This document shows positions 1 to 64,000 of a stretch of 64,000 nt of DNA, piece after piece; position 1 is the stretch's first letter; every line of letters begins with the position of its first letter. The notes under the pieces were generated by a model. It was not told the origin of the DNA. It saw nothing but the letters and a program-made list of their open reading frames with translations, and ran no database searches. The stretch is from Candidatus Nitrotoga sp. SPKER (GTDB lineage: Bacteria > Pseudomonadota > Gammaproteobacteria > Burkholderiales > Gallionellaceae), in NCBI GenBank assembly GCA_003402285.1, contig QFXG01000024.1, positions 62,001 to 126,000 on the forward strand, read 5' to 3'. Made by a program: the position numbers and the translations under genes.

Positions 1-1
1 A

Positions 2-205
2 AAAAAATTATTTGATTTTTGTGGGTTAGAGGTATGCGATCCGGTGCAAAAATTCCTCGTTGACAGTAAATCAAGGCATGATCCCGATCCTTACTCAGTT
101 TATCGCGCCAATGCGAGTGATCAACGTTGGCAGAACATATTGCCTAAGGAAATTACGAAACAAATTATGCTAGAACTTAAAAATACGCCGTTGGATATTT
201 TTTAA
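2..205 (+). CDS. Sulfotransferase family protein, C-terminal end only
   Basis: The window opens inside this gene; 67 codons and a TAA stop are visible. The readable tail contains an aromatic/basic stretch (YRANASDQRWQNILP) followed by a short helix and the C-terminus KNTPLDIF. That pattern, a W-x-x-x-L-P element near the end, resembles the tail of Sulfotransfer_3-type enzymes that move sulfate from PAPS to carbohydrates. The catalytic PAPS-binding part lies outside the window, so the call rests on the tail alone. It sits 10 bp upstream of a glycosyltransferase fusion, consistent with a surface-polysaccharide modification operon. Confidence 0.5.
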   Translation, partial: KKLFDFCGLEVCDPVQKFLVDSKSRHDPDPYSVYRANASDQRWQNILPKEITKQIMLELKNTPLDIF

Positions 206-215
206 GGTAGTAAGA

Positions 216-2582
216 ATGCCTAAAATCTCTGTCATTCTGACATCGTTCAATCATGAGAAATATCTTCGTGAAGCGATTGATAGCGTCCTCAATCAGACTT
301 TCGCTGATTTTGAGCTAATTATTTGGGACGATGCTTCCTCTGACGGATCTTGGGAAGTCATCAATAGCTATTCAGATTTACGTATTAAGGTATTTCAAAA
401 TGAAGTAACAAAGAGAGGTATTTACGGAATAAACAAAGCTATCTTCGAGATAGCTACAGGTGAATATATCGCTATTCATCATTCAGATGACGTATGGGAA
501 CTCGATAAGCTGGAAAAGCAGGTTGCCTGTCTGGATAATCATTGTGAAATAGGCGCGGTTTTTACATGGGCGCAAATAATCGACGAGAACAGCGCTAAAT
601 TTGAAAATAATTGGTTTAATCAGGAAAACAAAACCCGATGGCAGTGGCTTAATCAACTTTTCCATGAACAAAATTATCTAAACCATCCTAGCGTGCTGAT
701 CAGAAAACAGTGCTACCAAGATGTGGGCGTATACCGCTACGGACTTGCCCAGACGCCTGATGCTGAAATGTGGAGTAGGGTTTTAATAAGATTTCCCATA
801 CACGTTATTCAGGAGAAATTAACAAAGCATCGACTATTTTCGGACAAGTCAAACACCAGTGGTCCCAGAATTGACGTTGCAATTAGAATTAGCAATGAAT
901 GGAATGTATTACGGGAGAATTATCTTTCTATTACTAATTTTGAAGATATTACCGCGATATTTCCCAGTCTCGAACGTTTTAGAAATCCGGAAGGTTTTGA
1001 CAGTAAATTCTTATTGGCTATGGTTTGTTTGTACGAATGCAAGCAGCGAAGTGCTTGGCAATTAGGTCTAAAGTGGCTGTTTGATTTGCTTAATGACAAG
1101 ACCCGTTACAAAAAAATAAGAGAGCTTTATTCCTTCTCTTATATGGATTTCATTAGATTGACCGCAGAATTTGATGTTTATTTTGTTGAATGGGACAAGC
1201 AGATCGCTGAGCGCGAGCAGTCCATCGCCGCGCTACAAGCTCAAGTGCAAAACCTACTGATTGGCAAGGCTTGGCTGACATCGCAACGCGAGGTATGGGA
1301 AAAAACCATCGTCGAACGCGAACAGTCCATCGCCGCGCTACAAGCTCAAGTGCAAAACCTACTGATTGGCAAGGCTTGGCTGACATCGCAACGCGAGGTA
1401 TGGGAAAAAACCATCGTCGAACGCGAACAGTCGATCGCCGCGCTGCAAACTCAGGTGCAAGACTTGCTGATCGGCAACGCTTGGCTGACGTCGCAATGCA
1501 AGGCATGGGAAAAGGTTGCTGCTGGGCACGGACAGTCGATCACGGAGTTGACTTCTCGGCTGCATGAGACCGAAAAAAGGCTAGCAATGAGTGATGCCAT
1601 TCTGTATAAGCTTCGCAACCATCGGGGAATGCGATTTGTTAATTATTTATCAAAAGTTAAATTTTTTGATTCATTGGAGAGTACTATGCCGCCCCTTAAC
1701 ACAGTGTCCGCTGCCATTGAAGTTTTAAAAGCAACACCATTTGCTGAAATTCAACGGGCAGGTTATCACTTTCAAGCGAACGATTATTACTCCCCATTAA
1801 ATGATGTGGCATTTCTAAAAGAAAATCTTGATTTATGGAAAGAGCGTTCATCACCCTCATCAATAGATTGGAATGTTGATGAACAGCTTGCCATCGCGCA
1901 AAAAGTAGCCAGCTATGTGGAGGAATTGCGGGATGTACCTCAAGATCATCAACCAGGTAAGTTGGAATATTGTTGGAACAATCCCATGTGGAATAATACC
2001 GATGCGCTTGTTCAATATGGATTGCTCCGCGATTTAAAGCCCAAGCGAGTGGTGGAAGTTGGATGTGGATGGTCTAGTTTGTTAATGCAGCGTGCTCTTA
2101 TACGCAACCAAACACCTTGTCAGGTGACACAGATCGAGCCATACCCAAACCCTGCTTTGTTTGAATTATTTCCGAAGGATTGGCAGCTCCATCGAACTTC
2201 ATTGCAACGAGCCCCTTTTGAAATTTTCGAGTCCTTACAAGCGGGGGATATTTGTTTTTATGATGGATCACATTGCGTAAAGGCAGCCAGCGACGTTAAT
2301 TGGTTCTTTTTTGAGGTGTTACCGCGGCTGGCATCAGGTGTAATTATACATATTCACGATATTTTTCTGCCAAACGATTATCCGGATTTGTGGATTTTTG
2401 AGCGGGGGCAAACATGGAATGAACAATATTTGTTACAAGCTTTTCTTATGAATAATAGAGACTATAAGATATTAATCGCAAATGCTTTTCTATTCAAAAC
2501 AAATGCAAAAGCACTTGAGGGATTTTATCGCGGTGTACAACCTCCATATGGTTGTTCTTTCTGGATGCAAAAATTAAGGTAG
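216..2582 (+). CDS. Glycosyltransferase family 2 / coiled-coil repeat / SAM methyltransferase fusion protein
   Basis: This 788-residue protein has three parts. Residues 1-230 are a GT2 (GT-A fold) glycosyltransferase, with the N-terminal strand KISVILTSFNHEKYL, the DDASSDGSW nucleotide-sugar motif and a HHSDDVW metal-binding motif. Residues 332-436 are three consecutive 35-residue repeats rich in Glu/Gln/Leu (each begins EREQSIAALQ), likely a coiled coil. Residues 590-760 look like a class I SAM-dependent methyltransferase (VVEVGCGWSSLL near residue 612, and a YDGSH motif later). AAGG lies 9 bp before the ATG. The architecture suggests one polypeptide that adds a sugar and methylates a glycan, with the coiled coil setting the distance between domains; substrates cannot be told from sequence. 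Confidence 0.85.
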   Translation: MPKISVILTSFNHEKYLREAIDSVLNQTFADFELIIWDDASSDGSWEVINSYSDLRIKVFQNEVTKRGIYGINKAIFEIATGEYIAIHHSDDVWELDKLEKQVACLDNHCEIGAVFTWAQIIDENSAKFENNWFNQENKTRWQWLNQLFHEQNYLNHPSVLIRKQCYQDVGVYRYGLAQTPDAEMWSRVLIRFPIHVIQEKLTKHRLFSDKSNTSGPRIDVAIRISNEWNVLRENYLSITNFEDITAIFPSLERFRNPEGFDSKFLLAMVCLYECKQRSAWQLGLKWLFDLLNDKTRYKKIRELYSFSYMDFIRLTAEFDVYFVEWDKQIAEREQSIAALQAQVQNLLIGKAWLTSQREVWEKTIVEREQSIAALQAQVQNLLIGKAWLTSQREVWEKTIVEREQSIAALQTQVQDLLIGNAWLTSQCKAWEKVAAGHGQSITELTSRLHETEKRLAMSDAILYKLRNHRGMRFVNYLSKVKFFDSLESTMPPLNTVSAAIEVLKATPFAEIQRAGYHFQANDYYSPLNDVAFLKENLDLWKERSSPSSIDWNVDEQLAIAQKVASYVEELRDVPQDHQPGKLEYCWNNPMWNNTDALVQYGLLRDLKPKRVVEVGCGWSSLLMQRALIRNQTPCQVTQIEPYPNPALFELFPKDWQLHRTSLQRAPFEIFESLQAGDICFYDGSHCVKAASDVNWFFFEVLPRLASGVIIHIHDIFLPNDYPDLWIFERGQTWNEQYLLQAFLMNNRDYKILIANAFLFKTNAKALEGFYRGVQPPYGCSFWMQKLR
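1209..1523 (+). repeat. Three tandem 105-bp in-frame repeats
   Basis: Three consecutive 105-bp units occupy this stretch (equivalent bases at 1221, 1326 and 1431). Units 1 and 2 are nearly identical; unit 3 has diverged, mostly at its 3' end. Each codes for 35 residues, ten heptads per two units, consistent with coiled-coil extension by unequal recombination. The copy number could vary between strains. Confidence 0.92.
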
Positions 2583-2733
2583 GTAATAACACATTCCAGT
2601 CGAAAGATAACCTAAATTTAAGTTCTAAATGTATTTATGGTTCTACTATTAATTTGTTATTTCCGTGAAAGCTGAAATATATATCATTTATTACATTGCT
2701 TTTTGACTTCGAGGAGCGACGAAATTTGAATTT

Positions 2734-3331
2734 ATAGAGGTGCTTTTCAGTTGGACGGATTAATGGATCGTGGCAGATTTGAAGTATATAAAAGACATTA
2801 GGGATGCTCACGAATCTTGCGGGATCACGAGTCCTCAATATTGGCTGCAATACTGGCTATGATAAATTTCTTATGAGTTCTTTAGATGCGATTGAAGCAG
2901 TGGAACTTGAATCTTATGGTTTCTATCATCAAGCATGTTTTTAAATGTTGCTTACGATATATCTCAGGTTAGTTTTATGAGCCTAGGATGGAAAGATCTT
3001 AACCTCCCGCTATTTCGGAGGAGTCGATTTCGTGAATTGCCAGGATTTGATATATTACGTCAAGGAACCGATGCTACTGATTGAAAAGCTGGCATTCAAT
3101 TCTGAGCCATCTACCCAATCCCAATTTATTGAAGGTGTATTTTGGGGCAACGAAACATATTGGTGGGTTTTGGGCGCTGAGTGTTTTATGGGCATGCTCA
3201 GGTCTGGTAGATTCACAGATGTTCGCATGCCGTTAAAGGCTGACTGCGATAGTCGAAATCCGTTAAATCCACGGACAGTTGAAGGCCATCCGGCTGGCGC
3301 TTGCGCTCGGTTCGTGGCGACAAGAAGCTAG
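2734..3331 (+). pseudogene. Decayed class I SAM-dependent methyltransferase
   Basis: Reading across frames rebuilds a methyltransferase. The SAM-binding motif VLNIGCNTGYD begins at 2831, followed in frame by an acidic loop and FYHQACF. The frame then shifts at a T-run near 2938 into a second frame (FLNVAYD ... LGWKDLNLP), and shifts back near 3016 into GVDFVNCQDLIYYVKEP, a typical post-motif region of mo5U34/DUF1698-like methyltransferases. Between the shifts the original frame holds TAA, TGA and TAG stops. A further shift seems to lie near 2798, and no convincing start remains. The last part is open from 3032 to 3331 but lacks the cofactor site, so it should not be called as a gene. Sequencing error in homopolymers could explain one shift but hardly three. 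Confidence 0.7.
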
Positions 3332-3352
3332 TCAAATAGTCAAAAAATTATA

Positions 3353-3712
3353 ATGATCAGCGATTTATCCCCTGACTTCACAGATCTCCCAGGCCGCAGA
3401 ACCGTCCCGCGCAACTACAAGTGCAGCACTGTTATTTGCGAACATATTGACGTTTCAATCATTCCCCCCGACTACAACACCGAAGAGTTCTTTGTTAAAA
3501 CATTTTTATCGCTGCAGACGCAATCGTTGCAGAACTGGGAATGGGTGATTATGGACGACTGTTCTACAGATCAGGAATCTGTGAGCCGGTTTGTTAAGGG
3601 TGTGTCTTCAAATTATAAATGGCCAAGGGGCGGATTTACTGCTTTGAAGGCTGCGCGACCGAATAAGGTGCCGATTGTACAAGCACTCAAAGCTACTGGA
3701 GCAACTGGGTAG
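3353..3712 (+). pseudogene. Truncated duplicate of a family 2 glycosyltransferase (N-terminal fragment)
   Basis: The first 80 codons closely match the start of the GT2-GT4 gene at 4915 (shared DLPGRRTV, NTEEFF, LQNWEWVI, STDQES), at roughly 80 percent nucleotide identity by eye. Homology stops after residue 82 and the frame runs on through 37 unrelated residues to a TAG. Conserved positions have decayed: the ITPYYN motif is IPPDYN and the VDDGS motif is MDDCS. It has under half of a GT2 domain and no acceptor-binding part, so it is most likely non-functional. It and the intact copy flank the acyltransferase gene as direct repeats. Confidence 0.8.
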
Positions 3713-4896
3713 TGAGTTCAGTTATTACCACGAACGATGGTCATTCCAAAACAAATCGTGTTTATGGCTTGGACGTATTTCGTGCTTTTGCGATTTTGTT
3801 TGTATTGATGGGACACAGCTTTGAACATGCGAAGATCATGCCTGAAATCCAAACCTATGGCCACCTCGGTATCCTAGGCGTCGAACTATTTTTCGTCTTG
3901 AGCGGTTTCCTGATTGGTTCAATCATCATGAGGCTTCTCGACGAGAAGCGGTTCCATTCTTTTGCCGACATTTCCACATTTTGGAAACGGAGATGGTTAC
4001 GTACTTTGCCGCTGTATTTTGTGGCTTTGTTGGCATTCCTCCGCTTTGATTACCATGGCCGACATGAATTATTTGATTTCCCTGCTTATTTTGTGTTCTT
4101 GCAAAATTTTGTTTATAGAATTCCCGAATTTTTTGAGCTTTCATGGAGCCTAGCAATTGAAGAGCATTTTTACCTGTGGTTTCCAATCGTCTTCCTGATA
4201 TGGGAAAGAATAACAAAACGGGCTCAACTTGCACTTATTTTATCCGCCGTTACGTTCATCGTCATTGCATACGCTTTTCGCCTTTCATTTCCATTATTTT
4301 TAGACTGGAATGAATACAACCGGACGATTCGCCTTGTTGTTCTTTCACGTTTGGATGCAATTATGTTTGGTGTCCTTATGGCCGCAGTAAAGCACTATTG
4401 GAATGCCGGCTTCAACTGGATCAAAGGTGGAACACCTATCACGGCGGCATTATTTGTGTTGTTGTGTGCTTGGTGGTTTGCAAATGCTCCTCACCTGATG
4501 GAATCCCGTGGATTACAGATTAATTTATTTACAGCCCAAGCAATTTTATGTGCATTGCTCTTGCCCTGGTTTGACGGATTACATTCCGACAGTCGTGGCG
4601 GTTTTTTTGTTGTAACCAGCAAGCTTTCTTATTCGCTTTATTTGGTTCATATCTTGGTAATTATTGCAGTTAATAGAGCTCTTGGGTACTTTGGGTTATT
4701 CGACCAGATATACGGGAATCCTTTCATTCTCTACCCTATTTACTTCACCTTTTTTTATTTGGCTGCGTGGATAACTTACCATCAGATTGAAAAACCTTTT
4801 CTTGAGCTTAGGGATATTCCGTTGACTTTGCGATCTGTGGTCAAGGCATCTTGGGTAGCCATTTCGGTTTGTGCCGTACTGATTGTGATCTTTTAA
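3712..4896 (+). CDS. Acyltransferase family 3 membrane protein (OafA/YrhL-type)
   Basis: The 394-residue polytopic membrane protein starts with YGLDVFRAFAILFVLMGH, the conserved helix 1 with its catalytic-type histidine, followed by LGVELFFVLSGFLIG and SLAIEEHFYLWFP, all hallmarks of the Acyl_transf_3 family that O-acetylates or O-acylates surface glycans using acyl-CoA. About ten hydrophobic segments are visible. The GTG start at 3712 overlaps the stop of the upstream glycosyltransferase fragment. The gene is bracketed by the two copies of a GT2 5' end, suggesting it arrived by insertion or recombination. Substrate unknown. Confidence 0.88.
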   Translation: MSSVITTNDGHSKTNRVYGLDVFRAFAILFVLMGHSFEHAKIMPEIQTYGHLGILGVELFFVLSGFLIGSIIMRLLDEKRFHSFADISTFWKRRWLRTLPLYFVALLAFLRFDYHGRHELFDFPAYFVFLQNFVYRIPEFFELSWSLAIEEHFYLWFPIVFLIWERITKRAQLALILSAVTFIVIAYAFRLSFPLFLDWNEYNRTIRLVVLSRLDAIMFGVLMAAVKHYWNAGFNWIKGGTPITAALFVLLCAWWFANAPHLMESRGLQINLFTAQAILCALLLPWFDGLHSDSRGGFFVVTSKLSYSLYLVHILVIIAVNRALGYFGLFDQIYGNPFILYPIYFTFFYLAAWITYHQIEKPFLELRDIPLTLRSVVKASWVAISVCAVLIVIF

Positions 4897-4914
4897 AGTT
4901 TTATTTTGAATACT

Positions 4915-7206
4915 ATGATCAATTACCCAGAGCCGAATTTTAGTGATCTGCCAGGCCGTAGAACCGTCCAGCGCAACTACAAACGCAGCACTGTTGCTTG
5001 TGAATACATTGATGTTTCAATTATTACTCCTTACTACAATACCGAAGAGTTTTTCGTTGAAACATTTATATCGCTGCAGGCACAATCATTACAGAATTGG
5101 GAATGGGTGATTGTGGACGACGGTTCGACAGACCAGGAATCTGTGAACCGGCTTGCAAAAATCACGGCAAAAGATGAACGTATCAAGGTAATTCGCCAAA
5201 CAAATGCAGGGCCCGGCGCAGCACGCAATACGGCATTCCGTAATGCGTCAGGCCGCTACATTTGTTTGCTCGATAGTGATGATATGGTCGAGCCGACCTA
5301 TCTTGAGAAAGCTGTCTGGTTTCTTGATTCAAATTCAGAATTTGCATTCTGCAACTCTTATAGCGTTATATTTGGCGAACAGGAATATCTCTGGACTACC
5401 GGATTTGAAAGAGGCAAGGCGCACTTACAGGCCAATAGTGGGCCACCTATTTCAGTGATTCGTCGCTCGGCATATACAGACTGTGGTGGTTTCGATGAGT
5501 CCATCCGGTTTGGCCATGAAGATTGGGATTTCTGGCTGGCGATGGCAAAAGCGGGGCATTGGGGCTATACGATTCCGGAATTCCTACAGTGGTATCGCAA
5601 GCGCGGCAACGGACGTTTTGAACAGATCATGAGGTCCGGAAATGTCAACGCTGAATTCGAAAGAATGATGCATCGGAAATATGATGGTCTGGATAAACAC
5701 TTTCCTGAACCTGGCCGACGTTATCCTTTGCCATATGAGACCATTGAGACGAATACGCTGGTGTGCAATCCTTTGGCGGCCAACCCGCTCAGGCGTCGGA
5801 TTATGTTCATTATCCCGTGGATGGTGACGGGCGGAGCTGATCGAGTTAATCTTGATTTGATTGAAGGTTTGACGTCTAAAGGCCACGACATAACAATTTG
5901 TGCGACGTTGCTGGTTGATCATGTATGGGAACATCAATTCAGGCGTTTCACGCCAGATATCTTTGTTCTGCCAAGGATTCTCCATGCATCAGACTATCCG
6001 AGGTTCCTGGCATACTTGATTCAATCCCGGCAGATCGATACCGTGGTTATTACTGGCAGCACCATCGGTTACCAGCTCCTCCCTTATCTTAGAGCCGTCT
6101 CACCTAGTGTGACGTTTGTCGACATGTGTCATGTTGAAGAGCTTCATTGGTTGAATGGGGGACACCCGAGGTTTGGGGTTGGTTATCAAGATATGCTTGA
6201 TCTAAATATCGTGACGACCAAACATTTGGCGGAATGGATGCAGGGGCGCGGTGCCGACGGCACACGGATAAGAGTGATGTATACGGGCGTCCGCGCTGTT
6301 CAAGAAAATCGTTTGGTTGAAGTTCGAAATCAAGTACGGTCAGAACTGAGCATTCCGGCAGATGTGCCACTAATTGTTTTTGCAGGACGCATTTGTGAAC
6401 AAAAGCGCCCCGCCCTTTTAGCCAAAATTCTTAAAGCAGCACATGATGATGGTCTGATATTTCGGGCACTAATTATCGGTGATGGCGAACAAAGGGGTCA
6501 ATTGGAGGGCTTGCTAAGTCAATATCAATTGAACGTAAATGTTCAAATGCTTGGCTCTGTTTCACATCAAAGATGGCTTGATATCCTTGTTGCCTCGGAT
6601 ATTTTATTGATGCCTTCTCAATATGAGGGTATTTCAATCGCGCTCCTGGAGGCAATGGCTGCTGGTGTTGTGCCAGTTGTAGCTAAGGTTGGTGGACAGG
6701 AAGAAATTGTGAGCCAAAATGCAGGGATATTGATCCCGCATGGGGTCAACGAGCTTCAAGAATATTTGGATGCAATTCGCCACTTACTATCCAATTCCGC
6801 AGAGTTGCATGAGATGTCGAAACAGTGCAAGGCTCTTGCCGCGTCAAAATTGTCATGGGATGGCATGATTGATAATTTTATGGCACTCCTGGATGAAGCT
6901 CATCAGCTTAGGGTTGACCATCCGCGATGTTCCATAAGCCCGAGCTTTGGGCGAGAACTGGCATTACTTTCGCTTGAATACAAACGTCTTGGCGAGGCGG
7001 TGGATTGGCTATGGAATACCAATCCTCCTCATTTTGCAACTGTCGATAATACGTTGCTGACCACGTCTGCGGAGGCGCAGGCGATTGTAAAATTTGCTAT
7101 TTTTTTGAGTCAAACTTGGATTGGTCGAAAGATTACTCGCAGTCAGTTTTTGAAAACCATTGGGAAAAGGCTTTTGAAAAAGATGGTGAACCCAAATGTT
7201 GCTTAA
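4915..7206 (+). CDS. Fused GT2-GT4 glycosyltransferase
   Basis: This roughly 763-residue protein has two glycosyltransferase domains. Residues 25-270 form a GT2 domain (VSIITPYYNTEEFF, VDDGSTDQES, LLDSDDMVEP). Residues 295-700 form a GT4/GT-B domain, opening with IMFIIPWMVTGGADRVN and holding the donor-binding motif PSQYEGISIALLEAMAAG. The ATG at 4915 is preferred over a TTG three codons upstream because the truncated paralogue begins with the same ATG-ATC. Fusion implies two successive sugar transfers by one polypeptide. Cytoplasmic, probably acting on a lipid-linked surface glycan with the neighbouring enzymes. Confidence 0.88.
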   Translation: MINYPEPNFSDLPGRRTVQRNYKRSTVACEYIDVSIITPYYNTEEFFVETFISLQAQSLQNWEWVIVDDGSTDQESVNRLAKITAKDERIKVIRQTNAGPGAARNTAFRNASGRYICLLDSDDMVEPTYLEKAVWFLDSNSEFAFCNSYSVIFGEQEYLWTTGFERGKAHLQANSGPPISVIRRSAYTDCGGFDESIRFGHEDWDFWLAMAKAGHWGYTIPEFLQWYRKRGNGRFEQIMRSGNVNAEFERMMHRKYDGLDKHFPEPGRRYPLPYETIETNTLVCNPLAANPLRRRIMFIIPWMVTGGADRVNLDLIEGLTSKGHDITICATLLVDHVWEHQFRRFTPDIFVLPRILHASDYPRFLAYLIQSRQIDTVVITGSTIGYQLLPYLRAVSPSVTFVDMCHVEELHWLNGGHPRFGVGYQDMLDLNIVTTKHLAEWMQGRGADGTRIRVMYTGVRAVQENRLVEVRNQVRSELSIPADVPLIVFAGRICEQKRPALLAKILKAAHDDGLIFRALIIGDGEQRGQLEGLLSQYQLNVNVQMLGSVSHQRWLDILVASDILLMPSQYEGISIALLEAMAAGVVPVVAKVGGQEEIVSQNAGILIPHGVNELQEYLDAIRHLLSNSAELHEMSKQCKALAASKLSWDGMIDNFMALLDEAHQLRVDHPRCSISPSFGRELALLSLEYKRLGEAVDWLWNTNPPHFATVDNTLLTTSAEAQAIVKFAIFLSQTWIGRKITRSQFLKTIGKRLLKKMVNPNVA

Positions 7207-7257
7207 CTTCAGCTCCTAAGACTTACGATTTTCAAGCATTTTTCTGCAAGGATTTAA

Positions 7258-8199
7258 ATGAAGATAGCAATTTTTGGTGGCGGCGGTTTTATCGGATCAA
7301 CAATTGCCGATCGACTTTTACTGGATGGCCACGAAATTAGGATTTTCGAACGGCCACGAGTTATGCCCTACAGAAAATTTGCAGAATTCGAGCGGGTTGA
7401 ATGGATCGCAGGGGATTTATCAAGCACTCACGACGTTAATGATGCAATCAGTGGCGTGGATGTTGTATTGCACCTGGTTTCGACTACTTTGCCCAAGAAT
7501 TCAAACGATGACCCAATTTACGACGTACAAAGTAACCTTGTGGCAACACTGCAAATGCTCAACGCTATGATTGCTCATAATGTTCGCAAGATAGTTTTTA
7601 TTTCTTCTGGGGGTACCGTGTATGGGCCCCCGATGTATCTACCCATCGATGAGAGGCACCCTACAGATCCTCTAGTGTCATATGGCATTACCAAGCTCGC
7701 CATTGAGAAATACCTACAGATGTACAGTCACTTGTATGGAATCAAGGCCGTTACTCTGAGAGTTGCGAATCCGTATGGCGAACGTCAGCGTATTGAAACT
7801 GCACAAGGCGCTGTTGGAGTTTTTCTTCACCATGCACTTAAAGGTTTACCCATAGAAATTTGGGGCGATGGCAGCGTTACTCGGGACTACATTCATGTGA
7901 GTGATGTGGCGGAGGCTTTTGTTCGGGCAGTAGAATACTCGGGTGTGAAGAGTTGTTTTAACATCAGCTCTGGTGTTGGAACCAGTTTGAATGAGCTCAT
8001 TGGTATACTTGAAGATGTGCTCGGCAAGCCAATCGTGGTTCGCTATTTGCCGGGTCGATCATTTGATGTTCCGGTGAGTGTTCTAAGTAATGATTTGGCA
8101 CGAAATGAATTGGAGTGGATTCCTTCGATTTCTATGTTGGGTGGCATAGCTCGCGTTGCGGGGTGGATGAAGCGTAAATTGGAAGCGTTGGATACTTGA
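7258..8199 (+). CDS. NAD-dependent sugar epimerase/dehydratase (UDP-glucose 4-epimerase-like)
   Basis: A 313-residue extended short-chain dehydrogenase. The Rossmann motif GGGGFIGS lies at residues 7-14, the catalytic Ser/Tyr-x-x-x-Lys set is ISSGGTVYG and YGITK, and RDYIHVSDVAEA near residue 220 is the usual sugar-nucleotide contact. AAGGA sits 6 bp before the ATG. The family interconverts UDP- or dTDP-sugars; the exact reaction cannot be told. It follows the GT2-GT4 fusion by 51 bp and likely supplies its donor. Confidence 0.85.
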   Translation: MKIAIFGGGGFIGSTIADRLLLDGHEIRIFERPRVMPYRKFAEFERVEWIAGDLSSTHDVNDAISGVDVVLHLVSTTLPKNSNDDPIYDVQSNLVATLQMLNAMIAHNVRKIVFISSGGTVYGPPMYLPIDERHPTDPLVSYGITKLAIEKYLQMYSHLYGIKAVTLRVANPYGERQRIETAQGAVGVFLHHALKGLPIEIWGDGSVTRDYIHVSDVAEAFVRAVEYSGVKSCFNISSGVGTSLNELIGILEDVLGKPIVVRYLPGRSFDVPVSVLSNDLARNELEWIPSISMLGGIARVAGWMKRKLEALDT

Positions 8200-8343
8200 T
8201 CTGGCCCTAGGTTTTCAATTGTGTGAGGATTCATCTTACTACCCATTAATTCTTTCTTCAGTATGCGGCGGCTTCTTATCTCGTTGCTCACGAATTGACA
8301 AAATACGGTTATATGCGGGTTACTGGAGCCAGGAATTTAAACA

Positions 8344-9699
8344 ATGAAAATTCTTTTGACGACGCATGTGTTTTTGCCTGAATATTTTGGCGGGACAGAA
8401 ACGCTTGTTCTTGGTGTTGCACTTACCTTGAAACAAAGAGGACATAACGTTACGGTTGTGACAGGTTATCCTGAAAAGGATAAATTAGGCGATACTAGTC
8501 AGTTTGATGAGTATGAAGTCGATTCCATCCGTGTTATTCGATTTAGGCATGGTCGTAATGTATTGGGAGACCAAAACAGTGTCATGCAAAATGACTACGA
8601 CAACTCTGTTTTTGAAGCTCGGTTTCGCCAACTGCTTGTAGAGATCGAGCCGGATGTGGTGCATTTTCATCACTTGGAACGGCTATCAATTAAAGCAATT
8701 GACGCATGTAAGGAAAGAAAAATCCCAGCGTTCCTTACTGCAACAGATTTTTGGTATGTCTGCCCCACACATACGTTGCTTTTGCAAAATGGAAAAATGT
8801 GCGACGGGCCAACTATCGGTGGCGTAAACTGCTTAAAGCATGTAATTTCTATATCTCAGCCAAAATGGGTATACCAAATAGTAAATTGCATACCTACCGG
8901 TGTCGTGAGGGGCATTATGTATGGCTTCAAGAGGTCTAACATAAAGTTCTCGGGCAAGGTTGGCGATGTCCAGGCTCTGGTAAGAAGAAGTGAAATAATT
9001 GGAGCCAGACTACTTTTCCTGAAAAGAATTTTTGTCGCTACCAGTCACGCTCAAAGAATGCTTGAGAATGCTGGAATAATGGGCGGGAAATTTCGAGTTT
9101 TGCCATTTGGAATCAAGAATCATGGCTATGTAAAACGCATCCGGCAGAGAACGGATAGGCCATTGGTACTAGGTTTTATCGGCTCGATATTGCCTCACAA
9201 GGGACTTCATATACTAGTTGAAGCGAGTAGACTTTTACCTACGGATGCTGCTGTCGAAATCAAGATATATGGAAAATCTCCAGTTGGGGATTCCACCTAT
9301 ATAAAAGATTTGCATATGCTTGTACAGGGTGACGAAAGAATAAAATTTTACGGTACTTTTGATAACGCGAGGATGCCCGCCATACTTGATGGAATAGATG
9401 TTTTGGTTATTCCTTCTTTGTGGCATGAGAACATGCCGTTGGTCTCGTTATCAGCTCAGGCAGCAGGTTGCCCTTTGATAGCATCAGATATTGGAGGATT
9501 GTCAGACGTCATTGATCCTGGCAAAAATGGTCTCTTATTTAGCCCGGGCTCGGCAACTGGCTTGGCTCAAATGATCATGTGTCTTTTAGACGACCACGAT
9601 CTATTGGAGAAATTATCAGGAGCTGCTGTTCGGCCAATGGATATTGATCAGTATGTTGATGAGCTTGAGCTGGAATACAAAAAAGTATTGGAAAGATAG
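8344..9699 (+). CDS. Glycosyltransferase family 4 protein
   Basis: A 451-residue GT-B enzyme. The N-terminal domain starts LLTTHVFLPEYFGGTETLV, with a glycine-rich acceptor loop; an insertion with CPTHTLL and two cysteines follows. The C-terminal donor-binding half holds GFIGSILPHKGLHIL and the signature IPSLWHENMPLVSLSAQAAG. AGGA precedes the ATG. It ends the plus-strand glycan gene run and faces the fucose synthesis genes tail to tail. Confidence 0.85.
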   Translation: MKILLTTHVFLPEYFGGTETLVLGVALTLKQRGHNVTVVTGYPEKDKLGDTSQFDEYEVDSIRVIRFRHGRNVLGDQNSVMQNDYDNSVFEARFRQLLVEIEPDVVHFHHLERLSIKAIDACKERKIPAFLTATDFWYVCPTHTLLLQNGKMCDGPTIGGVNCLKHVISISQPKWVYQIVNCIPTGVVRGIMYGFKRSNIKFSGKVGDVQALVRRSEIIGARLLFLKRIFVATSHAQRMLENAGIMGGKFRVLPFGIKNHGYVKRIRQRTDRPLVLGFIGSILPHKGLHILVEASRLLPTDAAVEIKIYGKSPVGDSTYIKDLHMLVQGDERIKFYGTFDNARMPAILDGIDVLVIPSLWHENMPLVSLSAQAAGCPLIASDIGGLSDVIDPGKNGLLFSPGSATGLAQMIMCLLDDHDLLEKLSGAAVRPMDIDQYVDELELEYKKVLER

Positions 9700-9862
9700 A
9701 TTTAATGGCGTGCTTGTGAATTAATGGAACCATCGTTATTGGCTTTTGCATCAATCTGACAGGTTGTGAAACAATGCAGATCCAAAGCCGAGCGGTGTTC
9801 ATTGAAAAACTCTAACAACACAGGCCGCCTGGGTCGGTTTTTAACAACATTCCAAGCGTATG

Positions 9863-10834
9863 TCATTGTCTGACATGAGTAGTAAAGTCTTTATATGTCT
9901 TGGCAATTCCTTCACGTAATTCAGTCTTTGCTTGCCAACCCAAGGCTCGCATTCGATCAACGTTTAATAGCTTGCGGGGCGTGCCATCAGGTTTGGAAGT
10001 ATTAAATACGATTTCGCCTTTAAATCCGACCACACTCATCACAATTTCAGCTAATTCATGAATCGTTACATCTATACCCGTGCCTAAATTGAATAAGCCA
10101 TCGGTAACACCATTTTCCATTAAAAAGATGCAGGCGTCCGCCATGTCTTCTACATAAAGAAATTCCCGCATCGGCATGCCGCTACCCCACACCACAAGTT
10201 CTGTGCCGCCGTGCAGTTTGGCATCGTGCGCCTTACGAATTAGCGCTGGCAGCACATGACTGTAGTTCAAGTCATAGTTGTCATTAGGCCCATAAAGATT
10301 GGAAGGCATCACTGAAACGTACTGAGTGTTGTATTGACGGTTGTAACTTTCACACAGCTTGATGCCCGCAATTTTGGCAATTGCGTAAGGCTCGTTGGTC
10401 TGCTCTAGCGGGCCTGTCAGTAGGTAATCCTCTTTGATCGGCTGCGGACAATCTCGTGGATAAATACAGCTGGAGCCGAGGAATAGTAAACGCCGCACGC
10501 CAGCCTGCCAAGCCGCATGTATGATGTTTGCCTCCATCATTAGATTCTGGTAAATGAAATCGGCGCGATAGGAATTGTTTGCATGAATACCCCCCACTTT
10601 GGCGGCAGCCATAAAAACGTAATCAGGCTTTTGCTTCAGAAAGAATTCTGCAACTGCAGATTGGTTCGTTAAATCCAGATCAGCATGTGTTCTAGTTAAA
10701 ATATTGGCGTAATCACCAGCCTGTAAACGGCGCAGGATAGCCGAACCCACCATCCCGCGATGGCCAGCCACATAAATTTTGGTTTGCTTGTTGATGATTG
10801 AATTATTCGTGATAATCATACGCTGAGAATCCAT
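9863..10834 (-). CDS. fcl: GDP-L-fucose synthase
   Basis: This 323-residue enzyme converts GDP-4-keto-6-deoxy-D-mannose to GDP-L-fucose by 3,5-epimerisation and NADPH reduction. The NADP motif [10 protein letters not shown], the FLGSSCIYP strand and the catalytic YAIAK are all present, and length matches the family. The start overlaps the 3' end of gmd; a second ATG five codons in (10819) is also possible and also overlaps. Translational coupling to gmd is likely. It gives the cell activated fucose, presumably for a glycan made by a nearby cluster. Confidence 0.95.
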
Positions 10835-11888
10835 GCTTTTTGACTAGTTCGTCACGTTCAGCGCCCTTGAGGTCTTCTCTTACCATTTCGGCTACCAGCG
10901 CCTTGAAAGTGATTTTTGGCGTCCATCCCAGCTTCTCCTTCGCCTTGGTCGCATCCCCCAGCAAGGTTTCCACCTCGGTCGGACGAAAATAGCGTGAATC
11001 AACTGCCACGATGCATTTTCCTGTTGCATCATAACCTTTCTCATCTACGCCTGTTCCTTTCCAATGTATTTTAATGCCGAGTTCTTCTGCTGCCGCAATC
11101 ACAAAATCGCGCACACTGTATTGCACACCGGTGGCAATGACAAAATCTTCAGCTTTGTCCTGTTGCAGCATCAGCCATTGCATTTCAACATAGTCTTTGG
11201 CGTGTCCCCAGTCACGTAAGGAATCTAGGTTTCCCAGAAAGAGGCAATCCTGGAGATCCAGCTTGATGCGGGACAAGGCACGGGTAATCTTGCGGGTAAC
11301 GAAAGTTTCGCCGCGAATTGGAGATTCGTGGTTGAACAAGATGCCATTGCAGGCATATATGCCATAGGCTTCGCGATAATTGACGGTTATCCAGTAGGCA
11401 TATAACTTGGCCACTGCGTAAGGTGAGCGTGGATAAAATGGAGTGGTTTCTTTTTGTGGTGTTTCTTGCACCAAGCCATATAGTTCAGAGGTGGAAGCTT
11501 GATAGAAACGTGTTTTCTTTTCCAAGCCTAAAATACGAATGGCTTCAAGCACACGCAAGGCGCCTAACGCATCGGAGTTAGCAGTGTATTCTGGCTCTTC
11601 GAACGACACAGCCACGTGGCTTTGCGCGGCGAGGTTATATATTTCGTCTGGCTGTATTTGCTGAATAATGCGAATCAGACTGCTCGAATCAGTCATGTCA
11701 CCGTAGTGCAAAATGAAATTGCGATTGCTGACATGAGGATCTTGATACAAGTGGTCAATACGATCTGTGTTGAACAAAGAAGAACGGCGTTTGATGCCAT
11801 GAACGATGTAGCTTTTTTTTAACAGAAATGCGGCCAGGTAAGCGCCGTCTTGTCCTGTCACACCAGTAATAAGAGCAATTTTTTGCAT
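10803..11888 (-). CDS. gmd: GDP-mannose 4,6-dehydratase
   Basis: First step of GDP-L-fucose or GDP-rhamnose synthesis: dehydration of GDP-D-mannose. The chosen ATG gives [15 protein letters not shown], the family's usual N-terminus; a longer version starting at 11924 adds 12 residues that fit nothing. Diagnostic motifs include STSELYG, the catalytic YAVAK within [14 protein letters not shown], and [15 protein letters not shown]. About 361 residues, as expected. It is directly upstream of and overlaps fcl. Confidence 0.95.
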
Positions 11889-12162
11889 AGAAGATAGTAC
11901 CTGACAACATTTATTGCCAGCCATAAAATTCTGGTAAATATGACCGTCAGTGAAGAAACAATTGAAAAATAATAGCGAAAAATAAATGGCTGCTTAACGT
12001 GATTTTCATTCTTGGCCGGGTGCGCATAGTTCCAATGACTGACTCGATTTACACTTGAATATGCAAACCAATAATTTGTTAACTTTTAGAGCTACTGAAA
12101 ACCCTTATTTTTGTATCTTGCTCGCTTATGCAATAGAAATTGTAGGTCAATTTTCGATGTGT

Positions 12163-12340
12163 AGTTCAAAAAAAGCCTGTTTTTAGTGGATTTCCCAATT
12201 TTTCCACTTTCTCATCTTGACCAGGTTGTAAGCAGTGAACAAAATAACTGGTTCACGAGCCGCTTGCCGCGATGCCGCAATTTACGCATCAGGCCAAAAA
12301 TTTGGTACATGCATAAATAACGGTATGCCTCTCGTTTGTT
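12163..12340 (-). mobile_element. Remnant of an insertion-sequence transposase (C-terminal end)
   Basis: On the minus strand one frame reads FGLMRKLRHRGKRLV and, after a one-base shift, AYNLVKMRKWKNW before a stop. This combination, a basic RHRG helix followed by AYNLVRxR, is the familiar C-terminus of DDE transposases of IS5/IS1182-like elements. No upstream catalytic part, inverted repeats or target duplication was found, so only a decayed tail remains. It lies between the fucose genes and the beta-helix genes, marking a past insertion. Confidence 0.55.
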
Positions 12341-12563
12341 TGTAACAGGAATATGTTTTGAAGCTTTGGCTCCTGTTTAAGAGCTTCAGAGCTTGGATGG
12401 TTTCATTCTTTGTCGGACTAGCGCCAGCCATACTAAATATTCGTTACAACGATCATTTTAGCGTCGGCATGGCTTTCCGTAAATTGGATTGCAGATTTAT
12501 TGTCCTGATCGCGATTTTATCCATAGTCTCCCTAGCGTCTTGAATGCGTCCGGATATGCCGGT
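12341..12563. other. Intergenic stretch with no supported gene
   Basis: The region between the transposase remnant and the first beta-helix gene has a 61-codon plus-strand frame from a TTG at 12358 (hydrophobic, ending at 12543) but no good ribosome-binding site and no recognisable family. I see no promoter or terminator that can be supported. Confidence 0.4.
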
Positions 12564-13538
12564 TTAGAGAGGAGCTGCGGTAGTTAGTATACCGAGAAGG
12601 TTGCTGGAGTTATTCACTAAGGTATTTTTTCCGTACGATGTCATCGTAGAGCTAGCGCCGTTCTGTACAAGCCCGTATGCGCTGCTTCCCGTCACCATGC
12701 TTTTGCGAATACTAACCGAAGCGGTTCCATTCTGGCTTTCGGCACGAACGCCTTCGTTATAATTTGAAATAATCGAACGGACTATCTCTACTTTGGCAAT
12801 GGCGCTGGTGCCGGACTCTACAATCGCTGCAATGCCGATGGTGCCACTTCCTGTCACGACAGTATCGCTGACAGAAGCGGTTGTGGTCGTACCGTTTATT
12901 TTATTGTTCGAAACGATGCCGTAAAGTGAATTACCCATAAATTTCGATCCTGAAATGTCGGCCGTAGATCCATCTAGAAATAGAGCGCCTACCTCATTAT
13001 TACGAATAACGGTGTTAACCATTCGCACCGTTGCTGTTGTTTGGACTAAAACGGCGGGTTGGATATTGCTGCTATCAGGGGACGAAAAGTTAGAAATGAC
13101 ACAGTTCTCGATTGAAAGCTTGGAGCCAGCGGTCATTAAAATCCCAGCGCTCAAACTGAGCTCAGAACCTTCGGATTGGCTATTACCGGTGATAGTCAAG
13201 CCGCGCAGCACTACATTTGCACCGTTAGCATTGATCGTCACTCCAGAGATATCGTCGGATGGAACGGCAATGCCGGCATAGATACCAGGGGGTACTGTAA
13301 TGGAGATTGACTTGGTGATCGTTATCGGCTCATAGTCGGCAGAGTCGAGCACCACGACTTCGCCGTTGGTATCGGTTACGCTCATCGCCTTGGTAAATTG
13401 GCGACAAGGTAGGACTCGGCCGCATGGGTTGGCGTCATCACCGTAAGAGGCGACGAAAGTCTGCGGCTTAGCCTGTGCGGGAGTAACTATGAAGGCACTC
13501 AGTGCAGCAAGCAAATATATGGATGAGAATTTAAACAT
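12564..13538 (-). CDS. Secreted right-handed beta-helix protein, copy 1
   Basis: A 324-residue exported protein. Residues 1-23 are a Sec signal peptide ending PAQA|K. The mature part starts TFVASYGDDANPCGR and continues as a repetitive Ile/Val/Asn/Gly-rich sequence (ANVVLRGLTITG, SIENCVISNF, VIRNNEVGALF) typical of parallel beta-helix folds found in polysaccharide lyases and surface adhesins. No catalytic residues are recognisable and there is no PEP-CTERM tail. It is a tandem paralogue of the gene upstream, with near-identical first 100 residues. A good Shine-Dalgarno (GGAG) precedes the ATG. Confidence 0.8.
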   Translation of the reverse strand: MFKFSSIYLLAALSAFIVTPAQAKPQTFVASYGDDANPCGRVLPCRQFTKAMSVTDTNGEVVVLDSADYEPITITKSISITVPPGIYAGIAVPSDDISGVTINANGANVVLRGLTITGNSQSEGSELSLSAGILMTAGSKLSIENCVISNFSSPDSSNIQPAVLVQTTATVRMVNTVIRNNEVGALFLDGSTADISGSKFMGNSLYGIVSNNKINGTTTTASVSDTVVTGSGTIGIAAIVESGTSAIAKVEIVRSIISNYNEGVRAESQNGTASVSIRKSMVTGSSAYGLVQNGASSTMTSYGKNTLVNNSSNLLGILTTAAPL

Positions 13539-13606
13539 ATCGATCTCCTGATTTTTAAGGTCGCTGGTTTGTACGGGAACATTGGCTATTCGCGGATAGG
13601 CCAGTT

Positions 13607-14533
13607 TTACTGAAGACCTCCCGGAAGCGGAGTAAGCGAGCCAGTATTAGAGCCGTTATCCGCTATGGTGTTATTCACCAGTGATACCAGCGATCCGCCG
13701 GCGCCCACAGAATATCCAACCGCATTTCCGGTCACCATGCTCTCGCTGAGTGTGACTGGGGCAGTTCCGCCTGAAGCAGATGATGTGATGCCTGTTAAAT
13801 TATTTGTGACTGATGAACGGATGATTTGTATCCGGGCACTATTTCCAGCGCCGCTCGAAATTGCTTCAATGCCAGTACCACCTCCAGTCACGATGGCATC
13901 GCTGACGGTGGTACTGGTGAACGGGATAGAGCTGCTTGCAGTCAGGATGCCAACGCTATTACCGAGAAATTTCGAGCCTGAGATGTCGGAGACTGCCCCC
14001 GCCTGAAGCTGAATGCCAGTATTATTGTCGCGAATAAGGGTATCTACCATCCGCACCGATGCTGCCGCGTTGACAAAAACGCCGTGTTGGCCAGCGTCCG
14101 AAAAATTTGAAATGAGACTGTTTTCAATCGAAAGATTGCCGTTGCTGTTCATCAAAATCCCGTTAGCACCACCTTGGCCATTAACACTCAGACCACGCAG
14201 TACTACATTACTTACACCTGGGTTTATCGTTATTCCGGCTGTCCCCACCGATAAAGCGGCAATGCCGGCATAGATACCAGGGGGTGCCGTAATAGAGATC
14301 GACTGGGTGATCGTTATCGGCTCATAGTTGGCAGAGTCGAGCACCACGACTTCACCGTTGGCATCGGTTACGCTCATCGCCTTGGTCAATAGGCGACAAG
14401 GGAGGACACGGCCACATGGATTGGCGTCATTCCCGTAAGAGGCAACAAAGGTCTGCGGCTTAGCCTGTGCGGGAGTAACCACGAGGGCACTTAGAATGGC
14501 AAAAAAATATATACATGGTATTTTTTTAAACAT
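13607..14533 (-). CDS. Secreted right-handed beta-helix protein, copy 2
   Basis: A 308-residue paralogue of the following gene, 68 bp apart. It has a signal peptide (cleavage after PAQA), the same conserved N-terminal block (NPCGRVLPCR, SITAPPGIYAGIA) and then a diverged beta-helix with Asn/Gly turns. Divergence is concentrated in the helix rungs while the N-terminal cap stays conserved, as expected for surface-exposed binding proteins. Function unknown; carbohydrate binding is only inferred. GGAG precedes the ATG. Confidence 0.8.
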   Translation of the reverse strand: MFKKIPCIYFFAILSALVVTPAQAKPQTFVASYGNDANPCGRVLPCRLLTKAMSVTDANGEVVVLDSANYEPITITQSISITAPPGIYAGIAALSVGTAGITINPGVSNVVLRGLSVNGQGGANGILMNSNGNLSIENSLISNFSDAGQHGVFVNAAASVRMVDTLIRDNNTGIQLQAGAVSDISGSKFLGNSVGILTASSSIPFTSTTVSDAIVTGGGTGIEAISSGAGNSARIQIIRSSVTNNLTGITSSASGGTAPVTLSESMVTGNAVGYSVGAGGSLVSLVNNTIADNGSNTGSLTPLPGGLQ

Positions 14534-14686
14534 GTTGATCTCCTAAGATAGTCTGTTAAATTTTAGATTACTTTACGTTCTGAAGGATCTGATCTGTTAT
14601 CAATGCAACAATCAAAACAGAACTCTTATACCAAAGTCAAGCCACATAAGAATCATTAGAAAAAGAAAATGAGCTAATGATGCTGC

Positions 14687-15205
14687 CTAAAGTGACTTAC
14701 GAGCACGGCGAGCAAATCCAAGTCCTGCTAGTCCGAGTCCTAACAGTGTCAATGTGGCAGGTTCTGGTACGGCTGCTACCGATTGAATTTTGACTGCTTG
14801 GTCAATGTTACCAATGGTTTCTAACCCAGTAGCCGGCAAGATCGGGTCAGTAAAGGGCGGATCAACTTTGACAATAGGTCCAATAACGGTATAGTCCACT
14901 GGGTAAGAGCTAATGTCCGGGATGACTAAGGCGGGTACCGAGCTGAATGTTCCATAGGTGTTTTCTTGGGCCACAAAGATATTTTTGGAGAAACTCAAAT
15001 TTCCAATAATCTTACTTTTTTGAACATTGGTTCCCCCCGGTTTGCCTGGGACTCCCAAGCTGGTCAAAGTTGAACCCAACATTGGCACAGCCGATAACGA
15101 GAATGGGCAGAAAAATAAACAAATCACTACCCATTTCAAAGTCGACAATAACCTCAATAAGCTACCATTACACGTACTTCTAGCATATTTAAATGGAATC
15201 TTCAT
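14687..15205 (-). CDS. PEP-CTERM sorting domain protein
   Basis: A 172-residue exported protein with an N-terminal hydrophobic signal segment (about residues 24-42) and a C-terminal sorting signal: VPEP, a hydrophobic stretch LTLLGLGLAGLGFA, then the basic tail RRARKSL. This tripartite signal is recognised by exosortases, here presumably the XrtA encoded at 30.3-31.9 kb. The mature part is about 100 residues without a known domain. It is the only PEP-CTERM protein seen in the window. A sigma-54 element lies about 80 bp upstream. Confidence 0.88.
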   Translation of the reverse strand: MKIPFKYARSTCNGSLLRLLSTLKWVVICLFFCPFSLSAVPMLGSTLTSLGVPGKPGGTNVQKSKIIGNLSFSKNIFVAQENTYGTFSSVPALVIPDISSYPVDYTVIGPIVKVDPPFTDPILPATGLETIGNIDQAVKIQSVAAVPEPATLTLLGLGLAGLGFARRARKSL

Positions 15206-15282
15206 GTTGATATCCTTGTAAGGTTAAATTGAATGCGATCAAGCTTGATTTGGCAATCGAGGAGATCATACATAGTATGAAA

Positions 15283-15299
15283 GCATTATTCATGCCAAG
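15283..15299 (-). promoter_or_regulatory. Sigma-54 (-24/-12) promoter for the PEP-CTERM gene
   Basis: On the minus strand the sequence CTTGGCATGAATAATGC has the invariant GG and GC separated by exactly 10 bases and fits the consensus TGGCAC-N5-TTGC well (TGGCA and TGC kept). The predicted start would be near 15271, giving a leader of about 65 nt to the ATG at 15205. RpoN control of PEP-CTERM genes through PrsK/PrsR is known for other XrtA bacteria, which makes the match meaningful. Confidence 0.65.
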
Positions 15300-15852
15300 A
15301 TATTTTTTTCAAAATAAACAATTAGTTGTCAATAAATGTATTGACATGCAACAAGCCATGTAAATATTATCGACATAATATAAATTTGCTTGTGGTGTTT
15401 TAATGATTTAGTTTGGGCGAAATAGCTTTTGTTCCTTCCAACCGACATCTACGTGCACACTCTGTCTGCACTTGATCGCTTTAATAGCTAATTTCGAGGA
15501 ACGGATGCCGCAGCATTAACAGTTCTGTTTACACAAATTCAACGTGAAAGCAATTAATCAAACAATCCCGTTAGCAACGCTGAAATAAATTACAGAGAGT
15601 TAATGGAAACAAAAATTAATAGAAATAAAATAATTAATTATGCCATCAGCAATGATGGATAATTTCACACCTTAATATTTAGAGTCATGTAATTTTGTTC
15701 ATTGAGAGGTAAGAACCACGTCCATGGACGTGGTTCTTACCTGGCTGTGCTTGCCAGAGAATCTGCTCTTATCGTTATCTTTCGGAGTGTAGTCCACATA
15801 GCATTCAATGAAAGGAAAAGATGTGAGCAGATTTGCAAGAGCATCGCACGTT
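15300..15852. other. AT-rich intergenic region without a supported gene
   Basis: Apart from the palindrome, the stretch is AT-rich and no frame has a ribosome-binding site plus recognisable protein. A 64-codon minus-strand frame overlaps the end of the adenosyltransferase gene and is judged a shadow. Confidence 0.5.
15707..15742. repeat. Perfect 36-bp palindrome
   Basis: Two 18-base arms, the first reading AGGTAAGAACCACGTCCA, form a perfect dyad with no spacer and CCATGG at the centre. It lies about 110 bp past the end of the cobalamin adenosyltransferase gene. No T-run follows on either strand, so a standard intrinsic terminator is unlikely; a protein-binding site or leftover of a mobile element is possible. 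Confidence 0.9.
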
Positions 15853-16413
15853 TTAGATATCTAGCTGCTTTACTAAAGTTCTTTGCCATAAAGTTTCCTT
15901 TTGTCCCATTGTACGATTGAGCACACGACACAGTATGAACAATAAATCAGAAAGACGGTTTAGGTAGGGCAGGCCATATTGCGGCACGGCTTCGAGCTGG
16001 GCGAGTGTGGCGAAGTCTCGTTCAGAGCGGCGTGCCACGGTACGCGCTACATGGCATTGTGCCGCTGCACGGGTTCCACCCGGAAGAATGAATTCCTTAA
16101 GTGGAGGCAGGTCAGTGTTGTAGTGCGCAATGGCGGCATCTATTTGCTGAAGCTTGTCTTCGATAAATTGTGCAGCAGGATAAGCCAACGCGCCGCCTAG
16201 ATCGAACAGGTCATGCTGTATATGTAAGAGTAAGTTGCGCACGTCATCTGGTACGGTTTCAGCGAGCAATACGCCGAGGTGGCTGTTGAGTTCATCTACG
16301 CTGCCGATAGTTTGAATACGTGCGCAATATTTTTCTACGCGCGTACCGTCGGCTAAACCTGTGCTTCCTTTATCGCCTGTGCGAGTGACAATTTTGCTTA
16401 AACGATTAGCCAC
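15853..16413 (-). CDS. Cob(I)yrinic acid a,c-diamide adenosyltransferase (PduO-type)
   Basis: Transfers the adenosyl group from ATP to cob(I)alamin, the last step in making coenzyme B12. PduO-type motifs: TRTGDKGSTGL (ATP binding) near the N-terminus, SVDELNS, and FILPGGTRAAAQCHVARTVARRSER. About 186 residues. I prefer the GTG start at 16413, because GGAG lies 8 bases before it, it overlaps the TAG of the upstream DUF1841 gene and gives the family N-terminus; an ATG at 16431 is the alternative. Third gene of the nth-DUF1841 unit. Confidence 0.92.
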   Translation of the reverse strand: MANRLSKIVTRTGDKGSTGLADGTRVEKYCARIQTIGSVDELNSHLGVLLAETVPDDVRNLLLHIQHDLFDLGGALAYPAAQFIEDKLQQIDAAIAHYNTDLPPLKEFILPGGTRAAAQCHVARTVARRSERDFATLAQLEAVPQYGLPYLNRLSDLLFILCRVLNRTMGQKETLWQRTLVKQLDI

Positions 16414-16835
16414 TATTGTTGCTCCAGACAATTCAGATATACGTTTGCATCGGGTGCTGTGCCGTTGCGTTGCGCCTGCCAGATCATTTCACCCAGACAT
16501 TCCATCATGCGATGTTGAGCGTCGTGTTCCGATTGCTGTTGTGTAACAAGACGCTGAAAATGCATGCGGATGCCATGCGGCTGATCGATAGAGATCTGTT
16601 CCTCAATAGTGAGATGCATCATCAGGTGCAGAAAGGGGTTAGTTGTGCCTTGTTCGGGTGTGTAGTCTTTATCTTGATAGCGTTCGGGATTTTCCAACAT
16701 TATGTAATATTCAGGATGCTTTTCGATGAGTTGTGCAGCGAGGTCTTCTAGTGGCGAGAGCAGCGCTCCTGTGCGACGCTTGCGCCAAGTATTGATTAGA
16801 AACATTCGTGCTTCATCTCTGCTGGGATTGAACAT
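16413..16835 (-). CDS. DUF1841 family protein
   Basis: A 140-residue conserved protein of betaproteobacteria with unknown function. It starts MFNPSRDEARMFL and contains HLMMHLTIEEQ, the family signature. The ATG at 16835 overlaps the nth stop codon (TAATG) and has AAGGA upstream, so it is translationally coupled to nth; an ATG nine codons upstream lies inside nth and is less likely. No signal peptide or membrane segment. The linkage to nth is conserved in related genomes, as far as known, without revealing the function. Confidence 0.9.
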   Translation of the reverse strand: MFNPSRDEARMFLINTWRKRRTGALLSPLEDLAAQLIEKHPEYYIMLENPERYQDKDYTPEQGTTNPFLHLMMHLTIEEQISIDQPHGIRMHFQRLVTQQQSEHDAQHRMMECLGEMIWQAQRNGTAPDANVYLNCLEQQ

Positions 16836-17467
16836 TATATTTCCTTGTAACGGTATTCGCACAGATCAACAATGCTGCAAATGCCACATTTGGGCTTGCG
16901 TGCTTGACATATATAGCGTCCATGCAGGATCAGCCAATGGTGTGCATCATGTTTAAATTTGCCCGGCACAAATTTGAGTAAATTATGTTCCACTTCCAGC
17001 ACGGTCTTGCCAGGGGCAAGTCCGGTGCGGTTGGATACACGGAAGATGTGTGTATCGACTGCGATGGTGGGTTGGCCGAAGGCAGTATTGAGCACTACGT
17101 TTGCGGTTTTGCGTCCTACGCCTGACAGCGCTTCCAGCGCTTCGCGTGTTTGAGGCACTTTGCCATCATGATTTTCTAATAATAGTCGGCAGGTTTGAAT
17201 AATGTGTTTTGTTTTGGTTTTGTAAAGGCCGATGCGTTGTACATAGCCGCGTAGTTTTTCTTCGCCCAGATCAAGAATGCTCTGTGGCGTGTTAGCTACC
17301 GGGAATAATTGCCGGGTGGCGGCATTTACGCTGACATCGGTCGCTTGGGCCGAGAGGATCACCGCCACAAGGAGCTCGAACGCCGAGTGGTATTCCAACT
17401 CAGTGGTAGGATGAGGATTCGCTGCCTGCAGGCGTAGAAAAATTTCTTGGCGTTTTGTTGGATTCAC
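16835..17467 (-). CDS. nth: Endonuclease III
   Basis: DNA glycosylase/AP lyase that removes oxidised pyrimidines in base excision repair. The 210-residue protein has the helix-hairpin-helix (ALSGVGRKTANVV), the catalytic Lys in this loop and Asp in VDTHIFRVSNR, and the C-terminal 4Fe-4S ligands C-x6-C-x2-C-x5-C (CQARKPKCGICSIVDLC). Starts with GTG. First gene of a compact three-gene unit. Confidence 0.96.
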   Translation of the reverse strand: MNPTKRQEIFLRLQAANPHPTTELEYHSAFELLVAVILSAQATDVSVNAATRQLFPVANTPQSILDLGEEKLRGYVQRIGLYKTKTKHIIQTCRLLLENHDGKVPQTREALEALSGVGRKTANVVLNTAFGQPTIAVDTHIFRVSNRTGLAPGKTVLEVEHNLLKFVPGKFKHDAHHWLILHGRYICQARKPKCGICSIVDLCEYRYKEI

Positions 17468-17749
17468 GAAGTTGTCTCACGCAAGCAAAATTGTGCTGCG
17501 TAGTAGTTGTTCATAATTGAGGACAAGTTTGCATAAGAGTTGCTACACTTTGAAACCTATCTACTAATATGTTACAGGACAAGTTGCAGGTAAGGATAGG
17601 TAAGTTGGTTAGCAAGAACGAGACAGCTAGTACAGTTGCGCTGAGGTCTACGGAATAGCTGAAGTCAGATTGGTTTCTGTCTTGACGGAGGGGTTCACTG
17701 TACGTTACGCTGACACTCAATTTGGTCATGCGCAATAATTAAAAATTTT

Positions 17750-18256
17750 ATGTTTGATAAAAAAATAATGGGTTTCGCGGGTTATTCCGGTAGTGGCAAA
17801 ACGACTTTGCTGGAAAAAGTCATTCCTTTTCTGACTGCACAAGGTTTGCGAATTGCTATTATCAAGCATGCCCATCATGATTTTGACATCGATAAACCAG
17901 GTAAAGATACCTATCGTCATCGTAAAGCAGGCGCAAGTGAGGTGTTGATTGTTTCAGCGCAAAGATGGGCGTTAATGCATGAATTGAACGATGAATCAGA
18001 GCCTAGCCTGGAATACCTCTGTTCACGGTTCTCAACTTATGACCTTATATTGGCGGAAGGTTACAAGCATGCGGCCATACCAAAACTAGAGGTGCATCGC
18101 AAAGAAACCGGGGCTGAGAGTCTATATCCATCTGATCCGGGTATTATCGCGGTGGTGACAAATAGTAAAGACAAATTCCCGCTACCTGTGCTTGATATCG
18201 ACGCGCCACAGGAAGTGGCCGCGTTTATTCTGAATTATTTTCAAGGAAAGCTATGA
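17750..18256 (+). CDS. mobB: Molybdopterin-guanine dinucleotide biosynthesis adaptor MobB
   Basis: A 168-residue P-loop GTPase that assists MobA in converting Mo-molybdopterin to the bis-MGD cofactor. The Walker A motif GYSGSGKTTLLEK is at residues 11-23; IKHAHHDFDIDKPGKDTYRHRKAGA is the family core. It begins a molybdenum-cofactor gene run. The stop overlaps the next ATG by four bases (ATGA). A decayed copy of its last ~30 codons is found again upstream of the intact moaD. Confidence 0.93.
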   Translation: MFDKKIMGFAGYSGSGKTTLLEKVIPFLTAQGLRIAIIKHAHHDFDIDKPGKDTYRHRKAGASEVLIVSAQRWALMHELNDESEPSLEYLCSRFSTYDLILAEGYKHAAIPKLEVHRKETGAESLYPSDPGIIAVVTNSKDKFPLPVLDIDAPQEVAAFILNYFQGKL

Positions 18257-18576
18257 AAATTGAGATAGTGTATTTTGGCAAGCCTAAACAAAATTTAAAC
18301 ATATCACAGGAAACGGTAGATGTTCCAGGAGAGTCGTTGACACTTACCGGCCTGCTTGCATGGTTAAGTTTGCGTGGAGGAGTATGGGCACAAGAAATGA
18401 ATGAAGATCGTGTGCGCTGCGCGGTTAATCAGGAATTTGCGGGTCTGGCACGACCATTGAATGAAAATGACGAAATTGCCATCACCGCCCATTACCATGG
18501 TTGTTCAGAATTTTGGATTGATGATCCTCGCTTAAGGCCAAAAAAGCCACCCGTTAGACTGAACCCATGCTCTTGA
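18253..18576 (+). pseudogene. MoaD duplicate that has lost its C-terminal Gly-Gly
   Basis: The first 72 codons match the intact moaD 517 bp downstream (EIVYFGKP, GLLAWLSLRGG, ALNQEF-like and NENDEIAI blocks). After NENDEIAI the copy loses the FSPISGG end and continues with 34 unrelated residues, a His/Cys-containing tail with PRLRPKKPP. MoaD works by thiocarboxylation of a C-terminal Gly-Gly, so this version cannot act as the sulfur carrier. It is still an open frame of 107 codons coupled to mobB, so a non-canonical role cannot be excluded. Most likely a relic of a tandem duplication. Confidence 0.7.
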
Positions 18577-18672
18577 TGTTATTAGTAAGATCTATATGAT
18601 GGCTTAATTATGCTATGCAATAGCAATATTGGCATGCCGGTAATTTATAGCAATAGAATAAGAGTTTTATAG

Positions 18673-18769
18673 GTGATTTCTGAATAGATATTTTCGCATC
18701 CCTACTGGATATAGAGACGCCAAAAGAAACTAGCCGTATTTATTTTGAATAATTTTTCCAGGAACAACT
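18673..18769 (+). pseudogene. Remnant of the mobB 3' end (duplicated segment)
   Basis: This stretch aligns with mobB codons near its end: CTGGATATAGAGACGCCA at about 18705 matches the mobB segment coding LDIDAP, and the following bases up to the moaD ATG match the end of mobB through AGGAA. Frame is broken. It shows that the duplicated unit ran from within mobB through moaD. Confidence 0.65.
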
Positions 18770-19024
18770 ATGAAAATTGAATTGGTGTATTTTGGTCGGC
18801 CAAGAGAACATTTGAAGTTGTCACGCGAAACTGCGGATGTGCCAGCAGAGGCGTCGACACTAGCCGGTCTGTTGGCGTGGCTGCGTTTGCGTGGAGATAC
18901 ATGGGCGCAGGAGCTGGCAGATAGCCGTGTGCGTTGCGCGATCAACCAAGAGTTTGCTGGTTTGCCTGCCGCTATTAATGAGAATGACGAGATTGCCATT
19001 TTTTCGCCAATCTCCGGAGGTTAA
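18770..19024 (+). CDS. moaD: Molybdopterin synthase sulfur carrier subunit MoaD
   Basis: A ubiquitin-like 84-residue protein ending in SPISGG, the C-terminal Gly-Gly that is adenylated and thiocarboxylated to deliver sulfur to precursor Z. AGGAA precedes the ATG. It is followed 3 bp later by moaE, its catalytic partner in molybdopterin synthase. Confidence 0.93.
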   Translation: MKIELVYFGRPREHLKLSRETADVPAEASTLAGLLAWLRLRGDTWAQELADSRVRCAINQEFAGLPAAINENDEIAIFSPISGG

Positions 19025-19027
19025 TCA

Positions 19028-19501
19028 ATGAGTGTGTTGATACAGGAAGAAGATTTTGACCTTGCCTCCGAATTGACAACCCTGCGTTCCGGAAACTCAA
19101 AAGTGGGTGCCATGGTTAGTTTTGTCGGTTTAGTGCGCGACTTTAGTCATAATGAAACGATAGAAAGCATCTATCTTGAATACTATCCTGGTATGACTGA
19201 AAAGGCGCTGAATAAAATTATTTCTGAGGCAACTGAGCGCTGGAGTTTAATAAATGTTCGTGTAATCCACCGCATTGGGCAATTGTTTGCAAACGATCAG
19301 ATTGTGCTGGTGGCGACTACGGCATTGCATCGGGGTGAAGCATTTGCGGGCTGTGAATTTATTATCGACTACTTGAAAACTGCCGCCCCATTCTGGAAAA
19401 AAGAACAAACCCGGGAAGGTTCACAGTGGCTGGAAACACGTGAGACAGACGTGAAACGCATGGAACATTGGCATAACGATACAGTCAGGAAATCAGCATG
19501 A
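19028..19501 (+). CDS. moaE: Molybdopterin synthase catalytic subunit MoaE
   Basis: Catalyses sulfur insertion into cyclic pyranopterin monophosphate to make molybdopterin, as MoaD2-MoaE2. The 157-residue protein has the [12 protein letters not shown] start, LEYYPGM, the dinucleotide-loop VIHRIG and the active-site segment APFWKKE with its catalytic lysines. A strong GGAGG lies 8 bases before the ATG. Overlaps moaC by four bases. Confidence 0.95.
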
Positions 19502-19977
19502 CAAATGGCATGACCCACTTCGATCAAGACGGACAGGCACATATGGTGGATGTGGCTGGTAAGAGCGAGACCCAGCGTATCGCAAAAGCGTCCGGTAATA
19601 TCAAAATGAGTCCTAGCACATTGGCATTGATTGCTTCCGGTACAGCGAAGAAGGGCGATGTGCTGGGTATAGCCCGCATTGCTGCGATACAAGCGAGCAA
19701 GCGTACCGCTGAATTAATTCCATTATGTCACCCGCTGTATCTGACCCATGTTGCGGTGGAGTTTCATCTTGATCAGGAGAGCAGTACGGTGGAATGCATC
19801 GCGACCGCCGAAACGTTTGGCCGCACCGGTGTCGAAATAGAAGCCATGACCGCAGTCAGTATCGCGCTGTTGACGATTTATGATATGTGCAAGGCGGTTG
19901 ATCGTGGCATGGAAATTAATCGGTTGCGCTTACTGGAAAAACAGGGTGGGCGTTCAGGACATTGGCAAGCGGCATAA
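19498..19977 (+). CDS. moaC: Cyclic pyranopterin monophosphate synthase MoaC
   Basis: With MoaA it makes cPMP from GTP; MoaA is not in the window. The 159-residue protein has [25 protein letters not shown] and the [23 protein letters not shown] signature. ATGA overlap with moaE implies coupling. It meets mog tail to tail with one base between stop codons. Confidence 0.95.
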
Positions 19978-19978
19978 T

Positions 19979-20527
19979 CTATTTTTGTCGTTGCGCTGAC
20001 TTGGGGCGGAATGATGTTAAGACCTCGGGGTTTGTTTCTATGTAGGGTCCACCAATCAAGTCGATGCAGTAAGGTACGGCGGCAAAAATACCATCCAGTG
20101 TTTCCTTGATTGCCTTCGGCTGCCCAGGCAAATTCAGAATCAGGGATTGTCCACGTATCACACCAAGCTGGCGTGACAAAATTGCCGTAGGAACATAACG
20201 TAGGCTAACTGCACGCATTTGTTCTCCAAAACCAGGTAACACCTTGTGTGCCACGGCCAATGTAGCCTCTGGCGTAACATCGCGTAACGCTGGACCGGTT
20301 CCCCCAGTAGTCAAGATCAGATGGCACTTTTCCTGATCTGCCAATTCAATCAAGATAGCTTCAATCATCGGCTGTTCATCAGGTATCAAGCGCGTGATAG
20401 ATTGCCATGGGCTGGTTAACGTCTGTGTAAACCACTCATGCAATGCAGGTAAGCCAGCGTCTTGATAAACGCCACTGCTGGCTCGGTCGCTAATTGAAAT
20501 AAGGCCAATTTTAAGTGTATTTGTCAT
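19979..20527 (-). CDS. mog: Molybdopterin adenylyltransferase Mog
   Basis: Activates molybdopterin by AMP transfer before molybdate insertion. The 182-residue protein has the MoCF-binding motifs LTTGGTGPALRDVTPEAT and NLPGQPKAIKETLD, and the ISISDRAS start seen in Mog rather than MoaB. Lies opposite moaC, so it must have its own promoter although it acts in the same pathway. Confidence 0.93.
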   Translation of the reverse strand: MTNTLKIGLISISDRASSGVYQDAGLPALHEWFTQTLTSPWQSITRLIPDEQPMIEAILIELADQEKCHLILTTGGTGPALRDVTPEATLAVAHKVLPGFGEQMRAVSLRYVPTAILSRQLGVIRGQSLILNLPGQPKAIKETLDGIFAAVPYCIDLIGGPYIETNPEVLTSFRPKSAQRQK

Positions 20528-20634
20528 TATTTTTCGCTAGGTAGGAATGTAGTTTCGGGTATACCAATTATGATTCAACTTAAGTTAAATAAGTTAGCAA
20601 AATAATCATTTGCTTAAGGTTAAGTCAATAACAC

Positions 20635-21954
20635 CTACAAATTTTTTTGGGGATGTGTAGCTGCAACGGTATTGACTGTTTGCGTTTTCTCTTTAAATAA
20701 GATTGATGTACTGGCGGTCTGCGCTTGCTCTTTCAATAAAATTATTTTTGTCAGTACGATAATCATGAGCAGGTGGTAATAGAGATCGAAATTGGACAAT
20801 CCAAGAAAGGCTCCGGCCGACGCATAACCAATCATGCTTACCTGTCCCATGGCGGCTAAATCTGCCGCCCATTTTTTGTCAGGATCGCGTTTCGCCTGTT
20901 TGATTACCCAAGAACCCGTTTGCCATGTCAAGAGAGCAAGCAATAACCATATTCCAAGTCCGATAAATCCATGCTCACCTAGTACTTCAAAATACACGCT
21001 ATGCACATCATGAACATCGATCGGATCTGGAGCGTACGCTTGAAATGTTGGATACTGAAACATTTCAAATCCACCACCTGTGGGACGAGCTTTAGCCACA
21101 TTCCATGCTGTCCACCAAGCGTTAATTCGGCCTCGAGCAGATGCATCCTGTTCATAAGTTTTTATGGTTGACATGCGGTCATACCACTCTTGCGGCATAA
21201 CCAGGGCCACCATGCCGACGGCGGCGACAAGCATAATGCTGGTGAAGAATTTATTCCTGCTTTTCGCCCAGAGGATTGAGCCCATTACGGCTGCGCCTAC
21301 CAAGGCACCTCGGGATTGTGAGCCAATGGCTGATACTGCTGTTAGTACCATTGCCACGCCTAATCCTTGGTGTAGCCATTTACGTGTTTCATGCAATTGT
21401 AAATAGCGCATTAGAGGAATAGTCATTAGCAAAGCCAAAGCGATTTCATTGTTACCGTCAATGAATGTTCCTGGTGGTCCTTGAACACGGTGAGCCCCGC
21501 CTTTCATGATCGTGAAAATTCCGCCTTTCACCCCATAAAAACCAAGGGATAGTGCGATTGTCCAGACTAGCCCATGCAATCGTTGGCGATTATTGATTAC
21601 CAGAGGTGTAAGGAAGATCATAATTTGAATTTTGAGGATTTTTTGCAATTGCTCCCAGGCTAGATTTGAGTAAAGTGCAAAATATGTGGTTACTGACATC
21701 CATACAATATACATGAGCAGCACCGTCATCTCGCGCGTCCATGGCATATGCTTCGGCTCTTTTGAAGTGAATATACTAATTAATGTCGTAATTGCCACGA
21801 TATATGCAAAAGGCATGGAGGTCGCGAAACCCCAGGCCAGCTTATGGGGGTTCATGTAACTCAACCAGGAATAAAGGTAGATACCAACGTGAGGGCGCGA
21901 TAAAACCATAGGTAAAACCCCAAATACGATGGCAGCGACGATCAGATCACGCAC
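20635..21954 (-). CDS. O-glycosylation ligase / polymerase-like protein of the exosortase A system (TIGR03097 type)
   Basis: A 439-residue membrane protein with about ten transmembrane segments and a periplasmic loop of the Wzy/WaaL kind (VHDVHSVYFEVLGEHGFIGL). The start MRDLIVAAIVFGVLPMVLSRP with NPHKLAWGF is characteristic of the exosortase-A-associated O-antigen ligase family. It would polymerise the exopolysaccharide or attach glycan to a carrier in the periplasm. Last gene of the XrtA locus. Confidence 0.88.
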   Translation of the reverse strand: MRDLIVAAIVFGVLPMVLSRPHVGIYLYSWLSYMNPHKLAWGFATSMPFAYIVAITTLISIFTSKEPKHMPWTREMTVLLMYIVWMSVTTYFALYSNLAWEQLQKILKIQIMIFLTPLVINNRQRLHGLVWTIALSLGFYGVKGGIFTIMKGGAHRVQGPPGTFIDGNNEIALALLMTIPLMRYLQLHETRKWLHQGLGVAMVLTAVSAIGSQSRGALVGAAVMGSILWAKSRNKFFTSIMLVAAVGMVALVMPQEWYDRMSTIKTYEQDASARGRINAWWTAWNVAKARPTGGGFEMFQYPTFQAYAPDPIDVHDVHSVYFEVLGEHGFIGLGIWLLLALLTWQTGSWVIKQAKRDPDKKWAADLAAMGQVSMIGYASAGAFLGLSNFDLYYHLLMIIVLTKIILLKEQAQTASTSILFKEKTQTVNTVAATHPQKNL

Positions 21955-22139
21955 TGATGTACCTCTGTTTTTTTTGGAAGAAGTGGGGGAAAACCATTTC
22001 GTACGTTTTTTTAAAATGTATATTTTTTGAGCACGCTATTATGCAAACACTATGCAAGGTGTTACGCGTGAGCCACCCAGGACGGTAACGAAGTGCTAGT
22101 ACAAGTAAATTAGTCAGACTCATGCTACTTGTTTTCTTA

Positions 22140-23561
22140 TTAAATTTTTTCTGGTCGTATGGTAGACGGTGATTTCTGAAGTGCGCTATTGAGGCCTGAT
22201 TGTAGTGGCACGTGGCTCACCACGTAGCGATATTTACCGGAAGCTTCTGGCGGAATCAAATCCACAAATTGTAATTTGATCCGCACGTTGTTTCCAAGCC
22301 GAGCTTGAATGCCGCTTATGATCTTGTCAGGAGATTGCTCGGTCCAATCAGGGTTTCGTACCACAAAAATTTCTACGTCCTGAATGCTGTGCTGGATGAA
22401 TTTGAACTCGTCGATTCCCTCTGTTGCCCGTAATACGTAGATTACTGCAAGTGCGTGCATGATTGTGCCATCGGAGCGCACTACAAAATCTGTGGTGCGG
22501 CCCATCACTTCTCCAATCACGTGCAACCCGCGTCCGGCTTTACAGGTGTCGTTTGCGTAGCGTACCACGTCGCCGGTGCGATAACGGATAAAGGGTTGTG
22601 CGTAGGAACAGAGTCCGGTGATGACCGCTTCACCGGATTCACCTGGCGCGACTGGATTACCTTGTGCATCGAGGACTTCGAGGAGGGTGCTTTCGCTCAT
22701 CAACAGCATCTGGCCATCCGGGGTTTCATGGGCAATGAAACCACTGTCGCGACTGCCGAATTCATTAGCGGCAGGAACGCCGAAGATGTCTTCGATCAGC
22801 TTGCGCTGATGCGGATAAAGCGGTTCTCCGGTGGTACACACCACCTTGAGCGAGGGTAACCTGAGCTTGATGCCGCGTTCTCCGGTGTGCGCCGCCAGTA
22901 AAGCCAAGCTACTGGCGTAACCGTAAATGCATTTGGGCTGAAACTCATGAATGGCTTTTATGTAGGCATCCATATTGGCTATCGACATGTCGAAAGCATT
23001 CAGCACCAACTGGTTAAGTAGTCGATCTCGCAGTGTCTTGATGCGGCCGGTTTTGTTCAACTCGACCGGTGAGCCCCAGAGATAGATTTCCCGGTCACCC
23101 ACGTCGATGCCCCACCAACGCCGTGCGCGTATGCGCCCGGCGGCGTCAGAGGCTTGGCGCAGGCGTCCATAGTAGAAAATCAGTGGCTGGCCGCTGGAAC
23201 CGCCTGTATTGTATTTGAAGGCGCCACCGGGAATATCGCGCCAGACTAGTTGCTCAATGTTGCGACTGGCGTCCTGTTTGGTCATAGTGGGCAAGCGGCG
23301 CAGTGTTTCCAGGGTGAGTGGTGTATCACTTCGCAGTTCCAGACTGGCGGCTTGAATGCGCTCGGCATGCCACGGACTGTGCTGTTCCGCCGATTGGAGC
23401 AGCAGCTTGAGCTTGTGCATCTGTAATTGTTCGACTCCGGCACGAGATAACCATTGGCTCTTTTCCAGCTCGTCCAGGTAGTCGAAAGTAGGGCGCTGCA
23501 TTAGCCGCTCATGCAAAGGAAACAGAGTATGTGCTACCAATCGACTATAGAGATTGGTCAT
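22140..23561 (-). CDS. Phenylacetate-CoA ligase-like AMP-forming enzyme (CapK-like)
   Basis: A 473-residue adenylate-forming enzyme. The P-loop-like YNTGGSSGQPLIFYYG, EFGSRD and YRTGDVVRY motifs are those of the PaaK/CapK group. In polysaccharide clusters these are thought to activate an organic acid for glycan decoration, not phenylacetate breakdown; no catabolic genes are nearby. It is separated from the upstream glycosyltransferase by 2 bp, so co-expressed with it. Confidence 0.85.
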   Translation of the reverse strand: MTNLYSRLVAHTLFPLHERLMQRPTFDYLDELEKSQWLSRAGVEQLQMHKLKLLLQSAEQHSPWHAERIQAASLELRSDTPLTLETLRRLPTMTKQDASRNIEQLVWRDIPGGAFKYNTGGSSGQPLIFYYGRLRQASDAAGRIRARRWWGIDVGDREIYLWGSPVELNKTGRIKTLRDRLLNQLVLNAFDMSIANMDAYIKAIHEFQPKCIYGYASSLALLAAHTGERGIKLRLPSLKVVCTTGEPLYPHQRKLIEDIFGVPAANEFGSRDSGFIAHETPDGQMLLMSESTLLEVLDAQGNPVAPGESGEAVITGLCSYAQPFIRYRTGDVVRYANDTCKAGRGLHVIGEVMGRTTDFVVRSDGTIMHALAVIYVLRATEGIDEFKFIQHSIQDVEIFVVRNPDWTEQSPDKIISGIQARLGNNVRIKLQFVDLIPPEASGKYRYVVSHVPLQSGLNSALQKSPSTIRPEKI

Positions 23562-23563
23562 GT

Positions 23564-24679
23564 TTATTTTCCCTTCGAGGTAACAGTCAACGTTGCCCCA
23601 TCCAGTGCCATTTTGTACGCCAAAAAGAGTTCATTTCGCACGCTTTTCCATGCGAATCGGTGGGCGTGATCCAAGCCATCTTTAATCATGTGTTCTCGCA
23701 ACGATTCATCATGTAATACACGCAGTACAGCCTCGGCCATTTTCTCTGGATTACCCGGTGGCACCAGCAATGCGGTTTTTTCGTCTTTAACCAGAAACGG
23801 TATACCGCCAACATCAGTACTGACCACTGGCACACCACTGGCTAATGCTTCCAAAATGGAAATTGGCATATTGTCTGCCAGACTGGGATTAAGAGCGATA
23901 TCTGCCTCGCGATAAAGTACGGGCATATGCTCATTATCTATTTGACCCGCAAACACTACAGCATCGGCTACGCCCAGTTCCTTTGCCATGGCTTCCAATT
24001 TCGCGCGCTCTGGGCCGGAACCAGCGATAGTCAAATGCGCGTCAGGAATGGTTACACGCACAATGTGGAATGCTTTCAGTGCGGTGGTGTTGTCGTACAG
24101 AGGTTCGAGATTACGCGCGACCACGATATGCGGTGCCGAAAGGTTTCGTTTGCGCGAATGGTTAGGGATGAAGCGGCTTAAATCTATAATATTGGGTACT
24201 ATACGAGTGATAAAATCTCGACTTGCGAATATTTTTTCCAGAAAACCGGAAGGTACGATGATGATATTGATTCGCTTCAGTGTTGGCTTTACCCAGGCAA
24301 ATGCCCGGATGAAAAAATCGTCCGCCTCGCCACCGCGGTAATTGACTAATACTGCTTTGCCCCGTAACTTCGCGATCCATACTGCCGGTGCCGCAAATAA
24401 ATGCCAAGACCAGCCAGAGTTGGCCATGATGTGGAATAAATCGACTCTACCTGCAGCATGCCATAAATGAAATAAATACGGCAGCAAGCGAAATATGGCA
24501 CGCAGCCCTTGGATGTGGCCGATAAAGCGTGGTCGGTAGGGGGCATTCACTGGGACAAGTTCTACCTTGACGCCTGCTTGTTTTAACAGCGTAGCCAGTT
24601 GCCAAGTCTGGTTAGCCATGCCGCCCGCAGGTGGTGGCAACGGCCCAACAAGGGCAATTTTTAAATCTTGAATTGGCAT
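23564..24679 (-). CDS. Glycosyltransferase family 4 protein
   Basis: A 371-residue GT-B enzyme: LVGPLPPPAGGMANQ at the N-terminus (acceptor-side glycine loop), and NPSLADNMPISILEALASG (donor-side E-x7-E motif) in the C-terminal half. Part of the exopolysaccharide operon between another glycosyltransferase (5 bp upstream) and the AMP-ligase. Adds one sugar of the repeat unit; donor unknown. Confidence 0.87.
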   Translation of the reverse strand: MPIQDLKIALVGPLPPPAGGMANQTWQLATLLKQAGVKVELVPVNAPYRPRFIGHIQGLRAIFRLLPYLFHLWHAAGRVDLFHIMANSGWSWHLFAAPAVWIAKLRGKAVLVNYRGGEADDFFIRAFAWVKPTLKRINIIIVPSGFLEKIFASRDFITRIVPNIIDLSRFIPNHSRKRNLSAPHIVVARNLEPLYDNTTALKAFHIVRVTIPDAHLTIAGSGPERAKLEAMAKELGVADAVVFAGQIDNEHMPVLYREADIALNPSLADNMPISILEALASGVPVVSTDVGGIPFLVKDEKTALLVPPGNPEKMAEAVLRVLHDESLREHMIKDGLDHAHRFAWKSVRNELFLAYKMALDGATLTVTSKGK

Positions 24680-24684
24680 CCCGC

Positions 24685-25899
24685 TTACCCTGACGCCTTG
24701 TCGGTTAAGCGGTTATAAACGTCGCGATAGCAAGCTACGGATACTTTCCAGTTACGCTCAGTCTCGACAAAGCGCCGCCCTGCAGCTTTTATTGCCGGCC
24801 AACTCTCGGGCGTGTTAAGTAAATTGAGCACCTTGCTCGCTAGGTCGTGGGGAGATTCGGCTTGGAAAAGCACGCCCGTTTCGCCATCACGGACGAGTTC
24901 TTTGTGACCGCCCACACTGGAAGCTACAAATAAACGGCCTTGTGCCATCGCTTCCAGCGGTTTCAATGGCGTAACCAATTCAGTGAGGCGCATTGAGTGA
25001 CGCGGATAAACAAGTACGTCTATTAGGTCGTAATAGCGGTTCACTTCACTATGCGGCACTCGACCGGTGAACACAACTTTATCTGCAATACCAAGTTGTC
25101 TAGATTGCTGCTTCAATGCTTTTTCTTGTGGTCCACCGCCCACCAACAAAACACGTATATCTGGCGCTTGATCGAGTATGCGGGGTAATGCAGTTAGCAG
25201 CAAATCCAGGCCTTCATAGGCATAAAATGAGCCTATAAAGCCGAGAATACGGTAGCCTGCCAGACCTAATTGCTGTTTAAGTACATTATCCGGTGTGCTT
25301 GCAAAGGAAAATTTTTCTATATCAACGGCATTGGGGATGACGGTGACTTTTTGCGCCGAAATGCCACGCGTCACGATATCGTTACGCAAGCCTTCACAAA
25401 TCGTGGTAATGGCATCCACGCGTTTTAAGGCATAGGTTTCAAGTGCGCGAGTGAGGCGGTAACGCAGACCTTGTTTGGTGCTTGTGCCATGATCTACCGC
25501 CGCATCTTCCCAGAATGCACGAACTTCATAGATCACTGGAATGCCTAAGCTACGGCCAACGCGTAAAGCAGCGATGGCATTCAGAACAGGGGAGTGGGCA
25601 TGCAAAATATCCGGTTTAACAGTTCTGGCTATTTTATCAAGACGTCGGGCAAGACTGTTAATGACGGAAATTTGGTTCCATACAGGTATTTTCGTTATTT
25701 GAGCAATCGCATGCTGTGTACGGAAAAAATGCCAGTCATCGATGGTCTCTTCGCTTGCGCTACAGATTCCTTGCTTTGGGCTGGTTAAGTGAGTAGTTTC
25801 CCATCCTAGGGCACGTTGCTCTTTAAGAATAGAGAGGGTGCGAAAAGTATAGCCACTATGCAGTGGAATGGAGTGATCAAGAATATGTAGGATGCGCAT
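24685..25899 (-). CDS. Exosortase A-associated glycosyltransferase (TIGR04063/Daro_2409 type)
   Basis: A 404-residue GT4 enzyme starting MRILHILDHSIPLHSGYTFRT, the recognisable N-terminus of a glycosyltransferase group found only in XrtA loci. Donor-binding segment LVYPRHSMRLTELVTPLKPLEAMA replaces the usual glutamate motif with VTPLKPLEAMAQG, also typical of that group. 5 bp before the next glycosyltransferase gene. Confidence 0.88.
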   Translation of the reverse strand: MRILHILDHSIPLHSGYTFRTLSILKEQRALGWETTHLTSPKQGICSASEETIDDWHFFRTQHAIAQITKIPVWNQISVINSLARRLDKIARTVKPDILHAHSPVLNAIAALRVGRSLGIPVIYEVRAFWEDAAVDHGTSTKQGLRYRLTRALETYALKRVDAITTICEGLRNDIVTRGISAQKVTVIPNAVDIEKFSFASTPDNVLKQQLGLAGYRILGFIGSFYAYEGLDLLLTALPRILDQAPDIRVLLVGGGPQEKALKQQSRQLGIADKVVFTGRVPHSEVNRYYDLIDVLVYPRHSMRLTELVTPLKPLEAMAQGRLFVASSVGGHKELVRDGETGVLFQAESPHDLASKVLNLLNTPESWPAIKAAGRRFVETERNWKVSVACYRDVYNRLTDKASG

Positions 25900-26041
25900 T
25901 ACTTTGTTAATCGGTTACGTATTTTTAAATCGTGAATTTAGATGACGGATTCAAAGTGCAGTAATTCATAGTGGTTAGATATAGCCTATGTTTTTAAAGA
26001 GTAGCTATCCAGATTTCTAATCTCTCTCAGCATTTTGTATA

Positions 26042-27085
26042 TCATCGCATCAGGTCACGTGCGTCATTGATTTGTTCGCGGTAAGCATCAAAAATTTTGC
26101 GCAGAGCATCGTTCATCGAAATAACTGGTTCCCATTCCAGTTCTTCGCACGTATTGGTGATTTTGGGAACACGGTTTTGTACGTCCTGGTAGCCATTGCC
26201 GTAATAGCTTGCGGCAGTGGTGGTGACCAGTTGCACCTTGCTTGCAGAATTGCGGTACTCCGGATATTCTGCGGCCAGTTTTAGCATCATGGTAGCCAAA
26301 TCACGGATGGAATAGTTGTTGACCGGGTTGCCAATGTTATAAATCTTGCCGGATGCGATACCATCCTTGTTTGCAATGATCTTCATCAGTGCGGCTATAC
26401 CATCGTCGATATAAGTGAATGCGCGTTTCTGTTGCCCGCCGTCGACCAGACTTATATTTTCGCCGCGCACGATGTGGCCGAAGAATTGTGTCAGTACGCG
26501 CGAACTTCCTTCTTTAGGTGTGTGGATGGAGTCTAGCCCGGAGCCAATCCAGTTGAATGGACGGAAGAGAGTAAAATTCAATCCCTGCTCCATTCCATAG
26601 CCCCAAATTACGCGATCCATTAATTGTTTGGCACAGGAATAAATCCACCGCGGTTTATTGATCGGGCCACAGATAAGCTCAGAATTTTCGGGGTCAAATT
26701 CCTCGTCGTGACACATGCCATATACTTCAGAAGTAGAAGGAAATATAAGATGTTTCTTGTACTTAACGGCTGCGCGCACGATAGGTAGATTAGCTTCAAA
26801 ATCCAGCTCAAATACACGCAACGGCTCTTTAACATAAGTGGAAGGTGTAGCAATTGCAACCAAAGGCAAAATTACGTCGCACTTCTTTATATGATATTCC
26901 ATCCATTCTTTATTGATAGTGATGTCACCTTCAAAAAAGTGAAAGCGTGGCTGATCGAGCAAGTCAGTGATACGGTCAGCGTTCATATCCATGCCATATA
27001 CATCCCAATCAGTCGTAGCAAGAATGTGGTTGGATAAGTGGTGTCCGATGAAACCATTGACGCCAAGGATTAAAACCTTTTTCAT
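26042..27085 (-). CDS. UDP-glucuronate decarboxylase-like NAD-dependent enzyme (ArnA C-terminal domain type)
   Basis: A 347-residue short-chain dehydrogenase starting MKKVLILGVNGFIG, with STSEVYG, catalytic YSCAK, RPFNWIG and AFTYIDDGI. The pattern matches the UDP-glucuronate 4-dehydrogenase/decarboxylase domain of ArnA and stand-alone UDP-4-keto-pentose/UDP-xylose synthases. No formyltransferase domain is attached. AAGGA 6 bases before the ATG at 27085 supports this start over the one eight codons upstream. It probably supplies a pentose donor for the exopolysaccharide. Confidence 0.87.
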   Translation of the reverse strand: MKKVLILGVNGFIGHHLSNHILATTDWDVYGMDMNADRITDLLDQPRFHFFEGDITINKEWMEYHIKKCDVILPLVAIATPSTYVKEPLRVFELDFEANLPIVRAAVKYKKHLIFPSTSEVYGMCHDEEFDPENSELICGPINKPRWIYSCAKQLMDRVIWGYGMEQGLNFTLFRPFNWIGSGLDSIHTPKEGSSRVLTQFFGHIVRGENISLVDGGQQKRAFTYIDDGIAALMKIIANKDGIASGKIYNIGNPVNNYSIRDLATMMLKLAAEYPEYRNSASKVQLVTTTAASYYGNGYQDVQNRVPKITNTCEELEWEPVISMNDALRKIFDAYREQINDARDLMR

Positions 27086-27224
27086 TACAATTTCCTTAAA
27101 TAGATGCACTGCAAAGTAGCGTGTTATTAATTAAACTAACTGAAGCGGGAAACATGAGCTAAATTTATACATGCTGTAAAGAAAGTTTTGCATGGTGTAT
27201 TTGAAACTCAATCGGCAAATTTGA

Positions 27225-29135
27225 TTATTCCTTTATGGAACTGCTTTGCTGCATGTTGCGAAGAAATGCCTCGAACATTAATAGTGTCCACAAGGGTGTG
27301 CTGTAATCACGCAGTCCGGCTTGATGATGGTCGACCAGTTCACGGAGGTAATCCGTATTAAAGTAACCAGTGGCAGCTAGCGTTGGGCCGAGCACTGCCT
27401 GCCGCACTCTTTCTTTTAGAGGGCCGCGGAACCAGCTTGCAAGCGGCACCGCGAAACCCATTTTTTTGCGATATAAAATATCATTTGGGAGGTGAGATTC
27501 CATCGCTTTCTTGAATATATACTTGCCTTCCCCTCCCTGAAGCTTCAGCGAAGCGGGTAAGCGTGAGGCCCATTCCACCAATTTGTGATCAAGCAGAGGT
27601 TCGCGTACTTCGAGTGCGTGCGCCATGCTGGCACGGTCAATCTTGGTGAGAATGTCGCCCACGAGATAGGTTTTGATGTCGAGGTATTGCACTCGTGCTA
27701 AGGGTTCCTGGGCGGGCGAGCGTGCATCGTGCCGGTACATAACTTCCACTGCGCGGTAACCTTCCAGCGTCTGGCTAAATTCCGGACTGAATAGGCGCGC
27801 ACGCATTGTATCGCTTAAGAGCGAAACGCTATGAAAATAGCCCTCTACCGAATCGCGCGCCATGCCTTCAAAAGTGGATTTGGCACGAAAAATTTTAGGT
27901 GCCCAATCTGCTTTTGGATAGAGCTTGCCTAGCAAACCAAATACAGGACGACGCACCGCAGATGGAATGAAGCTACGCATGTGTTCTTCGTTAAGATGCC
28001 AGCGATAACGCCGGTAGCCAGCGAAGCTCTCGTCACCACCGTCACCGGAAAGCGCGACAGTAACGTTTTTTCGCGCCAGTTGGCATACGCGATATGTGGG
28101 GATGGCGGAGCTGTCTGCGTAAGGTTCATCGTAGAGTGCCGCTAACTTATCGATGAGATCGAAATCGTCGGTATCAACTTGTTCCACTCGATGATTCGTG
28201 TGATAGCGTGTTGCAACTTTCGCTGCGTATTCGGATTCATTGAATGCGGGATCACCGAATGAGATAGAACAGGTATTCACTGGTTCGGTGGACAATTCGG
28301 CCATCATGGCTACCACGGCGCTGGAATCTACACCACCGGAGAGGAAAGCCCCCAGTGGTACTTCTGAGACTAAGCGGATTTTCACAGATTCGCGTAGCAG
28401 GGGTATGAGTTCTTCCTGCGCTTCGGCTTGCGTCATGGAAGTAAGGGGGTGGAATGGTACGTCCCAATATTCTCGCGGCTGTGGAATTGGCTGACCGCGC
28501 TTCACGGTGAGAGTATGGGCGGGGGACAACTTAAAAGCTTGTTGGTAAATAGTGCGCGGTTCGGGGATATAGCCGTAGGCGAAATATTCTTCAATCGCGT
28601 GCGGATCGATGTCACGTCGCAATGCCGGATGGGCGGTCAAAACTTTGAGTTCGGAGCCAAAGATAAGCTGACCGTCGTCGAGCAGTGCGTAGTAGAGCGG
28701 TTTTACACCGAGGCGGTCGCGTGCCAGAAAAAACGTTTCTTTATTGCGATCCCATAATCCGAATGCGAACATGCCACGGAAACGCTCGACGCAGGCTTCA
28801 CCCCATTGTTCCCAGGCGTGCACGATGACTTCAGTATCGCAGCGGGTGCGGAAGGTATGCCCCAGTGCTTGGAGTTCGGGGATCAAATCGACGAAGTTGT
28901 AAATTTCGCCGTTAAATACCACTACCACGCTACCGTCTTCATTGAACAGGGGTTGGTGACCAGAGGAGAGATCGATGATCGAGAGCCGCTTGTGCGCTAT
29001 TGCAATTCCTGGCTCAGCGTGCAAACCGCTCTCGTCTGGGCCGCGATGATGCTGAGTCTGGTTCATGCGCGCAAGGAGCGCCTGGTCAATGGGGCGCTTG
29101 GCTTGCGTATCAAATATACCGGCTATGCCACACAT
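27225..29135 (-). CDS. Exosortase A system amidotransferase, asparagine synthetase (glutamine-hydrolysing) family
   Basis: A 636-residue two-domain enzyme. The N-terminal class II glutaminase has Cys2 (MCGIAGIF), HRGPDESG and FNGEIYN. The synthetase half has the PP-loop LSGGVDSSAVVA and SGDGGDESFAGYRRY. The TIGR03108-type members occur in XrtA loci, where they are thought to amidate a sugar acid (for example a uronic acid) rather than aspartate. The neighbouring UDP-uronate enzyme fits that idea. Confidence 0.92.
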   Translation of the reverse strand: MCGIAGIFDTQAKRPIDQALLARMNQTQHHRGPDESGLHAEPGIAIAHKRLSIIDLSSGHQPLFNEDGSVVVVFNGEIYNFVDLIPELQALGHTFRTRCDTEVIVHAWEQWGEACVERFRGMFAFGLWDRNKETFFLARDRLGVKPLYYALLDDGQLIFGSELKVLTAHPALRRDIDPHAIEEYFAYGYIPEPRTIYQQAFKLSPAHTLTVKRGQPIPQPREYWDVPFHPLTSMTQAEAQEELIPLLRESVKIRLVSEVPLGAFLSGGVDSSAVVAMMAELSTEPVNTCSISFGDPAFNESEYAAKVATRYHTNHRVEQVDTDDFDLIDKLAALYDEPYADSSAIPTYRVCQLARKNVTVALSGDGGDESFAGYRRYRWHLNEEHMRSFIPSAVRRPVFGLLGKLYPKADWAPKIFRAKSTFEGMARDSVEGYFHSVSLLSDTMRARLFSPEFSQTLEGYRAVEVMYRHDARSPAQEPLARVQYLDIKTYLVGDILTKIDRASMAHALEVREPLLDHKLVEWASRLPASLKLQGGEGKYIFKKAMESHLPNDILYRKKMGFAVPLASWFRGPLKERVRQAVLGPTLAATGYFNTDYLRELVDHHQAGLRDYSTPLWTLLMFEAFLRNMQQSSSIKE

Positions 29136-29158
29136 GATTTTATTTTCATTTTTAGATG

Positions 29159-30316
29159 TTATTTGTCTCTATTTAAATTACCCAGCACTGTGTCATAGAC
29201 GCCCAGGTATCCGCGTACCATGGCCGACATTGAAAAGTGTGCCTCGATTTTGGCACGCCCCGCCGTGCCATGTGTGCGGGTAAGTACGCTATCTTGATAA
29301 TACATCAGCAAGGCATGTGCCATTGCTTTGGGGTCGGCAGATGGCACTAATGTACCTGTGATCCCTGCGTCTACCAGTTCGCTGTTGCCGCCGACGGCGG
29401 TTGCAATCACCGGCAAACCGCATGCCATCGCTTCTAAAATAGTGTTAGATACGCCTTCGCCCAATGATGATAAGCAGAATATGTCAAATTGGCGCATCAA
29501 ATCCGCTATGTCGTCTCTGCTGCCCGGTAGCCAGGCAAGATGTTCGGCATCGGCTTGTTTGAGCAAGGTCAGGCAGGTCATGCGCGCCATGCCTTCCCCT
29601 AGAATAACCAGCCGGACACGGGTACGGAGCTCGGGCTTAAGTTCGAGCATATGCAGAAACGCACGCACTAAATTTGGATAGTCTTTGACTTCCGCCATGC
29701 GTCCCACGGCGCCGATCACAAATCCATCTGGCGGACAAAATCCCGGCGGGCCAAAATTAATTCTTGGTGTAGTGGGTGGTGTAAATTTTACACTATCGAC
29801 ACCGTTGTAAATTTGGGTAGCGATTGCCGGATTGACATGCACGGCATCGACTAACCAGCGTTTAAGATCTTTACTCACGGGGATGTAATGCTTTACCAGC
29901 GGTCGGATTGCTTGCCTGAGCAAATTGTATTTGCGATTCTTGCCTTGCAAGTCGAACATGTCCCGCCCATGCTCGCCATGTACTCTGTTGCTGACGCCAG
30001 CGGCAGCGGCAACAACTTGCCCTTCTAAGGCCGCTAAGTTGCGTGTATGCACAATGGCTGGTTTGAGCCGACGCAGCTCACGAAATAATCGACCATACAG
30101 GCCTACATCATTGCCAGGACGTTTGTTGAGTGCTACTAACTCAACCGGTTGATTCAGGCGTTGACGAAATTCGCTGTATCCGGTCAGGCATACGATGGCG
30201 TGGCGATAGCGTTCTGGGGGCATATGGTTGATCAAATTCACGATGCCATTTTCCATTCCACCCACGCCAAAATGATGAATGACATGCACAATCAGCGGTG
30301 GGCTATTAGTGTGCAT
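29159..30316 (-). CDS. PEP-CTERM/XrtA-associated sugar transferase (TIGR03088 type, Stp2)
   Basis: A 385-residue GT4 enzyme. The start at 30316 overlaps the 3' end of xrtA and gives IVHVIHHFGVGGMENG, the family N-terminus; the longer frame from 30466 lies inside xrtA and is rejected. Donor motif: LSSLGEGVSNTILEAMACG. It belongs to the conserved trio stp1-xrtA-stp2 that defines this locus type. Confidence 0.93.
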   Translation of the reverse strand: MHTNSPPLIVHVIHHFGVGGMENGIVNLINHMPPERYRHAIVCLTGYSEFRQRLNQPVELVALNKRPGNDVGLYGRLFRELRRLKPAIVHTRNLAALEGQVVAAAAGVSNRVHGEHGRDMFDLQGKNRKYNLLRQAIRPLVKHYIPVSKDLKRWLVDAVHVNPAIATQIYNGVDSVKFTPPTTPRINFGPPGFCPPDGFVIGAVGRMAEVKDYPNLVRAFLHMLELKPELRTRVRLVILGEGMARMTCLTLLKQADAEHLAWLPGSRDDIADLMRQFDIFCLSSLGEGVSNTILEAMACGLPVIATAVGGNSELVDAGITGTLVPSADPKAMAHALLMYYQDSVLTRTHGTAGRAKIEAHFSMSAMVRGYLGVYDTVLGNLNRDK

Positions 30317-31904
30317 GTGTTTCGTGCTTGGCAACTTCATGAAGGCTTGCATCAATTGCCGGCAACATATCGTTGGCAAAAGATTGCAGCGATACTGCCG
30401 CTGATTCCGGTGTACTTTCATAGGGGGCAGTAATAATGATCGCTGCACCATCGTCACGCTGCCCAAGTAGTTTGGCCTTGGCCAAAAGCAACTTTGCCAG
30501 ATATGGGTTAATAGTATATGTGCCTCCCAAGCTATTCCAACTCCAGATTAACAACCGGTTATTGGAGGCGCGTAATAATGTTTGCTGGATCATTTCATTC
30601 TTGCCATGAAGAGAGATTTTGCGTTGCTCTTCTCCTACATTGCTCCATACTGGATTTTTTTGTTGGATCATATAGTTTTGGGAATTGATTAATTCTGCAT
30701 CTTGGCGCTGAGTTGGGTAATAAGCGAGGTATACGCTGACGACCTTATCTTCTTTGCGATAAGTTTGCATGACTTGCGCATTCGTACCAACGTAGTGCGG
30801 TTGCCAAGCGGTAAGTGGCATAGATTGTAAATTCCAGCCTTGATTTGATTGAGGCAGCTTAATTGTGAGTCCATTGGTTTTGATTGGACGGTTGTCCAAA
30901 TAAGCTGCGTAAGCAGGCCACAAGGCTGCAACCAGAATAGTGATAACCCCCGCAATGACAAAGCTGCGGCTCGTGATCGTTCCGCGAGTCGTATTAACCG
31001 CAATTCCGTTTTGTTGTTGGTGGTGATCTGATTGATCTTCTCGCCAGAAAGCACCGATCCAGAATAGCAACGTCATAACGATTCCAAAAAAGACCCAGCC
31101 GTAGATGTAATGGTCAACTCCCAATGCTAATTGCATATTGCTTAAGTGGGCGATCATCACGATCATATAAGCGCGCATTCCATTGGCAAAAATGGGGACG
31201 ATCAATGACAGTGTGGCAAAAATGAGTCTGCGTTTATTGCTACGATAGGTAAGATAGCCGTACAAGGTACCCAAAGTGAATGATGCGATCAGATAGCGCA
31301 AACCGCTACAACCTTCTACGACGGACCATTGGCCGCTAGGTATGGTGAAGAATGTTCCCTCGCGGTAAACCGGAATGCCTGTTGCTTGCAGTGCGGTTAC
31401 TACAAAATTGGCAGTGAAATCCATTAGCGGGGGAATCAAAAATTCCCCGAAAGGAACGGCAAAGAACAAGAATCCGAGGGGGAAAGTTATCGCGCGGACT
31501 ACCTGCAGCCCCAACATAATCCAGACCGCCACCGGGATCATCGCTACCAAACATAACTGAGCGACAACCTGAACACTTCCGGCATCGGCAAATAGCCAGC
31601 CTAGGCCTAATCCTGCCATGACCCACAAGCCGCGGTAATCCGGGTGGAGGGGGATCTCGACAAGTGATTTACGCTTTATCCATATGAGATAGGTACTAAT
31701 TGGAAAAATAAAAAAACCGTGAGTAAAGGTTTCGGATCGTAGCCAGATAGCGACGGTGGATAACACGGTTTGCTGATGAATGACGAGAATTGTGGCAATG
31801 ACCGCAAATGTGAGGATGGTCATAAAACGCCATTGCAATACGGGTTGCCCGGTTTGGCTGTTGATATTGGACGGAGTCAATGCTTGGGGTGCTGTGCCAG
31901 TCAT
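30306..31904 (-). CDS. xrtA: Exosortase A fused to an EpsI-type domain
   Basis: The integral-membrane cysteine protease/transpeptidase that processes PEP-CTERM signals. Eight or so hydrophobic segments span residues 27-285. The catalytic Cys lies in VEGCSGLRYL (Cys199), Arg in NGMRAY (Arg244) and His in GVDHYIYGW (His265), the three residues expected. Residues 320-532 are a periplasmic EpsI/DUF3485 domain anchored by one more segment. The frame overlaps both flanking glycosyltransferase genes. Target in this window: the PEP-CTERM protein at 14.7-15.2 kb. Confidence 0.95.
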   Translation of the reverse strand: MTGTAPQALTPSNINSQTGQPVLQWRFMTILTFAVIATILVIHQQTVLSTVAIWLRSETFTHGFFIFPISTYLIWIKRKSLVEIPLHPDYRGLWVMAGLGLGWLFADAGSVQVVAQLCLVAMIPVAVWIMLGLQVVRAITFPLGFLFFAVPFGEFLIPPLMDFTANFVVTALQATGIPVYREGTFFTIPSGQWSVVEGCSGLRYLIASFTLGTLYGYLTYRSNKRRLIFATLSLIVPIFANGMRAYMIVMIAHLSNMQLALGVDHYIYGWVFFGIVMTLLFWIGAFWREDQSDHHQQQNGIAVNTTRGTITSRSFVIAGVITILVAALWPAYAAYLDNRPIKTNGLTIKLPQSNQGWNLQSMPLTAWQPHYVGTNAQVMQTYRKEDKVVSVYLAYYPTQRQDAELINSQNYMIQQKNPVWSNVGEEQRKISLHGKNEMIQQTLLRASNNRLLIWSWNSLGGTYTINPYLAKLLLAKAKLLGQRDDGAAIIITAPYESTPESAAVSLQSFANDMLPAIDASLHEVAKHETHAH

Positions 31905-33190
31905 CGTTGCTCATCCTTGAAAGTGACCAAGTGTGGAATTTCCTGTGTTATCCAAGAATTTTTGTCTGGTTTACAGGATTGAAACATCGTTATCGGCGCT
32001 TTATCAAGCAAGCTTTTGATATGCGCAAGGCTGCGTTCCCATTCATAATCAGCCAGAATCCGGGCGCGGGCGGCTGTGCCAGAATGCTCGTCGGTTATAT
32101 GTGTGAGCATCGATATAATAATGCGGCTAAATTCCTGGCTGTTGCTAGCAATATGCAGCTCTTTACCTGATGTCGCCAGAATGCCTTCTGCTGCTTGGGG
32201 AGATGCAATAACAATCATGGCCATGGCCATGGCTTCCAGAACTTTGTTTTGTAAGCCTCTGGCGATGCGTAAGGGCGCCACCGCTAGTTGAGCATGGGCG
32301 AAATAGGGTCTGACATCTGCGACCGCACCTGTTACCACGACTCCAGGTAGTTGTGCCAGTTCTTGCACCGCGGCGGTTGGGCGAGATCCTACGATATAAA
32401 AGCGTGCATGAGGATGCTTAGCAAGTACAACGGGAAAAATTTCCTGGGCGAACCAGCACACGGCGTCCACATTCGGCCAATAGTCCATGGCCCCGGTAAA
32501 GACAATGACCGCCATGTTTGGCTGGTATGGATCAAGATATTCCCGGTTAGGCGAAAAATAATCACTATCCACCCCATTATTGAAGAATCCAATTTTCTCA
32601 GCGCTTTCTGGTGCCAGTTGTTTAAAAAGATCGGCTTCAGCTTTCGAAACGAACAGCGATGCATCATATGTGCGCGCCATTTGCCGTTCGTAGCCGAGTA
32701 GCAAGCGAGCTTCGCGTTGATATAGCCAACTCATCGGCCATGGTTTTCTTTTTGCGTATTGACGCCATTTATCGGAGTCGATGTCGACGAAATCGATGAT
32801 GCAACATGCTTGCTGGATGCCTGTTACATATTGTGCCATTGCGGAAGAAAATATTAGAACGCGTCTAATTGTCTGAGTCGTTATTACTTTTTTTACCCAC
32901 TCTTGCAAACCGTTATTGCGGTAATAATCAAGAGTTAGAGGGCGATTCATCATTAATGCGCTCAAGCTTTGTAGACGCGCTGTGCGGGGGGTTAGAGATG
33001 CAAAATGGGTGTCTTCACATAATTGCTTCACTGTATCTATGTATTGCCTATCGTCTGGATCATCGATAAAGGTGCCGAGATGAACATGGTAGTGTTGCGC
33101 CAGATATTTTAGTAAATGATATGAACGTATTTTGTCACCCTTGTTGGGTGGGTAGGGAATGCGGTGGGTAAGATAAAGCAAATGATCCAT
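31901..33190 (-). CDS. PEP-CTERM/XrtA-associated sugar transferase (TIGR03087 type, Stp1)
   Basis: A 429-residue GT4 enzyme with the distinctive opening LTHRIPYPPNKGDKIRSYHLL. The central FTGAMDYWPNVDAV and the C-terminal VAPLRIARGLQNKVLEAMAM replace the usual GT4 motifs, both typical of the TIGR03087 group. ATGA-style overlap (31901-31904) with xrtA. Confidence 0.94.
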   Translation of the reverse strand: MDHLLYLTHRIPYPPNKGDKIRSYHLLKYLAQHYHVHLGTFIDDPDDRQYIDTVKQLCEDTHFASLTPRTARLQSLSALMMNRPLTLDYYRNNGLQEWVKKVITTQTIRRVLIFSSAMAQYVTGIQQACCIIDFVDIDSDKWRQYAKRKPWPMSWLYQREARLLLGYERQMARTYDASLFVSKAEADLFKQLAPESAEKIGFFNNGVDSDYFSPNREYLDPYQPNMAVIVFTGAMDYWPNVDAVCWFAQEIFPVVLAKHPHARFYIVGSRPTAAVQELAQLPGVVVTGAVADVRPYFAHAQLAVAPLRIARGLQNKVLEAMAMAMIVIASPQAAEGILATSGKELHIASNSQEFSRIIISMLTHITDEHSGTAARARILADYEWERSLAHIKSLLDKAPITMFQSCKPDKNSWITQEIPHLVTFKDEQR

Positions 33191-33195
33191 CGACC

Positions 33196-34248
33196 TTATC
33201 CCAGATTTTTTACGATGTGTGGCCCTAGCCAGTTAGCTACTGGCAGGGGTAGTTTTTGCCACATCTTGATGAACAACTGGTATTTTGGATTCAATGGATT
33301 GGTATCAGGCACGCTTTTCGCCCTGAGCAATTGATATTCGTAATGCAACGGCTGCGGTTCGAATCCCCAGTTTTTCTTGAAATCGAACGGACCGGTACCG
33401 CGCTTGCTGCGCCCATAGTCGAAGATCTTAATGCCGCGTTCGCACGCGCGTCGCATCAGCTCCCAGTATTTAAAATCATTTGCCGCAAAATCGCGAGCTT
33501 CCACGGTGTCGCCCGCGTAGTAAGGTAAAACTTCATCGCGAAAATAGAAGCTCAGTACGCTGCTTAAAATAAGCCCGTCCTTGACTACAGACAGTACTTC
33601 GCAGTCGCTGCCGAATATTTCTTTGAGTAGTATGAAATAGCGTTTTGGCAATGCGGGAGTACCATGACGGTGTACATTGTCTGCGAACACGGAAAAAAAT
33701 CGCTCCACGTTTTCGTCAATCTCGCTAGCGAGACCGTTTTTAATGCCTTTTCTAACCATTGCCCGTTGTTTACGGGGGATGGCGAGCATGTTTGCTTCTA
33801 CGTCCGGTTCGAGGATTTTGCGAAAAGAGACATAAAGACTTTTACTTGGCCAGTCAGTGTGGAAGGGCATAATGTTGCGATACTCCAGGAAATCCACAGC
33901 TAGTTTTGCAGCCAGCATCTGAGCCGCATCATCCAGTGCTATTCGCGCTGGCTCGGTATTTGCGATGATACCGCCGTAAACGCAAAATGGTAGTGAAGAT
34001 AATGAATGCCCAAACACTCTGCTGTTAATCTCTGCCAGTGGCAAGACGCCTTGTATAGTTCCATTTTCTTCCGCCAGCAGGAAGTGAGTGTGGTGCCCAA
34101 AGGCGCGTTCTATTACTTCTTTCCAGCCAGCACGATGAAAAAATGTGGCAGCAGGACAGGCGTAAACGAATTCGTCCCAACGTGCGACGTCATTTGATGT
34201 CATCACGCGTACTTGTAGTGCGGATGTAAGCGCTGAGAATTCTTTCAC
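33196..34248 (-). CDS. FemAB-family XrtA/PEP-CTERM system-associated protein (TIGR03019 type)
   Basis: A 350-residue GNAT-fold FemAB-like protein (ACPAATFFHRAGWKEVIERAFG at the N-terminus; FDYGRSKRGTGPFDFKKNWGF near the C-terminus, the family signature). FemAB proteins move amino acids from aminoacyl-tRNA to peptidoglycan; for this group the acceptor is not known and is presumed to be an envelope component. Overlaps the deacetylase stop by four bases. Confidence 0.92.
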   Translation of the reverse strand: MKEFSALTSALQVRVMTSNDVARWDEFVYACPAATFFHRAGWKEVIERAFGHHTHFLLAEENGTIQGVLPLAEINSRVFGHSLSSLPFCVYGGIIANTEPARIALDDAAQMLAAKLAVDFLEYRNIMPFHTDWPSKSLYVSFRKILEPDVEANMLAIPRKQRAMVRKGIKNGLASEIDENVERFFSVFADNVHRHGTPALPKRYFILLKEIFGSDCEVLSVVKDGLILSSVLSFYFRDEVLPYYAGDTVEARDFAANDFKYWELMRRACERGIKIFDYGRSKRGTGPFDFKKNWGFEPQPLHYEYQLLRAKSVPDTNPLNPKYQLFIKMWQKLPLPVANWLGPHIVKNLG

Positions 34249-35096
34249 GCGCCTGCTTTCATGAATATACGATCCATGCGGTCCCAGTAGAAATCTCGCA
34301 ATAATGATTGTATGCGGGGCTCCATACGCTTCAGATTGATGTAATGGCGAAAGCGTGTTTTTGTCGAGATGCTAACTTGACGTGGTTGGTCTGGATCAAG
34401 TTCCCACGGGTGAAAATAAAAAATGCAGGATTCCCCGTCTTGTTGATTGACATGGCGGATGAGCCAGCGAGACGCTTGATAAGGCAATAATCTGAAAAAA
34501 CCTCCACCTGCCGCTGGCAGGTTTCGGCCCAGCAATGCTGCCGTGGTTGGGGGAAGTTCCAACATACCATCCGTACCACGCGGGTAGTGGGCAAAGCGAG
34601 GTGCCTCGGGCATACCGTAATGGTCGTGCCGTATCGGATATATGCTAGAGCTATATTGATAGCCAGCTTCCTGGAGTAAATCAAGCGCCCACAGATTAGC
34701 AGCGCCGATGGAAAAGCTCGGGGCGCGATAGCCAATTACCGGGCTACCGGAGAGATCTTCCAGTATTTTTTTGGCGCGGGAAATATCTTCGTTGAATTCA
34801 TTGCGGCTTAAATCGCTAACGCGTTGGTGACCATAACCATGACTGGCAAGCTCATGTCCATTGTCTACGATGCGGCGCACCATGCTGGGATAACGTTCAG
34901 CAATCCAGCCTAAAGTGAAAAAAGTTGCGTGCGCATTACCTTCATCCAGTAAAGCGAGTGCGATATCAATATTGCGTTCTACCCGGCACGGCAGATTTTC
35001 CCATTGTTGGCGGGGGATAGTGGAGGCGAACGCTGAGACTTGGAAGTAATCTTCCACATCAATCGTCATCGCGTTACGTATTATTGCTGTGGTCAT
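34245..35096 (-). CDS. XrtA system polysaccharide deacetylase (DUF3473, TIGR03006 type)
   Basis: A 283-residue NodB-fold carbohydrate deacetylase. MTIDVEDYFQ gives the catalytic Asp and metal-binding Asp, SHGYGHQRV the metal-binding histidines; FYFHPWELDPDQPR in the C-terminal DUF3473 extension is group-specific. No signal peptide is seen, so it may act on a lipid-linked intermediate at the cytoplasmic face. Would remove N-acetyl groups, consistent with the wecB-supplied amino sugar. Confidence 0.92.
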   Translation of the reverse strand: MTTAIIRNAMTIDVEDYFQVSAFASTIPRQQWENLPCRVERNIDIALALLDEGNAHATFFTLGWIAERYPSMVRRIVDNGHELASHGYGHQRVSDLSRNEFNEDISRAKKILEDLSGSPVIGYRAPSFSIGAANLWALDLLQEAGYQYSSSIYPIRHDHYGMPEAPRFAHYPRGTDGMLELPPTTAALLGRNLPAAGGGFFRLLPYQASRWLIRHVNQQDGESCIFYFHPWELDPDQPRQVSISTKTRFRHYINLKRMEPRIQSLLRDFYWDRMDRIFMKAGA

Positions 35097-35293
35097 CAGG
35101 TTTTTTCCGGTAAAAATCCATACTTGATAACATTGGTTGTGCAGATTGCTTGCTAAAATCGCTTCATTTTCATCTAAGTGTATTGTGGAAAAATGTCGTG
35201 CTTATACATCTTCCTTACAACTTGCTATGAAATACGGGCAAGCACTACCATTTTTTATTTTGGCTAACTTATATTTGTAAAGGCTTCAATACA

Positions 35294-36457
35294 TTATTTG
35301 CGTTGTAAACCGTTTTTCAGCCAATCGAGAATGTCCGCTGCAATTCGGGTTGATGCATGCCCATCCCAAAACTCAGGGATTCGACCTGCTTTCCCACCAG
35401 TAAGCATGATTTCGTCAAATATTGCCAATATCTTTATGGGATCTAGTCCAACGATAGTGTTGGTACCTTCATCCACTGTGATCGGCCTTTCTGTATTATT
35501 CCTGAGTGTAATGCAGGGTACGCCAAGAGCTGTGGTTTCTTCCTGGATACCGCCTGAGTCGGTCAATACAACTCGTGCATCCTTCATAAGCCCCAGCATT
35601 TCCAGATAACCCATTGGAGGTAGTTGTAGGATTGTAGGAACATCCAATATTTTGTTTAATCCAAATTTTTGGATCATGTCACGCGTGCGTGGATGTATCG
35701 GGAAAATAATGGGCAATCTGGCACTGATCTTGAGGATGGTTTCAAGCAATGAACGCAGAGTGTCAGGATCATCCACATTGGAAGGTCGGTGTGCGGTGAG
35801 AATGGCATATCCGTTATGACCAGCCAGAAACTTTGCCCTGTCGGCATTCTGCAGGATTTGAGATACCGGGACTGCTTTTGCCAGGTTGTGATGCAAGGTG
35901 TCAATCATGACATTGCCGACAAATCGAATGCGATATTCGGCTATTCCTTCGCGCAACAGGTTTTCTCGACCACTGCGCTCAGTGATGAAAAGGAGTTCAG
36001 ATATCTGGTCGGTTAAAACCCGGTTGATTTCTTCCGGCATAGCACGGTCGAAACTGCGCAGACCAGCCTCCACGTGAATTACGGGAATTCCTTTTTTTAC
36101 TGCCACAAGCGTGCAGGCTAGCGTGGAATTAACATCACCCACTACCAGCACTGCGGAAGGGTGTTTTGTGTCCAGAACTGATTCAAAGCGGAGCATCACA
36201 TTGGCGGTTTGTGCTGTGTGGCTTCCAGAGCCAACCTCCAGATTAATATCGGGCTGCGGTATGCCGAGCGCTTCGAAATATTGATGATTCATGGTTACGT
36301 CATAATGTTGGCCGGTATGAACTAGGGATATATCCAGTTCTGGTCCAAGAGCGGCAAAGGCCGCCATGATGGGAGCCATTTTCATAAAATTAGGACGTGC
36401 GCCTACAACACATAAAATGCTATAAGGTCCGGGGGTCGGTGGTTTTATAATTTGCAT
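35294..36457 (-). CDS. wecB: UDP-N-acetylglucosamine 2-epimerase (non-hydrolysing)
   Basis: Converts UDP-GlcNAc to UDP-ManNAc. The 387-residue GT-B-fold enzyme has VVGARPNFMKMAPI, HTGQHYD, VIHVEAGLRSFDRAMPEE and LTDSGGIQEET, all active-site elements. Upstream and downstream gaps (about 175-195 bp) are the widest in this locus, so it could have its own promoter, though none is clearly visible. Confidence 0.95.
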   Translation of the reverse strand: MQIIKPPTPGPYSILCVVGARPNFMKMAPIMAAFAALGPELDISLVHTGQHYDVTMNHQYFEALGIPQPDINLEVGSGSHTAQTANVMLRFESVLDTKHPSAVLVVGDVNSTLACTLVAVKKGIPVIHVEAGLRSFDRAMPEEINRVLTDQISELLFITERSGRENLLREGIAEYRIRFVGNVMIDTLHHNLAKAVPVSQILQNADRAKFLAGHNGYAILTAHRPSNVDDPDTLRSLLETILKISARLPIIFPIHPRTRDMIQKFGLNKILDVPTILQLPPMGYLEMLGLMKDARVVLTDSGGIQEETTALGVPCITLRNNTERPITVDEGTNTIVGLDPIKILAIFDEIMLTGGKAGRIPEFWDGHASTRIAADILDWLKNGLQRK

Positions 36458-36633
36458 TAACTGTTATTGATGATATGAATTTATTTAAATGATGTGTAAG
36501 GCGGCAAAACGTTGTTGCACTCTTTAAGCTTTTATTAAATTTGTTGAATATGTTTGTTGATTTGTCTACTTCAATCCCATGCACAAAGTGAATTCATTCT
36601 TTAATACAATGATTACACTATTGATATGGTCAT

Positions 36634-37641
36634 TTATTTTGTAAGGTTATTAATGTTTGAATTGGAGCGAGAAAGAATCCGTTTAAGTAGATCTAGAACG
36701 GAGATGACAGAGTTTTCCATCTTGAAAAGCCTTTCGTCCATATTTCCCAAACTTCCTTGAGGATCTTCTTTTTGTTCGATTTGCGGCATGTTGGATGTAT
36801 TCTGTGCTGCGGTTTCCGATATAGGAAGCGCAAGTTCCTGTTGAATATCACTTAAAACTTCAGTTACATCAGAGCTTCTGAAATTGTGACGTTCTTCGAG
36901 ATAACCCATTAAAAAAAGGCGATCACAAAGTGTATTGATTTTACGGGGGATGCCGCCAGTAAAATTATAGATTTCAAAGAAGGCATCTTCGCTTAAAGAG
37001 GGGTCTCCATTCCAGCCAACGGTATGCAGCCGGTGCTCAATGTAGTCTTTGGTTTCCAGGGCGTCTAATGGCCCCAAGTGGTAGGTTGCAATTACCCGCT
37101 GCTGTAATTGTTGCATGTCGCGACTAAGGAGGGTTCTTCTGAATTCAGGTTGCCCTAACAAGAAGATTTGCAGCAATGATTTGTCAGCAGTTTGAAAATT
37201 AGACAACATTCTTAACTCTTCTATTGCTTGGGATGAAAGATTCTGTGCTTCATCCACTATCAGTAGTGCGCGCTTTCCTTTTTGATCACATTGTCTAAGA
37301 AATAGCTCGAGTTTGTTCAGCAGAGAGGCTTTGGAGTCATTTTCGTAGGAGAGTCCGAATGCTGCGACTACCATTCTTAATGTGTCATCTGCGTTAAGGT
37401 TGGTGTTGACGATTTGTGCTGCTTGAATTTTTTCCGATTCAAGTTTACAAAAAAGGCTACGTACCAAGGTGGTTTTACCTGCGCCGACTTCACCGGTGAT
37501 GACGATGAAACCTTCTCCTTGAGATAGACCATATTCCAGGTAGGCCATGGCACGCTTGTGGCCTATGCTACCAAAAAAGAACTGTGGGTCAGGTTTTAAT
37601 TGGAATGGTTTAGCACTTAGTCCGTAGTAAGATTCATACAT
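36634..37641 (-). CDS. XrtA-associated AAA ATPase (TIGR03015, ExeA-like)
   Basis: A 335-residue P-loop ATPase starting MYESYYGLSAKPFQL, with Walker A GEVGAGKTTLV (about residue 52) and Walker B ALLIVDEAQNL. Similar to GspA/ExeA and TniB ATPases. The C-terminal 70 residues form a variable, charged tail. Its position after the export/kinase/OMP genes suggests a role in assembly or secretion of the polysaccharide machinery. Confidence 0.93.
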   Translation of the reverse strand: MYESYYGLSAKPFQLKPDPQFFFGSIGHKRAMAYLEYGLSQGEGFIVITGEVGAGKTTLVRSLFCKLESEKIQAAQIVNTNLNADDTLRMVVAAFGLSYENDSKASLLNKLELFLRQCDQKGKRALLIVDEAQNLSSQAIEELRMLSNFQTADKSLLQIFLLGQPEFRRTLLSRDMQQLQQRVIATYHLGPLDALETKDYIEHRLHTVGWNGDPSLSEDAFFEIYNFTGGIPRKINTLCDRLFLMGYLEERHNFRSSDVTEVLSDIQQELALPISETAAQNTSNMPQIEQKEDPQGSLGNMDERLFKMENSVISVLDLLKRILSRSNSNINNLTK

Positions 37642-37658
37642 TTATTTGATAACTCCAG

Positions 37659-39236
37659 CTAAAAACGCATTAACAGAGATGCGATGATGGCATTCTCGCG
37701 ATATGAGCTGCCAATTTGGTTAGAGGTTCGGTCGACATGTCGTAAATTAACTGAGCCATTAAGCTTGGGTTGTATTTGTTTTGTTAGCCCGACCCTGAAA
37801 GTCTTGGTCTCGTCCTCTTGGCCTGTGGCGAGTATATTAGATCGGATAAATATGGCACCAAGATTGACGTTGGTTCTTGGAGTAACTTTCCAACTCCACA
37901 GCGCATTTCCGCCAATTTGTTTGGTACTGCTGTTCAGTGCAAAGTTGTTCGTTCCAAGAAAAACATCATTTGCATTACCTAATGTTTGTGGTTCACGTAG
38001 CATATGGAAAATGCTAAGCACGAGTGTGTTTCTAGCACCACTTAACGCAACACTTGCCTGCAAGCGTTTTTGCAGAAAAAATTGATTTGTGAGGAAGTTA
38101 ATGGGATCAAAAATGGAGGCTGCAAGTCCATTATCTCTGATGAAGGCATCAACTGTTTGCTGTCGCATTACGGGATCGGGGATATTAGACGTCCAAAGCT
38201 GATTCAGAAAGTTTGCCGTATCGGTCGTGGCGGGAATCAGAAATTGATCGCGGGTTGTGGTGATATTCTGATTATAGTTTAGGCTCCAGGTTGATCTGCG
38301 CGTGTGATGGCTAGCCATGAGTGTGTAGGTAGTGCCAAAAAAAGCTTTACCAGCATTGGCAGTGATATTAGTTCTTGCGGTTGGTGTCCAAATAAAACCA
38401 GTTGTCCAGAAAGCCCCAGCTGATTTTCCGGTAATTGATGGATAGCTGAACTTTTGATATCCACTTGTTCCAGTCAAGCTGAATTTTGATGAAACGCGGT
38501 AACGAAGATTGCCCGTATATCGTTCATTTTCTACAGATGATCTTAAACCACCTATGGATGTACCCAAACCGTCTATCTTCTGCTTATTATAATTTAAACC
38601 CCAGCCTAGCGTTCTGAAAGCAGAGCCGCTAGTGAGGCTTAACAAGATGTTATCCGATTGGCTTGCAGATAACCCACCGGTATTTGTGTAGACCGCGTTA
38701 TGTGTGTAGCGCACTTGAGTTGAAGCAAAATTGGAGAAGTTGTGGCGTATATAGGGGCTAATGCTATAGGTTTTTATAGTGGCTCGGTTGTTCGTGATAT
38801 TTTCATTAGTAGTTACCAGTGGGCCAAGGAGAGAAATGTTTTGCTGGTTTATGTTCGCGCTACTATCAAGGAACAAAAAATTTTTAATTATCTCCGCATT
38901 TTCTCTTGCATTTAGTTGATGAACAGTTCTACTTTGATTGCTTTCATTTGCATAAAAAAGATTTTGCATTGTGTAGTTGACGTTGACTTTTAAGCGCGCC
39001 CCGGTCCCAGACAATAATATTCCAGGATTAATTTGGGTAATGAAATCGCTTTTTTCATTTCCTCTGGTTGTCAGTGTGACATTGTCGGTATAAGTTTCTA
39101 TTAAATTTAATCGGGGTACTATTTTCCAGTCAGCAGCGGTGGAATAGGCAGGGTGTATCAGTAAGATAGTGGCAACCGTTTTTACTATCTTATGGAGAAG
39201 CTTAGGAAATATATTATTCTTATTTACTTCAGTCAT
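37659..39236 (-). CDS. PEP-CTERM system-associated outer-membrane beta-barrel protein (TIGR03016 type)
   Basis: About 525 residues: a signal peptide (hydrophobic core TVATILLIHPAYSTAA) followed by DWKIVPRLNLIETYTDNVTL, then alternating aromatic/polar strands, ending in a terminal Phe (SLLMRF), the beta-barrel assembly signal. Likely an outer-membrane channel for the exopolysaccharide. The ATG at 39236 gives a normal signal peptide and overlaps the kinase stop codon; an upstream ATG at 39251 adds five residues. Confidence 0.92.
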   Translation of the reverse strand: MTEVNKNNIFPKLLHKIVKTVATILLIHPAYSTAADWKIVPRLNLIETYTDNVTLTTRGNEKSDFITQINPGILLSGTGARLKVNVNYTMQNLFYANESNQSRTVHQLNARENAEIIKNFLFLDSSANINQQNISLLGPLVTTNENITNNRATIKTYSISPYIRHNFSNFASTQVRYTHNAVYTNTGGLSASQSDNILLSLTSGSAFRTLGWGLNYNKQKIDGLGTSIGGLRSSVENERYTGNLRYRVSSKFSLTGTSGYQKFSYPSITGKSAGAFWTTGFIWTPTARTNITANAGKAFFGTTYTLMASHHTRRSTWSLNYNQNITTTRDQFLIPATTDTANFLNQLWTSNIPDPVMRQQTVDAFIRDNGLAASIFDPINFLTNQFFLQKRLQASVALSGARNTLVLSIFHMLREPQTLGNANDVFLGTNNFALNSSTKQIGGNALWSWKVTPRTNVNLGAIFIRSNILATGQEDETKTFRVGLTKQIQPKLNGSVNLRHVDRTSNQIGSSYRENAIIASLLMRF

Positions 39237-40101
39237 AATAGCCGTAACCATAATTGGTTCCGCCCGGGAATGCTCTTGCTTTATTGTAGATTAAATTAAT
39301 ATGGGGGCTTGTTTCGATCTGACGAAGTGCTTCTTTGACCGCATGCTGGGTAGTGGTTTCGGCTTCTACTACCATGACAATCTGACCCATCTGACTGGCT
39401 AGAACACGTGCCTCAGTTGTAGGGAGCAAAGGGGGAGAATCAAATATGACAATGCGGTCTGGATAACGATTTGAAATTTCATTTAACAAGCTGCTCATCG
39501 CCTGGCTTGCCAACAGTTCTGTTGCGTGTCTGTGACTTGTTCCAGCAGGTAAAATTCGGAGAGTATTGACGTTAGTATTAATCATAACGTCTGCTAAATC
39601 GAGTTTTTCGTCTAGAAGAATATCCATCAACCCGACAGCTGATTTTAATCCTAGTGTGCGAAGAACCGAGGGACGAGCGACGTCTGCATCTACCAGAAGA
39701 ACTGTGTGATCCATTTCTGTTGCAATACTCATGGCCAAATTAATGGCGCAGAATGTTTTTCCCTCTTTGGGTAACGAACTCGTTACCATAATCAGATTTC
39801 CGTGGTGTATCTCACCGACCCCTTTAATGAAAGCATTCTGGATCAAAGAGCGTTTTATCCCTCTAAATTCCTGTGCGGCTAAAGTTTTTCCTTGATCCGG
39901 TGTGATCATTCCCAATTGATGCAATTTAGCAAGATTGATCTCGACTTGTGCAATCATTGGTTTATCTAAATTGTGGGTATTGTGTTCCTTAATTATTCTT
40001 GAACTTTGTTCATTTGAATTGTCCAGTTTTATTTTTGGTGCAGGCGTTATCTCACCTTTATCCTGCCCAAATCGGTTTGCTGCTTTTTCAATAATGCTCA
40101 C
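39229..40101 (-). CDS. XrtA-associated tyrosine autokinase (CpsD/CapB, TIGR03018 type)
   Basis: A BY-kinase of 290 residues from the GTG at 40101, preceded by GGGAG at 5 bases; a TTG at 40113 is possible. Walker A SSLPKEGKTFCAINLA, Walker A' VLLVDADVARPS and Walker B VIFDSPPLLPTT are intact. The C-terminus has four tyrosines in GYGYGYYD, the usual autophosphorylation cluster. It pairs with the chain-length protein upstream to control polymer length and export. Confidence 0.94.
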   Translation of the reverse strand: MSIIEKAANRFGQDKGEITPAPKIKLDNSNEQSSRIIKEHNTHNLDKPMIAQVEINLAKLHQLGMITPDQGKTLAAQEFRGIKRSLIQNAFIKGVGEIHHGNLIMVTSSLPKEGKTFCAINLAMSIATEMDHTVLLVDADVARPSVLRTLGLKSAVGLMDILLDEKLDLADVMINTNVNTLRILPAGTSHRHATELLASQAMSSLLNEISNRYPDRIVIFDSPPLLPTTEARVLASQMGQIVMVVEAETTTQHAVKEALRQIETSPHINLIYNKARAFPGGTNYGYGYYD

Positions 40102-40231
40102 ATAATCTCCCAACAGTATACGACCTGGCTGCTATGTCCGCGCTTTGGTTTGGGTTTATTAATTTAATAAACATCTATACTTTAATTGCTTCAAATTGCG
40201 GTTTTAAGTTTCTAAGAGGGCTTCCTCAAAA

Positions 40232-41770
40232 TTATAGTTTAAGGAACAAAAACACCATGACCACGCTATACAGAACAATCAGCAGAGAGATAGAAAGGCC
40301 AAAAGCATACAGGCTCCTTTTCCGCTTGATTATTTCATTGGCAGTCCAATTCATGGTCACGGTACCTAGTATCGGTAACCCCATTGATTCCCGTAGGCTA
40401 TTTTGACTTAAAAAAGTAGGTCTGATTTGACTCATTAAGAGCGCGCTTCCTATTCCACCCAGCAGGGCTCCAAGAAAAACTAAACTAAATAACATTAATC
40501 GGTTCGGTCCTGAAGGAACAAGGGGAACTGTAGGAGGGTCGATAACCTTAAATGTCAGCATATCTGAAGTAGCACTCAATTCTCCTGACAGCTTTGCAGA
40601 TTCTCTGCGTCCTATGAGACTTTCATAATTTGATTTGTTGATCTGATAATCACGGTTGAGTTGTGAGAACTGTTCTGCTACTTGGGGTTTCGCAATAGTC
40701 AGTGCTTTTAATTGAGCACTGCGTGAAGAATATTCTTCTACTCGAGCTTTCATCGCAGCGACCCTAGCTTCGGCCTCTGATAAAGAAACATTTAGTTGTT
40801 GCAGCATTGGGCTGTAACTTTTACCTCGATCTCGATCAGTGACGGGTTTTTTAAGTTTAGCCTCCTCCACCTTACGCTCTTCAAGTTTTGTAATCAGGCG
40901 CTTGATTGAAATAACATCTGGATGGCGCTCTGTAAAGCGTAGCCGCAAGGCATCCATGTCATTCGTTAACGCCTGGATCCGAGCGTCAATTTCCGGGTTA
41001 GCAATAGTTGAGGGAGCTTGTCCTGTCGTCAGGTCTTCAGGAGGTGCGCCATCTTCAATTTGATTTTTGATGGCATTACGCGCTTGCTCTGCTTCACGTA
41101 GTCCTAATTTCGCTTCGTTCAGGCTATCCGATACTGCTTGCAGTTGTGATCCATAATCACCATCCCGGGGCAATAGACCACTATTCTTTATTTGGAAGTC
41201 CGTGACTGCTTTTTCTGCAGTAACTAATCGATCCTCATAATTCTTGATCTGTTCTTCGATAAATTTAATTGCTTTTTCGGAGTCTTGTTTCTGATTTCCA
41301 AAGCTGCCTTCAACAAAGATGGTTAGAAAAGACTGGACTACATCTTTTGCAATTTTTGGATTTTGATGATTATAGGAAATAACATAGAGGTCGGCATTAT
41401 TGCTTCCGCTGATCTTGATTTGACTCATCATATTGCTGATTAGCCGCTCATGATCTTTTGCATCTGTTACCTTAATATCTAAATCCACCATTCGTAAAAC
41501 TCGCTCTACGTTTGGACGGCTGATCAGAGTCCTACTCATGATTGAAACTTGTTGTTCCATACTGGGAACAGTTGTCATGCTTGCAAGCAATGGTTTTAAG
41601 ATAGTTCGAGTATCCACGAAAACTCTCGCAGAAGCCTCGTAATTGTTAGGTAAGGAATATACTTTGAACCCTCCAGCCAAGACAACGATCCACGCAATAA
41701 CCACCGCATACCACCGGTATTTCCATATTCCTTTTAAGTAGGAAATTAGCAGGGCTATTAATTCCTCCAT
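40232..41770 (-). CDS. XrtA system polysaccharide chain-length determinant (Wzz-type, TIGR03007)
   Basis: A 512-residue inner-membrane protein: transmembrane helices near residues 18-38 and 420-445 and again near 490, with a long periplasmic coiled-coil region. SARVFVDTRTILKPLL and PTVPLVPSGPNRLMLF (the proline-rich segment before TM2) are typical. Kinase domain is separate (next gene). AAGGAG lies 11 bases before the ATG. Confidence 0.94.
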   Translation of the reverse strand: MEELIALLISYLKGIWKYRWYAVVIAWIVVLAGGFKVYSLPNNYEASARVFVDTRTILKPLLASMTTVPSMEQQVSIMSRTLISRPNVERVLRMVDLDIKVTDAKDHERLISNMMSQIKISGSNNADLYVISYNHQNPKIAKDVVQSFLTIFVEGSFGNQKQDSEKAIKFIEEQIKNYEDRLVTAEKAVTDFQIKNSGLLPRDGDYGSQLQAVSDSLNEAKLGLREAEQARNAIKNQIEDGAPPEDLTTGQAPSTIANPEIDARIQALTNDMDALRLRFTERHPDVISIKRLITKLEERKVEEAKLKKPVTDRDRGKSYSPMLQQLNVSLSEAEARVAAMKARVEEYSSRSAQLKALTIAKPQVAEQFSQLNRDYQINKSNYESLIGRRESAKLSGELSATSDMLTFKVIDPPTVPLVPSGPNRLMLFSLVFLGALLGGIGSALLMSQIRPTFLSQNSLRESMGLPILGTVTMNWTANEIIKRKRSLYAFGLSISLLIVLYSVVMVFLFLKL

Positions 41771-41934
41771 CTTGTGAAAATCTCCTTAATGGTGCGGGTA
41801 TCAGCTTTTAACTTAACAGTACTCCGCCATTACATAGTGGAGTAACCATTTAATTATGGAATGTATTGAAAATTAGGTGTGTGACACTTGATCGTTTAAA
41901 TCATTGCTAATAAGTTCAAGAAAGAAAATATAAA

Positions 41935-42567
41935 TCAGAAGAAGCTTTCAGGAATAACTAAAATATCTCCGGGGCGTACGGGTATGTTTGCCGAAATGTC
42001 GCCATCTTGAATTAGATCGTCCAACCGGACTGCAATATATTGTGCTTTTCCATTGATGTTGCGAATAATGCTGGCCTTGTTGCCTGCGGCAAAATTTGTG
42101 ATGCCACCTACGGAAATCATGACATCCATTAGTGACATACCTTTGTTATAGTTAAGGGCTTGGGGTTTGCCAGCTTCTCCTATTACACGAATTTGTTCTG
42201 TGTATGGTCCAATGAAACCAGTCACAATAACTGTTACAACCGGATCTTGAATGAATGTAGCCAGTGCTTTTTCAATGTCACGAGCCAGATGTGTTGATGT
42301 TTTTCCCATGGCGGGCAGATCTTCTACCAGAGGGGTGGTAATTTTTCCATCTGGACGAACTGGAACTGACATAGAGACCTCTGGATTGTGCCAGACTATG
42401 ATATTAACGTTGTCACCCGGGCCAATTATATAGTCATGTGAGGGAGGTTCATCTGTTGGAGAAAGAGTTATACGTTTAGTGTTAGCGCAACCTCCAAGAG
42501 TTAATGCCGAAAAAACTATAACAAAACAAACTAGCCATTTCATGATATTGGTATGTAGAGTATCCAT
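41935..42567 (-). CDS. XrtA system polysaccharide export lipoprotein (Wza-like, TIGR03027)
   Basis: A 210-residue outer-membrane lipoprotein: hydrophobic signal ending in lipobox LGGC, then the Poly_export domain (YIIGPGDNVNIIVWHNPE) and a SLBB domain (IRVIGEAGKPQALNY). It would form the periplasmic/outer-membrane export channel. AAGGAA 6 bases before the ATG at 42567 supports this start, although a shorter signal peptide from the ATG at 42543 also works. First gene of the 22-kb minus-strand locus. Confidence 0.94.
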   Translation of the reverse strand: MDTLHTNIMKWLVCFVIVFSALTLGGCANTKRITLSPTDEPPSHDYIIGPGDNVNIIVWHNPEVSMSVPVRPDGKITTPLVEDLPAMGKTSTHLARDIEKALATFIQDPVVTVIVTGFIGPYTEQIRVIGEAGKPQALNYNKGMSLMDVMISVGGITNFAAGNKASIIRNINGKAQYIAVRLDDLIQDGDISANIPVRPGDILVIPESFF

Positions 42568-43234
42568 CTGAATTTCCTTAATTTACGATCATTTATGATG
42601 ATGGTTAAGTATGCTAAGCACATGTCGCACATCCCATCATGAGTATTAGATGAAGTTGTAATTTTGTTACTAAACTTTCAATTATAAATATGCTGAATTT
42701 TTACTAAACTGAATAATAGATCATCGGATGAAGCATGAAAAACTTTAGTACAGCTTCGACTTTTTGTCTTTGCTAGCTTGGACTTTTAGCTTCTTTCTTT
42801 ATGAGAAAGGATATTAATTTATGAGAGAAGATATTTGAAAACAGTATCGCTATAGACATTCATGCTGTTAAATCACTTTCGGTTGTATGCAAATTCGTCC
42901 TCCATACAGCAACGCTGTCTTCGCAAGAAATAAGGGCTTGTCAAGTATCGCTTTTAACTCAATTTGAAGATGTGGTTATTATGAATCTAATCGATCTAAA
43001 CTGTTATATATTTTAGCATAACATTGGCAAATCGTTTGGTAAGACGATTGAGTAGCCATGTGGCGCGTAGGTAAACTGCTCAAGTTTGAGATACGGTATC
43101 CAGTTTAACTTAGCGTTCAGGCGTGAAGAAATGATCTGAATGTACGTGCTATAAAGATGCGGAAGGCAGAGGGCGCGCTTGATGCAACACCTTGGAGAGT
43201 TGAAATGTTACAAACCCGACAAATCTATGTTTGG
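42568..43234. other. Upstream region of the XrtA locus
   Basis: No gene is supported here. A perfect TATAAT on the minus strand (42681-42686), with only a poor -35, could drive the locus from about 110 bp upstream of the export gene. An imperfect inverted repeat (AATCGT ... ACGATT) lies near 43030-43052. No sigma-54 element with correct spacing was found on the minus strand. Confidence 0.4.
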
Positions 43235-44359
43235 TTAATAAGCCTGGCATTTAAAGGGATTGCTGTCGTTTAGTTCATCTATGTACTGGGTGATGTTTCC
43301 TGCCTCACGCTTTAAGAAATCTTGCACTGCGCGTGAGAATTGCGGCTGCGCCAGCCAATGCGCTGACCAAGTTGTGACTGGCAAAAATCCTCTGGCAAGT
43401 TTATGTTCTCCTTGGGCACCGCCTTCAAAGGTGGCGATTTTATGTTCGATGCAAAATTCAATGGCTTGGTAGTAGCAAGTTTCGAAGTGCAGACCAGGAT
43501 GATATTCCAGCGTACCCCATGAGCGTCCGTAAAGAGCATCATGGTTGAATAAGTTGAGTGCGCTGGCAATTGGCTTTCCGCTGCGTGATGCGATGATCAG
43601 TAGAATGTTTTCAGGCATGGTTGCGCCGATGCGTTTGAAAAAATTCAGATTCAACGATGGTGGGGAATTGTACTGATTATGGGTACGGGTATAGCACTGA
43701 AAGAAAAAATCCCACTGTGCTTCAGAGATATTTTTTCCGTGAATGCGATCGAAGCAAATGTTAGCTTCCTTCACTTTGCGTCGCTCATGTTTGATTTTTT
43801 TTCGCTTGTCTTGACGCAGGCTGGACAGATAGGCATCGAAATCGGCGTACCCAGGATTTTGCCAGTGAAACTGCACACCGCGACGTAACATCATTCCTTC
43901 CTGTTGCATTTCCAGCGCCTGATTTTTGTCGGGGAATAGACAATGAAAGGAGGATACGTCTGACTCCTGCGCCATTTGCAGAGCGGAACGGATTAGCTGT
44001 ATTCGTATTTCAGGGGTTGCTGCCAGAAGTCTTGCCCCGGTAATAGGCGTAAAAGGTATGGCACACAATAATTTGGGGTAATAGTTCAGCCCATTTTGTT
44101 GATAAGCCTCGGCCCACGCCCAATCAAAAACGAATTCGCCATAAGAATGATATTTACGATAAATCGGCATGGCACCAACAAGAAGGTTGTTTTTCCAGAC
44201 CGTGAGGAATTGCACTTTCCAGCCGGTACGCGGGGTGGTGCAACCACTTTCTTGTAGTGCCCGTAGAAAGGCATGAGAAAGAAACGGATTACTTCCTGCG
44301 AGTGCGTTCCATTGCGTCTCAGAAATATCCGCTATGGATTCGATTATTTTTATGCTCAT
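43235..44359 (-). CDS. GNAT family protein, COG3146 (DUF482) type
   Basis: A 374-residue protein of the FemAB-like GNAT group, recognised by DWAWAEAYQQNG, FHCLFPDK, GMMLRRGVQFHWQN and YGRSWGTLEYHPGLHFETCYYQ. Function is not established; a peptidoglycan or lipid-linked acyl/aminoacyl transfer is inferred. Overlaps the DUF938 gene by four bases, so the two are coupled. Lies just beyond the XrtA locus with its own intergenic gap, so likely independent. Confidence 0.88.
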   Translation of the reverse strand: MSIKIIESIADISETQWNALAGSNPFLSHAFLRALQESGCTTPRTGWKVQFLTVWKNNLLVGAMPIYRKYHSYGEFVFDWAWAEAYQQNGLNYYPKLLCAIPFTPITGARLLAATPEIRIQLIRSALQMAQESDVSSFHCLFPDKNQALEMQQEGMMLRRGVQFHWQNPGYADFDAYLSSLRQDKRKKIKHERRKVKEANICFDRIHGKNISEAQWDFFFQCYTRTHNQYNSPPSLNLNFFKRIGATMPENILLIIASRSGKPIASALNLFNHDALYGRSWGTLEYHPGLHFETCYYQAIEFCIEHKIATFEGGAQGEHKLARGFLPVTTWSAHWLAQPQFSRAVQDFLKREAGNITQYIDELNDSNPFKCQAY

Positions 44360-44967
44360 GGCACTTTAAGATTGTTGGGAGCACGTTGCCACACCAAGGT
44401 TCGATTATTGCTGGGCATGGGCACATCTTTCAGCAGAAATAGTCCATGTACTTCGGCGAGCCGATTGATAGCTTCAAAATCCCGTATACCGCTATTATTG
44501 TTGCGTGATTTGAGCCATGCATCAAAACGCGCATTGCTTTCGGAGGTAAACTTGCCGTTATAGTTAAAAGGTCCGTACAGGCACAAAATGCCACTTGGGC
44601 TTAAAACGCGTGTTATGCCCGTAAACATTCGTTCTACTTCGGGCCAAGAAATAATGTGTACCGTGTTGGCATTAAATATTGTATCTACTATTTCGATAGG
44701 CCATCGGTCATCATTCACGTTGATGGTTACAGGTGGAAGTACATTAGGCAGTTGGGCCTCGTTCACCCAGGCCAGAATGCCTTCATGGTTTTGCGCTAAT
44801 TCGCTGGTTTGCCAGGTCAAGTGAGGCAGCGCCCGCCCGAAATAGACAGCATGTTGGCCGGTTCCACTGGCTATTTCTAATACATTTTTTTGATTGGCAA
44901 GTATTTCTCGTAATATTTCAAGTATAGGAGCTTGATTTTGTTCGCATGACTCAGAGTAAGGTTTCAT
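44356..44967 (-). CDS. DUF938 SAM-dependent methyltransferase
   Basis: A 203-residue class I methyltransferase-like protein. The SAM motif VLEIASGTGQHAVYF, the start PYSESCEQNQAPILEIL and FNANTVHIISWPEVERMF are the DUF938 signature. Substrate unknown. Coupled to the downstream COG3146 gene. Confidence 0.92.
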   Translation of the reverse strand: MKPYSESCEQNQAPILEILREILANQKNVLEIASGTGQHAVYFGRALPHLTWQTSELAQNHEGILAWVNEAQLPNVLPPVTINVNDDRWPIEIVDTIFNANTVHIISWPEVERMFTGITRVLSPSGILCLYGPFNYNGKFTSESNARFDAWLKSRNNNSGIRDFEAINRLAEVHGLFLLKDVPMPSNNRTLVWQRAPNNLKVP

Positions 44968-45063
44968 AGGGCAGCATGTTAATTTTTGTGGGGCGTATCT
45001 TTCAAGTATTTTTTGAAGATGGCCGCTGATAGGTTGGTAAATCAGGAAGCCAGAAAAAGTAAG

Positions 45064-46788
45064 CTATTCAGCTAAAGTATTTTTTCGGCTTTTTTCGGCG
45101 ATAAGTTCGAGTATATAACGTGTCATCCCAAGCGCAAGCTCATGTTCACCCATAAATATTTTTCCTGCATGTTCCTTTTGGAGTAGAGCCGCATCTTCAT
45201 CGGTATGGGTGCGCACGACTGTTTTGATGCCTGGATTGAGCATACGCGAGATTTCAATTATTCGACGTACATGAAATGAATCTGGAGTCGCGATTACCAA
45301 TATATGCGCCCGTGCAATATGCGCTTGAATGAGTACGGCGGGGTCTGAAGAGTTCCCGGAGACAGCCAGCATGCCGTGTTTGCGTAAATCCTCGACTAGT
45401 TCGCGATTTTGTTCGGCTACAACGAAGGGTACTCTGCGCTTGGTTAGCGCTTCACCGATGCGGCGGCCTACGCGGCCATAGCCCACGAGTACAACGTGTC
45501 CCGTTAGATACGCGTGATCAACATTCATGGGAAGCTCTGCTAGTGGATCATCAGAGCGTTCCAGAAGGCTGGCTATTGTTGAGCGGGATCGAATCCACGC
45601 TTGTACAGGTTCAATAGCATGAAATAGCAGAGGGTTAAGTGCGATTGAGATAATTGCCCCCGCTAAAATAAGGCTTTGACCTTCAATGGGCAAAAGTCCT
45701 AGCGTAACGCCTAATCCTGCCAGGATAAAAGAAAATTCACCGATTTGCGCCAAACTGGCCGATACAGTAATTGCTGTATTAAGGGGGTAGCGGAATGCAA
45801 GGACGAGCAAAAAAGCGGCTAATGATTTACCGAAAATTATGATTGAGACTACTGCAAGTAGCTGTAAAGGTTGTTGTAACACAATATCTGGGTTGAATAG
45901 CATGCCAACCGATACAAAGAACAGAACGGAAAAGGCATCTCTAAGCGGGAGGGATTCTTCAGCTGCTCGATGACTTAATTGAGATTCCCTCATAGCCATC
46001 CCGGCAAAGAAAGCCCCGAGCGCGAAAGAGACACCGAAAAGTTCGGCGGAACCAAAAGCAATACCGACGGCAACCGCAATGACGCTTAATGTAAAAAGTT
46101 CTCTCGAACCGGTCCGGGCGACTTGCCATAGCAACCAAGGGAACACGCGACGGCCCACAACAAGCATAAGCACAATAAATATCGACACTTTCCCAATCGT
46201 AAGCGCAAGCATTTTCAGGATACTGTCTCCTGATTTCTCGACAAGTCCATTTGCATCGCCTCCTAACCATCCGGCGAGTGGTGGTAGAAATACGAGTACT
46301 AAGACCATCACTAGATCTTCGACTACAAGCCAGCCGACAGCAATGCGCCCATTTACGGATTCGAGGACACCGTGATTTTCGAGCGCTTTAAGGAGCACTA
46401 CTGTGCTCGCTACGGAAAGAGCAAGACCGAACACGATGCCAGCGCCAAGACTCCAGCCCCAAAATTTAGAGACAGCTACACCAAGTGCTGTTGCAACTGT
46501 GATCTGGATAATGGCACCTGGTAAGGCGATTCGGCGAACGGCCCAGAGGTTGTCTAGAGAGAAGTGTAGCCCAACGCCAAACATGAGTAGAATTACGCCG
46601 ATTTCAGCAAGCTGACTGGAGAGTCCAATGTCTGCAACAAATCCGGGCGTGCCAGGGCCAAGAATTATGCCGGCAATCATGTAGCCGACTAGAACCGGTA
46701 ATTTAAAGCGTGCAGCAATGAAACCAAAAATCAATGCAAGTCCAAAACTGGCGGCAATTGTAGTGATCAGGCTAATGCTATGTGGCAC
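45064..46788 (-). CDS. Kef-type monovalent cation:proton antiporter with TrkA-N domain (YbaL-like)
   Basis: A 574-residue protein. Residues 1-390 are the CPA2 antiporter membrane domain of about 12 helices (LPVLVGYMIAGIILGPGTPG, GVSFALGAFFAGM). Residues 415-540 are a cytosolic Rossmann RCK/TrkA-N domain (VVLVGYGRVGRRIGEAL) that binds NAD(H). Likely exports potassium or sodium in exchange for protons. Closest to YbaL/KefB families by order of domains; no KefG-like partner nearby. Confidence 0.92.
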   Translation of the reverse strand: MPHSISLITTIAASFGLALIFGFIAARFKLPVLVGYMIAGIILGPGTPGFVADIGLSSQLAEIGVILLMFGVGLHFSLDNLWAVRRIALPGAIIQITVATALGVAVSKFWGWSLGAGIVFGLALSVASTVVLLKALENHGVLESVNGRIAVGWLVVEDLVMVLVLVFLPPLAGWLGGDANGLVEKSGDSILKMLALTIGKVSIFIVLMLVVGRRVFPWLLWQVARTGSRELFTLSVIAVAVGIAFGSAELFGVSFALGAFFAGMAMRESQLSHRAAEESLPLRDAFSVLFFVSVGMLFNPDIVLQQPLQLLAVVSIIIFGKSLAAFLLVLAFRYPLNTAITVSASLAQIGEFSFILAGLGVTLGLLPIEGQSLILAGAIISIALNPLLFHAIEPVQAWIRSRSTIASLLERSDDPLAELPMNVDHAYLTGHVVLVGYGRVGRRIGEALTKRRVPFVVAEQNRELVEDLRKHGMLAVSGNSSDPAVLIQAHIARAHILVIATPDSFHVRRIIEISRMLNPGIKTVVRTHTDEDAALLQKEHAGKIFMGEHELALGMTRYILELIAEKSRKNTLAE

Positions 46789-46944
46789 GTATTTTTATTT
46801 TCTGTGATTAGTTGGTTTTAAATTGCATGTATTTTGAATTTGTTTAGAGTTATTACTCTTAAGGTTATAAGACTATAAATTCTTGAATAATTCATTTACT
46901 AAATTTATTGGAAGTAAGAAAAATAGAATCTTAGGCATGGATTT

Positions 46945-47640
46945 TTAACTAGTATCTCGTGACATAGCAATTAAAGCATGGCGAGCCTGCTGTGCATCGA
47001 GCACCATTTCGGGAAAATCAAAATGTAATATTTTTTCATCGGCGCGGACATCAAAACCATCGCAGTCGATGCCTAACATTTCCACATGCAGCACCTCGAT
47101 TCTATGAAAGTGTTGGCAATAGTGACGCATTGTGTCGCGATGATCCGCGTTCATGTGCGAAATCACATCATTTTCTTGTTGGATTAACGGATGAGGTGGC
47201 ACCAAATAGCTACTGGCCTCGATCCAGTGAATTTTGCCGAAGCTGCCAATATAACGTAATGCCTGCGGCATGATGCGATAAATTGAAAAATCATGCATGT
47301 CGAAGTAGGTTTGTGCTTCCGGAAAGTAACGCAAATAACGTGTGCCAGCTTTGTCTTTATCCGTAATTATTTGCGCTGTCCCCACCACGGTGATGCGTCC
47401 TTGTGTCTGGATGTGCGGGCTATCCTGGTTATGCGTTATTAGGCTCACACGCGAGTCATACTGGATGTTTTTGGTGTGCTCCGCTAATGTGCTAATCAGA
47501 ATGAGTAAGCTGCCATCATGGTCAACCAGATAGGGGGTGATAGAGCCGAACGGATGGCCATCAAATTTTTTAGACAGCGTGCATAGTGCACCATAACGAT
47601 GAGCACGTAACATTTGGCGAGCTTCGCGCGCATTGTTCAT
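46945..47640 (-). CDS. HugZ-like haem/FMN-binding split-barrel protein
   Basis: A 231-residue protein with an N-terminal pyridoxamine-phosphate-oxidase-like split barrel (ALCTLSKKFDGHPFGSITPYLVD) and a C-terminal DUF2470 domain (SHMNADHRDTMRHYC). This arrangement is that of HugZ/HutZ haem-degradation or haem-utilisation proteins, though the FMN/haem specificity cannot be judged. A HemP-like gene lies 2 kb away. Confidence 0.88.
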   Translation of the reverse strand: MNNAREARQMLRAHRYGALCTLSKKFDGHPFGSITPYLVDHDGSLLILISTLAEHTKNIQYDSRVSLITHNQDSPHIQTQGRITVVGTAQIITDKDKAGTRYLRYFPEAQTYFDMHDFSIYRIMPQALRYIGSFGKIHWIEASSYLVPPHPLIQQENDVISHMNADHRDTMRHYCQHFHRIEVLHVEMLGIDCDGFDVRADEKILHFDFPEMVLDAQQARHALIAMSRDTS

Positions 47641-47717
47641 GAATATTCCTGAAAATTATTTATGTATTATTTCCGGGAAAGCGGGAATGAATGCTGTAAG
47701 GTAATTAGTATCTCAAT

Positions 47718-48595
<878 letters not shown>

Positions 48596-48801
48596 AAACT
48601 GGCGGAAAAATAATTTCGGTTCTATGTGATTTGCGATAGGCAATTACAATTATAAAATCATAAATGCTACTAGATACATGGGGCGTTTTAGTTACCTTAC
48701 TCGGCGTCGGTCGATCATAAGGTTGATATGACGGATAGCAGCATAATTCTTTGTTTCCTTATTACCTCAAAATCACATCACTTCCAATGTTCACATAAAA
48801 T

Positions 48802-49119
48802 TTATGGTGTTGGAATAAATGGGGGAGAGATTTCTGGAATTGGAATAGCTTGATTCAAATTTGCTGGATTAGAGAACGTATGAGGAATAAAGGGTGGTGG
48901 AGTAGAAAATTGTGGGGATGAAAGCAGGCGCGATGTGATATTTGGAGTAGACAGCAATCCTGGTGTGATATTTTGGGTAGACAGTAGACCAGTTGTCATG
49001 TTTGGGGTAGACAGCAATCTTGATGTGACATTAGGAGTAATCGTCTGCGGAATAGTCCTTGCTGAGGCTGAAACAGCAATTATGCTAAGTAAAGCCAAGA
49101 TAATTCTGTACATGGACAT
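48802..49119 (-). CDS. Small secreted Thr/Asn/Ser/Leu repeat protein
   Basis: A 105-residue protein. Residues 1-20 are a signal peptide (ALLSIIAVSASA). The mature part has four ten-residue repeats of the form T-x-N-x-T-x-x-L-L-S, encoded by matching 30-bp DNA repeats (about 48925-49050), followed by a proline-rich tail ending PPFIPTP. AGGGGA precedes the ATG. No family recognised; repetitive, low-complexity and probably surface or extracellular. Confidence 0.6.
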   Translation of the reverse strand: MSMYRIILALLSIIAVSASARTIPQTITPNVTSRLLSTPNMTTGLLSTQNITPGLLSTPNITSRLLSSPQFSTPPPFIPHTFSNPANLNQAIPIPEISPPFIPTP

Positions 49120-49493
49120 TTCCCCTACACTGAACCCATGCAGCAGATCGGTGCTGCCCCGTTATTCGCTATGATTGACAGTATTTCATCTACAAAGTTC
49201 TGTCGCAGCAGAAAAATCTTGTTAAAAGTTCGACTAAAGTGTGGCTGGGAACTTTGCTGCCAGAGGCTATGCAGGTCAGCAGAGTAACCTTGATATCGGT
49301 TTACGCTCCGGCATGAAGTATTATTTGGGGTGGAGACGCGCTACACCAAATCAACATGAGCTGTTGCGCTTCGAACTTGATCCGCCTCGTTCTACTTACC
49401 AATGATGCACTAATTATTTGATAGCGATGGAATGTGCGGAATTATTGTTATTACACGAATTATGGTCCGTTCGTTACTAACCTAGTTGTGTGT
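49120..49493. other. Intergenic region with a possible gene fragment (49241-49405)
   Basis: A 54-codon plus-strand frame opens at GTG 49241 directly after a stop and ends at TGA 49405; it reads AGNFAARGYAGQQSNLD and ends LLRFELDPPRSTYQ. The composition looks protein-like but there is no clear ribosome-binding site and I do not recognise it. It may be the tail of a lost gene. An inverted repeat GCAGCA ... TGCTGC lies at about 49140-49157. Confidence 0.3.
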
Positions 49494-49685
49494 TTATGCT
49501 GTTAAAATCATTTTGTTGCTTTGAGTTAACTGAAGCCGATAAATGCGGCCTGCATGTTCAATTTCTATTTCGCGCTTTAGTTGGAACAAATCCTCACTTT
49601 TAATGCGGATGAGTGAATTTTTTTTAGAGTTTGGAACTGACTCGCACACAGTGCCAGAGATTTCTGTTTCGCGTTGAGTTGGCAT
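49494..49685 (-). CDS. Hemin uptake protein HemP-like
   Basis: A 63-residue protein from the ATG at 49685 (MPTQRETEIS); a longer frame adds 24 hydrophobic residues of doubtful reality. The C-terminal half, EIEHAGRIYRLQLTQSNKMILTA, is the HemP/HmuP core. HemP is a small cytoplasmic activator of hemin-uptake gene expression in betaproteobacteria. A Fur-box-like AT-rich dyad lies about 30 bp upstream. Confidence 0.75.
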   Translation of the reverse strand: MPTQRETEISGTVCESVPNSKKNSLIRIKSEDLFQLKREIEIEHAGRIYRLQLTQSNKMILTA

Positions 49686-49713
49686 AGCTATCGAAATCCA
49701 TTTAATATAAATA

Positions 49714-49736
49714 AGAATAATTCGTATTATTATTGC
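49714..49736 (-). promoter_or_regulatory. Possible Fur box upstream of the HemP-like gene
   Basis: An AT-rich near-palindrome (AATAATACGAATTATT on the minus strand) sits about 30 bp before the HemP start. It partly resembles the Fur 7-1-7 consensus, and iron control of hemP is known in other betaproteobacteria. AT-rich sequence makes chance matches likely. Confidence 0.35.
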
Positions 49737-50031
49737 TTTATATAAATGCAATTGCAAGTTTTTTTATTACTTGAATGATCACCATTGATGAATATTCAGC
49801 GCGGTCCATAAGCCTGATGGAAAGTGTGAAATGAAGTTGAGCTAAGGTAGAATTCGACAGGGGGAGTTTCTGTCTGTAATTTAAATCGTCCTTGTACCCA
49901 TTTAGAAATCATCAGAAGTTATTATTTTAAGTACAAATAATTTATGCATATGCGAGCGACAAATTCGCGTTTTAATCCGATGGTAGTCAAAGGCATGGGG
50001 TATGGCTCTTTGGTATGTGTGAGGAATAATT

Positions 50032-51060
50032 ATGACCGTATTTCAAGCTCTTAAGCAGCGTCTTCAGCAGGAACCGTGTGTTTGGCTGGTTACGGGTGCG
50101 GCTGGATTTATTGGGAGCAACTTGGTGGAGGCACTTCTCCGGCTCGAGCAAAATGTTATTGGCCTGGATAATTTTTCTACTGGTCATAGAGAGAATCTAA
50201 AGGAGATACAGCATTACGTCACGTCGCAGCAATGGGCTCGGTTTCGTATCATTGAGGGTGATATTCGCGATCTAGGTGTTTGTCGAAAGGCGGTATCAGG
50301 TGTGGATTATGTGCTGCATCAAGCGGCACTTGGTTCGGTGCCACGCTCACTTGAGGATCCCATCCTTACTAATGAAAATAACATCTCGGGTTTTCTTAAT
50401 ATGCTGGTGGCGGCGCGCGATGCAGTGGTAAAACGCTTTGTATATGCGGCTTCTAGTTCAACCTATGGTGATCATCTAGGATTGCCCAAAGTTGAAAATT
50501 TAATAGGCAAACCGTTGTCGCCTTATGCAGTGACAAAATATGTGAATGAGCTTTATGCCGATGTGTTTAGTCGATGCTATGGATTCCACACAATCGGATT
50601 GCGCTATTTCAACATTTTTGGACGTCGCCAGGATCCTAATGGTGCCTATGCAGCGGTCATCCCGAAGTGGGTGGACGGTATGATCAAGAATCAGCCGGTT
50701 TATATCAATGGCGACGGAGAAACCAGCCGCGATTTTTGTTATATCGACAACGCTGTGCAAGCCAACCTTCTTGCCGCGACGGTAGAGGATATCGCTGCCG
50801 CCAATCAAGTTTATAATATTGCTGTCGGGGATAGAACGACGCTTAATAACCTCTTTGATCAATGCCGAATATTGCTCCTGCCACACTTTCCCCATTTAAA
50901 AGAATTTAAACCGGTTTATCGTGATTTTCGCGCAGGTGATGTACGACATTCTCAAGCAGATATTTCAAAAGCCCAGTCTTTGTTGGGTTATACGCCTAGT
51001 CATTTTATTGCCCAAGGTCTGAAAGAGTCGATGGCATGGTATGTTAAAAGCTTGGCTTGA
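50032..51060 (+). CDS. UDP-N-acetylglucosamine C4-epimerase (WbpP/TviC-like)
   Basis: A 342-residue short-chain dehydrogenase with an N-terminal extension (residues 1-15) before [35 protein letters not shown] and [25 protein letters not shown] define the WbpP/TviC group that makes UDP-GalNAc or UDP-GalNAcA from the gluco form. AGGA precedes the ATG. It stands alone, 7.5 kb from the exopolysaccharide locus, but could supply that locus. Confidence 0.9.
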
Positions 51061-51105
51061 ATGTAAGAAATGTTATTGAATATCCGGCTTTGGCATGTAG
51101 CGTCA

Positions 51106-52428
51106 CTAGGTGGCAATAGTTTCTTCTGCGTGTAATGATAGGCCTCGATTAGCCGGAAATACTATACTAAAGGTGCTGCCTTTCCCTTCTGTGCTGGTAA
51201 TCTCCAGTCGTGCTTGATGTCGACTGGCTATGTGCTTGACAATGGCTAGCCCCAGACCCGTTCCTCCGGTTTCTCGTGACCGACTGCGGTCTACCCGATA
51301 AAAACGTTCGGTCAGGCGCGGAATGTGTTGCGGTGCGATGCCGCTGCCGCTGTCCTGCACACTGAAAACTGGCTGATTGCCTTGCTCGTGCCAACTCACC
51401 AAAATCTCGCCCCCTTGCGGAGTGTAATGAATGGCATTTGATATCAAATTACTGAAGGCGCTACGCAATTCGTCGGTGTTGCCAAGCACAGCGCAACTAC
51501 TTGTTAGTTCTAGCCGTAAAGTGTGTTTCTCCGCACTCAAAGATTGTCCCTCTTGATGCAGCTTGCGTAAAAGCCCAGATACATCCACGGTTTCTTCCTG
51601 CAAGGCATTGAGTGTGTCCTCCAGCTTGGACAAGGTAAGTAAATCGTCTACCAGCCTTTCCATGCGGTGCGTTTGTTCGCCCATCAGATGTAGCGCGCGG
51701 CGCGTCATGCTGTTTTCAAGGTTGGGCATGTCGTGTAATGTTTCAACAAAACCGTTGACCACGGTAAGCGGTGTGCGTAACTCATGCGACACATTAGCGA
51801 CAAAATCACGGCGCATGGTTTCAATGCGCTCCAGATGAGTAATGTCGCGGCTGATCAATAGCAGTTTGTTATTGCCGTAAGGAATCAGTTTAATGGACAG
51901 TGTCAGCCCGTCCTGCCGCGCACCGCACAGAACCAGCGGTTCGCTGAATTCGTGCAGGGCAAGGTACTGTACGAACTCAGGTTGACGTGCCAGATAAGTG
52001 ATTTGCTGGCCGATATCGCGCTTGCAGTCCAGGCCGAAATGTTGCTCGGCAAGTGGGTTACACCATTCAATGTGGTAGGCTTCATCAAGTATGGTCACGC
52101 CTTCTGGCAGTGCCGAGGTAGCCTGTTCCATGTGCTGTAACGCCGCGACACGTTGTTCGTGTTCTTTGCGATGTTGACGTACCATTCTGTTCAGCCGCGT
52201 AAATATCTCCTTCCACATTCCTGGACCATCAGGCACTAAACGTCCATCAGAATCGGCTAGCCAGTGATTTAGTGCTTCAAGCTGGCGCAAATGAAGCACT
52301 AGATATATCAGCAAAAATACACTAAAGAATAAGGTGGCGGGTAACGCCCCAACTGTTGTCCACACTAACAAGGAGAGAACCAGGAAGACAAATGGAAAAA
52401 AAAGTGCACGCCGCCAAAAATCAAACAT
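51106..52428 (-). CDS. phoR: Phosphate regulon sensor histidine kinase PhoR
   Basis: A 440-residue membrane kinase: two N-terminal transmembrane segments (residues 8-46), a PAS domain (about 95-200), a HisKA domain with FVANVSHELRTPLTVVNGF (phospho-accepting His) and an HATPase domain (SNLISNAIHYTPQGG, DSGSGIAPQHIP, GTGLGLAIVKHI). Downstream of phoB on the same strand. Senses phosphate limitation via the Pst system, not present here. Confidence 0.94.
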   Translation of the reverse strand: MFDFWRRALFFPFVFLVLSLLVWTTVGALPATLFFSVFLLIYLVLHLRQLEALNHWLADSDGRLVPDGPGMWKEIFTRLNRMVRQHRKEHEQRVAALQHMEQATSALPEGVTILDEAYHIEWCNPLAEQHFGLDCKRDIGQQITYLARQPEFVQYLALHEFSEPLVLCGARQDGLTLSIKLIPYGNNKLLLISRDITHLERIETMRRDFVANVSHELRTPLTVVNGFVETLHDMPNLENSMTRRALHLMGEQTHRMERLVDDLLTLSKLEDTLNALQEETVDVSGLLRKLHQEGQSLSAEKHTLRLELTSSCAVLGNTDELRSAFSNLISNAIHYTPQGGEILVSWHEQGNQPVFSVQDSGSGIAPQHIPRLTERFYRVDRSRSRETGGTGLGLAIVKHIASRHQARLEITSTEGKGSTFSIVFPANRGLSLHAEETIAT

Positions 52429-52554
52429 GGTGTAGCCTTTAAAAATTACGCTGCGCCATTATTTAGGATGTGCAAAGCGGTAGAAACTACATGTTGACAT
52501 GATGCAAACAGGATGCAATTGACGGAATGAATTATAGCTATGATTTACTCATTC

Positions 52555-53241
52555 TTAATTGCATGAAAAACGGTAGCCGCTGCCGCGCACAGTCTGAATC
52601 AGTCCATCGAGGTTGGAAGGTTCAAGCGCCTGACGTAGTCGGCGAATATGGACATCCACTGTACGCTCTTCTACAAATACATGATCGCCCCAAACTTGGT
52701 CGAGCAGCTGTGAACGACTATAGACTCTCTCGGGATGGGTCATAAAAAAATGTAACAACCGAAATTCTGTCGGCCCCAGATCAATCATCGTACCATTAGC
52801 GTTGACCCGATGCATCGCTGGCGATAATTCCAGCTCACCCGCAGTGACTGTTTCATCACTCATTTGTGGCGCGCGGCGGCGTAACACGGCACGGATGCGA
52901 GCCATTAGTTCACGCGGCGAAAATGGCTTGGTTATGTAATCGTCTGCGCCTGACTCCAGTCCCAGAATTTTGTCACGTTCATCGGTACGCGCAGTCAGCA
53001 TTATAATGGGAATGTTGCGTGTACGCTGATCGGCGCGCAGACGGCGTGCCAGTTCCACCCCACTGCTACCGGGTAGCATCCAGTCAAGCAGGATTAGATC
53101 TGGTAGCGCATGATTGATGTACGTCCATGCGTTATCGGCATCATATGCCGCGATTGCGCGATAGCCACATTGTGCGATGTTGAATGCCAGCAGCTCTTGT
53201 ATTGCAGGTTCATCTTCCACTACCAGAATATTAGCAGTCAT
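52555..53241 (-). CDS. phoB: Phosphate regulon response regulator PhoB
   Basis: A 228-residue OmpR-family regulator. Receiver domain: ILVVEDEPAIQELL, phosphorylated Asp in LILLDWMLPGSSG, switch Lys in YITKPFSPREL. DNA-binding winged helix: LGPTEFRLLHFFMTHPERVYSR and TVDVHIRRLRQAL. The ATG at 53241 gives the normal start; six extra codons upstream are unlikely. Activates pho-box promoters under phosphate starvation. Confidence 0.95.
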   Translation of the reverse strand: MTANILVVEDEPAIQELLAFNIAQCGYRAIAAYDADNAWTYINHALPDLILLDWMLPGSSGVELARRLRADQRTRNIPIIMLTARTDERDKILGLESGADDYITKPFSPRELMARIRAVLRRRAPQMSDETVTAGELELSPAMHRVNANGTMIDLGPTEFRLLHFFMTHPERVYSRSQLLDQVWGDHVFVEERTVDVHIRRLRQALEPSNLDGLIQTVRGSGYRFSCN

Positions 53242-53319
53242 TATTTCTCCGTCGTTCACATGACAAACAGTTTGCGATGGTATGACAGAATTGTGACAGT
53301 AGTATGACGGCCATGTTTG

Positions 53320-54750
53320 CTACTCAGTTTGATGAACAGACTGGCGGCGGCGCTTTAAATCTGGCAGCAGCGAGCCGACCAACATGCCTGCTGCGCTCAT
53401 CAGCAAGCCTGCTAGTTGTGGTGGCCACAGTCCTTCAGGATTAAAAATTTCAAGCAATAACCAGGAAGACAATCCTGCGGCAATTGCAAACAACGCCCCT
53501 TGTGTGTTTGCACGCTTCCAGTACAGCCCGCACACCAGTGGAATGAATGCTGCCACTAAAGTCACCTTGTAGGCGTTCCCCACCATCGAATAAATACTCG
53601 ATGTAGATTTTAGCGCAAACAAGGTAACGGCCACGGTGAAGCATACAACGACCATGCGCATGGTCCATAAAAACTGTCTATCACTCTGGTGACCGATAAT
53701 GCCTTTCAGGATGTTCTCGGTAAAAGTCACTGATGGTGCCAGTAAAGTGCCGCTGGCAGTGCTCATAATGGCAGCAAGCAGCGCACCAAAGAACATCACC
53801 TGTGCAAATACTGGTGTATGGTTCATGATCAGCGTAGGCAAAATTAACTGCGCATTTTCGTTAATCAACGAGGCGACCATGATGGGATCGATCAACGTAG
53901 CGGAATAAGCCAGAAAAATGGGAATGAAGGCGAACAGAAAATACAGAATGCCACCAAGTAGAGCACCCTGTACGGCAGTTTTTTCATTTTTTGCGGACAT
54001 TATGCGCTGGAATACGTCCTGCTGTGGGATCGAGCCTAACATCATGGTTACTGCTGCGCCGATGAATGCGAGCACATCTCTCGTTTCCAGCTGTGGCCAG
54101 AAAATTAGCTTGTTGGCATGGGCGGCATGGTCTATGACCATGCCTGCACCCCCTGCTATACCGGACAGTAGCAAAGCCAGGTATAACATACCAACTACGA
54201 TGATCGTCATTTGAAAAGCATCGGTTAACGCCACCGACCACATTCCACCGAACAAGGTGTAAATCAGCACGATGCCAGCACCAACCACCATACCTTCACT
54301 GGGTGAAATCGCGCCTTGGGTGATAAAGGAAAACACCAGGCCCAGCGCTGTAATTTGCGCGGATACCCAGCCCAAGTATGAAGCGATAATAGCCAGACTG
54401 GTAAGTACCTCCACCGAGCGATCGTAGCGTTTTCGGTAATAGTCGCCGATGGTAATCAGGTTCATCTTATAGAGCTTGGCAGCGAAGAATGTACCCACCA
54501 AAATCAGACACATACTGGCACCGAAAGGATCTTCAACTATTCCTCTCAAGCCTTGCTGGACGAACTTTGTGGATATTCCCAATACCGTTTCCGCACCAAA
54601 CCAGGTAGCAAACACGGTGGCAGTTACAACATACAGTGGTAAGTGCCGGCCAGCCATCACATAATCTTTAACATTATGTACGCGTGTGGCGGCATATAAG
54701 CCGATTCCGATAGAAATCATCAGATACAGAATTACGAGCCAAATCAACAT
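53320..54750 (-). CDS. Sodium:solute symporter family protein
   Basis: A 476-residue transporter of 12-13 helices (SSS family). FATWFGAETVLGIS, ASYLGWVSAQITALG and LLAAIMSTASGTLLAPSVTFTENI are family signatures around the sodium site. The ATG at 54750 follows AAGGCA; 22 upstream codons are unlikely. Substrate unknown; the motif order resembles the proline/pantothenate-like group. Confidence 0.88.
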   Translation of the reverse strand: MLIWLVILYLMISIGIGLYAATRVHNVKDYVMAGRHLPLYVVTATVFATWFGAETVLGISTKFVQQGLRGIVEDPFGASMCLILVGTFFAAKLYKMNLITIGDYYRKRYDRSVEVLTSLAIIASYLGWVSAQITALGLVFSFITQGAISPSEGMVVGAGIVLIYTLFGGMWSVALTDAFQMTIIVVGMLYLALLLSGIAGGAGMVIDHAAHANKLIFWPQLETRDVLAFIGAAVTMMLGSIPQQDVFQRIMSAKNEKTAVQGALLGGILYFLFAFIPIFLAYSATLIDPIMVASLINENAQLILPTLIMNHTPVFAQVMFFGALLAAIMSTASGTLLAPSVTFTENILKGIIGHQSDRQFLWTMRMVVVCFTVAVTLFALKSTSSIYSMVGNAYKVTLVAAFIPLVCGLYWKRANTQGALFAIAAGLSSWLLLEIFNPEGLWPPQLAGLLMSAAGMLVGSLLPDLKRRRQSVHQTE

Positions 54751-54817
54751 AAGTGCCTTGCAAAATCGTAACAGAATGGTCGAATTGTAGCAGCCCGGAG
54801 CTGCGATTGAGATCAAT

Positions 54818-54845
54818 AAAAAGGCTCCCGAAGGAGCCTTTGCTT
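54818..54845 (-). terminator. Intrinsic terminator after the peroxiredoxin gene
   Basis: A perfect 9-bp stem, AAAGGCTCC at 54820-54828 and GGAGCCTTT at 54833-54841 with a CGAA loop, is followed on the minus strand by TTTTTATT. It lies just past the peroxiredoxin stop codon and before the symporter start. Confidence 0.9.
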
Positions 54846-54862
54846 AACTCGAAAATGAGTAT

Positions 54863-55465
54863 TTATAATTTTTCAGCGTGCTCGGCTAAATACTTCGCCA
54901 CACCTTCAGAAGAGGCATCCATTCCAGCTTCACCCTTGCTCCAGCCAGCAGGACAAACTTCACCATGCTCCTCGTGAAATTGCAATGCATCTACCATACG
55001 CAGCATCTCATCAATGTCGCGACCCAGCGGTAGGTCGTTCACTACTTGGTGGCGTACCACACCGCCACGGTCTATAAGAAAGGAACCGCGGAAAGCAACC
55101 CCATCTTTATGTTCAACGTCATACGCACGGCAAATGTCGTGTTTAATATCAGCCACGAGTGGGTAGCCTACTTGACCGATTCCGCCCTTATTAACGGGCG
55201 TATTTTTCCAAGCTAGATGTGTGAACTGTGAATCAATGGAAATCCCGATTACTTCGGTTTTACGTTCCTTGAAATCGTTTAGACGATGATCGAATGCAAT
55301 TAATTCGGAAGGACAAACGAAAGTAAAGTCCAGTGGGTAAAAGAATACCACCCCATATTTGCCCTCCAAGTGGCGACTTAAGTTAAAAGTTTCGTTTATT
55401 TCATTATTACCCATCACTGCAACAGCAGTAAAATCGGGTGCAAGCTTACCGACGAGAACGGCCAT
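54863..55465 (-). CDS. AhpC/TSA-type 2-Cys peroxiredoxin
   Basis: A 200-residue thiol peroxidase. The peroxidatic Cys is in FYPLDFTFVCPSE and the resolving Cys in HGEVCPAGW; the C-terminal extension YLAEHAEKL after it is typical of typical 2-Cys (Prx1/AhpC) enzymes. Removes peroxide using thioredoxin or AhpF/AhpD; no reductase gene is adjacent. Ends at a strong terminator. Confidence 0.94.
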   Translation of the reverse strand: MAVLVGKLAPDFTAVAVMGNNEINETFNLSRHLEGKYGVVFFYPLDFTFVCPSELIAFDHRLNDFKERKTEVIGISIDSQFTHLAWKNTPVNKGGIGQVGYPLVADIKHDICRAYDVEHKDGVAFRGSFLIDRGGVVRHQVVNDLPLGRDIDEMLRMVDALQFHEEHGEVCPAGWSKGEAGMDASSEGVAKYLAEHAEKL

Positions 55466-55672
55466 GATTTTTTCCTTTGGTTGACTGAATTGCTAAGGTA
55501 TAGAATTTAGCGAGGGATGGAGTGGCTGTCAACCATAATACATTGAGGCAAGCTGGCAAAAAATCCAATGTTTCTCAAATGCTGACGATAAGGAAGGAGG
55601 TTGGAATGGAACCTCGAGTTTAACTATATATTTAATACTTTTGGTAGCTTGTACCCACACTTGGAGCGCTTC

Positions 55673-57052
55673 ATGGACTGTAACTGGATTATCCGTTTTG
55701 CCAGCATGGTTGCGATTGGTCTGCTGACCACTGCCTGTGCGACGCTGCCCGAAGTACGGTATCTCAAAAGTTCACTGGTAGCGCCAGAAAATCCAACGGT
55801 GATTAATGCACAAGGCACGCTTAGTGCAAAAAAATCGAATTCCCTGCTGGTCAAACGTTGGCGCAATTCACACATGGATGTAGCAGCGCTGGCGGCACTG
55901 GAAGAAGCGGCTACGGGCAGTCCTTTAATCGCTGGTAACAAAGTCACCTTGCTTTATGATGGGCCACAAACCATGGCCGCAATGACCGAGGCGATCAGTG
56001 CGGCCAAGGATCACATTAACTTGGAAACCTATATTTTCGATCAGGATGAGTTGGGTATCCGCTTTGCGGATCTTCTTATCTCCCGCCAACGTGCCGGGGT
56101 ACAAGTCAATATTATTTACGACAGCGTCGGCACGATTGGTACGCCGCAGGCATTTTTCGACAAAATGCGCGATGCCGGAATTCAGCTATTGGCCTTTAAT
56201 CCTGTGAACCCACTGAAGTTGACGGGGGCATGGGGGCCGAATAACCGTGATCACCGGAAAATTCTAGTTGTCGATGGTGTAGTCGCCTTTACAGGTGGTG
56301 TGAATATCAGCAGCACCTATGCCAACAGTTCGTTATTCCGCTCAAAAGCCAAGCGTAGTACCAAAGTCGGTTGGCGCGATACCCATATAAAGATTGAAGG
56401 GCCGGGGGTTGCCGCATTGCAGTGGGCATTTTTAAATACCTGGGCCAGCCAGCAATCCTCTGATCTTCCGGACAACGATTTTTTCCCGCCATTAAAAGAG
56501 GTCGGCAACAAGCTTGTCCGGGTGCTGGTTAGCGAACCCGGTGGCGATTATGATACGTACAAGGCTTATGTTCTGGCGATACAAGAGGCAAAGAAAACAA
56601 TCCATATTACCTGTGCTTATTTTGTTCCAGACGCGCAGATACTGCGGGCGTTAATTGATGCTGCGCATCGTGGTGTTGAGGTTAAAATTATTTTGCCTGG
56701 AGTAACGGACAGCGGCTTGGTCTTCCATGCAGCGCAATCCTTTTACAGCGAAATGTTGGCCAACGGGATCAAAATCTATCAGCTGCAAATTGCGGTCTTG
56801 CATGCCAAGACCGCCGTGATCGACAAGGTTTGGTCGACGGTAGGGTCGACCAATATTGATACCCGTAGTTTTTTGCATAACAATGAAATCAACGTGGTGG
56901 TCTTTGGCGATGAATTCGGCACTGCGATGGAAAATGCGTTTTTCGAAGACCTTCGCAATTCAATCGAAATTACCAAGGAAACATGGGAACAACGTTCACT
57001 GGGCAATCGACTTAAAGAATGGGTTGCTCGCAGATTTGAGTATTGGCTGTGA
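55673..57052 (+). CDS. Phospholipase D/cardiolipin synthase family lipoprotein
   Basis: A 459-residue protein with two HKD motifs: HRKILVVD and HAKTAVID, the two halves of the PLD active site; GSTN follows the second as usual. The N-terminus IGLLTTACATLP is a probable lipoprotein signal (the -3 position is unusual). GGAG before the ATG at 55673 supports that start over an upstream ATG at 55601. Likely a periplasmic or membrane cardiolipin-synthase-like enzyme. Confidence 0.88.
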   Translation: MDCNWIIRFASMVAIGLLTTACATLPEVRYLKSSLVAPENPTVINAQGTLSAKKSNSLLVKRWRNSHMDVAALAALEEAATGSPLIAGNKVTLLYDGPQTMAAMTEAISAAKDHINLETYIFDQDELGIRFADLLISRQRAGVQVNIIYDSVGTIGTPQAFFDKMRDAGIQLLAFNPVNPLKLTGAWGPNNRDHRKILVVDGVVAFTGGVNISSTYANSSLFRSKAKRSTKVGWRDTHIKIEGPGVAALQWAFLNTWASQQSSDLPDNDFFPPLKEVGNKLVRVLVSEPGGDYDTYKAYVLAIQEAKKTIHITCAYFVPDAQILRALIDAAHRGVEVKIILPGVTDSGLVFHAAQSFYSEMLANGIKIYQLQIAVLHAKTAVIDKVWSTVGSTNIDTRSFLHNNEINVVVFGDEFGTAMENAFFEDLRNSIEITKETWEQRSLGNRLKEWVARRFEYWL

Positions 57053-57135
57053 GGTGTTCCTCGTGGGCATATTGAAGGTTTGAATTTAACTGGGCTGAAA
57101 TAACGAATGTCAGAATTATTGACAATGCATGGTTT

Positions 57136-58194
57136 CTAATTGTTCTCCCATAAATCTTTGTTGTTAACATTACGCGGCTGGACTAATCCAAAATGTTTAT
57201 AGGCATTAGCGGTCGCCACTCTTCCGCGCGCGGTACGTTGCAAATAGCCCTGTTGAATTAAATAAGGTTCCAGCACATCTTCAATGGTATCGCGCTCCTC
57301 ACCGATGGCAGCGGCAAGGTTATCTACGCCTACTGGGCCACCGGTAAACTTTTCGATTACGGTCAACAATAGTTTTCTATCCATCATGTCCAACCCCTGC
57401 ATATCCACGTCGAGCATGGTAAGTGCGGCATCTGCCACTTTGCGCGTCGCTTCGCCTTGCGCCCTCACTTCGGCAAAGTCGCGCACGCGGCGTAGCAATC
57501 TATTTGCAATACGTGGCGTACCGCGTGAACGTTTTGCAATTTCCAGCGCTCCATCGGGTGAGATCGGTAATTCCAATAAACCGGAAGAGCGTGTCACGAT
57601 GCGCTGTAGTTCGCTAGTGGTGTAAAACTCCAAACGCGCCACGATACCAAAACGGTCGCGCAGAGGGTTGGTCAACATACCGGCACGAGTTGTTGCTCCC
57701 ACCAGAGTGAATGGGGGCAAGTCCAGTTTTACCGAGCGCGCGGCGGGACCTTCGCCGATCATGATATCGATCTGATAGTCTTCCAGTGCGGGATACAGGA
57801 TTTCTTCCACCACTGGCGACAGACGATGGATTTCATCGATAAACAGTACATCGTTTGGTTCGAGATTGGTTAACAAGGCAGCAAGGTCGCCGGCCCGTTC
57901 CAAAACTGGCCCGGACGTATGGCGCATATTGACACCCATTTCGCGTGCGATGATATGTGCCAAAGTCGTCTTGCCCAGTCCTGGCGGACCGAACAGTAGC
58001 ACATGGTCAAGTGGCTCCTTGCGTTTGCGAGCTGCTTCAATGAAAATTTCCAGCTGCCCGCGTATTTTTTCCTGGCCAACATATTCGTCCAGATGTTTAG
58101 GGCGTAATGCACGCTCCTGCATTTCCTCCTGTAAAGAGGCGGTAGCGGGAGAAATAATGCGATCAACTGCGGTCAGATTATCGTTTTGGATCAT
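57136..58194 (-). CDS. ruvB: Holliday junction branch migration helicase RuvB
   Basis: The 352-residue AAA+ motor of RuvABC. Walker [17 protein letters not shown], Walker [13 protein letters not shown], sensor GATTRAGML and the C-terminal winged helix ([12 protein letters not shown]) are intact. Overlaps ruvA by four bases; the order ruvC-ruvA-ruvB is usual. Confidence 0.97.
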
Positions 58195-58769
58195 GACTTG
58201 GATAATAGCTTAAGTGCTTGGCGGATGCCGTCCGCCAAATTTGCATCGGCAGGTAATTGTTTGGCTGCCCAGTCGGCTTCTTTTGCGCTGTAGCCTAACG
58301 CCAACAGCGCATTGGTAATATCGTTGCCATGTGGCGTCGCAACACCACTTGCGCCGCCCGATACGGACACGATGAACTTATCTTGCAGTTCCAGCAACAG
58401 CCGCTCGGCAGTTTTTTTACCAACACCTGGAATTCTGGTTAACAGTCCTACCTCTTTATTTGCCACGGCAATGGCAAGATCATTTAAGCTCAAGCCAGAC
58501 AGCACCGACAGCGCCAACTTCGGCCCCACGCCACTAATTTTCAACAAGTGACGAAACACCGCGCGCTCGTCCTCAGAAGCAAAACCATAGAGCAGGTGTG
58601 CATCTTCGCGAACGATAAGTTGGGTATGTAACACCACACGTTCATGCAGTACAGGCAGATTATAGAAGGTGCTCATCGGCACATTCACTTCATACCCCAC
58701 GCCTTGAACATCCAATAAAATTTGCGGTGGATTTTTTTCCAACAAGTTACCTGTTAAACGCCCAATCAT
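58191..58769 (-). CDS. ruvA: Holliday junction branch migration subunit RuvA
   Basis: The 192-residue tetrameric junction-binding subunit: N-terminal OB fold ([12 protein letters not shown]), HhH motifs ([15 protein letters not shown] and [16 protein letters not shown]) and the C-terminal RuvB-binding domain. Complete. Confidence 0.97.
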
Positions 58770-58874
58770 GTCTTCCTTGTTAATCCTTTTTGGCTAATCG
58801 TGCAGACGCGATAATTATTGCATTCGAAAAATTACAATCGCGTTTAATCTATGGTTAGAGAAATTATCATGTTT

Positions 58875-59477
58875 TTAAGTTAATCTGCCATTGCGCATGC
58901 GCATGCCTTTGGTCGCCAGCCGGCCTAACCCCATACCAGCGTGCGCATGACAAATCGCACACGCCAGCGCATCCGCTGCATCCGGGCTGGGAGAGCCAGA
59001 TAATTCTAGCAGTCGCTGTACCATGTCTTGCACCTGTTCTTTTTTTGCATGGCCGTTACCGACCACTGCCTGTTTTACTTGTAACGCCGTGTATTCCGCA
59101 ACCGGCAGGCTCGCCAGTACCGCAGCGCAAATTGCTGCACCACGTGCCTGCCCCAGTAGCAAGGTGGATTGCGGATTGACGTTAACGAATACTTTTTCTA
59201 CTGCCACCAGCTGCGGCTGATGCATTTCAATCACTTCACGTAATGAATTAAGAATGACTTTAAGACGCTCAGGCAAATCGCCGCTCGGCGTTTTGATAAA
59301 ACCGCTGGCGACATAAATGAGTTTCTGTCCCACTTTGTCCAGTACGCCAAATCCGGTGATGCGCAGACCGGGGTCTATCCCTAAAATGCGTGTAACTGAA
59401 GAAAGGCTCACTTGGTGTAGGGAGGGTTTACTCTTGTCTCTTATTCCTTCTATTCCCTTTATTCCCTCTTCATTCAT
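58875..59477 (-). CDS. ruvC: Crossover junction endodeoxyribonuclease RuvC
   Basis: Resolves Holliday junctions. RNase-H fold motifs: [15 protein letters not shown] (first Asp), VEKVFV (Glu), and the Asp pair in [18 protein letters not shown]. The ATG at 59477 overlaps the yebC stop (ATGA) but adds about 27 residues encoded by a purine-rich repetitive stretch; a GTG at 59411 would give the usual short N-terminus. The start is therefore uncertain. Confidence 0.94.
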
Positions 59478-60199
59478 TCCACGATCACGGCTGTTGTGTA
59501 CACTTCTTGCACATCATCAAGGTTTTCCAGCGCATCCAAAAGTTTTTGCATGCGCACTGCATCGTCACCCGTAAATAGAACTTCGACAATAGGTTTCATA
59601 ATTATCTCTGCCATTTCCGGCTTAAAGCCCGCGGCTTCCAAGCGCTGCTTAACCTCGATAAAATCATTGGGCGCAGTAATAACTTCGATACTACCGTCAT
59701 CATTGCTCATTACGTCCTCTGCTCCGGCGTCCAGTACGACTTCCATGAGCACGTTTTCATCGATGCCAGGTGCAAAAACCATCTGTCCGCAATGTTTAAA
59801 TAGAAATGACACAGAGCCATCTGTGCCGAGATTGCCGCCGTACTTTGTAAAAGCATGGCGCACATCGGCCACGGTGCGTGTCTTATTGTCGGTCATACAA
59901 TCTACCATTACCGCTGCGCCATTGATGCCGTAGCCTTCGTAGCGAAGCTCAAGATAATCCACACCTTCCAGTTCGCCGCTGCCGCGTTTAATGGCACGTT
60001 CCACATTATCTTTAGGCATATTCTGGTCATAGGCTTTTTCCATCGCCAATCGCAGACGTGGATTAGTGGCCGGATCGCTGTCGCCCAACCTGGCCGCCAC
60101 GGTAATTTCCTTGATCAAGCGTGTAAAAATTTTGCCCCGCCTTTCATCCTGGCGACCTTTGCGATGTTGAATATTTGCCCATTTACTATGACCTGCCAT
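59474..60199 (-). CDS. YebC/PmpR family transcriptional regulator
   Basis: A 241-residue TACO1/YebC protein, starting [18 protein letters not shown] with GGAG upstream; a longer frame from 60379 lacks family support. Three-domain fold with [19 protein letters not shown] and [14 protein letters not shown]. Linked to ruvC as in many proteobacteria. Members bind DNA or assist ribosomes at difficult stretches. Confidence 0.95.
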
Positions 60200-60917
60200 G
60201 ATATTTCTCCGGTGATTGATTCGCGCATTTCGAGTGCCGCAAGGATTTGTATCCTGATAATGTAGCGCGGATTTAAATTTGAAATGCAACAGCTGATAAT
60301 AAAGTAATTCTTTGATCGTTTTAGTGTAGCGTACCTTATCTTTAAAGAATACCGGAAATAATGTTCTGTCTCTTAGCACTTTGCGAGACTAATGCTTGAG
60401 GTTGCCTATCATATTATTACACCTACAATAGATGTTTTTTGTCTCATGGTAGGGTGGTGCATCAGTTTCAAACTGCGGATGCCATTGGCATGGTGATCAT
60501 CATTCAGTGCTGAGTCCTTTTTCCACTTGCCTCATCGTAAAATTGCAGATGCAATATCCAGGTCGTGAGCAGTCAATGCGCGTGCTACTCAGTGCACGTG
60601 GCTTCGCTTCGACGGCCTTGATGTTTTTTCTAAAGTAAGGAATTTTGCTGATAGATTGGGAGGTTGATGTATTTGTAGCCCTCTTACAATTACCTGAACA
60701 AGAAGAAAATCAAGAATGGTGTTTCACTAGCTGAGATTGGTGTGTTTTATATGCCACCAAATTTGTAAACATAGCGTTACGAATGAAAATCCATATTATC
60801 TGATATCTTTGTCGTATAGTTTGTATTAGGCGCAAAAGGTTAGGACTTATCAAGGCCTGTTTGCAAAATGGGAAGTCAATAGACTTTTGTTTTATGAACC
60901 GAATTAAGGAGAATGTA
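60200..60917. other. Intergenic region without a supported gene
   Basis: About 700 bp between yebC and the next gene. Frames are short and show no recognisable protein or ribosome-binding site. The open frame continuing upstream of yebC to 60379 is considered fortuitous. Confidence 0.5.
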
Positions 60918-61244
60918 ATGCCCAATGTAGAAGAAGTGCGACCAAGAATCTGGGATGATGTTATTAATTTATACGATGATGGCAAATATTCAGCAATTTG
61001 GGGATGTCGTGAGCAAGCGGCACTGCGTAGTTTGGGAGTCCGCTGGAATGGTGACGAAAAATATGTTGGCTATCCAAATCAGGGGAAAAATCCAGTTTGG
61101 TATAGCGAACCAGATTTTTTGCAACACTCTATTCTTGAGACTCTTCTAGATAAGGTGAAATCCATGTCCAACCATCCCAAAAAAGAAGAGTTTATAAATA
61201 ATATTCTAATTGCATTGCTAGAAAACGCACCAAGGCACCCCTGA
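60918..61244 (+). CDS. Conserved-looking hypothetical protein
   Basis: A 108-residue, soluble protein rich in Trp (DDVINLYDDGKYSAIWGCRE, PVWYSEPDF). AAGGAG lies 7 bases before the ATG at 60918, which decides the start. I do not recognise the family. Its helical C-terminus ends in NNILIALLENAP. Followed 29 bp later by a lipoprotein gene, so perhaps co-transcribed. Confidence 0.6.
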   Translation: MPNVEEVRPRIWDDVINLYDDGKYSAIWGCREQAALRSLGVRWNGDEKYVGYPNQGKNPVWYSEPDFLQHSILETLLDKVKSMSNHPKKEEFINNILIALLENAPRHP

Positions 61245-61273
61245 TTTTTCAACTATGAAAGAAATAATTTGTG

Positions 61274-62023
61274 ATGAGGAAAATATTATTCGTTTTTTTA
61301 AGCTTACTTCTCTCCGCATGTGACTCAAAGATAGATGGAACATATTCCAACAACATGACTGGGATAGCTGAGCAAAAGGTGAGCTTTACATTTCAGCCAA
61401 ACGGAACAGCTCGCATGTCTATCGGGAGCGACACGCTACCAATAGAAATACCGTACGAAATAAGTGGGAATAAGATTAAACTGTCTGGGGTTGAAGGTGA
61501 TCAAACTGTTATCATTTTAGATGATGGTGATTTGATAATGAACGGGCTACGACTCACAAAAGAAACTGTGTCAAAGTACCCTACTGTTGTTGAGATCCCC
61601 GCACAGACAACAAAATCCACACCAAACACAGTACCTGTGGCTGTCGCCGAACCTAAGCCTGTTACTGTAACAATGCCAACTTCCATACAAATTCAATTGT
61701 CACAGCAAACGAAGTGGGTGCCAAGTTTCGATTGTGCCAAGGCATCAAATTTTGCTGAGAAGGCGATTTGCACCGATTCCTTGCTCGGAAAATTGGATGG
61801 TAAATTATCGGAAAATTATAAAAACATGCGCGCGTCAGACATTGGAGATGGTGTCAGAAATACCCTGAAAGGAACTCAGAAGAGATGGCTCACAGAGCGC
61901 AACAAATGTACAAACAACCAATGCTTGGCTGAAGTCTATAGAAAGCGTATTGACGAAATTTGCGATTATCGTGTTATATCGGGAGTGAATCCAATTTGCA
62001 CATCCACCGATGACATCAAATAG
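61274..62023 (+). CDS. Lipoprotein with C-terminal LprI/DUF1311-type domain
   Basis: A 249-residue protein with a signal ending in lipobox LLSAC, a beta-rich middle part (residues 20-95), a Pro/Thr linker (about 100-140) and a C-terminal DUF1311/LprI domain with the CAKAS...AEKAIC and LKGTQKRWLTERNKC motifs and paired cysteines. LprI-type proteins are thought to inhibit lysozyme, but the function of this one is unknown. ATG at 61274 directly follows a GTG. Confidence 0.72.
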   Translation: MRKILFVFLSLLLSACDSKIDGTYSNNMTGIAEQKVSFTFQPNGTARMSIGSDTLPIEIPYEISGNKIKLSGVEGDQTVIILDDGDLIMNGLRLTKETVSKYPTVVEIPAQTTKSTPNTVPVAVAEPKPVTVTMPTSIQIQLSQQTKWVPSFDCAKASNFAEKAICTDSLLGKLDGKLSENYKNMRASDIGDGVRNTLKGTQKRWLTERNKCTNNQCLAEVYRKRIDEICDYRVISGVNPICTSTDDIK

Positions 62024-62081
62024 GCCTAAGATTTAACTCCACTAGGTGCTACGCCAAAGGCGGCACAACACCAATGTATTC

Positions 62082-62261
62082 TCAAACATAAAGCAGCAGT
62101 ACTGTTAATTTCCAGTACCCATACATGAGCAATTCCCGTCTTGCCAAACTTTCAACCATGGTTTTAAGAAAGTTAAAATTGTAACTATTGATCCAGCCCG
62201 ATAAAGTACCAAGCGGTATATCGAGAGCGCTTGCCCTGAAAGTAGCCCAGAATCGTTCCAT
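62082..62261 (-). other. Unassigned 59-codon minus-strand frame in the metZ upstream region
   Basis: An ATG at 62261 opens 59 codons to a TGA, with protein-like sequence (GWINSYNFNFLKTMVESLARRELL). No clear ribosome-binding site and no known family; it may be a gene remnant. The remaining part of this 400-bp gap holds the metZ promoter and riboswitch. Confidence 0.2.
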
Positions 62262-62273
62262 GGTAGTCGGATG

Positions 62274-62302
62274 TTGACAATGATGTGTACCAGATGTTAA
62301 TT
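62274..62302 (+). promoter_or_regulatory. Sigma-70 promoter of metZ
   Basis: A perfect -35 TTGACA (62274-62279) is followed after 17 bases by GTTAAT (62297-62302), four of six -10 positions. The predicted transcription start, near 62309, coincides with the first base of the riboswitch aptamer. Confidence 0.65.
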
Positions 62303-62308
62303 TTGCAT

Positions 62309-62364
62309 ACGCGCCGATTTGAGGAACAGCTTGCGGGCGCTTTATAAATACAGCTAAAGCGGGT
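62309..62364 (+). ncRNA. SAM-II riboswitch aptamer upstream of metZ
   Basis: The sequence follows the SAM-II (metA/SAM_alpha) pattern in order: P1 5' arm GCGCC (62312-62316), GATTTGAGG loop, CTTGC, P1 3' arm GGCGC (62337-62341), then ATAAAT (62345-62350) and GCTAAAG (62354-62360), as in the known aptamer ending ...AUAAAUGUAGCUAAA. The ligand would be S-adenosylmethionine, and the controlled gene (metZ) belongs to the pathway usually regulated by this class. Immediately followed by a terminator. Confidence 0.82.
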
Positions 62365-62369
62365 GAAGC

Positions 62370-62404
62370 CCGGTTTAGCTTAAGCTATCCGGGTTTTTTA
62401 TTTT
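62370..62404 (+). terminator. Intrinsic terminator (attenuator) between the SAM-II aptamer and metZ
   Basis: Stem CCCGG (62370-62374) with CCGGG (62390-62394), continued inside by TAGCT (62377-62381) with AGCTA (62384-62388), and a T-rich tract after it. CGGG at 62361-62364, right at the 3' end of the aptamer, can instead pair with CCCG at 62370-62373 and block the terminator, which gives a plausible SAM-off switch. Confidence 0.85.
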
Positions 62405-62421
62405 GCACGAGGGAGTACGTT

Positions 62422-63615
62422 ATGCCAGAACAATCTAACCAAGCAGAAAAATTTACTCAGCTGGAAACACTCGCAGTACACGCGGGTACAAAGCGCAGCC
62501 AATTTAATGAACATAGTGAGGCACTGTTTCTCACTTCCAGTTACGTATTCGATAGCGCGGCTCAAGCCGCCGCACGCTTTATCGGTGCAGAGCCGGGTAA
62601 TATTTATTCGCGCTTCACCAACCCTACCGTTACTATGTTTGAGGAGCGTTTAGCCGCGCTGGAAGGTGCGGAGCAGTGTGTGGCGATGGCGTCAGGTATG
62701 TCGGCAATTTTGGCGTGCTGCATGGGTTTGCTGAAAAACGGGGATCACATCGTTGCTTCGCGCAGTATATTTGGTTCGACAGTAAATTTGTTTGGCACCA
62801 TCTTTAAACGTTTTGGTGTAGACACAACTTTTGTTTCTGCCACTGATGTGAACGAGTGGGAAGTTGCGATACGACCTAGCACACGGCTATTTTTTCTGGA
62901 GACGCCGTCTAATCCGCTTACTGAAATATCTGACATTGCAGGCATTGCGGCAGTGGCGAAGCAGCATGGTGTATTGCTGGCAGTAGACAATTGTTTTTGT
63001 ACCCCCGTGCTGCAACGTCCGCTGGAATTAGGCGCGGACATCGTGATTCATTCCGCTACTAAATATCTTGATGGGCAAGGACGTGTATTGGGCGGTGCAG
63101 TGCTGGGCAGCAAGAAAGTGATGGAGCCTATCTATCAGTTTTTGCGTACGGCGGGGCCGACTATGAGCGCATTCAACGCATGGGTATTTCTGAAGGGCAT
63201 GGAGACGTTGAAGATTCGTATGGATGCCCACAGCGCTAATGCGCTGTCCGTGGCGCAATGGCTGGAGGCGCAGGATAATGTGGTGCGGGTGTATTACCCC
63301 GGTCTGCCGTCTCATCCACAACATGAACTGGCGATAAAGCAGCAAAAGGCGGGTGGCGGTATCGTATCGTTTGAAATAAAGGGTGGTAGAGAGGAAGCTT
63401 GGCGTCTTATTGATAGTACGCGCATGGTTTCGATTACCGCTAACTTGGGCGATACCAAGACCACATTAACTCACCCAGCCACCACCACGCATGCCCGTAT
63501 CACTCAGGAGGCTAGAGATGCAGCGGGTATTAGTGAGGGCTTGCTGCGCATTGCGGTCGGATTGGAAGCCGCGAGCGATATCCAGGCCGATCTGGCACGC
63601 GGGTTGTACATATAA
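62422..63615 (+). CDS. metZ: O-succinylhomoserine sulfhydrylase MetZ
   Basis: PLP enzyme making homocysteine from O-succinylhomoserine and sulfide, by-passing cystathionine. The 397-residue Cys/Met-metabolism family protein has ALFLTSSYVFDSAAQAA, YSRFTNPTV, MASGMSAI and the PLP lysine in HSATKYLDGQGRVLGG (Lys near 215). GLEAASDIQADL at the end. GGGAG lies 8 bases before the ATG. Controlled, as inferred, by the upstream SAM-II element. Confidence 0.95.
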   Translation: MPEQSNQAEKFTQLETLAVHAGTKRSQFNEHSEALFLTSSYVFDSAAQAAARFIGAEPGNIYSRFTNPTVTMFEERLAALEGAEQCVAMASGMSAILACCMGLLKNGDHIVASRSIFGSTVNLFGTIFKRFGVDTTFVSATDVNEWEVAIRPSTRLFFLETPSNPLTEISDIAGIAAVAKQHGVLLAVDNCFCTPVLQRPLELGADIVIHSATKYLDGQGRVLGGAVLGSKKVMEPIYQFLRTAGPTMSAFNAWVFLKGMETLKIRMDAHSANALSVAQWLEAQDNVVRVYYPGLPSHPQHELAIKQQKAGGGIVSFEIKGGREEAWRLIDSTRMVSITANLGDTKTTLTHPATTTHARITQEARDAAGISEGLLRIAVGLEAASDIQADLARGLYI

Positions 63616-63640
63616 AAAGCTGCCATCTTTGGGTAGCTTG
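63616..63640. terminator. Possible weak terminator after metZ
   Basis: AAGCTGCC (63617-63624) and GGTAGCTT (63632-63639) form an 8-bp stem with one G-U pair. The T-run is poor on the plus strand (GATTTAAAT) and better on the minus strand, so function is uncertain. Confidence 0.35.
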
Positions 63641-63702
63641 ATTTAAATGATGACATAAATTTTCGTGCGAGTAGTTCAAGCGTGAAATGACCAGCCAATG
63701 AA

Positions 63703-64000
63703 ATGATGCTTGTGAATCGTGATATTGAAAATTTGGCAATACAAATCGGCAGTGCGCTAAAGTCACATGGTCTTGTGTTGACCACAGCCGAGTCATGCAC
63801 GGGCGGTGCGGTGGCCAGTGCCATTACTGATATTGCGGGCAGTTCCGAATGGTTTGAGCGTGGCTTTATTACTTATTCAAATGAGGCTAAACGCGAGATG
63901 CTGGGCGTTGCTCAAGATACTCTGATGCGTTACGGAGCAGTAAGCGAGGCCGTCGTGCGTGAAATGATAGCGGGCGCGTTGCACCATAGCCATGCACAGG
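63703..64000 (+). CDS. pncC: Nicotinamide-nucleotide amidohydrolase PncC (CinA C-terminal domain), partial
   Basis: The window ends inside this gene after about 99 codons. TTAESCTGGAVASAITDIAGSSEWFERGFITYSN is the CinA C-terminal domain with its catalytic Ser/Lys region. As a stand-alone domain it deamidates NMN to NaMN in pyridine-nucleotide salvage. Start at ATG 63703 (ATG 63706 and GTG 63712 also possible); no strong ribosome-binding site. Confidence 0.9.
   Translation, partial: MMLVNRDIENLAIQIGSALKSHGLVLTTAESCTGGAVASAITDIAGSSEWFERGFITYSNEAKREMLGVAQDTLMRYGAVSEAVVREMIAGALHHSHAQ

Follow-up and report, generated by a model that had tools for sequence, protein, structure and literature searches.

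The SAM-II riboswitches (Rfam family SAM_alpha, RF00521) are the closest described relatives of the element considered here. According to Corbino 2005, the minimal aptamer is under 70 nt and the transcription start of the class usually lies a few bases before stem P1, and a Bordetella bronchiseptica sequence is given among the representative metA (SAM-II) RNAs. SAM-II is described as most often accompanied by terminators in alpha- and betaproteobacteria (Barrick and Breaker 2007). A long outer helix of the pseudoknot P2 is reported for most representatives (PMC2704228), and the same source presents SAM-V as built on the pseudoknot plan of SAM-II, with many of the bases that contact the ligand in common. 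For the SAM-II metZ leader of Sinorhizobium meliloti, termination with SAM is predicted, and high-SAM conditions raise the level of its leader RNA RZ (PMC9373788). That report does not cleanly prove SAM-driven termination, since high SAM also lowered promoter activity and stabilised both the sRNA and the mRNA.

The metXZ element was reported as new in 35 betaproteobacterial genomes, alongside SAM_alpha and without a ligand; it stands before metX or metZ, comprises a pseudoknot and a terminator, and the metZ of Nitrosospira multiformis is named among its genes (Leyn 2014, PMC4239095). The Rfam family RF02424 (Bp2_287) represents the small RNA Bp2_Cand287 of Burkholderia pseudomallei, described as lying upstream of methionine genes in most genomes (PMC3521395). 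Among the papers listed and opened, few of them from subscription journals, none was seen to connect metXZ, RF02424 and SAM-II.

The present locus belongs to a nitrite-oxidising bacterium, Candidatus Nitrotoga (Gallionellaceae), and lies in a stretch of 64,000 nucleotides, the window, in which positions 62274-62421 hold a promoter, then a SAM-II aptamer and then an intrinsic terminator before metZ. The element shares with SAM-II the stem P1, the loop GAUUUG, the motifs UUGC and GCUAAA and the same covariance-model match, as well as a start just before P1 and a terminator before a methionine gene. Unlike alphaproteobacterial SAM-II, whose outer P2 helix can reach six covarying pairs (for example CCGG(C/U)C with G(G/A)CCGG), the Burkholderiales form has a short one (C-G, bulged A, G-C, C-G). 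The S. meliloti metZ leader of PMC9373788, an alphaproteobacterial case likened here by description, has the same gene name, class and predicted terminator mechanism. The metXZ element of Leyn 2014 (PMC4239095) agrees in genes, taxon, pseudoknot topology (1 with 4, 2 with 6) and poly-U terminator, and its description fits both the metZ and the metX leaders of the host genome (betaproteobacterium, pseudoknot plus terminator); base-by-base identity is presumed from this comparison of descriptions. A Nitrosospira metagenome bin (locus L073) carries the element, comparable with the N. multiformis metZ of metXZ. In 30 fetched loci RF02424 marks the same kind of leader, but the Rfam model reads the opposite strand.

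The metZ leader and its aptamer

The features of the leader, all on the forward strand, are as follows.

62274-62279, + strand: -35 hexamer TTGACA, read from the sequence, with a similar arrangement in 48/53 related metZ leaders
62295-62303, + strand: extended -10, TG T TAATTT (TG 62295-62296, TAATTT 62298-62303), read from the sequence
62311-62340, + strand: aptamer stem P1, GCGCC 62311-62315 with GGCGC 62336-62340, from the covariance match and alignment
62316-62322, + strand: conserved loop L1, GAUUUGA, from the alignment
62327-62334, + strand: 5' strand of pseudoknot P2, C-A-GCUUGC with A 62328 bulged, from the alignment
62353-62361, + strand: 3' strand of pseudoknot P2, GC-UA-AAGC plus G 62361, from the alignment
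62353-62379, + strand: antiterminator hairpin, from folding
62368-62399, + strand: intrinsic terminator with U tract 62394-62399, from folding
62410-62415, + strand: Shine-Dalgarno-like AGGGAG, read from the sequence
62422-63615, + strand: metZ, O-succinylhomoserine sulfhydrylase, 397 aa, from the ORF and NCBIfam

The two promoter hexamers are separated by 18 nt, as read from the sequence. A strict consensus promoter scan did not list the metZ promoter; a looser pattern occurs in the 48 related metZ leaders among the 53 with a model match, the window itself excluded, against 0.7% of mononucleotide-shuffled upstream stretches, and the extended TG in 45 of the 53. In the related metZ leaders carrying the pattern the -10 ends 6-9 nt before P1, so the metZ transcript probably begins at P1, and from the promoter position the start is predicted at about 62309-62311. 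Upstream of the promoter lies an ORF of 250 aa (61271-62023), for which NCBIfam gave no match at E <= 1e-10. The metZ product matches the NCBIfam O-succinylhomoserine sulfhydrylase with 584.8 bits (cut-off 510), and homocysteine is, by that name, the product of the enzyme.

The first-pass annotation had read this leader as a promoter, a SAM-II-type aptamer beginning at the predicted start and a terminator directly before metZ in a betaproteobacterium, and the reading was borne out. The RF00521 alignment spans all 79 positions of the model, covers 62301-62378 and scores 33.2 bits, and the terminator hairpin described below folds better than its shuffles (z -3.4). The match has an E-value of 6.9e-6 in a scan of 398 bases and of 1.3e-5 over the 2.98-Mb genome, where the next listed match reaches 18.8 bits; the SAM_alpha covariance-model search that had been proposed as a check is thus significant, though under the gathering score of 36, which is a curation threshold and not a structural feature. 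A default Rfam scan at the gathering threshold reported nothing over the 64-kb window. Since all 19 genomes of the genus match RF00521 at E <= 0.01 (4/19 over the cut-off), with 0/14 among the controls, the sub-threshold score is a matter of cut-off, not chance. Four families were listed for 62024-62421 at E <= 10, and SAM-V (RF01826) was not one of them. Weak Rfam matches of Anti-hemB and NsiR1 over terminator-like hairpins were set aside.

P1 encloses GAUUUGA (62316-62322) and CAGCUUGC (62327-62334), and GCUAAAGCG (62353-62361), whose G 62361 pairs with C 62327 in P2, makes up the aptamer's 3' part. The conserved SAM-II core of GAUUU, UUGC and GCUAAA is present; in SAM-II these bases contact SAM. 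Assignment of the leader to the SAM-II family is made with high confidence, and we infer that SAM is its ligand.

Conservation was followed in an alignment of 62 leaders, hand-picked for diversity from 106 unique elements found by motif pattern and taking in two with an extra G beside P1. All five P1 pairs form in all 62, compensatory (both-side) changes occur at three of the five, and RNAalifold, which cannot draw pseudoknots, recovers P1 unprompted. The covariation score of P1 and P2 together was reached by 0/500 shuffles, a count that overstates significance because the aligned leaders are related to one another. Alone, P1 folds no better than shuffles (z -0.7). The P2 strands are paired in 97.5% of cells over the 62 sequences, one pair failing in 11/62, and as P2 is almost invariant its covariation in the betaproteobacterial set is uninformative; support for the predicted P2 pseudoknot comes from complementarity and from likeness to SAM-II. 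AUUUG, GCUUGC and GCUAAAG are invariant in the 62 leaders, and an A in place of the first U of GCUUGC occurs in 0/62.

The outer P2 helix has two pairs in 62/62 leaders (C-G, or U-G in 2), with G-C or G-U in 51/62, a further pair in 41/62 and the next in 14/58. Comparison was made with an alphaproteobacterial-type set fetched by RF00521 at phylum level (L169-L198), presumed to be alphaproteobacteria because they belong to the same phylum but another class and because of the known range of the family. Examples of the longer helix, judged by eye, are CCGGCC/GGCCGG in L169 and CCGGUC/GACCGG in L178. The compactness that had been singled out as unusual is ordinary, as a start near P1 and a minimal aptamer of <70 nt are usual for SAM-II according to Corbino 2005.

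Competing folds and the proposed switch

The terminator hairpin (62368-62393, -14.4 kcal/mol, z -3.4) pairs CCCGG 62369-62373 with CCGGG 62389-62393 around an inner UAGC/GCUA. Its 5' arm can be taken up by an antiterminator, in which GCUAAA 62353-62358 pairs with UUUAGC 62374-62379 and CGGG 62360-62363 with CCCG 62369-62372, giving ten Watson-Crick pairs between GCUAAA-G-CGGG and CCCG-G-UUUAGC. The CGGG/CCCG pairing had been proposed to create mutually exclusive folds, and this is supported, with the pairing now seen as part of the longer hairpin 62353-62379. That hairpin has -15.6 kcal/mol and z -4.2, none of 200 shuffles being as good, and shares bases with both pseudoknot P2 and the terminator. 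Folding of the whole leader, with energies that leave out the pseudoknot and SAM, places the antiterminator form at -29.7 and the terminator form at -28.7 kcal/mol (probabilities 0.53 and 0.47). As the transcript grows, all of the antiterminator has been made by 62379, ahead of the terminator.

Related leaders show comparable complementarity. Among 50 unique leaders (the window plus metZ loci), complementary runs of at least 6 bases link GCUAAAGnnn with the terminator region in 42 and CAGCUUGCG with it in 21; for GCUAAAGnnn the mean is 5.8 against 4.3 in shuffles. Among the other leaders with a T run (48 of 54 examined), the runs come from GCUAAAGnnn in 11 and from CAGCUUGCG in 21. For the window alone, the longest single run between aptamer and terminator is not beyond chance (shuffles as good: 15%, 10%), and only the whole antiterminator hairpin beats shuffles.

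From these elements, a mechanism can be proposed in which RNA polymerase would start at or just before P1. At low SAM, GCUAAAGCGGG (62353-62363), free of the aptamer, would pair with CCCGGUUUAGC (62369-62379) once this is made, and the antiterminator would occupy the terminator's 5' arm, letting metZ be transcribed. At high SAM, GCUAAA would be held in the pseudoknot and SAM pocket together with GCUUGC and GAUUUGA, leaving CCCGG free to pair with CCGGG; the terminator would then form and transcription would stop some 20 nt short of the metZ start codon. Because GCUAAA belongs to both pseudoknot and antiterminator, SAM binding should release CCCGG and the switch should be an OFF switch. We estimate at roughly 0.85 the probability that the metZ leader is a SAM-II riboswitch acting by SAM-OFF transcription attenuation. 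The attenuation mechanism is held with good confidence, while the switching itself and its OFF direction are deduced from the overlap of the folds. Within this analysis, the basis comprises sequence, family match, P1 covariation, energetics and conservation.

The aptamer could instead act chiefly on translation or transcript stability, behind a constitutive terminator. Such a case has a parallel in S. meliloti metA, where the terminator after the SAM-II aptamer is not predicted to be SAM-responsive (PMC9373788), and a translational layout is seen upstream of metX in the leaders L124 and L130, where GCUAAAGAGGU continues directly into an ATG as in a translational form of the switch. In the window, however, GCUAAA of the aptamer itself forms part of the hairpin that blocks the terminator, and the Shine-Dalgarno-like sequence at 62410-62415 stands apart from the aptamer, past the terminator, which leaves this explanation a small chance.

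Attenuation by SAM would not be confined to metZ. A model built from the element alignment, R1, finds two copies in the host genome, before metZ and before metX (C28:68363-68424). As the window is in the R1 alignment, along with many of the relatives that were fetched, matches to those arise by construction, and the evidence lies in matches elsewhere. The gene at C28:68527-69579 is over the NCBIfam cut-off for homoserine O-succinyltransferase MetX, and MetX and the metZ product, both over their cut-offs, catalyse consecutive steps. The metX leader likewise carries a terminator-like hairpin and a T run; its P1, GUGCC/GGCAC, differs from the GCGCC/GGCGC of the metZ copy by a compensatory change. 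An earlier view that the genome holds a single SAM-II copy was wrong: the whole-genome RF00521 search missed the metX copy, which scores 34.6 bits in a direct scan, again under the gathering score of 36. Match counts from whole-genome model searches are therefore lower bounds, weak matches being partly lost. The metX copy would let both enzymes on the way from homoserine to homocysteine be shut off together.

Spread and downstream genes

Nine Candidatus Nitrotoga records, with proteins 88-95% identical, are among the nearest metZ relatives. Among the best 80 of 555 related metZ loci, the element is present in 53, and in 50 of these 102-254 nt separate the start of the element from that of the metZ match downstream; the other 27 gave no element match in the stretch examined. 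In L060, L068 and L083 a 206-aa ORF lies between riboswitch and metZ, and its gene may have joined the regulon.

Among 399 Burkholderiales genomes, R1 matches 303 at E <= 0.001 and RF00521 184 at E <= 0.01, two counts obtained at different thresholds; only 69 are over the RF00521 gathering score. Over 299 genomes of the phylum, both at E <= 0.001, R1 matches 62 and RF00521 58. R1 has 38 matches in genomes outside the class, of which 28 coincide in place and strand with RF00521 and 10 do not. The suggestion that the locus extends the range of SAM-II fails, as betaproteobacterial SAM-II and its terminators were already published. Nor do the counts support the alternative suggestion of a mark of transfer: with 303/399 Burkholderiales genomes matching R1 and 19/19 of the genus matching RF00521, horizontal transfer from alphaproteobacteria is not favoured, and the breadth of R1 matches in the order suggests old vertical descent.

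Downstream genes were assigned by likeness, with NCBIfam checks on single examples. At 30 loci fetched by RF00521 (L108-L137), the gene is metX in 11, metZ in 9, metK in 2, metH in 1 and a cystathionine gamma-synthase-like gene in 3, with 4 lacking an assignment. MetK of L122 and the cystathionine gamma-synthase family protein of L120 are over their NCBIfam cut-offs, the latter name replacing an initial metY label, whereas the methionine synthases of L137 and L155 are fragments under the cut-off. In three loci that RF02424 fetched, L143, L166 and L167, a MetN-like gene lies behind the element; in L143 MetN is the best NCBIfam match, at 374.6 bits under a cut-off of 499.7. Over the fetched loci the element thus precedes metX, metZ, metK, metH, metN and others.

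Several arrangements were seen in passing. The SAM-II-type leader stands directly before metK (SAM synthetase) in L122 and L128, and, judged by the printed ORF start, the element also precedes metK in L144, L157, L165 and L168; in L122 a SAH riboswitch lies downstream of the leader. Tandem model matches about 110-170 nt apart occur in L115, L146, L147, L160, L202, L205 and L206. In L115, L147, L160 and the single-copy L132 the first downstream ORF of at least 90 aa encodes a small protein, and the two tested, of L160 and L132, gave no Pfam match.

The shorter outer pseudoknot helix of the betaproteobacterial form, compared with the alphaproteobacterial one, could point to a SAM-II shape with a changed ligand, such as SAH or another methionine-cycle compound, and the spermidine riboswitch is described as a ligand-switched variant of a SAM aptamer (PMC10853860). 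Against this, the core AUUUG, UUGC and GCUAAA is unchanged, the assigned genes (all but 4 of 30 loci) serve homocysteine, methionine and SAM synthesis and uptake, and separate SAH riboswitches are present in genomes of this order; a changed ligand at metZ is very unlikely. SAM remains the expected ligand there.

More divergent relatives were found before metK-like ORFs in Burkholderiales (L232, L233, L235, L237 and L239; R1 32-40 bits), where no Rfam family matched at the element position at E <= 0.05. They mostly carry GAGUUAA, ACAACUUGC and GCUAAAGCGUCGC, L239 being different. Others, L221-L224 and L226, from a single family that belongs to the class but not to the order, have an insert in the second loop (GCGCCGAUUUA, ACUUGC, GCUAAAGCGCUGG), precede an ORF of about 100 aa and gave no Rfam match at E <= 0.05.

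Probably one element under three names

RF02424 matches the metZ leader on the minus strand with 21.9 bits (E 0.006), short of its cut-off of 70 bits. At E <= 0.01 it matches 117/399 Burkholderiales genomes, 3 of them over the cut-off, and part of these weak matches may have arisen by chance; among the controls 1/14 responded weakly (E. coli) and none passed the cut-off. In all 30 fetched RF02424 loci (L139-L168), including the 3 over the cut-off, R1 matches the same place on the opposite strand, though many of these sequences are also in the R1 alignment. Given this agreement, RF02424 reads the complement of the SAM-II-type leader, and its Rfam record seems to be on the wrong strand. That the locus is no riboswitch at all, but an attenuator working through a bound protein or a leader peptide, or else the antisense small RNA that the weak minus-strand RF02424 match would imply, is the least credible account and has next to no chance, since all 30 fetched matches lie opposite a SAM-II-type element, metZ or metX lies downstream in the sense direction wherever either is found at these loci, promoter and terminator are on the sense strand, and 62305-62400 contains no ATG, the one start codon looked for.

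A broader joint reading is offered tentatively, with odds a little short of even for the whole. The betaproteobacterial element would be a SAM-II subclass of its own, marked by a shortened outer helix of the pseudoknot and present in most Burkholderiales, which Rfam largely misses and holds in one family on the wrong strand. It would govern a methionine-SAM regulon made up of a cystathionine gamma-synthase-like gene and metX, metZ, metK, metH and metN, and would stand in tandem in some leaders. More distant relatives would precede metK in some Burkholderiales and, in a family of the class beyond this order, a small gene of no assigned function; a few of these remote forms may differ in ligand preference.

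The metZ switch itself, from a candidate genus, is genuine but nothing out of the ordinary for a SAM-II attenuator, and the element is widespread in Burkholderiales, apparently under three names, SAM-II, metXZ and RF02424 Bp2_287. The interest lies in the joining of these three records and in the shortened pseudoknot helix, the claim about range not being new. The orphan metXZ element gains a ligand hypothesis, SAM, and a small-RNA family of Rfam, RF02424, is apparently stored antisense to a riboswitch. Because the gathering score reports so few of the Burkholderiales genomes that R1 matches (69 against 303 of 399), the SAM-II model needs a betaproteobacterial companion.
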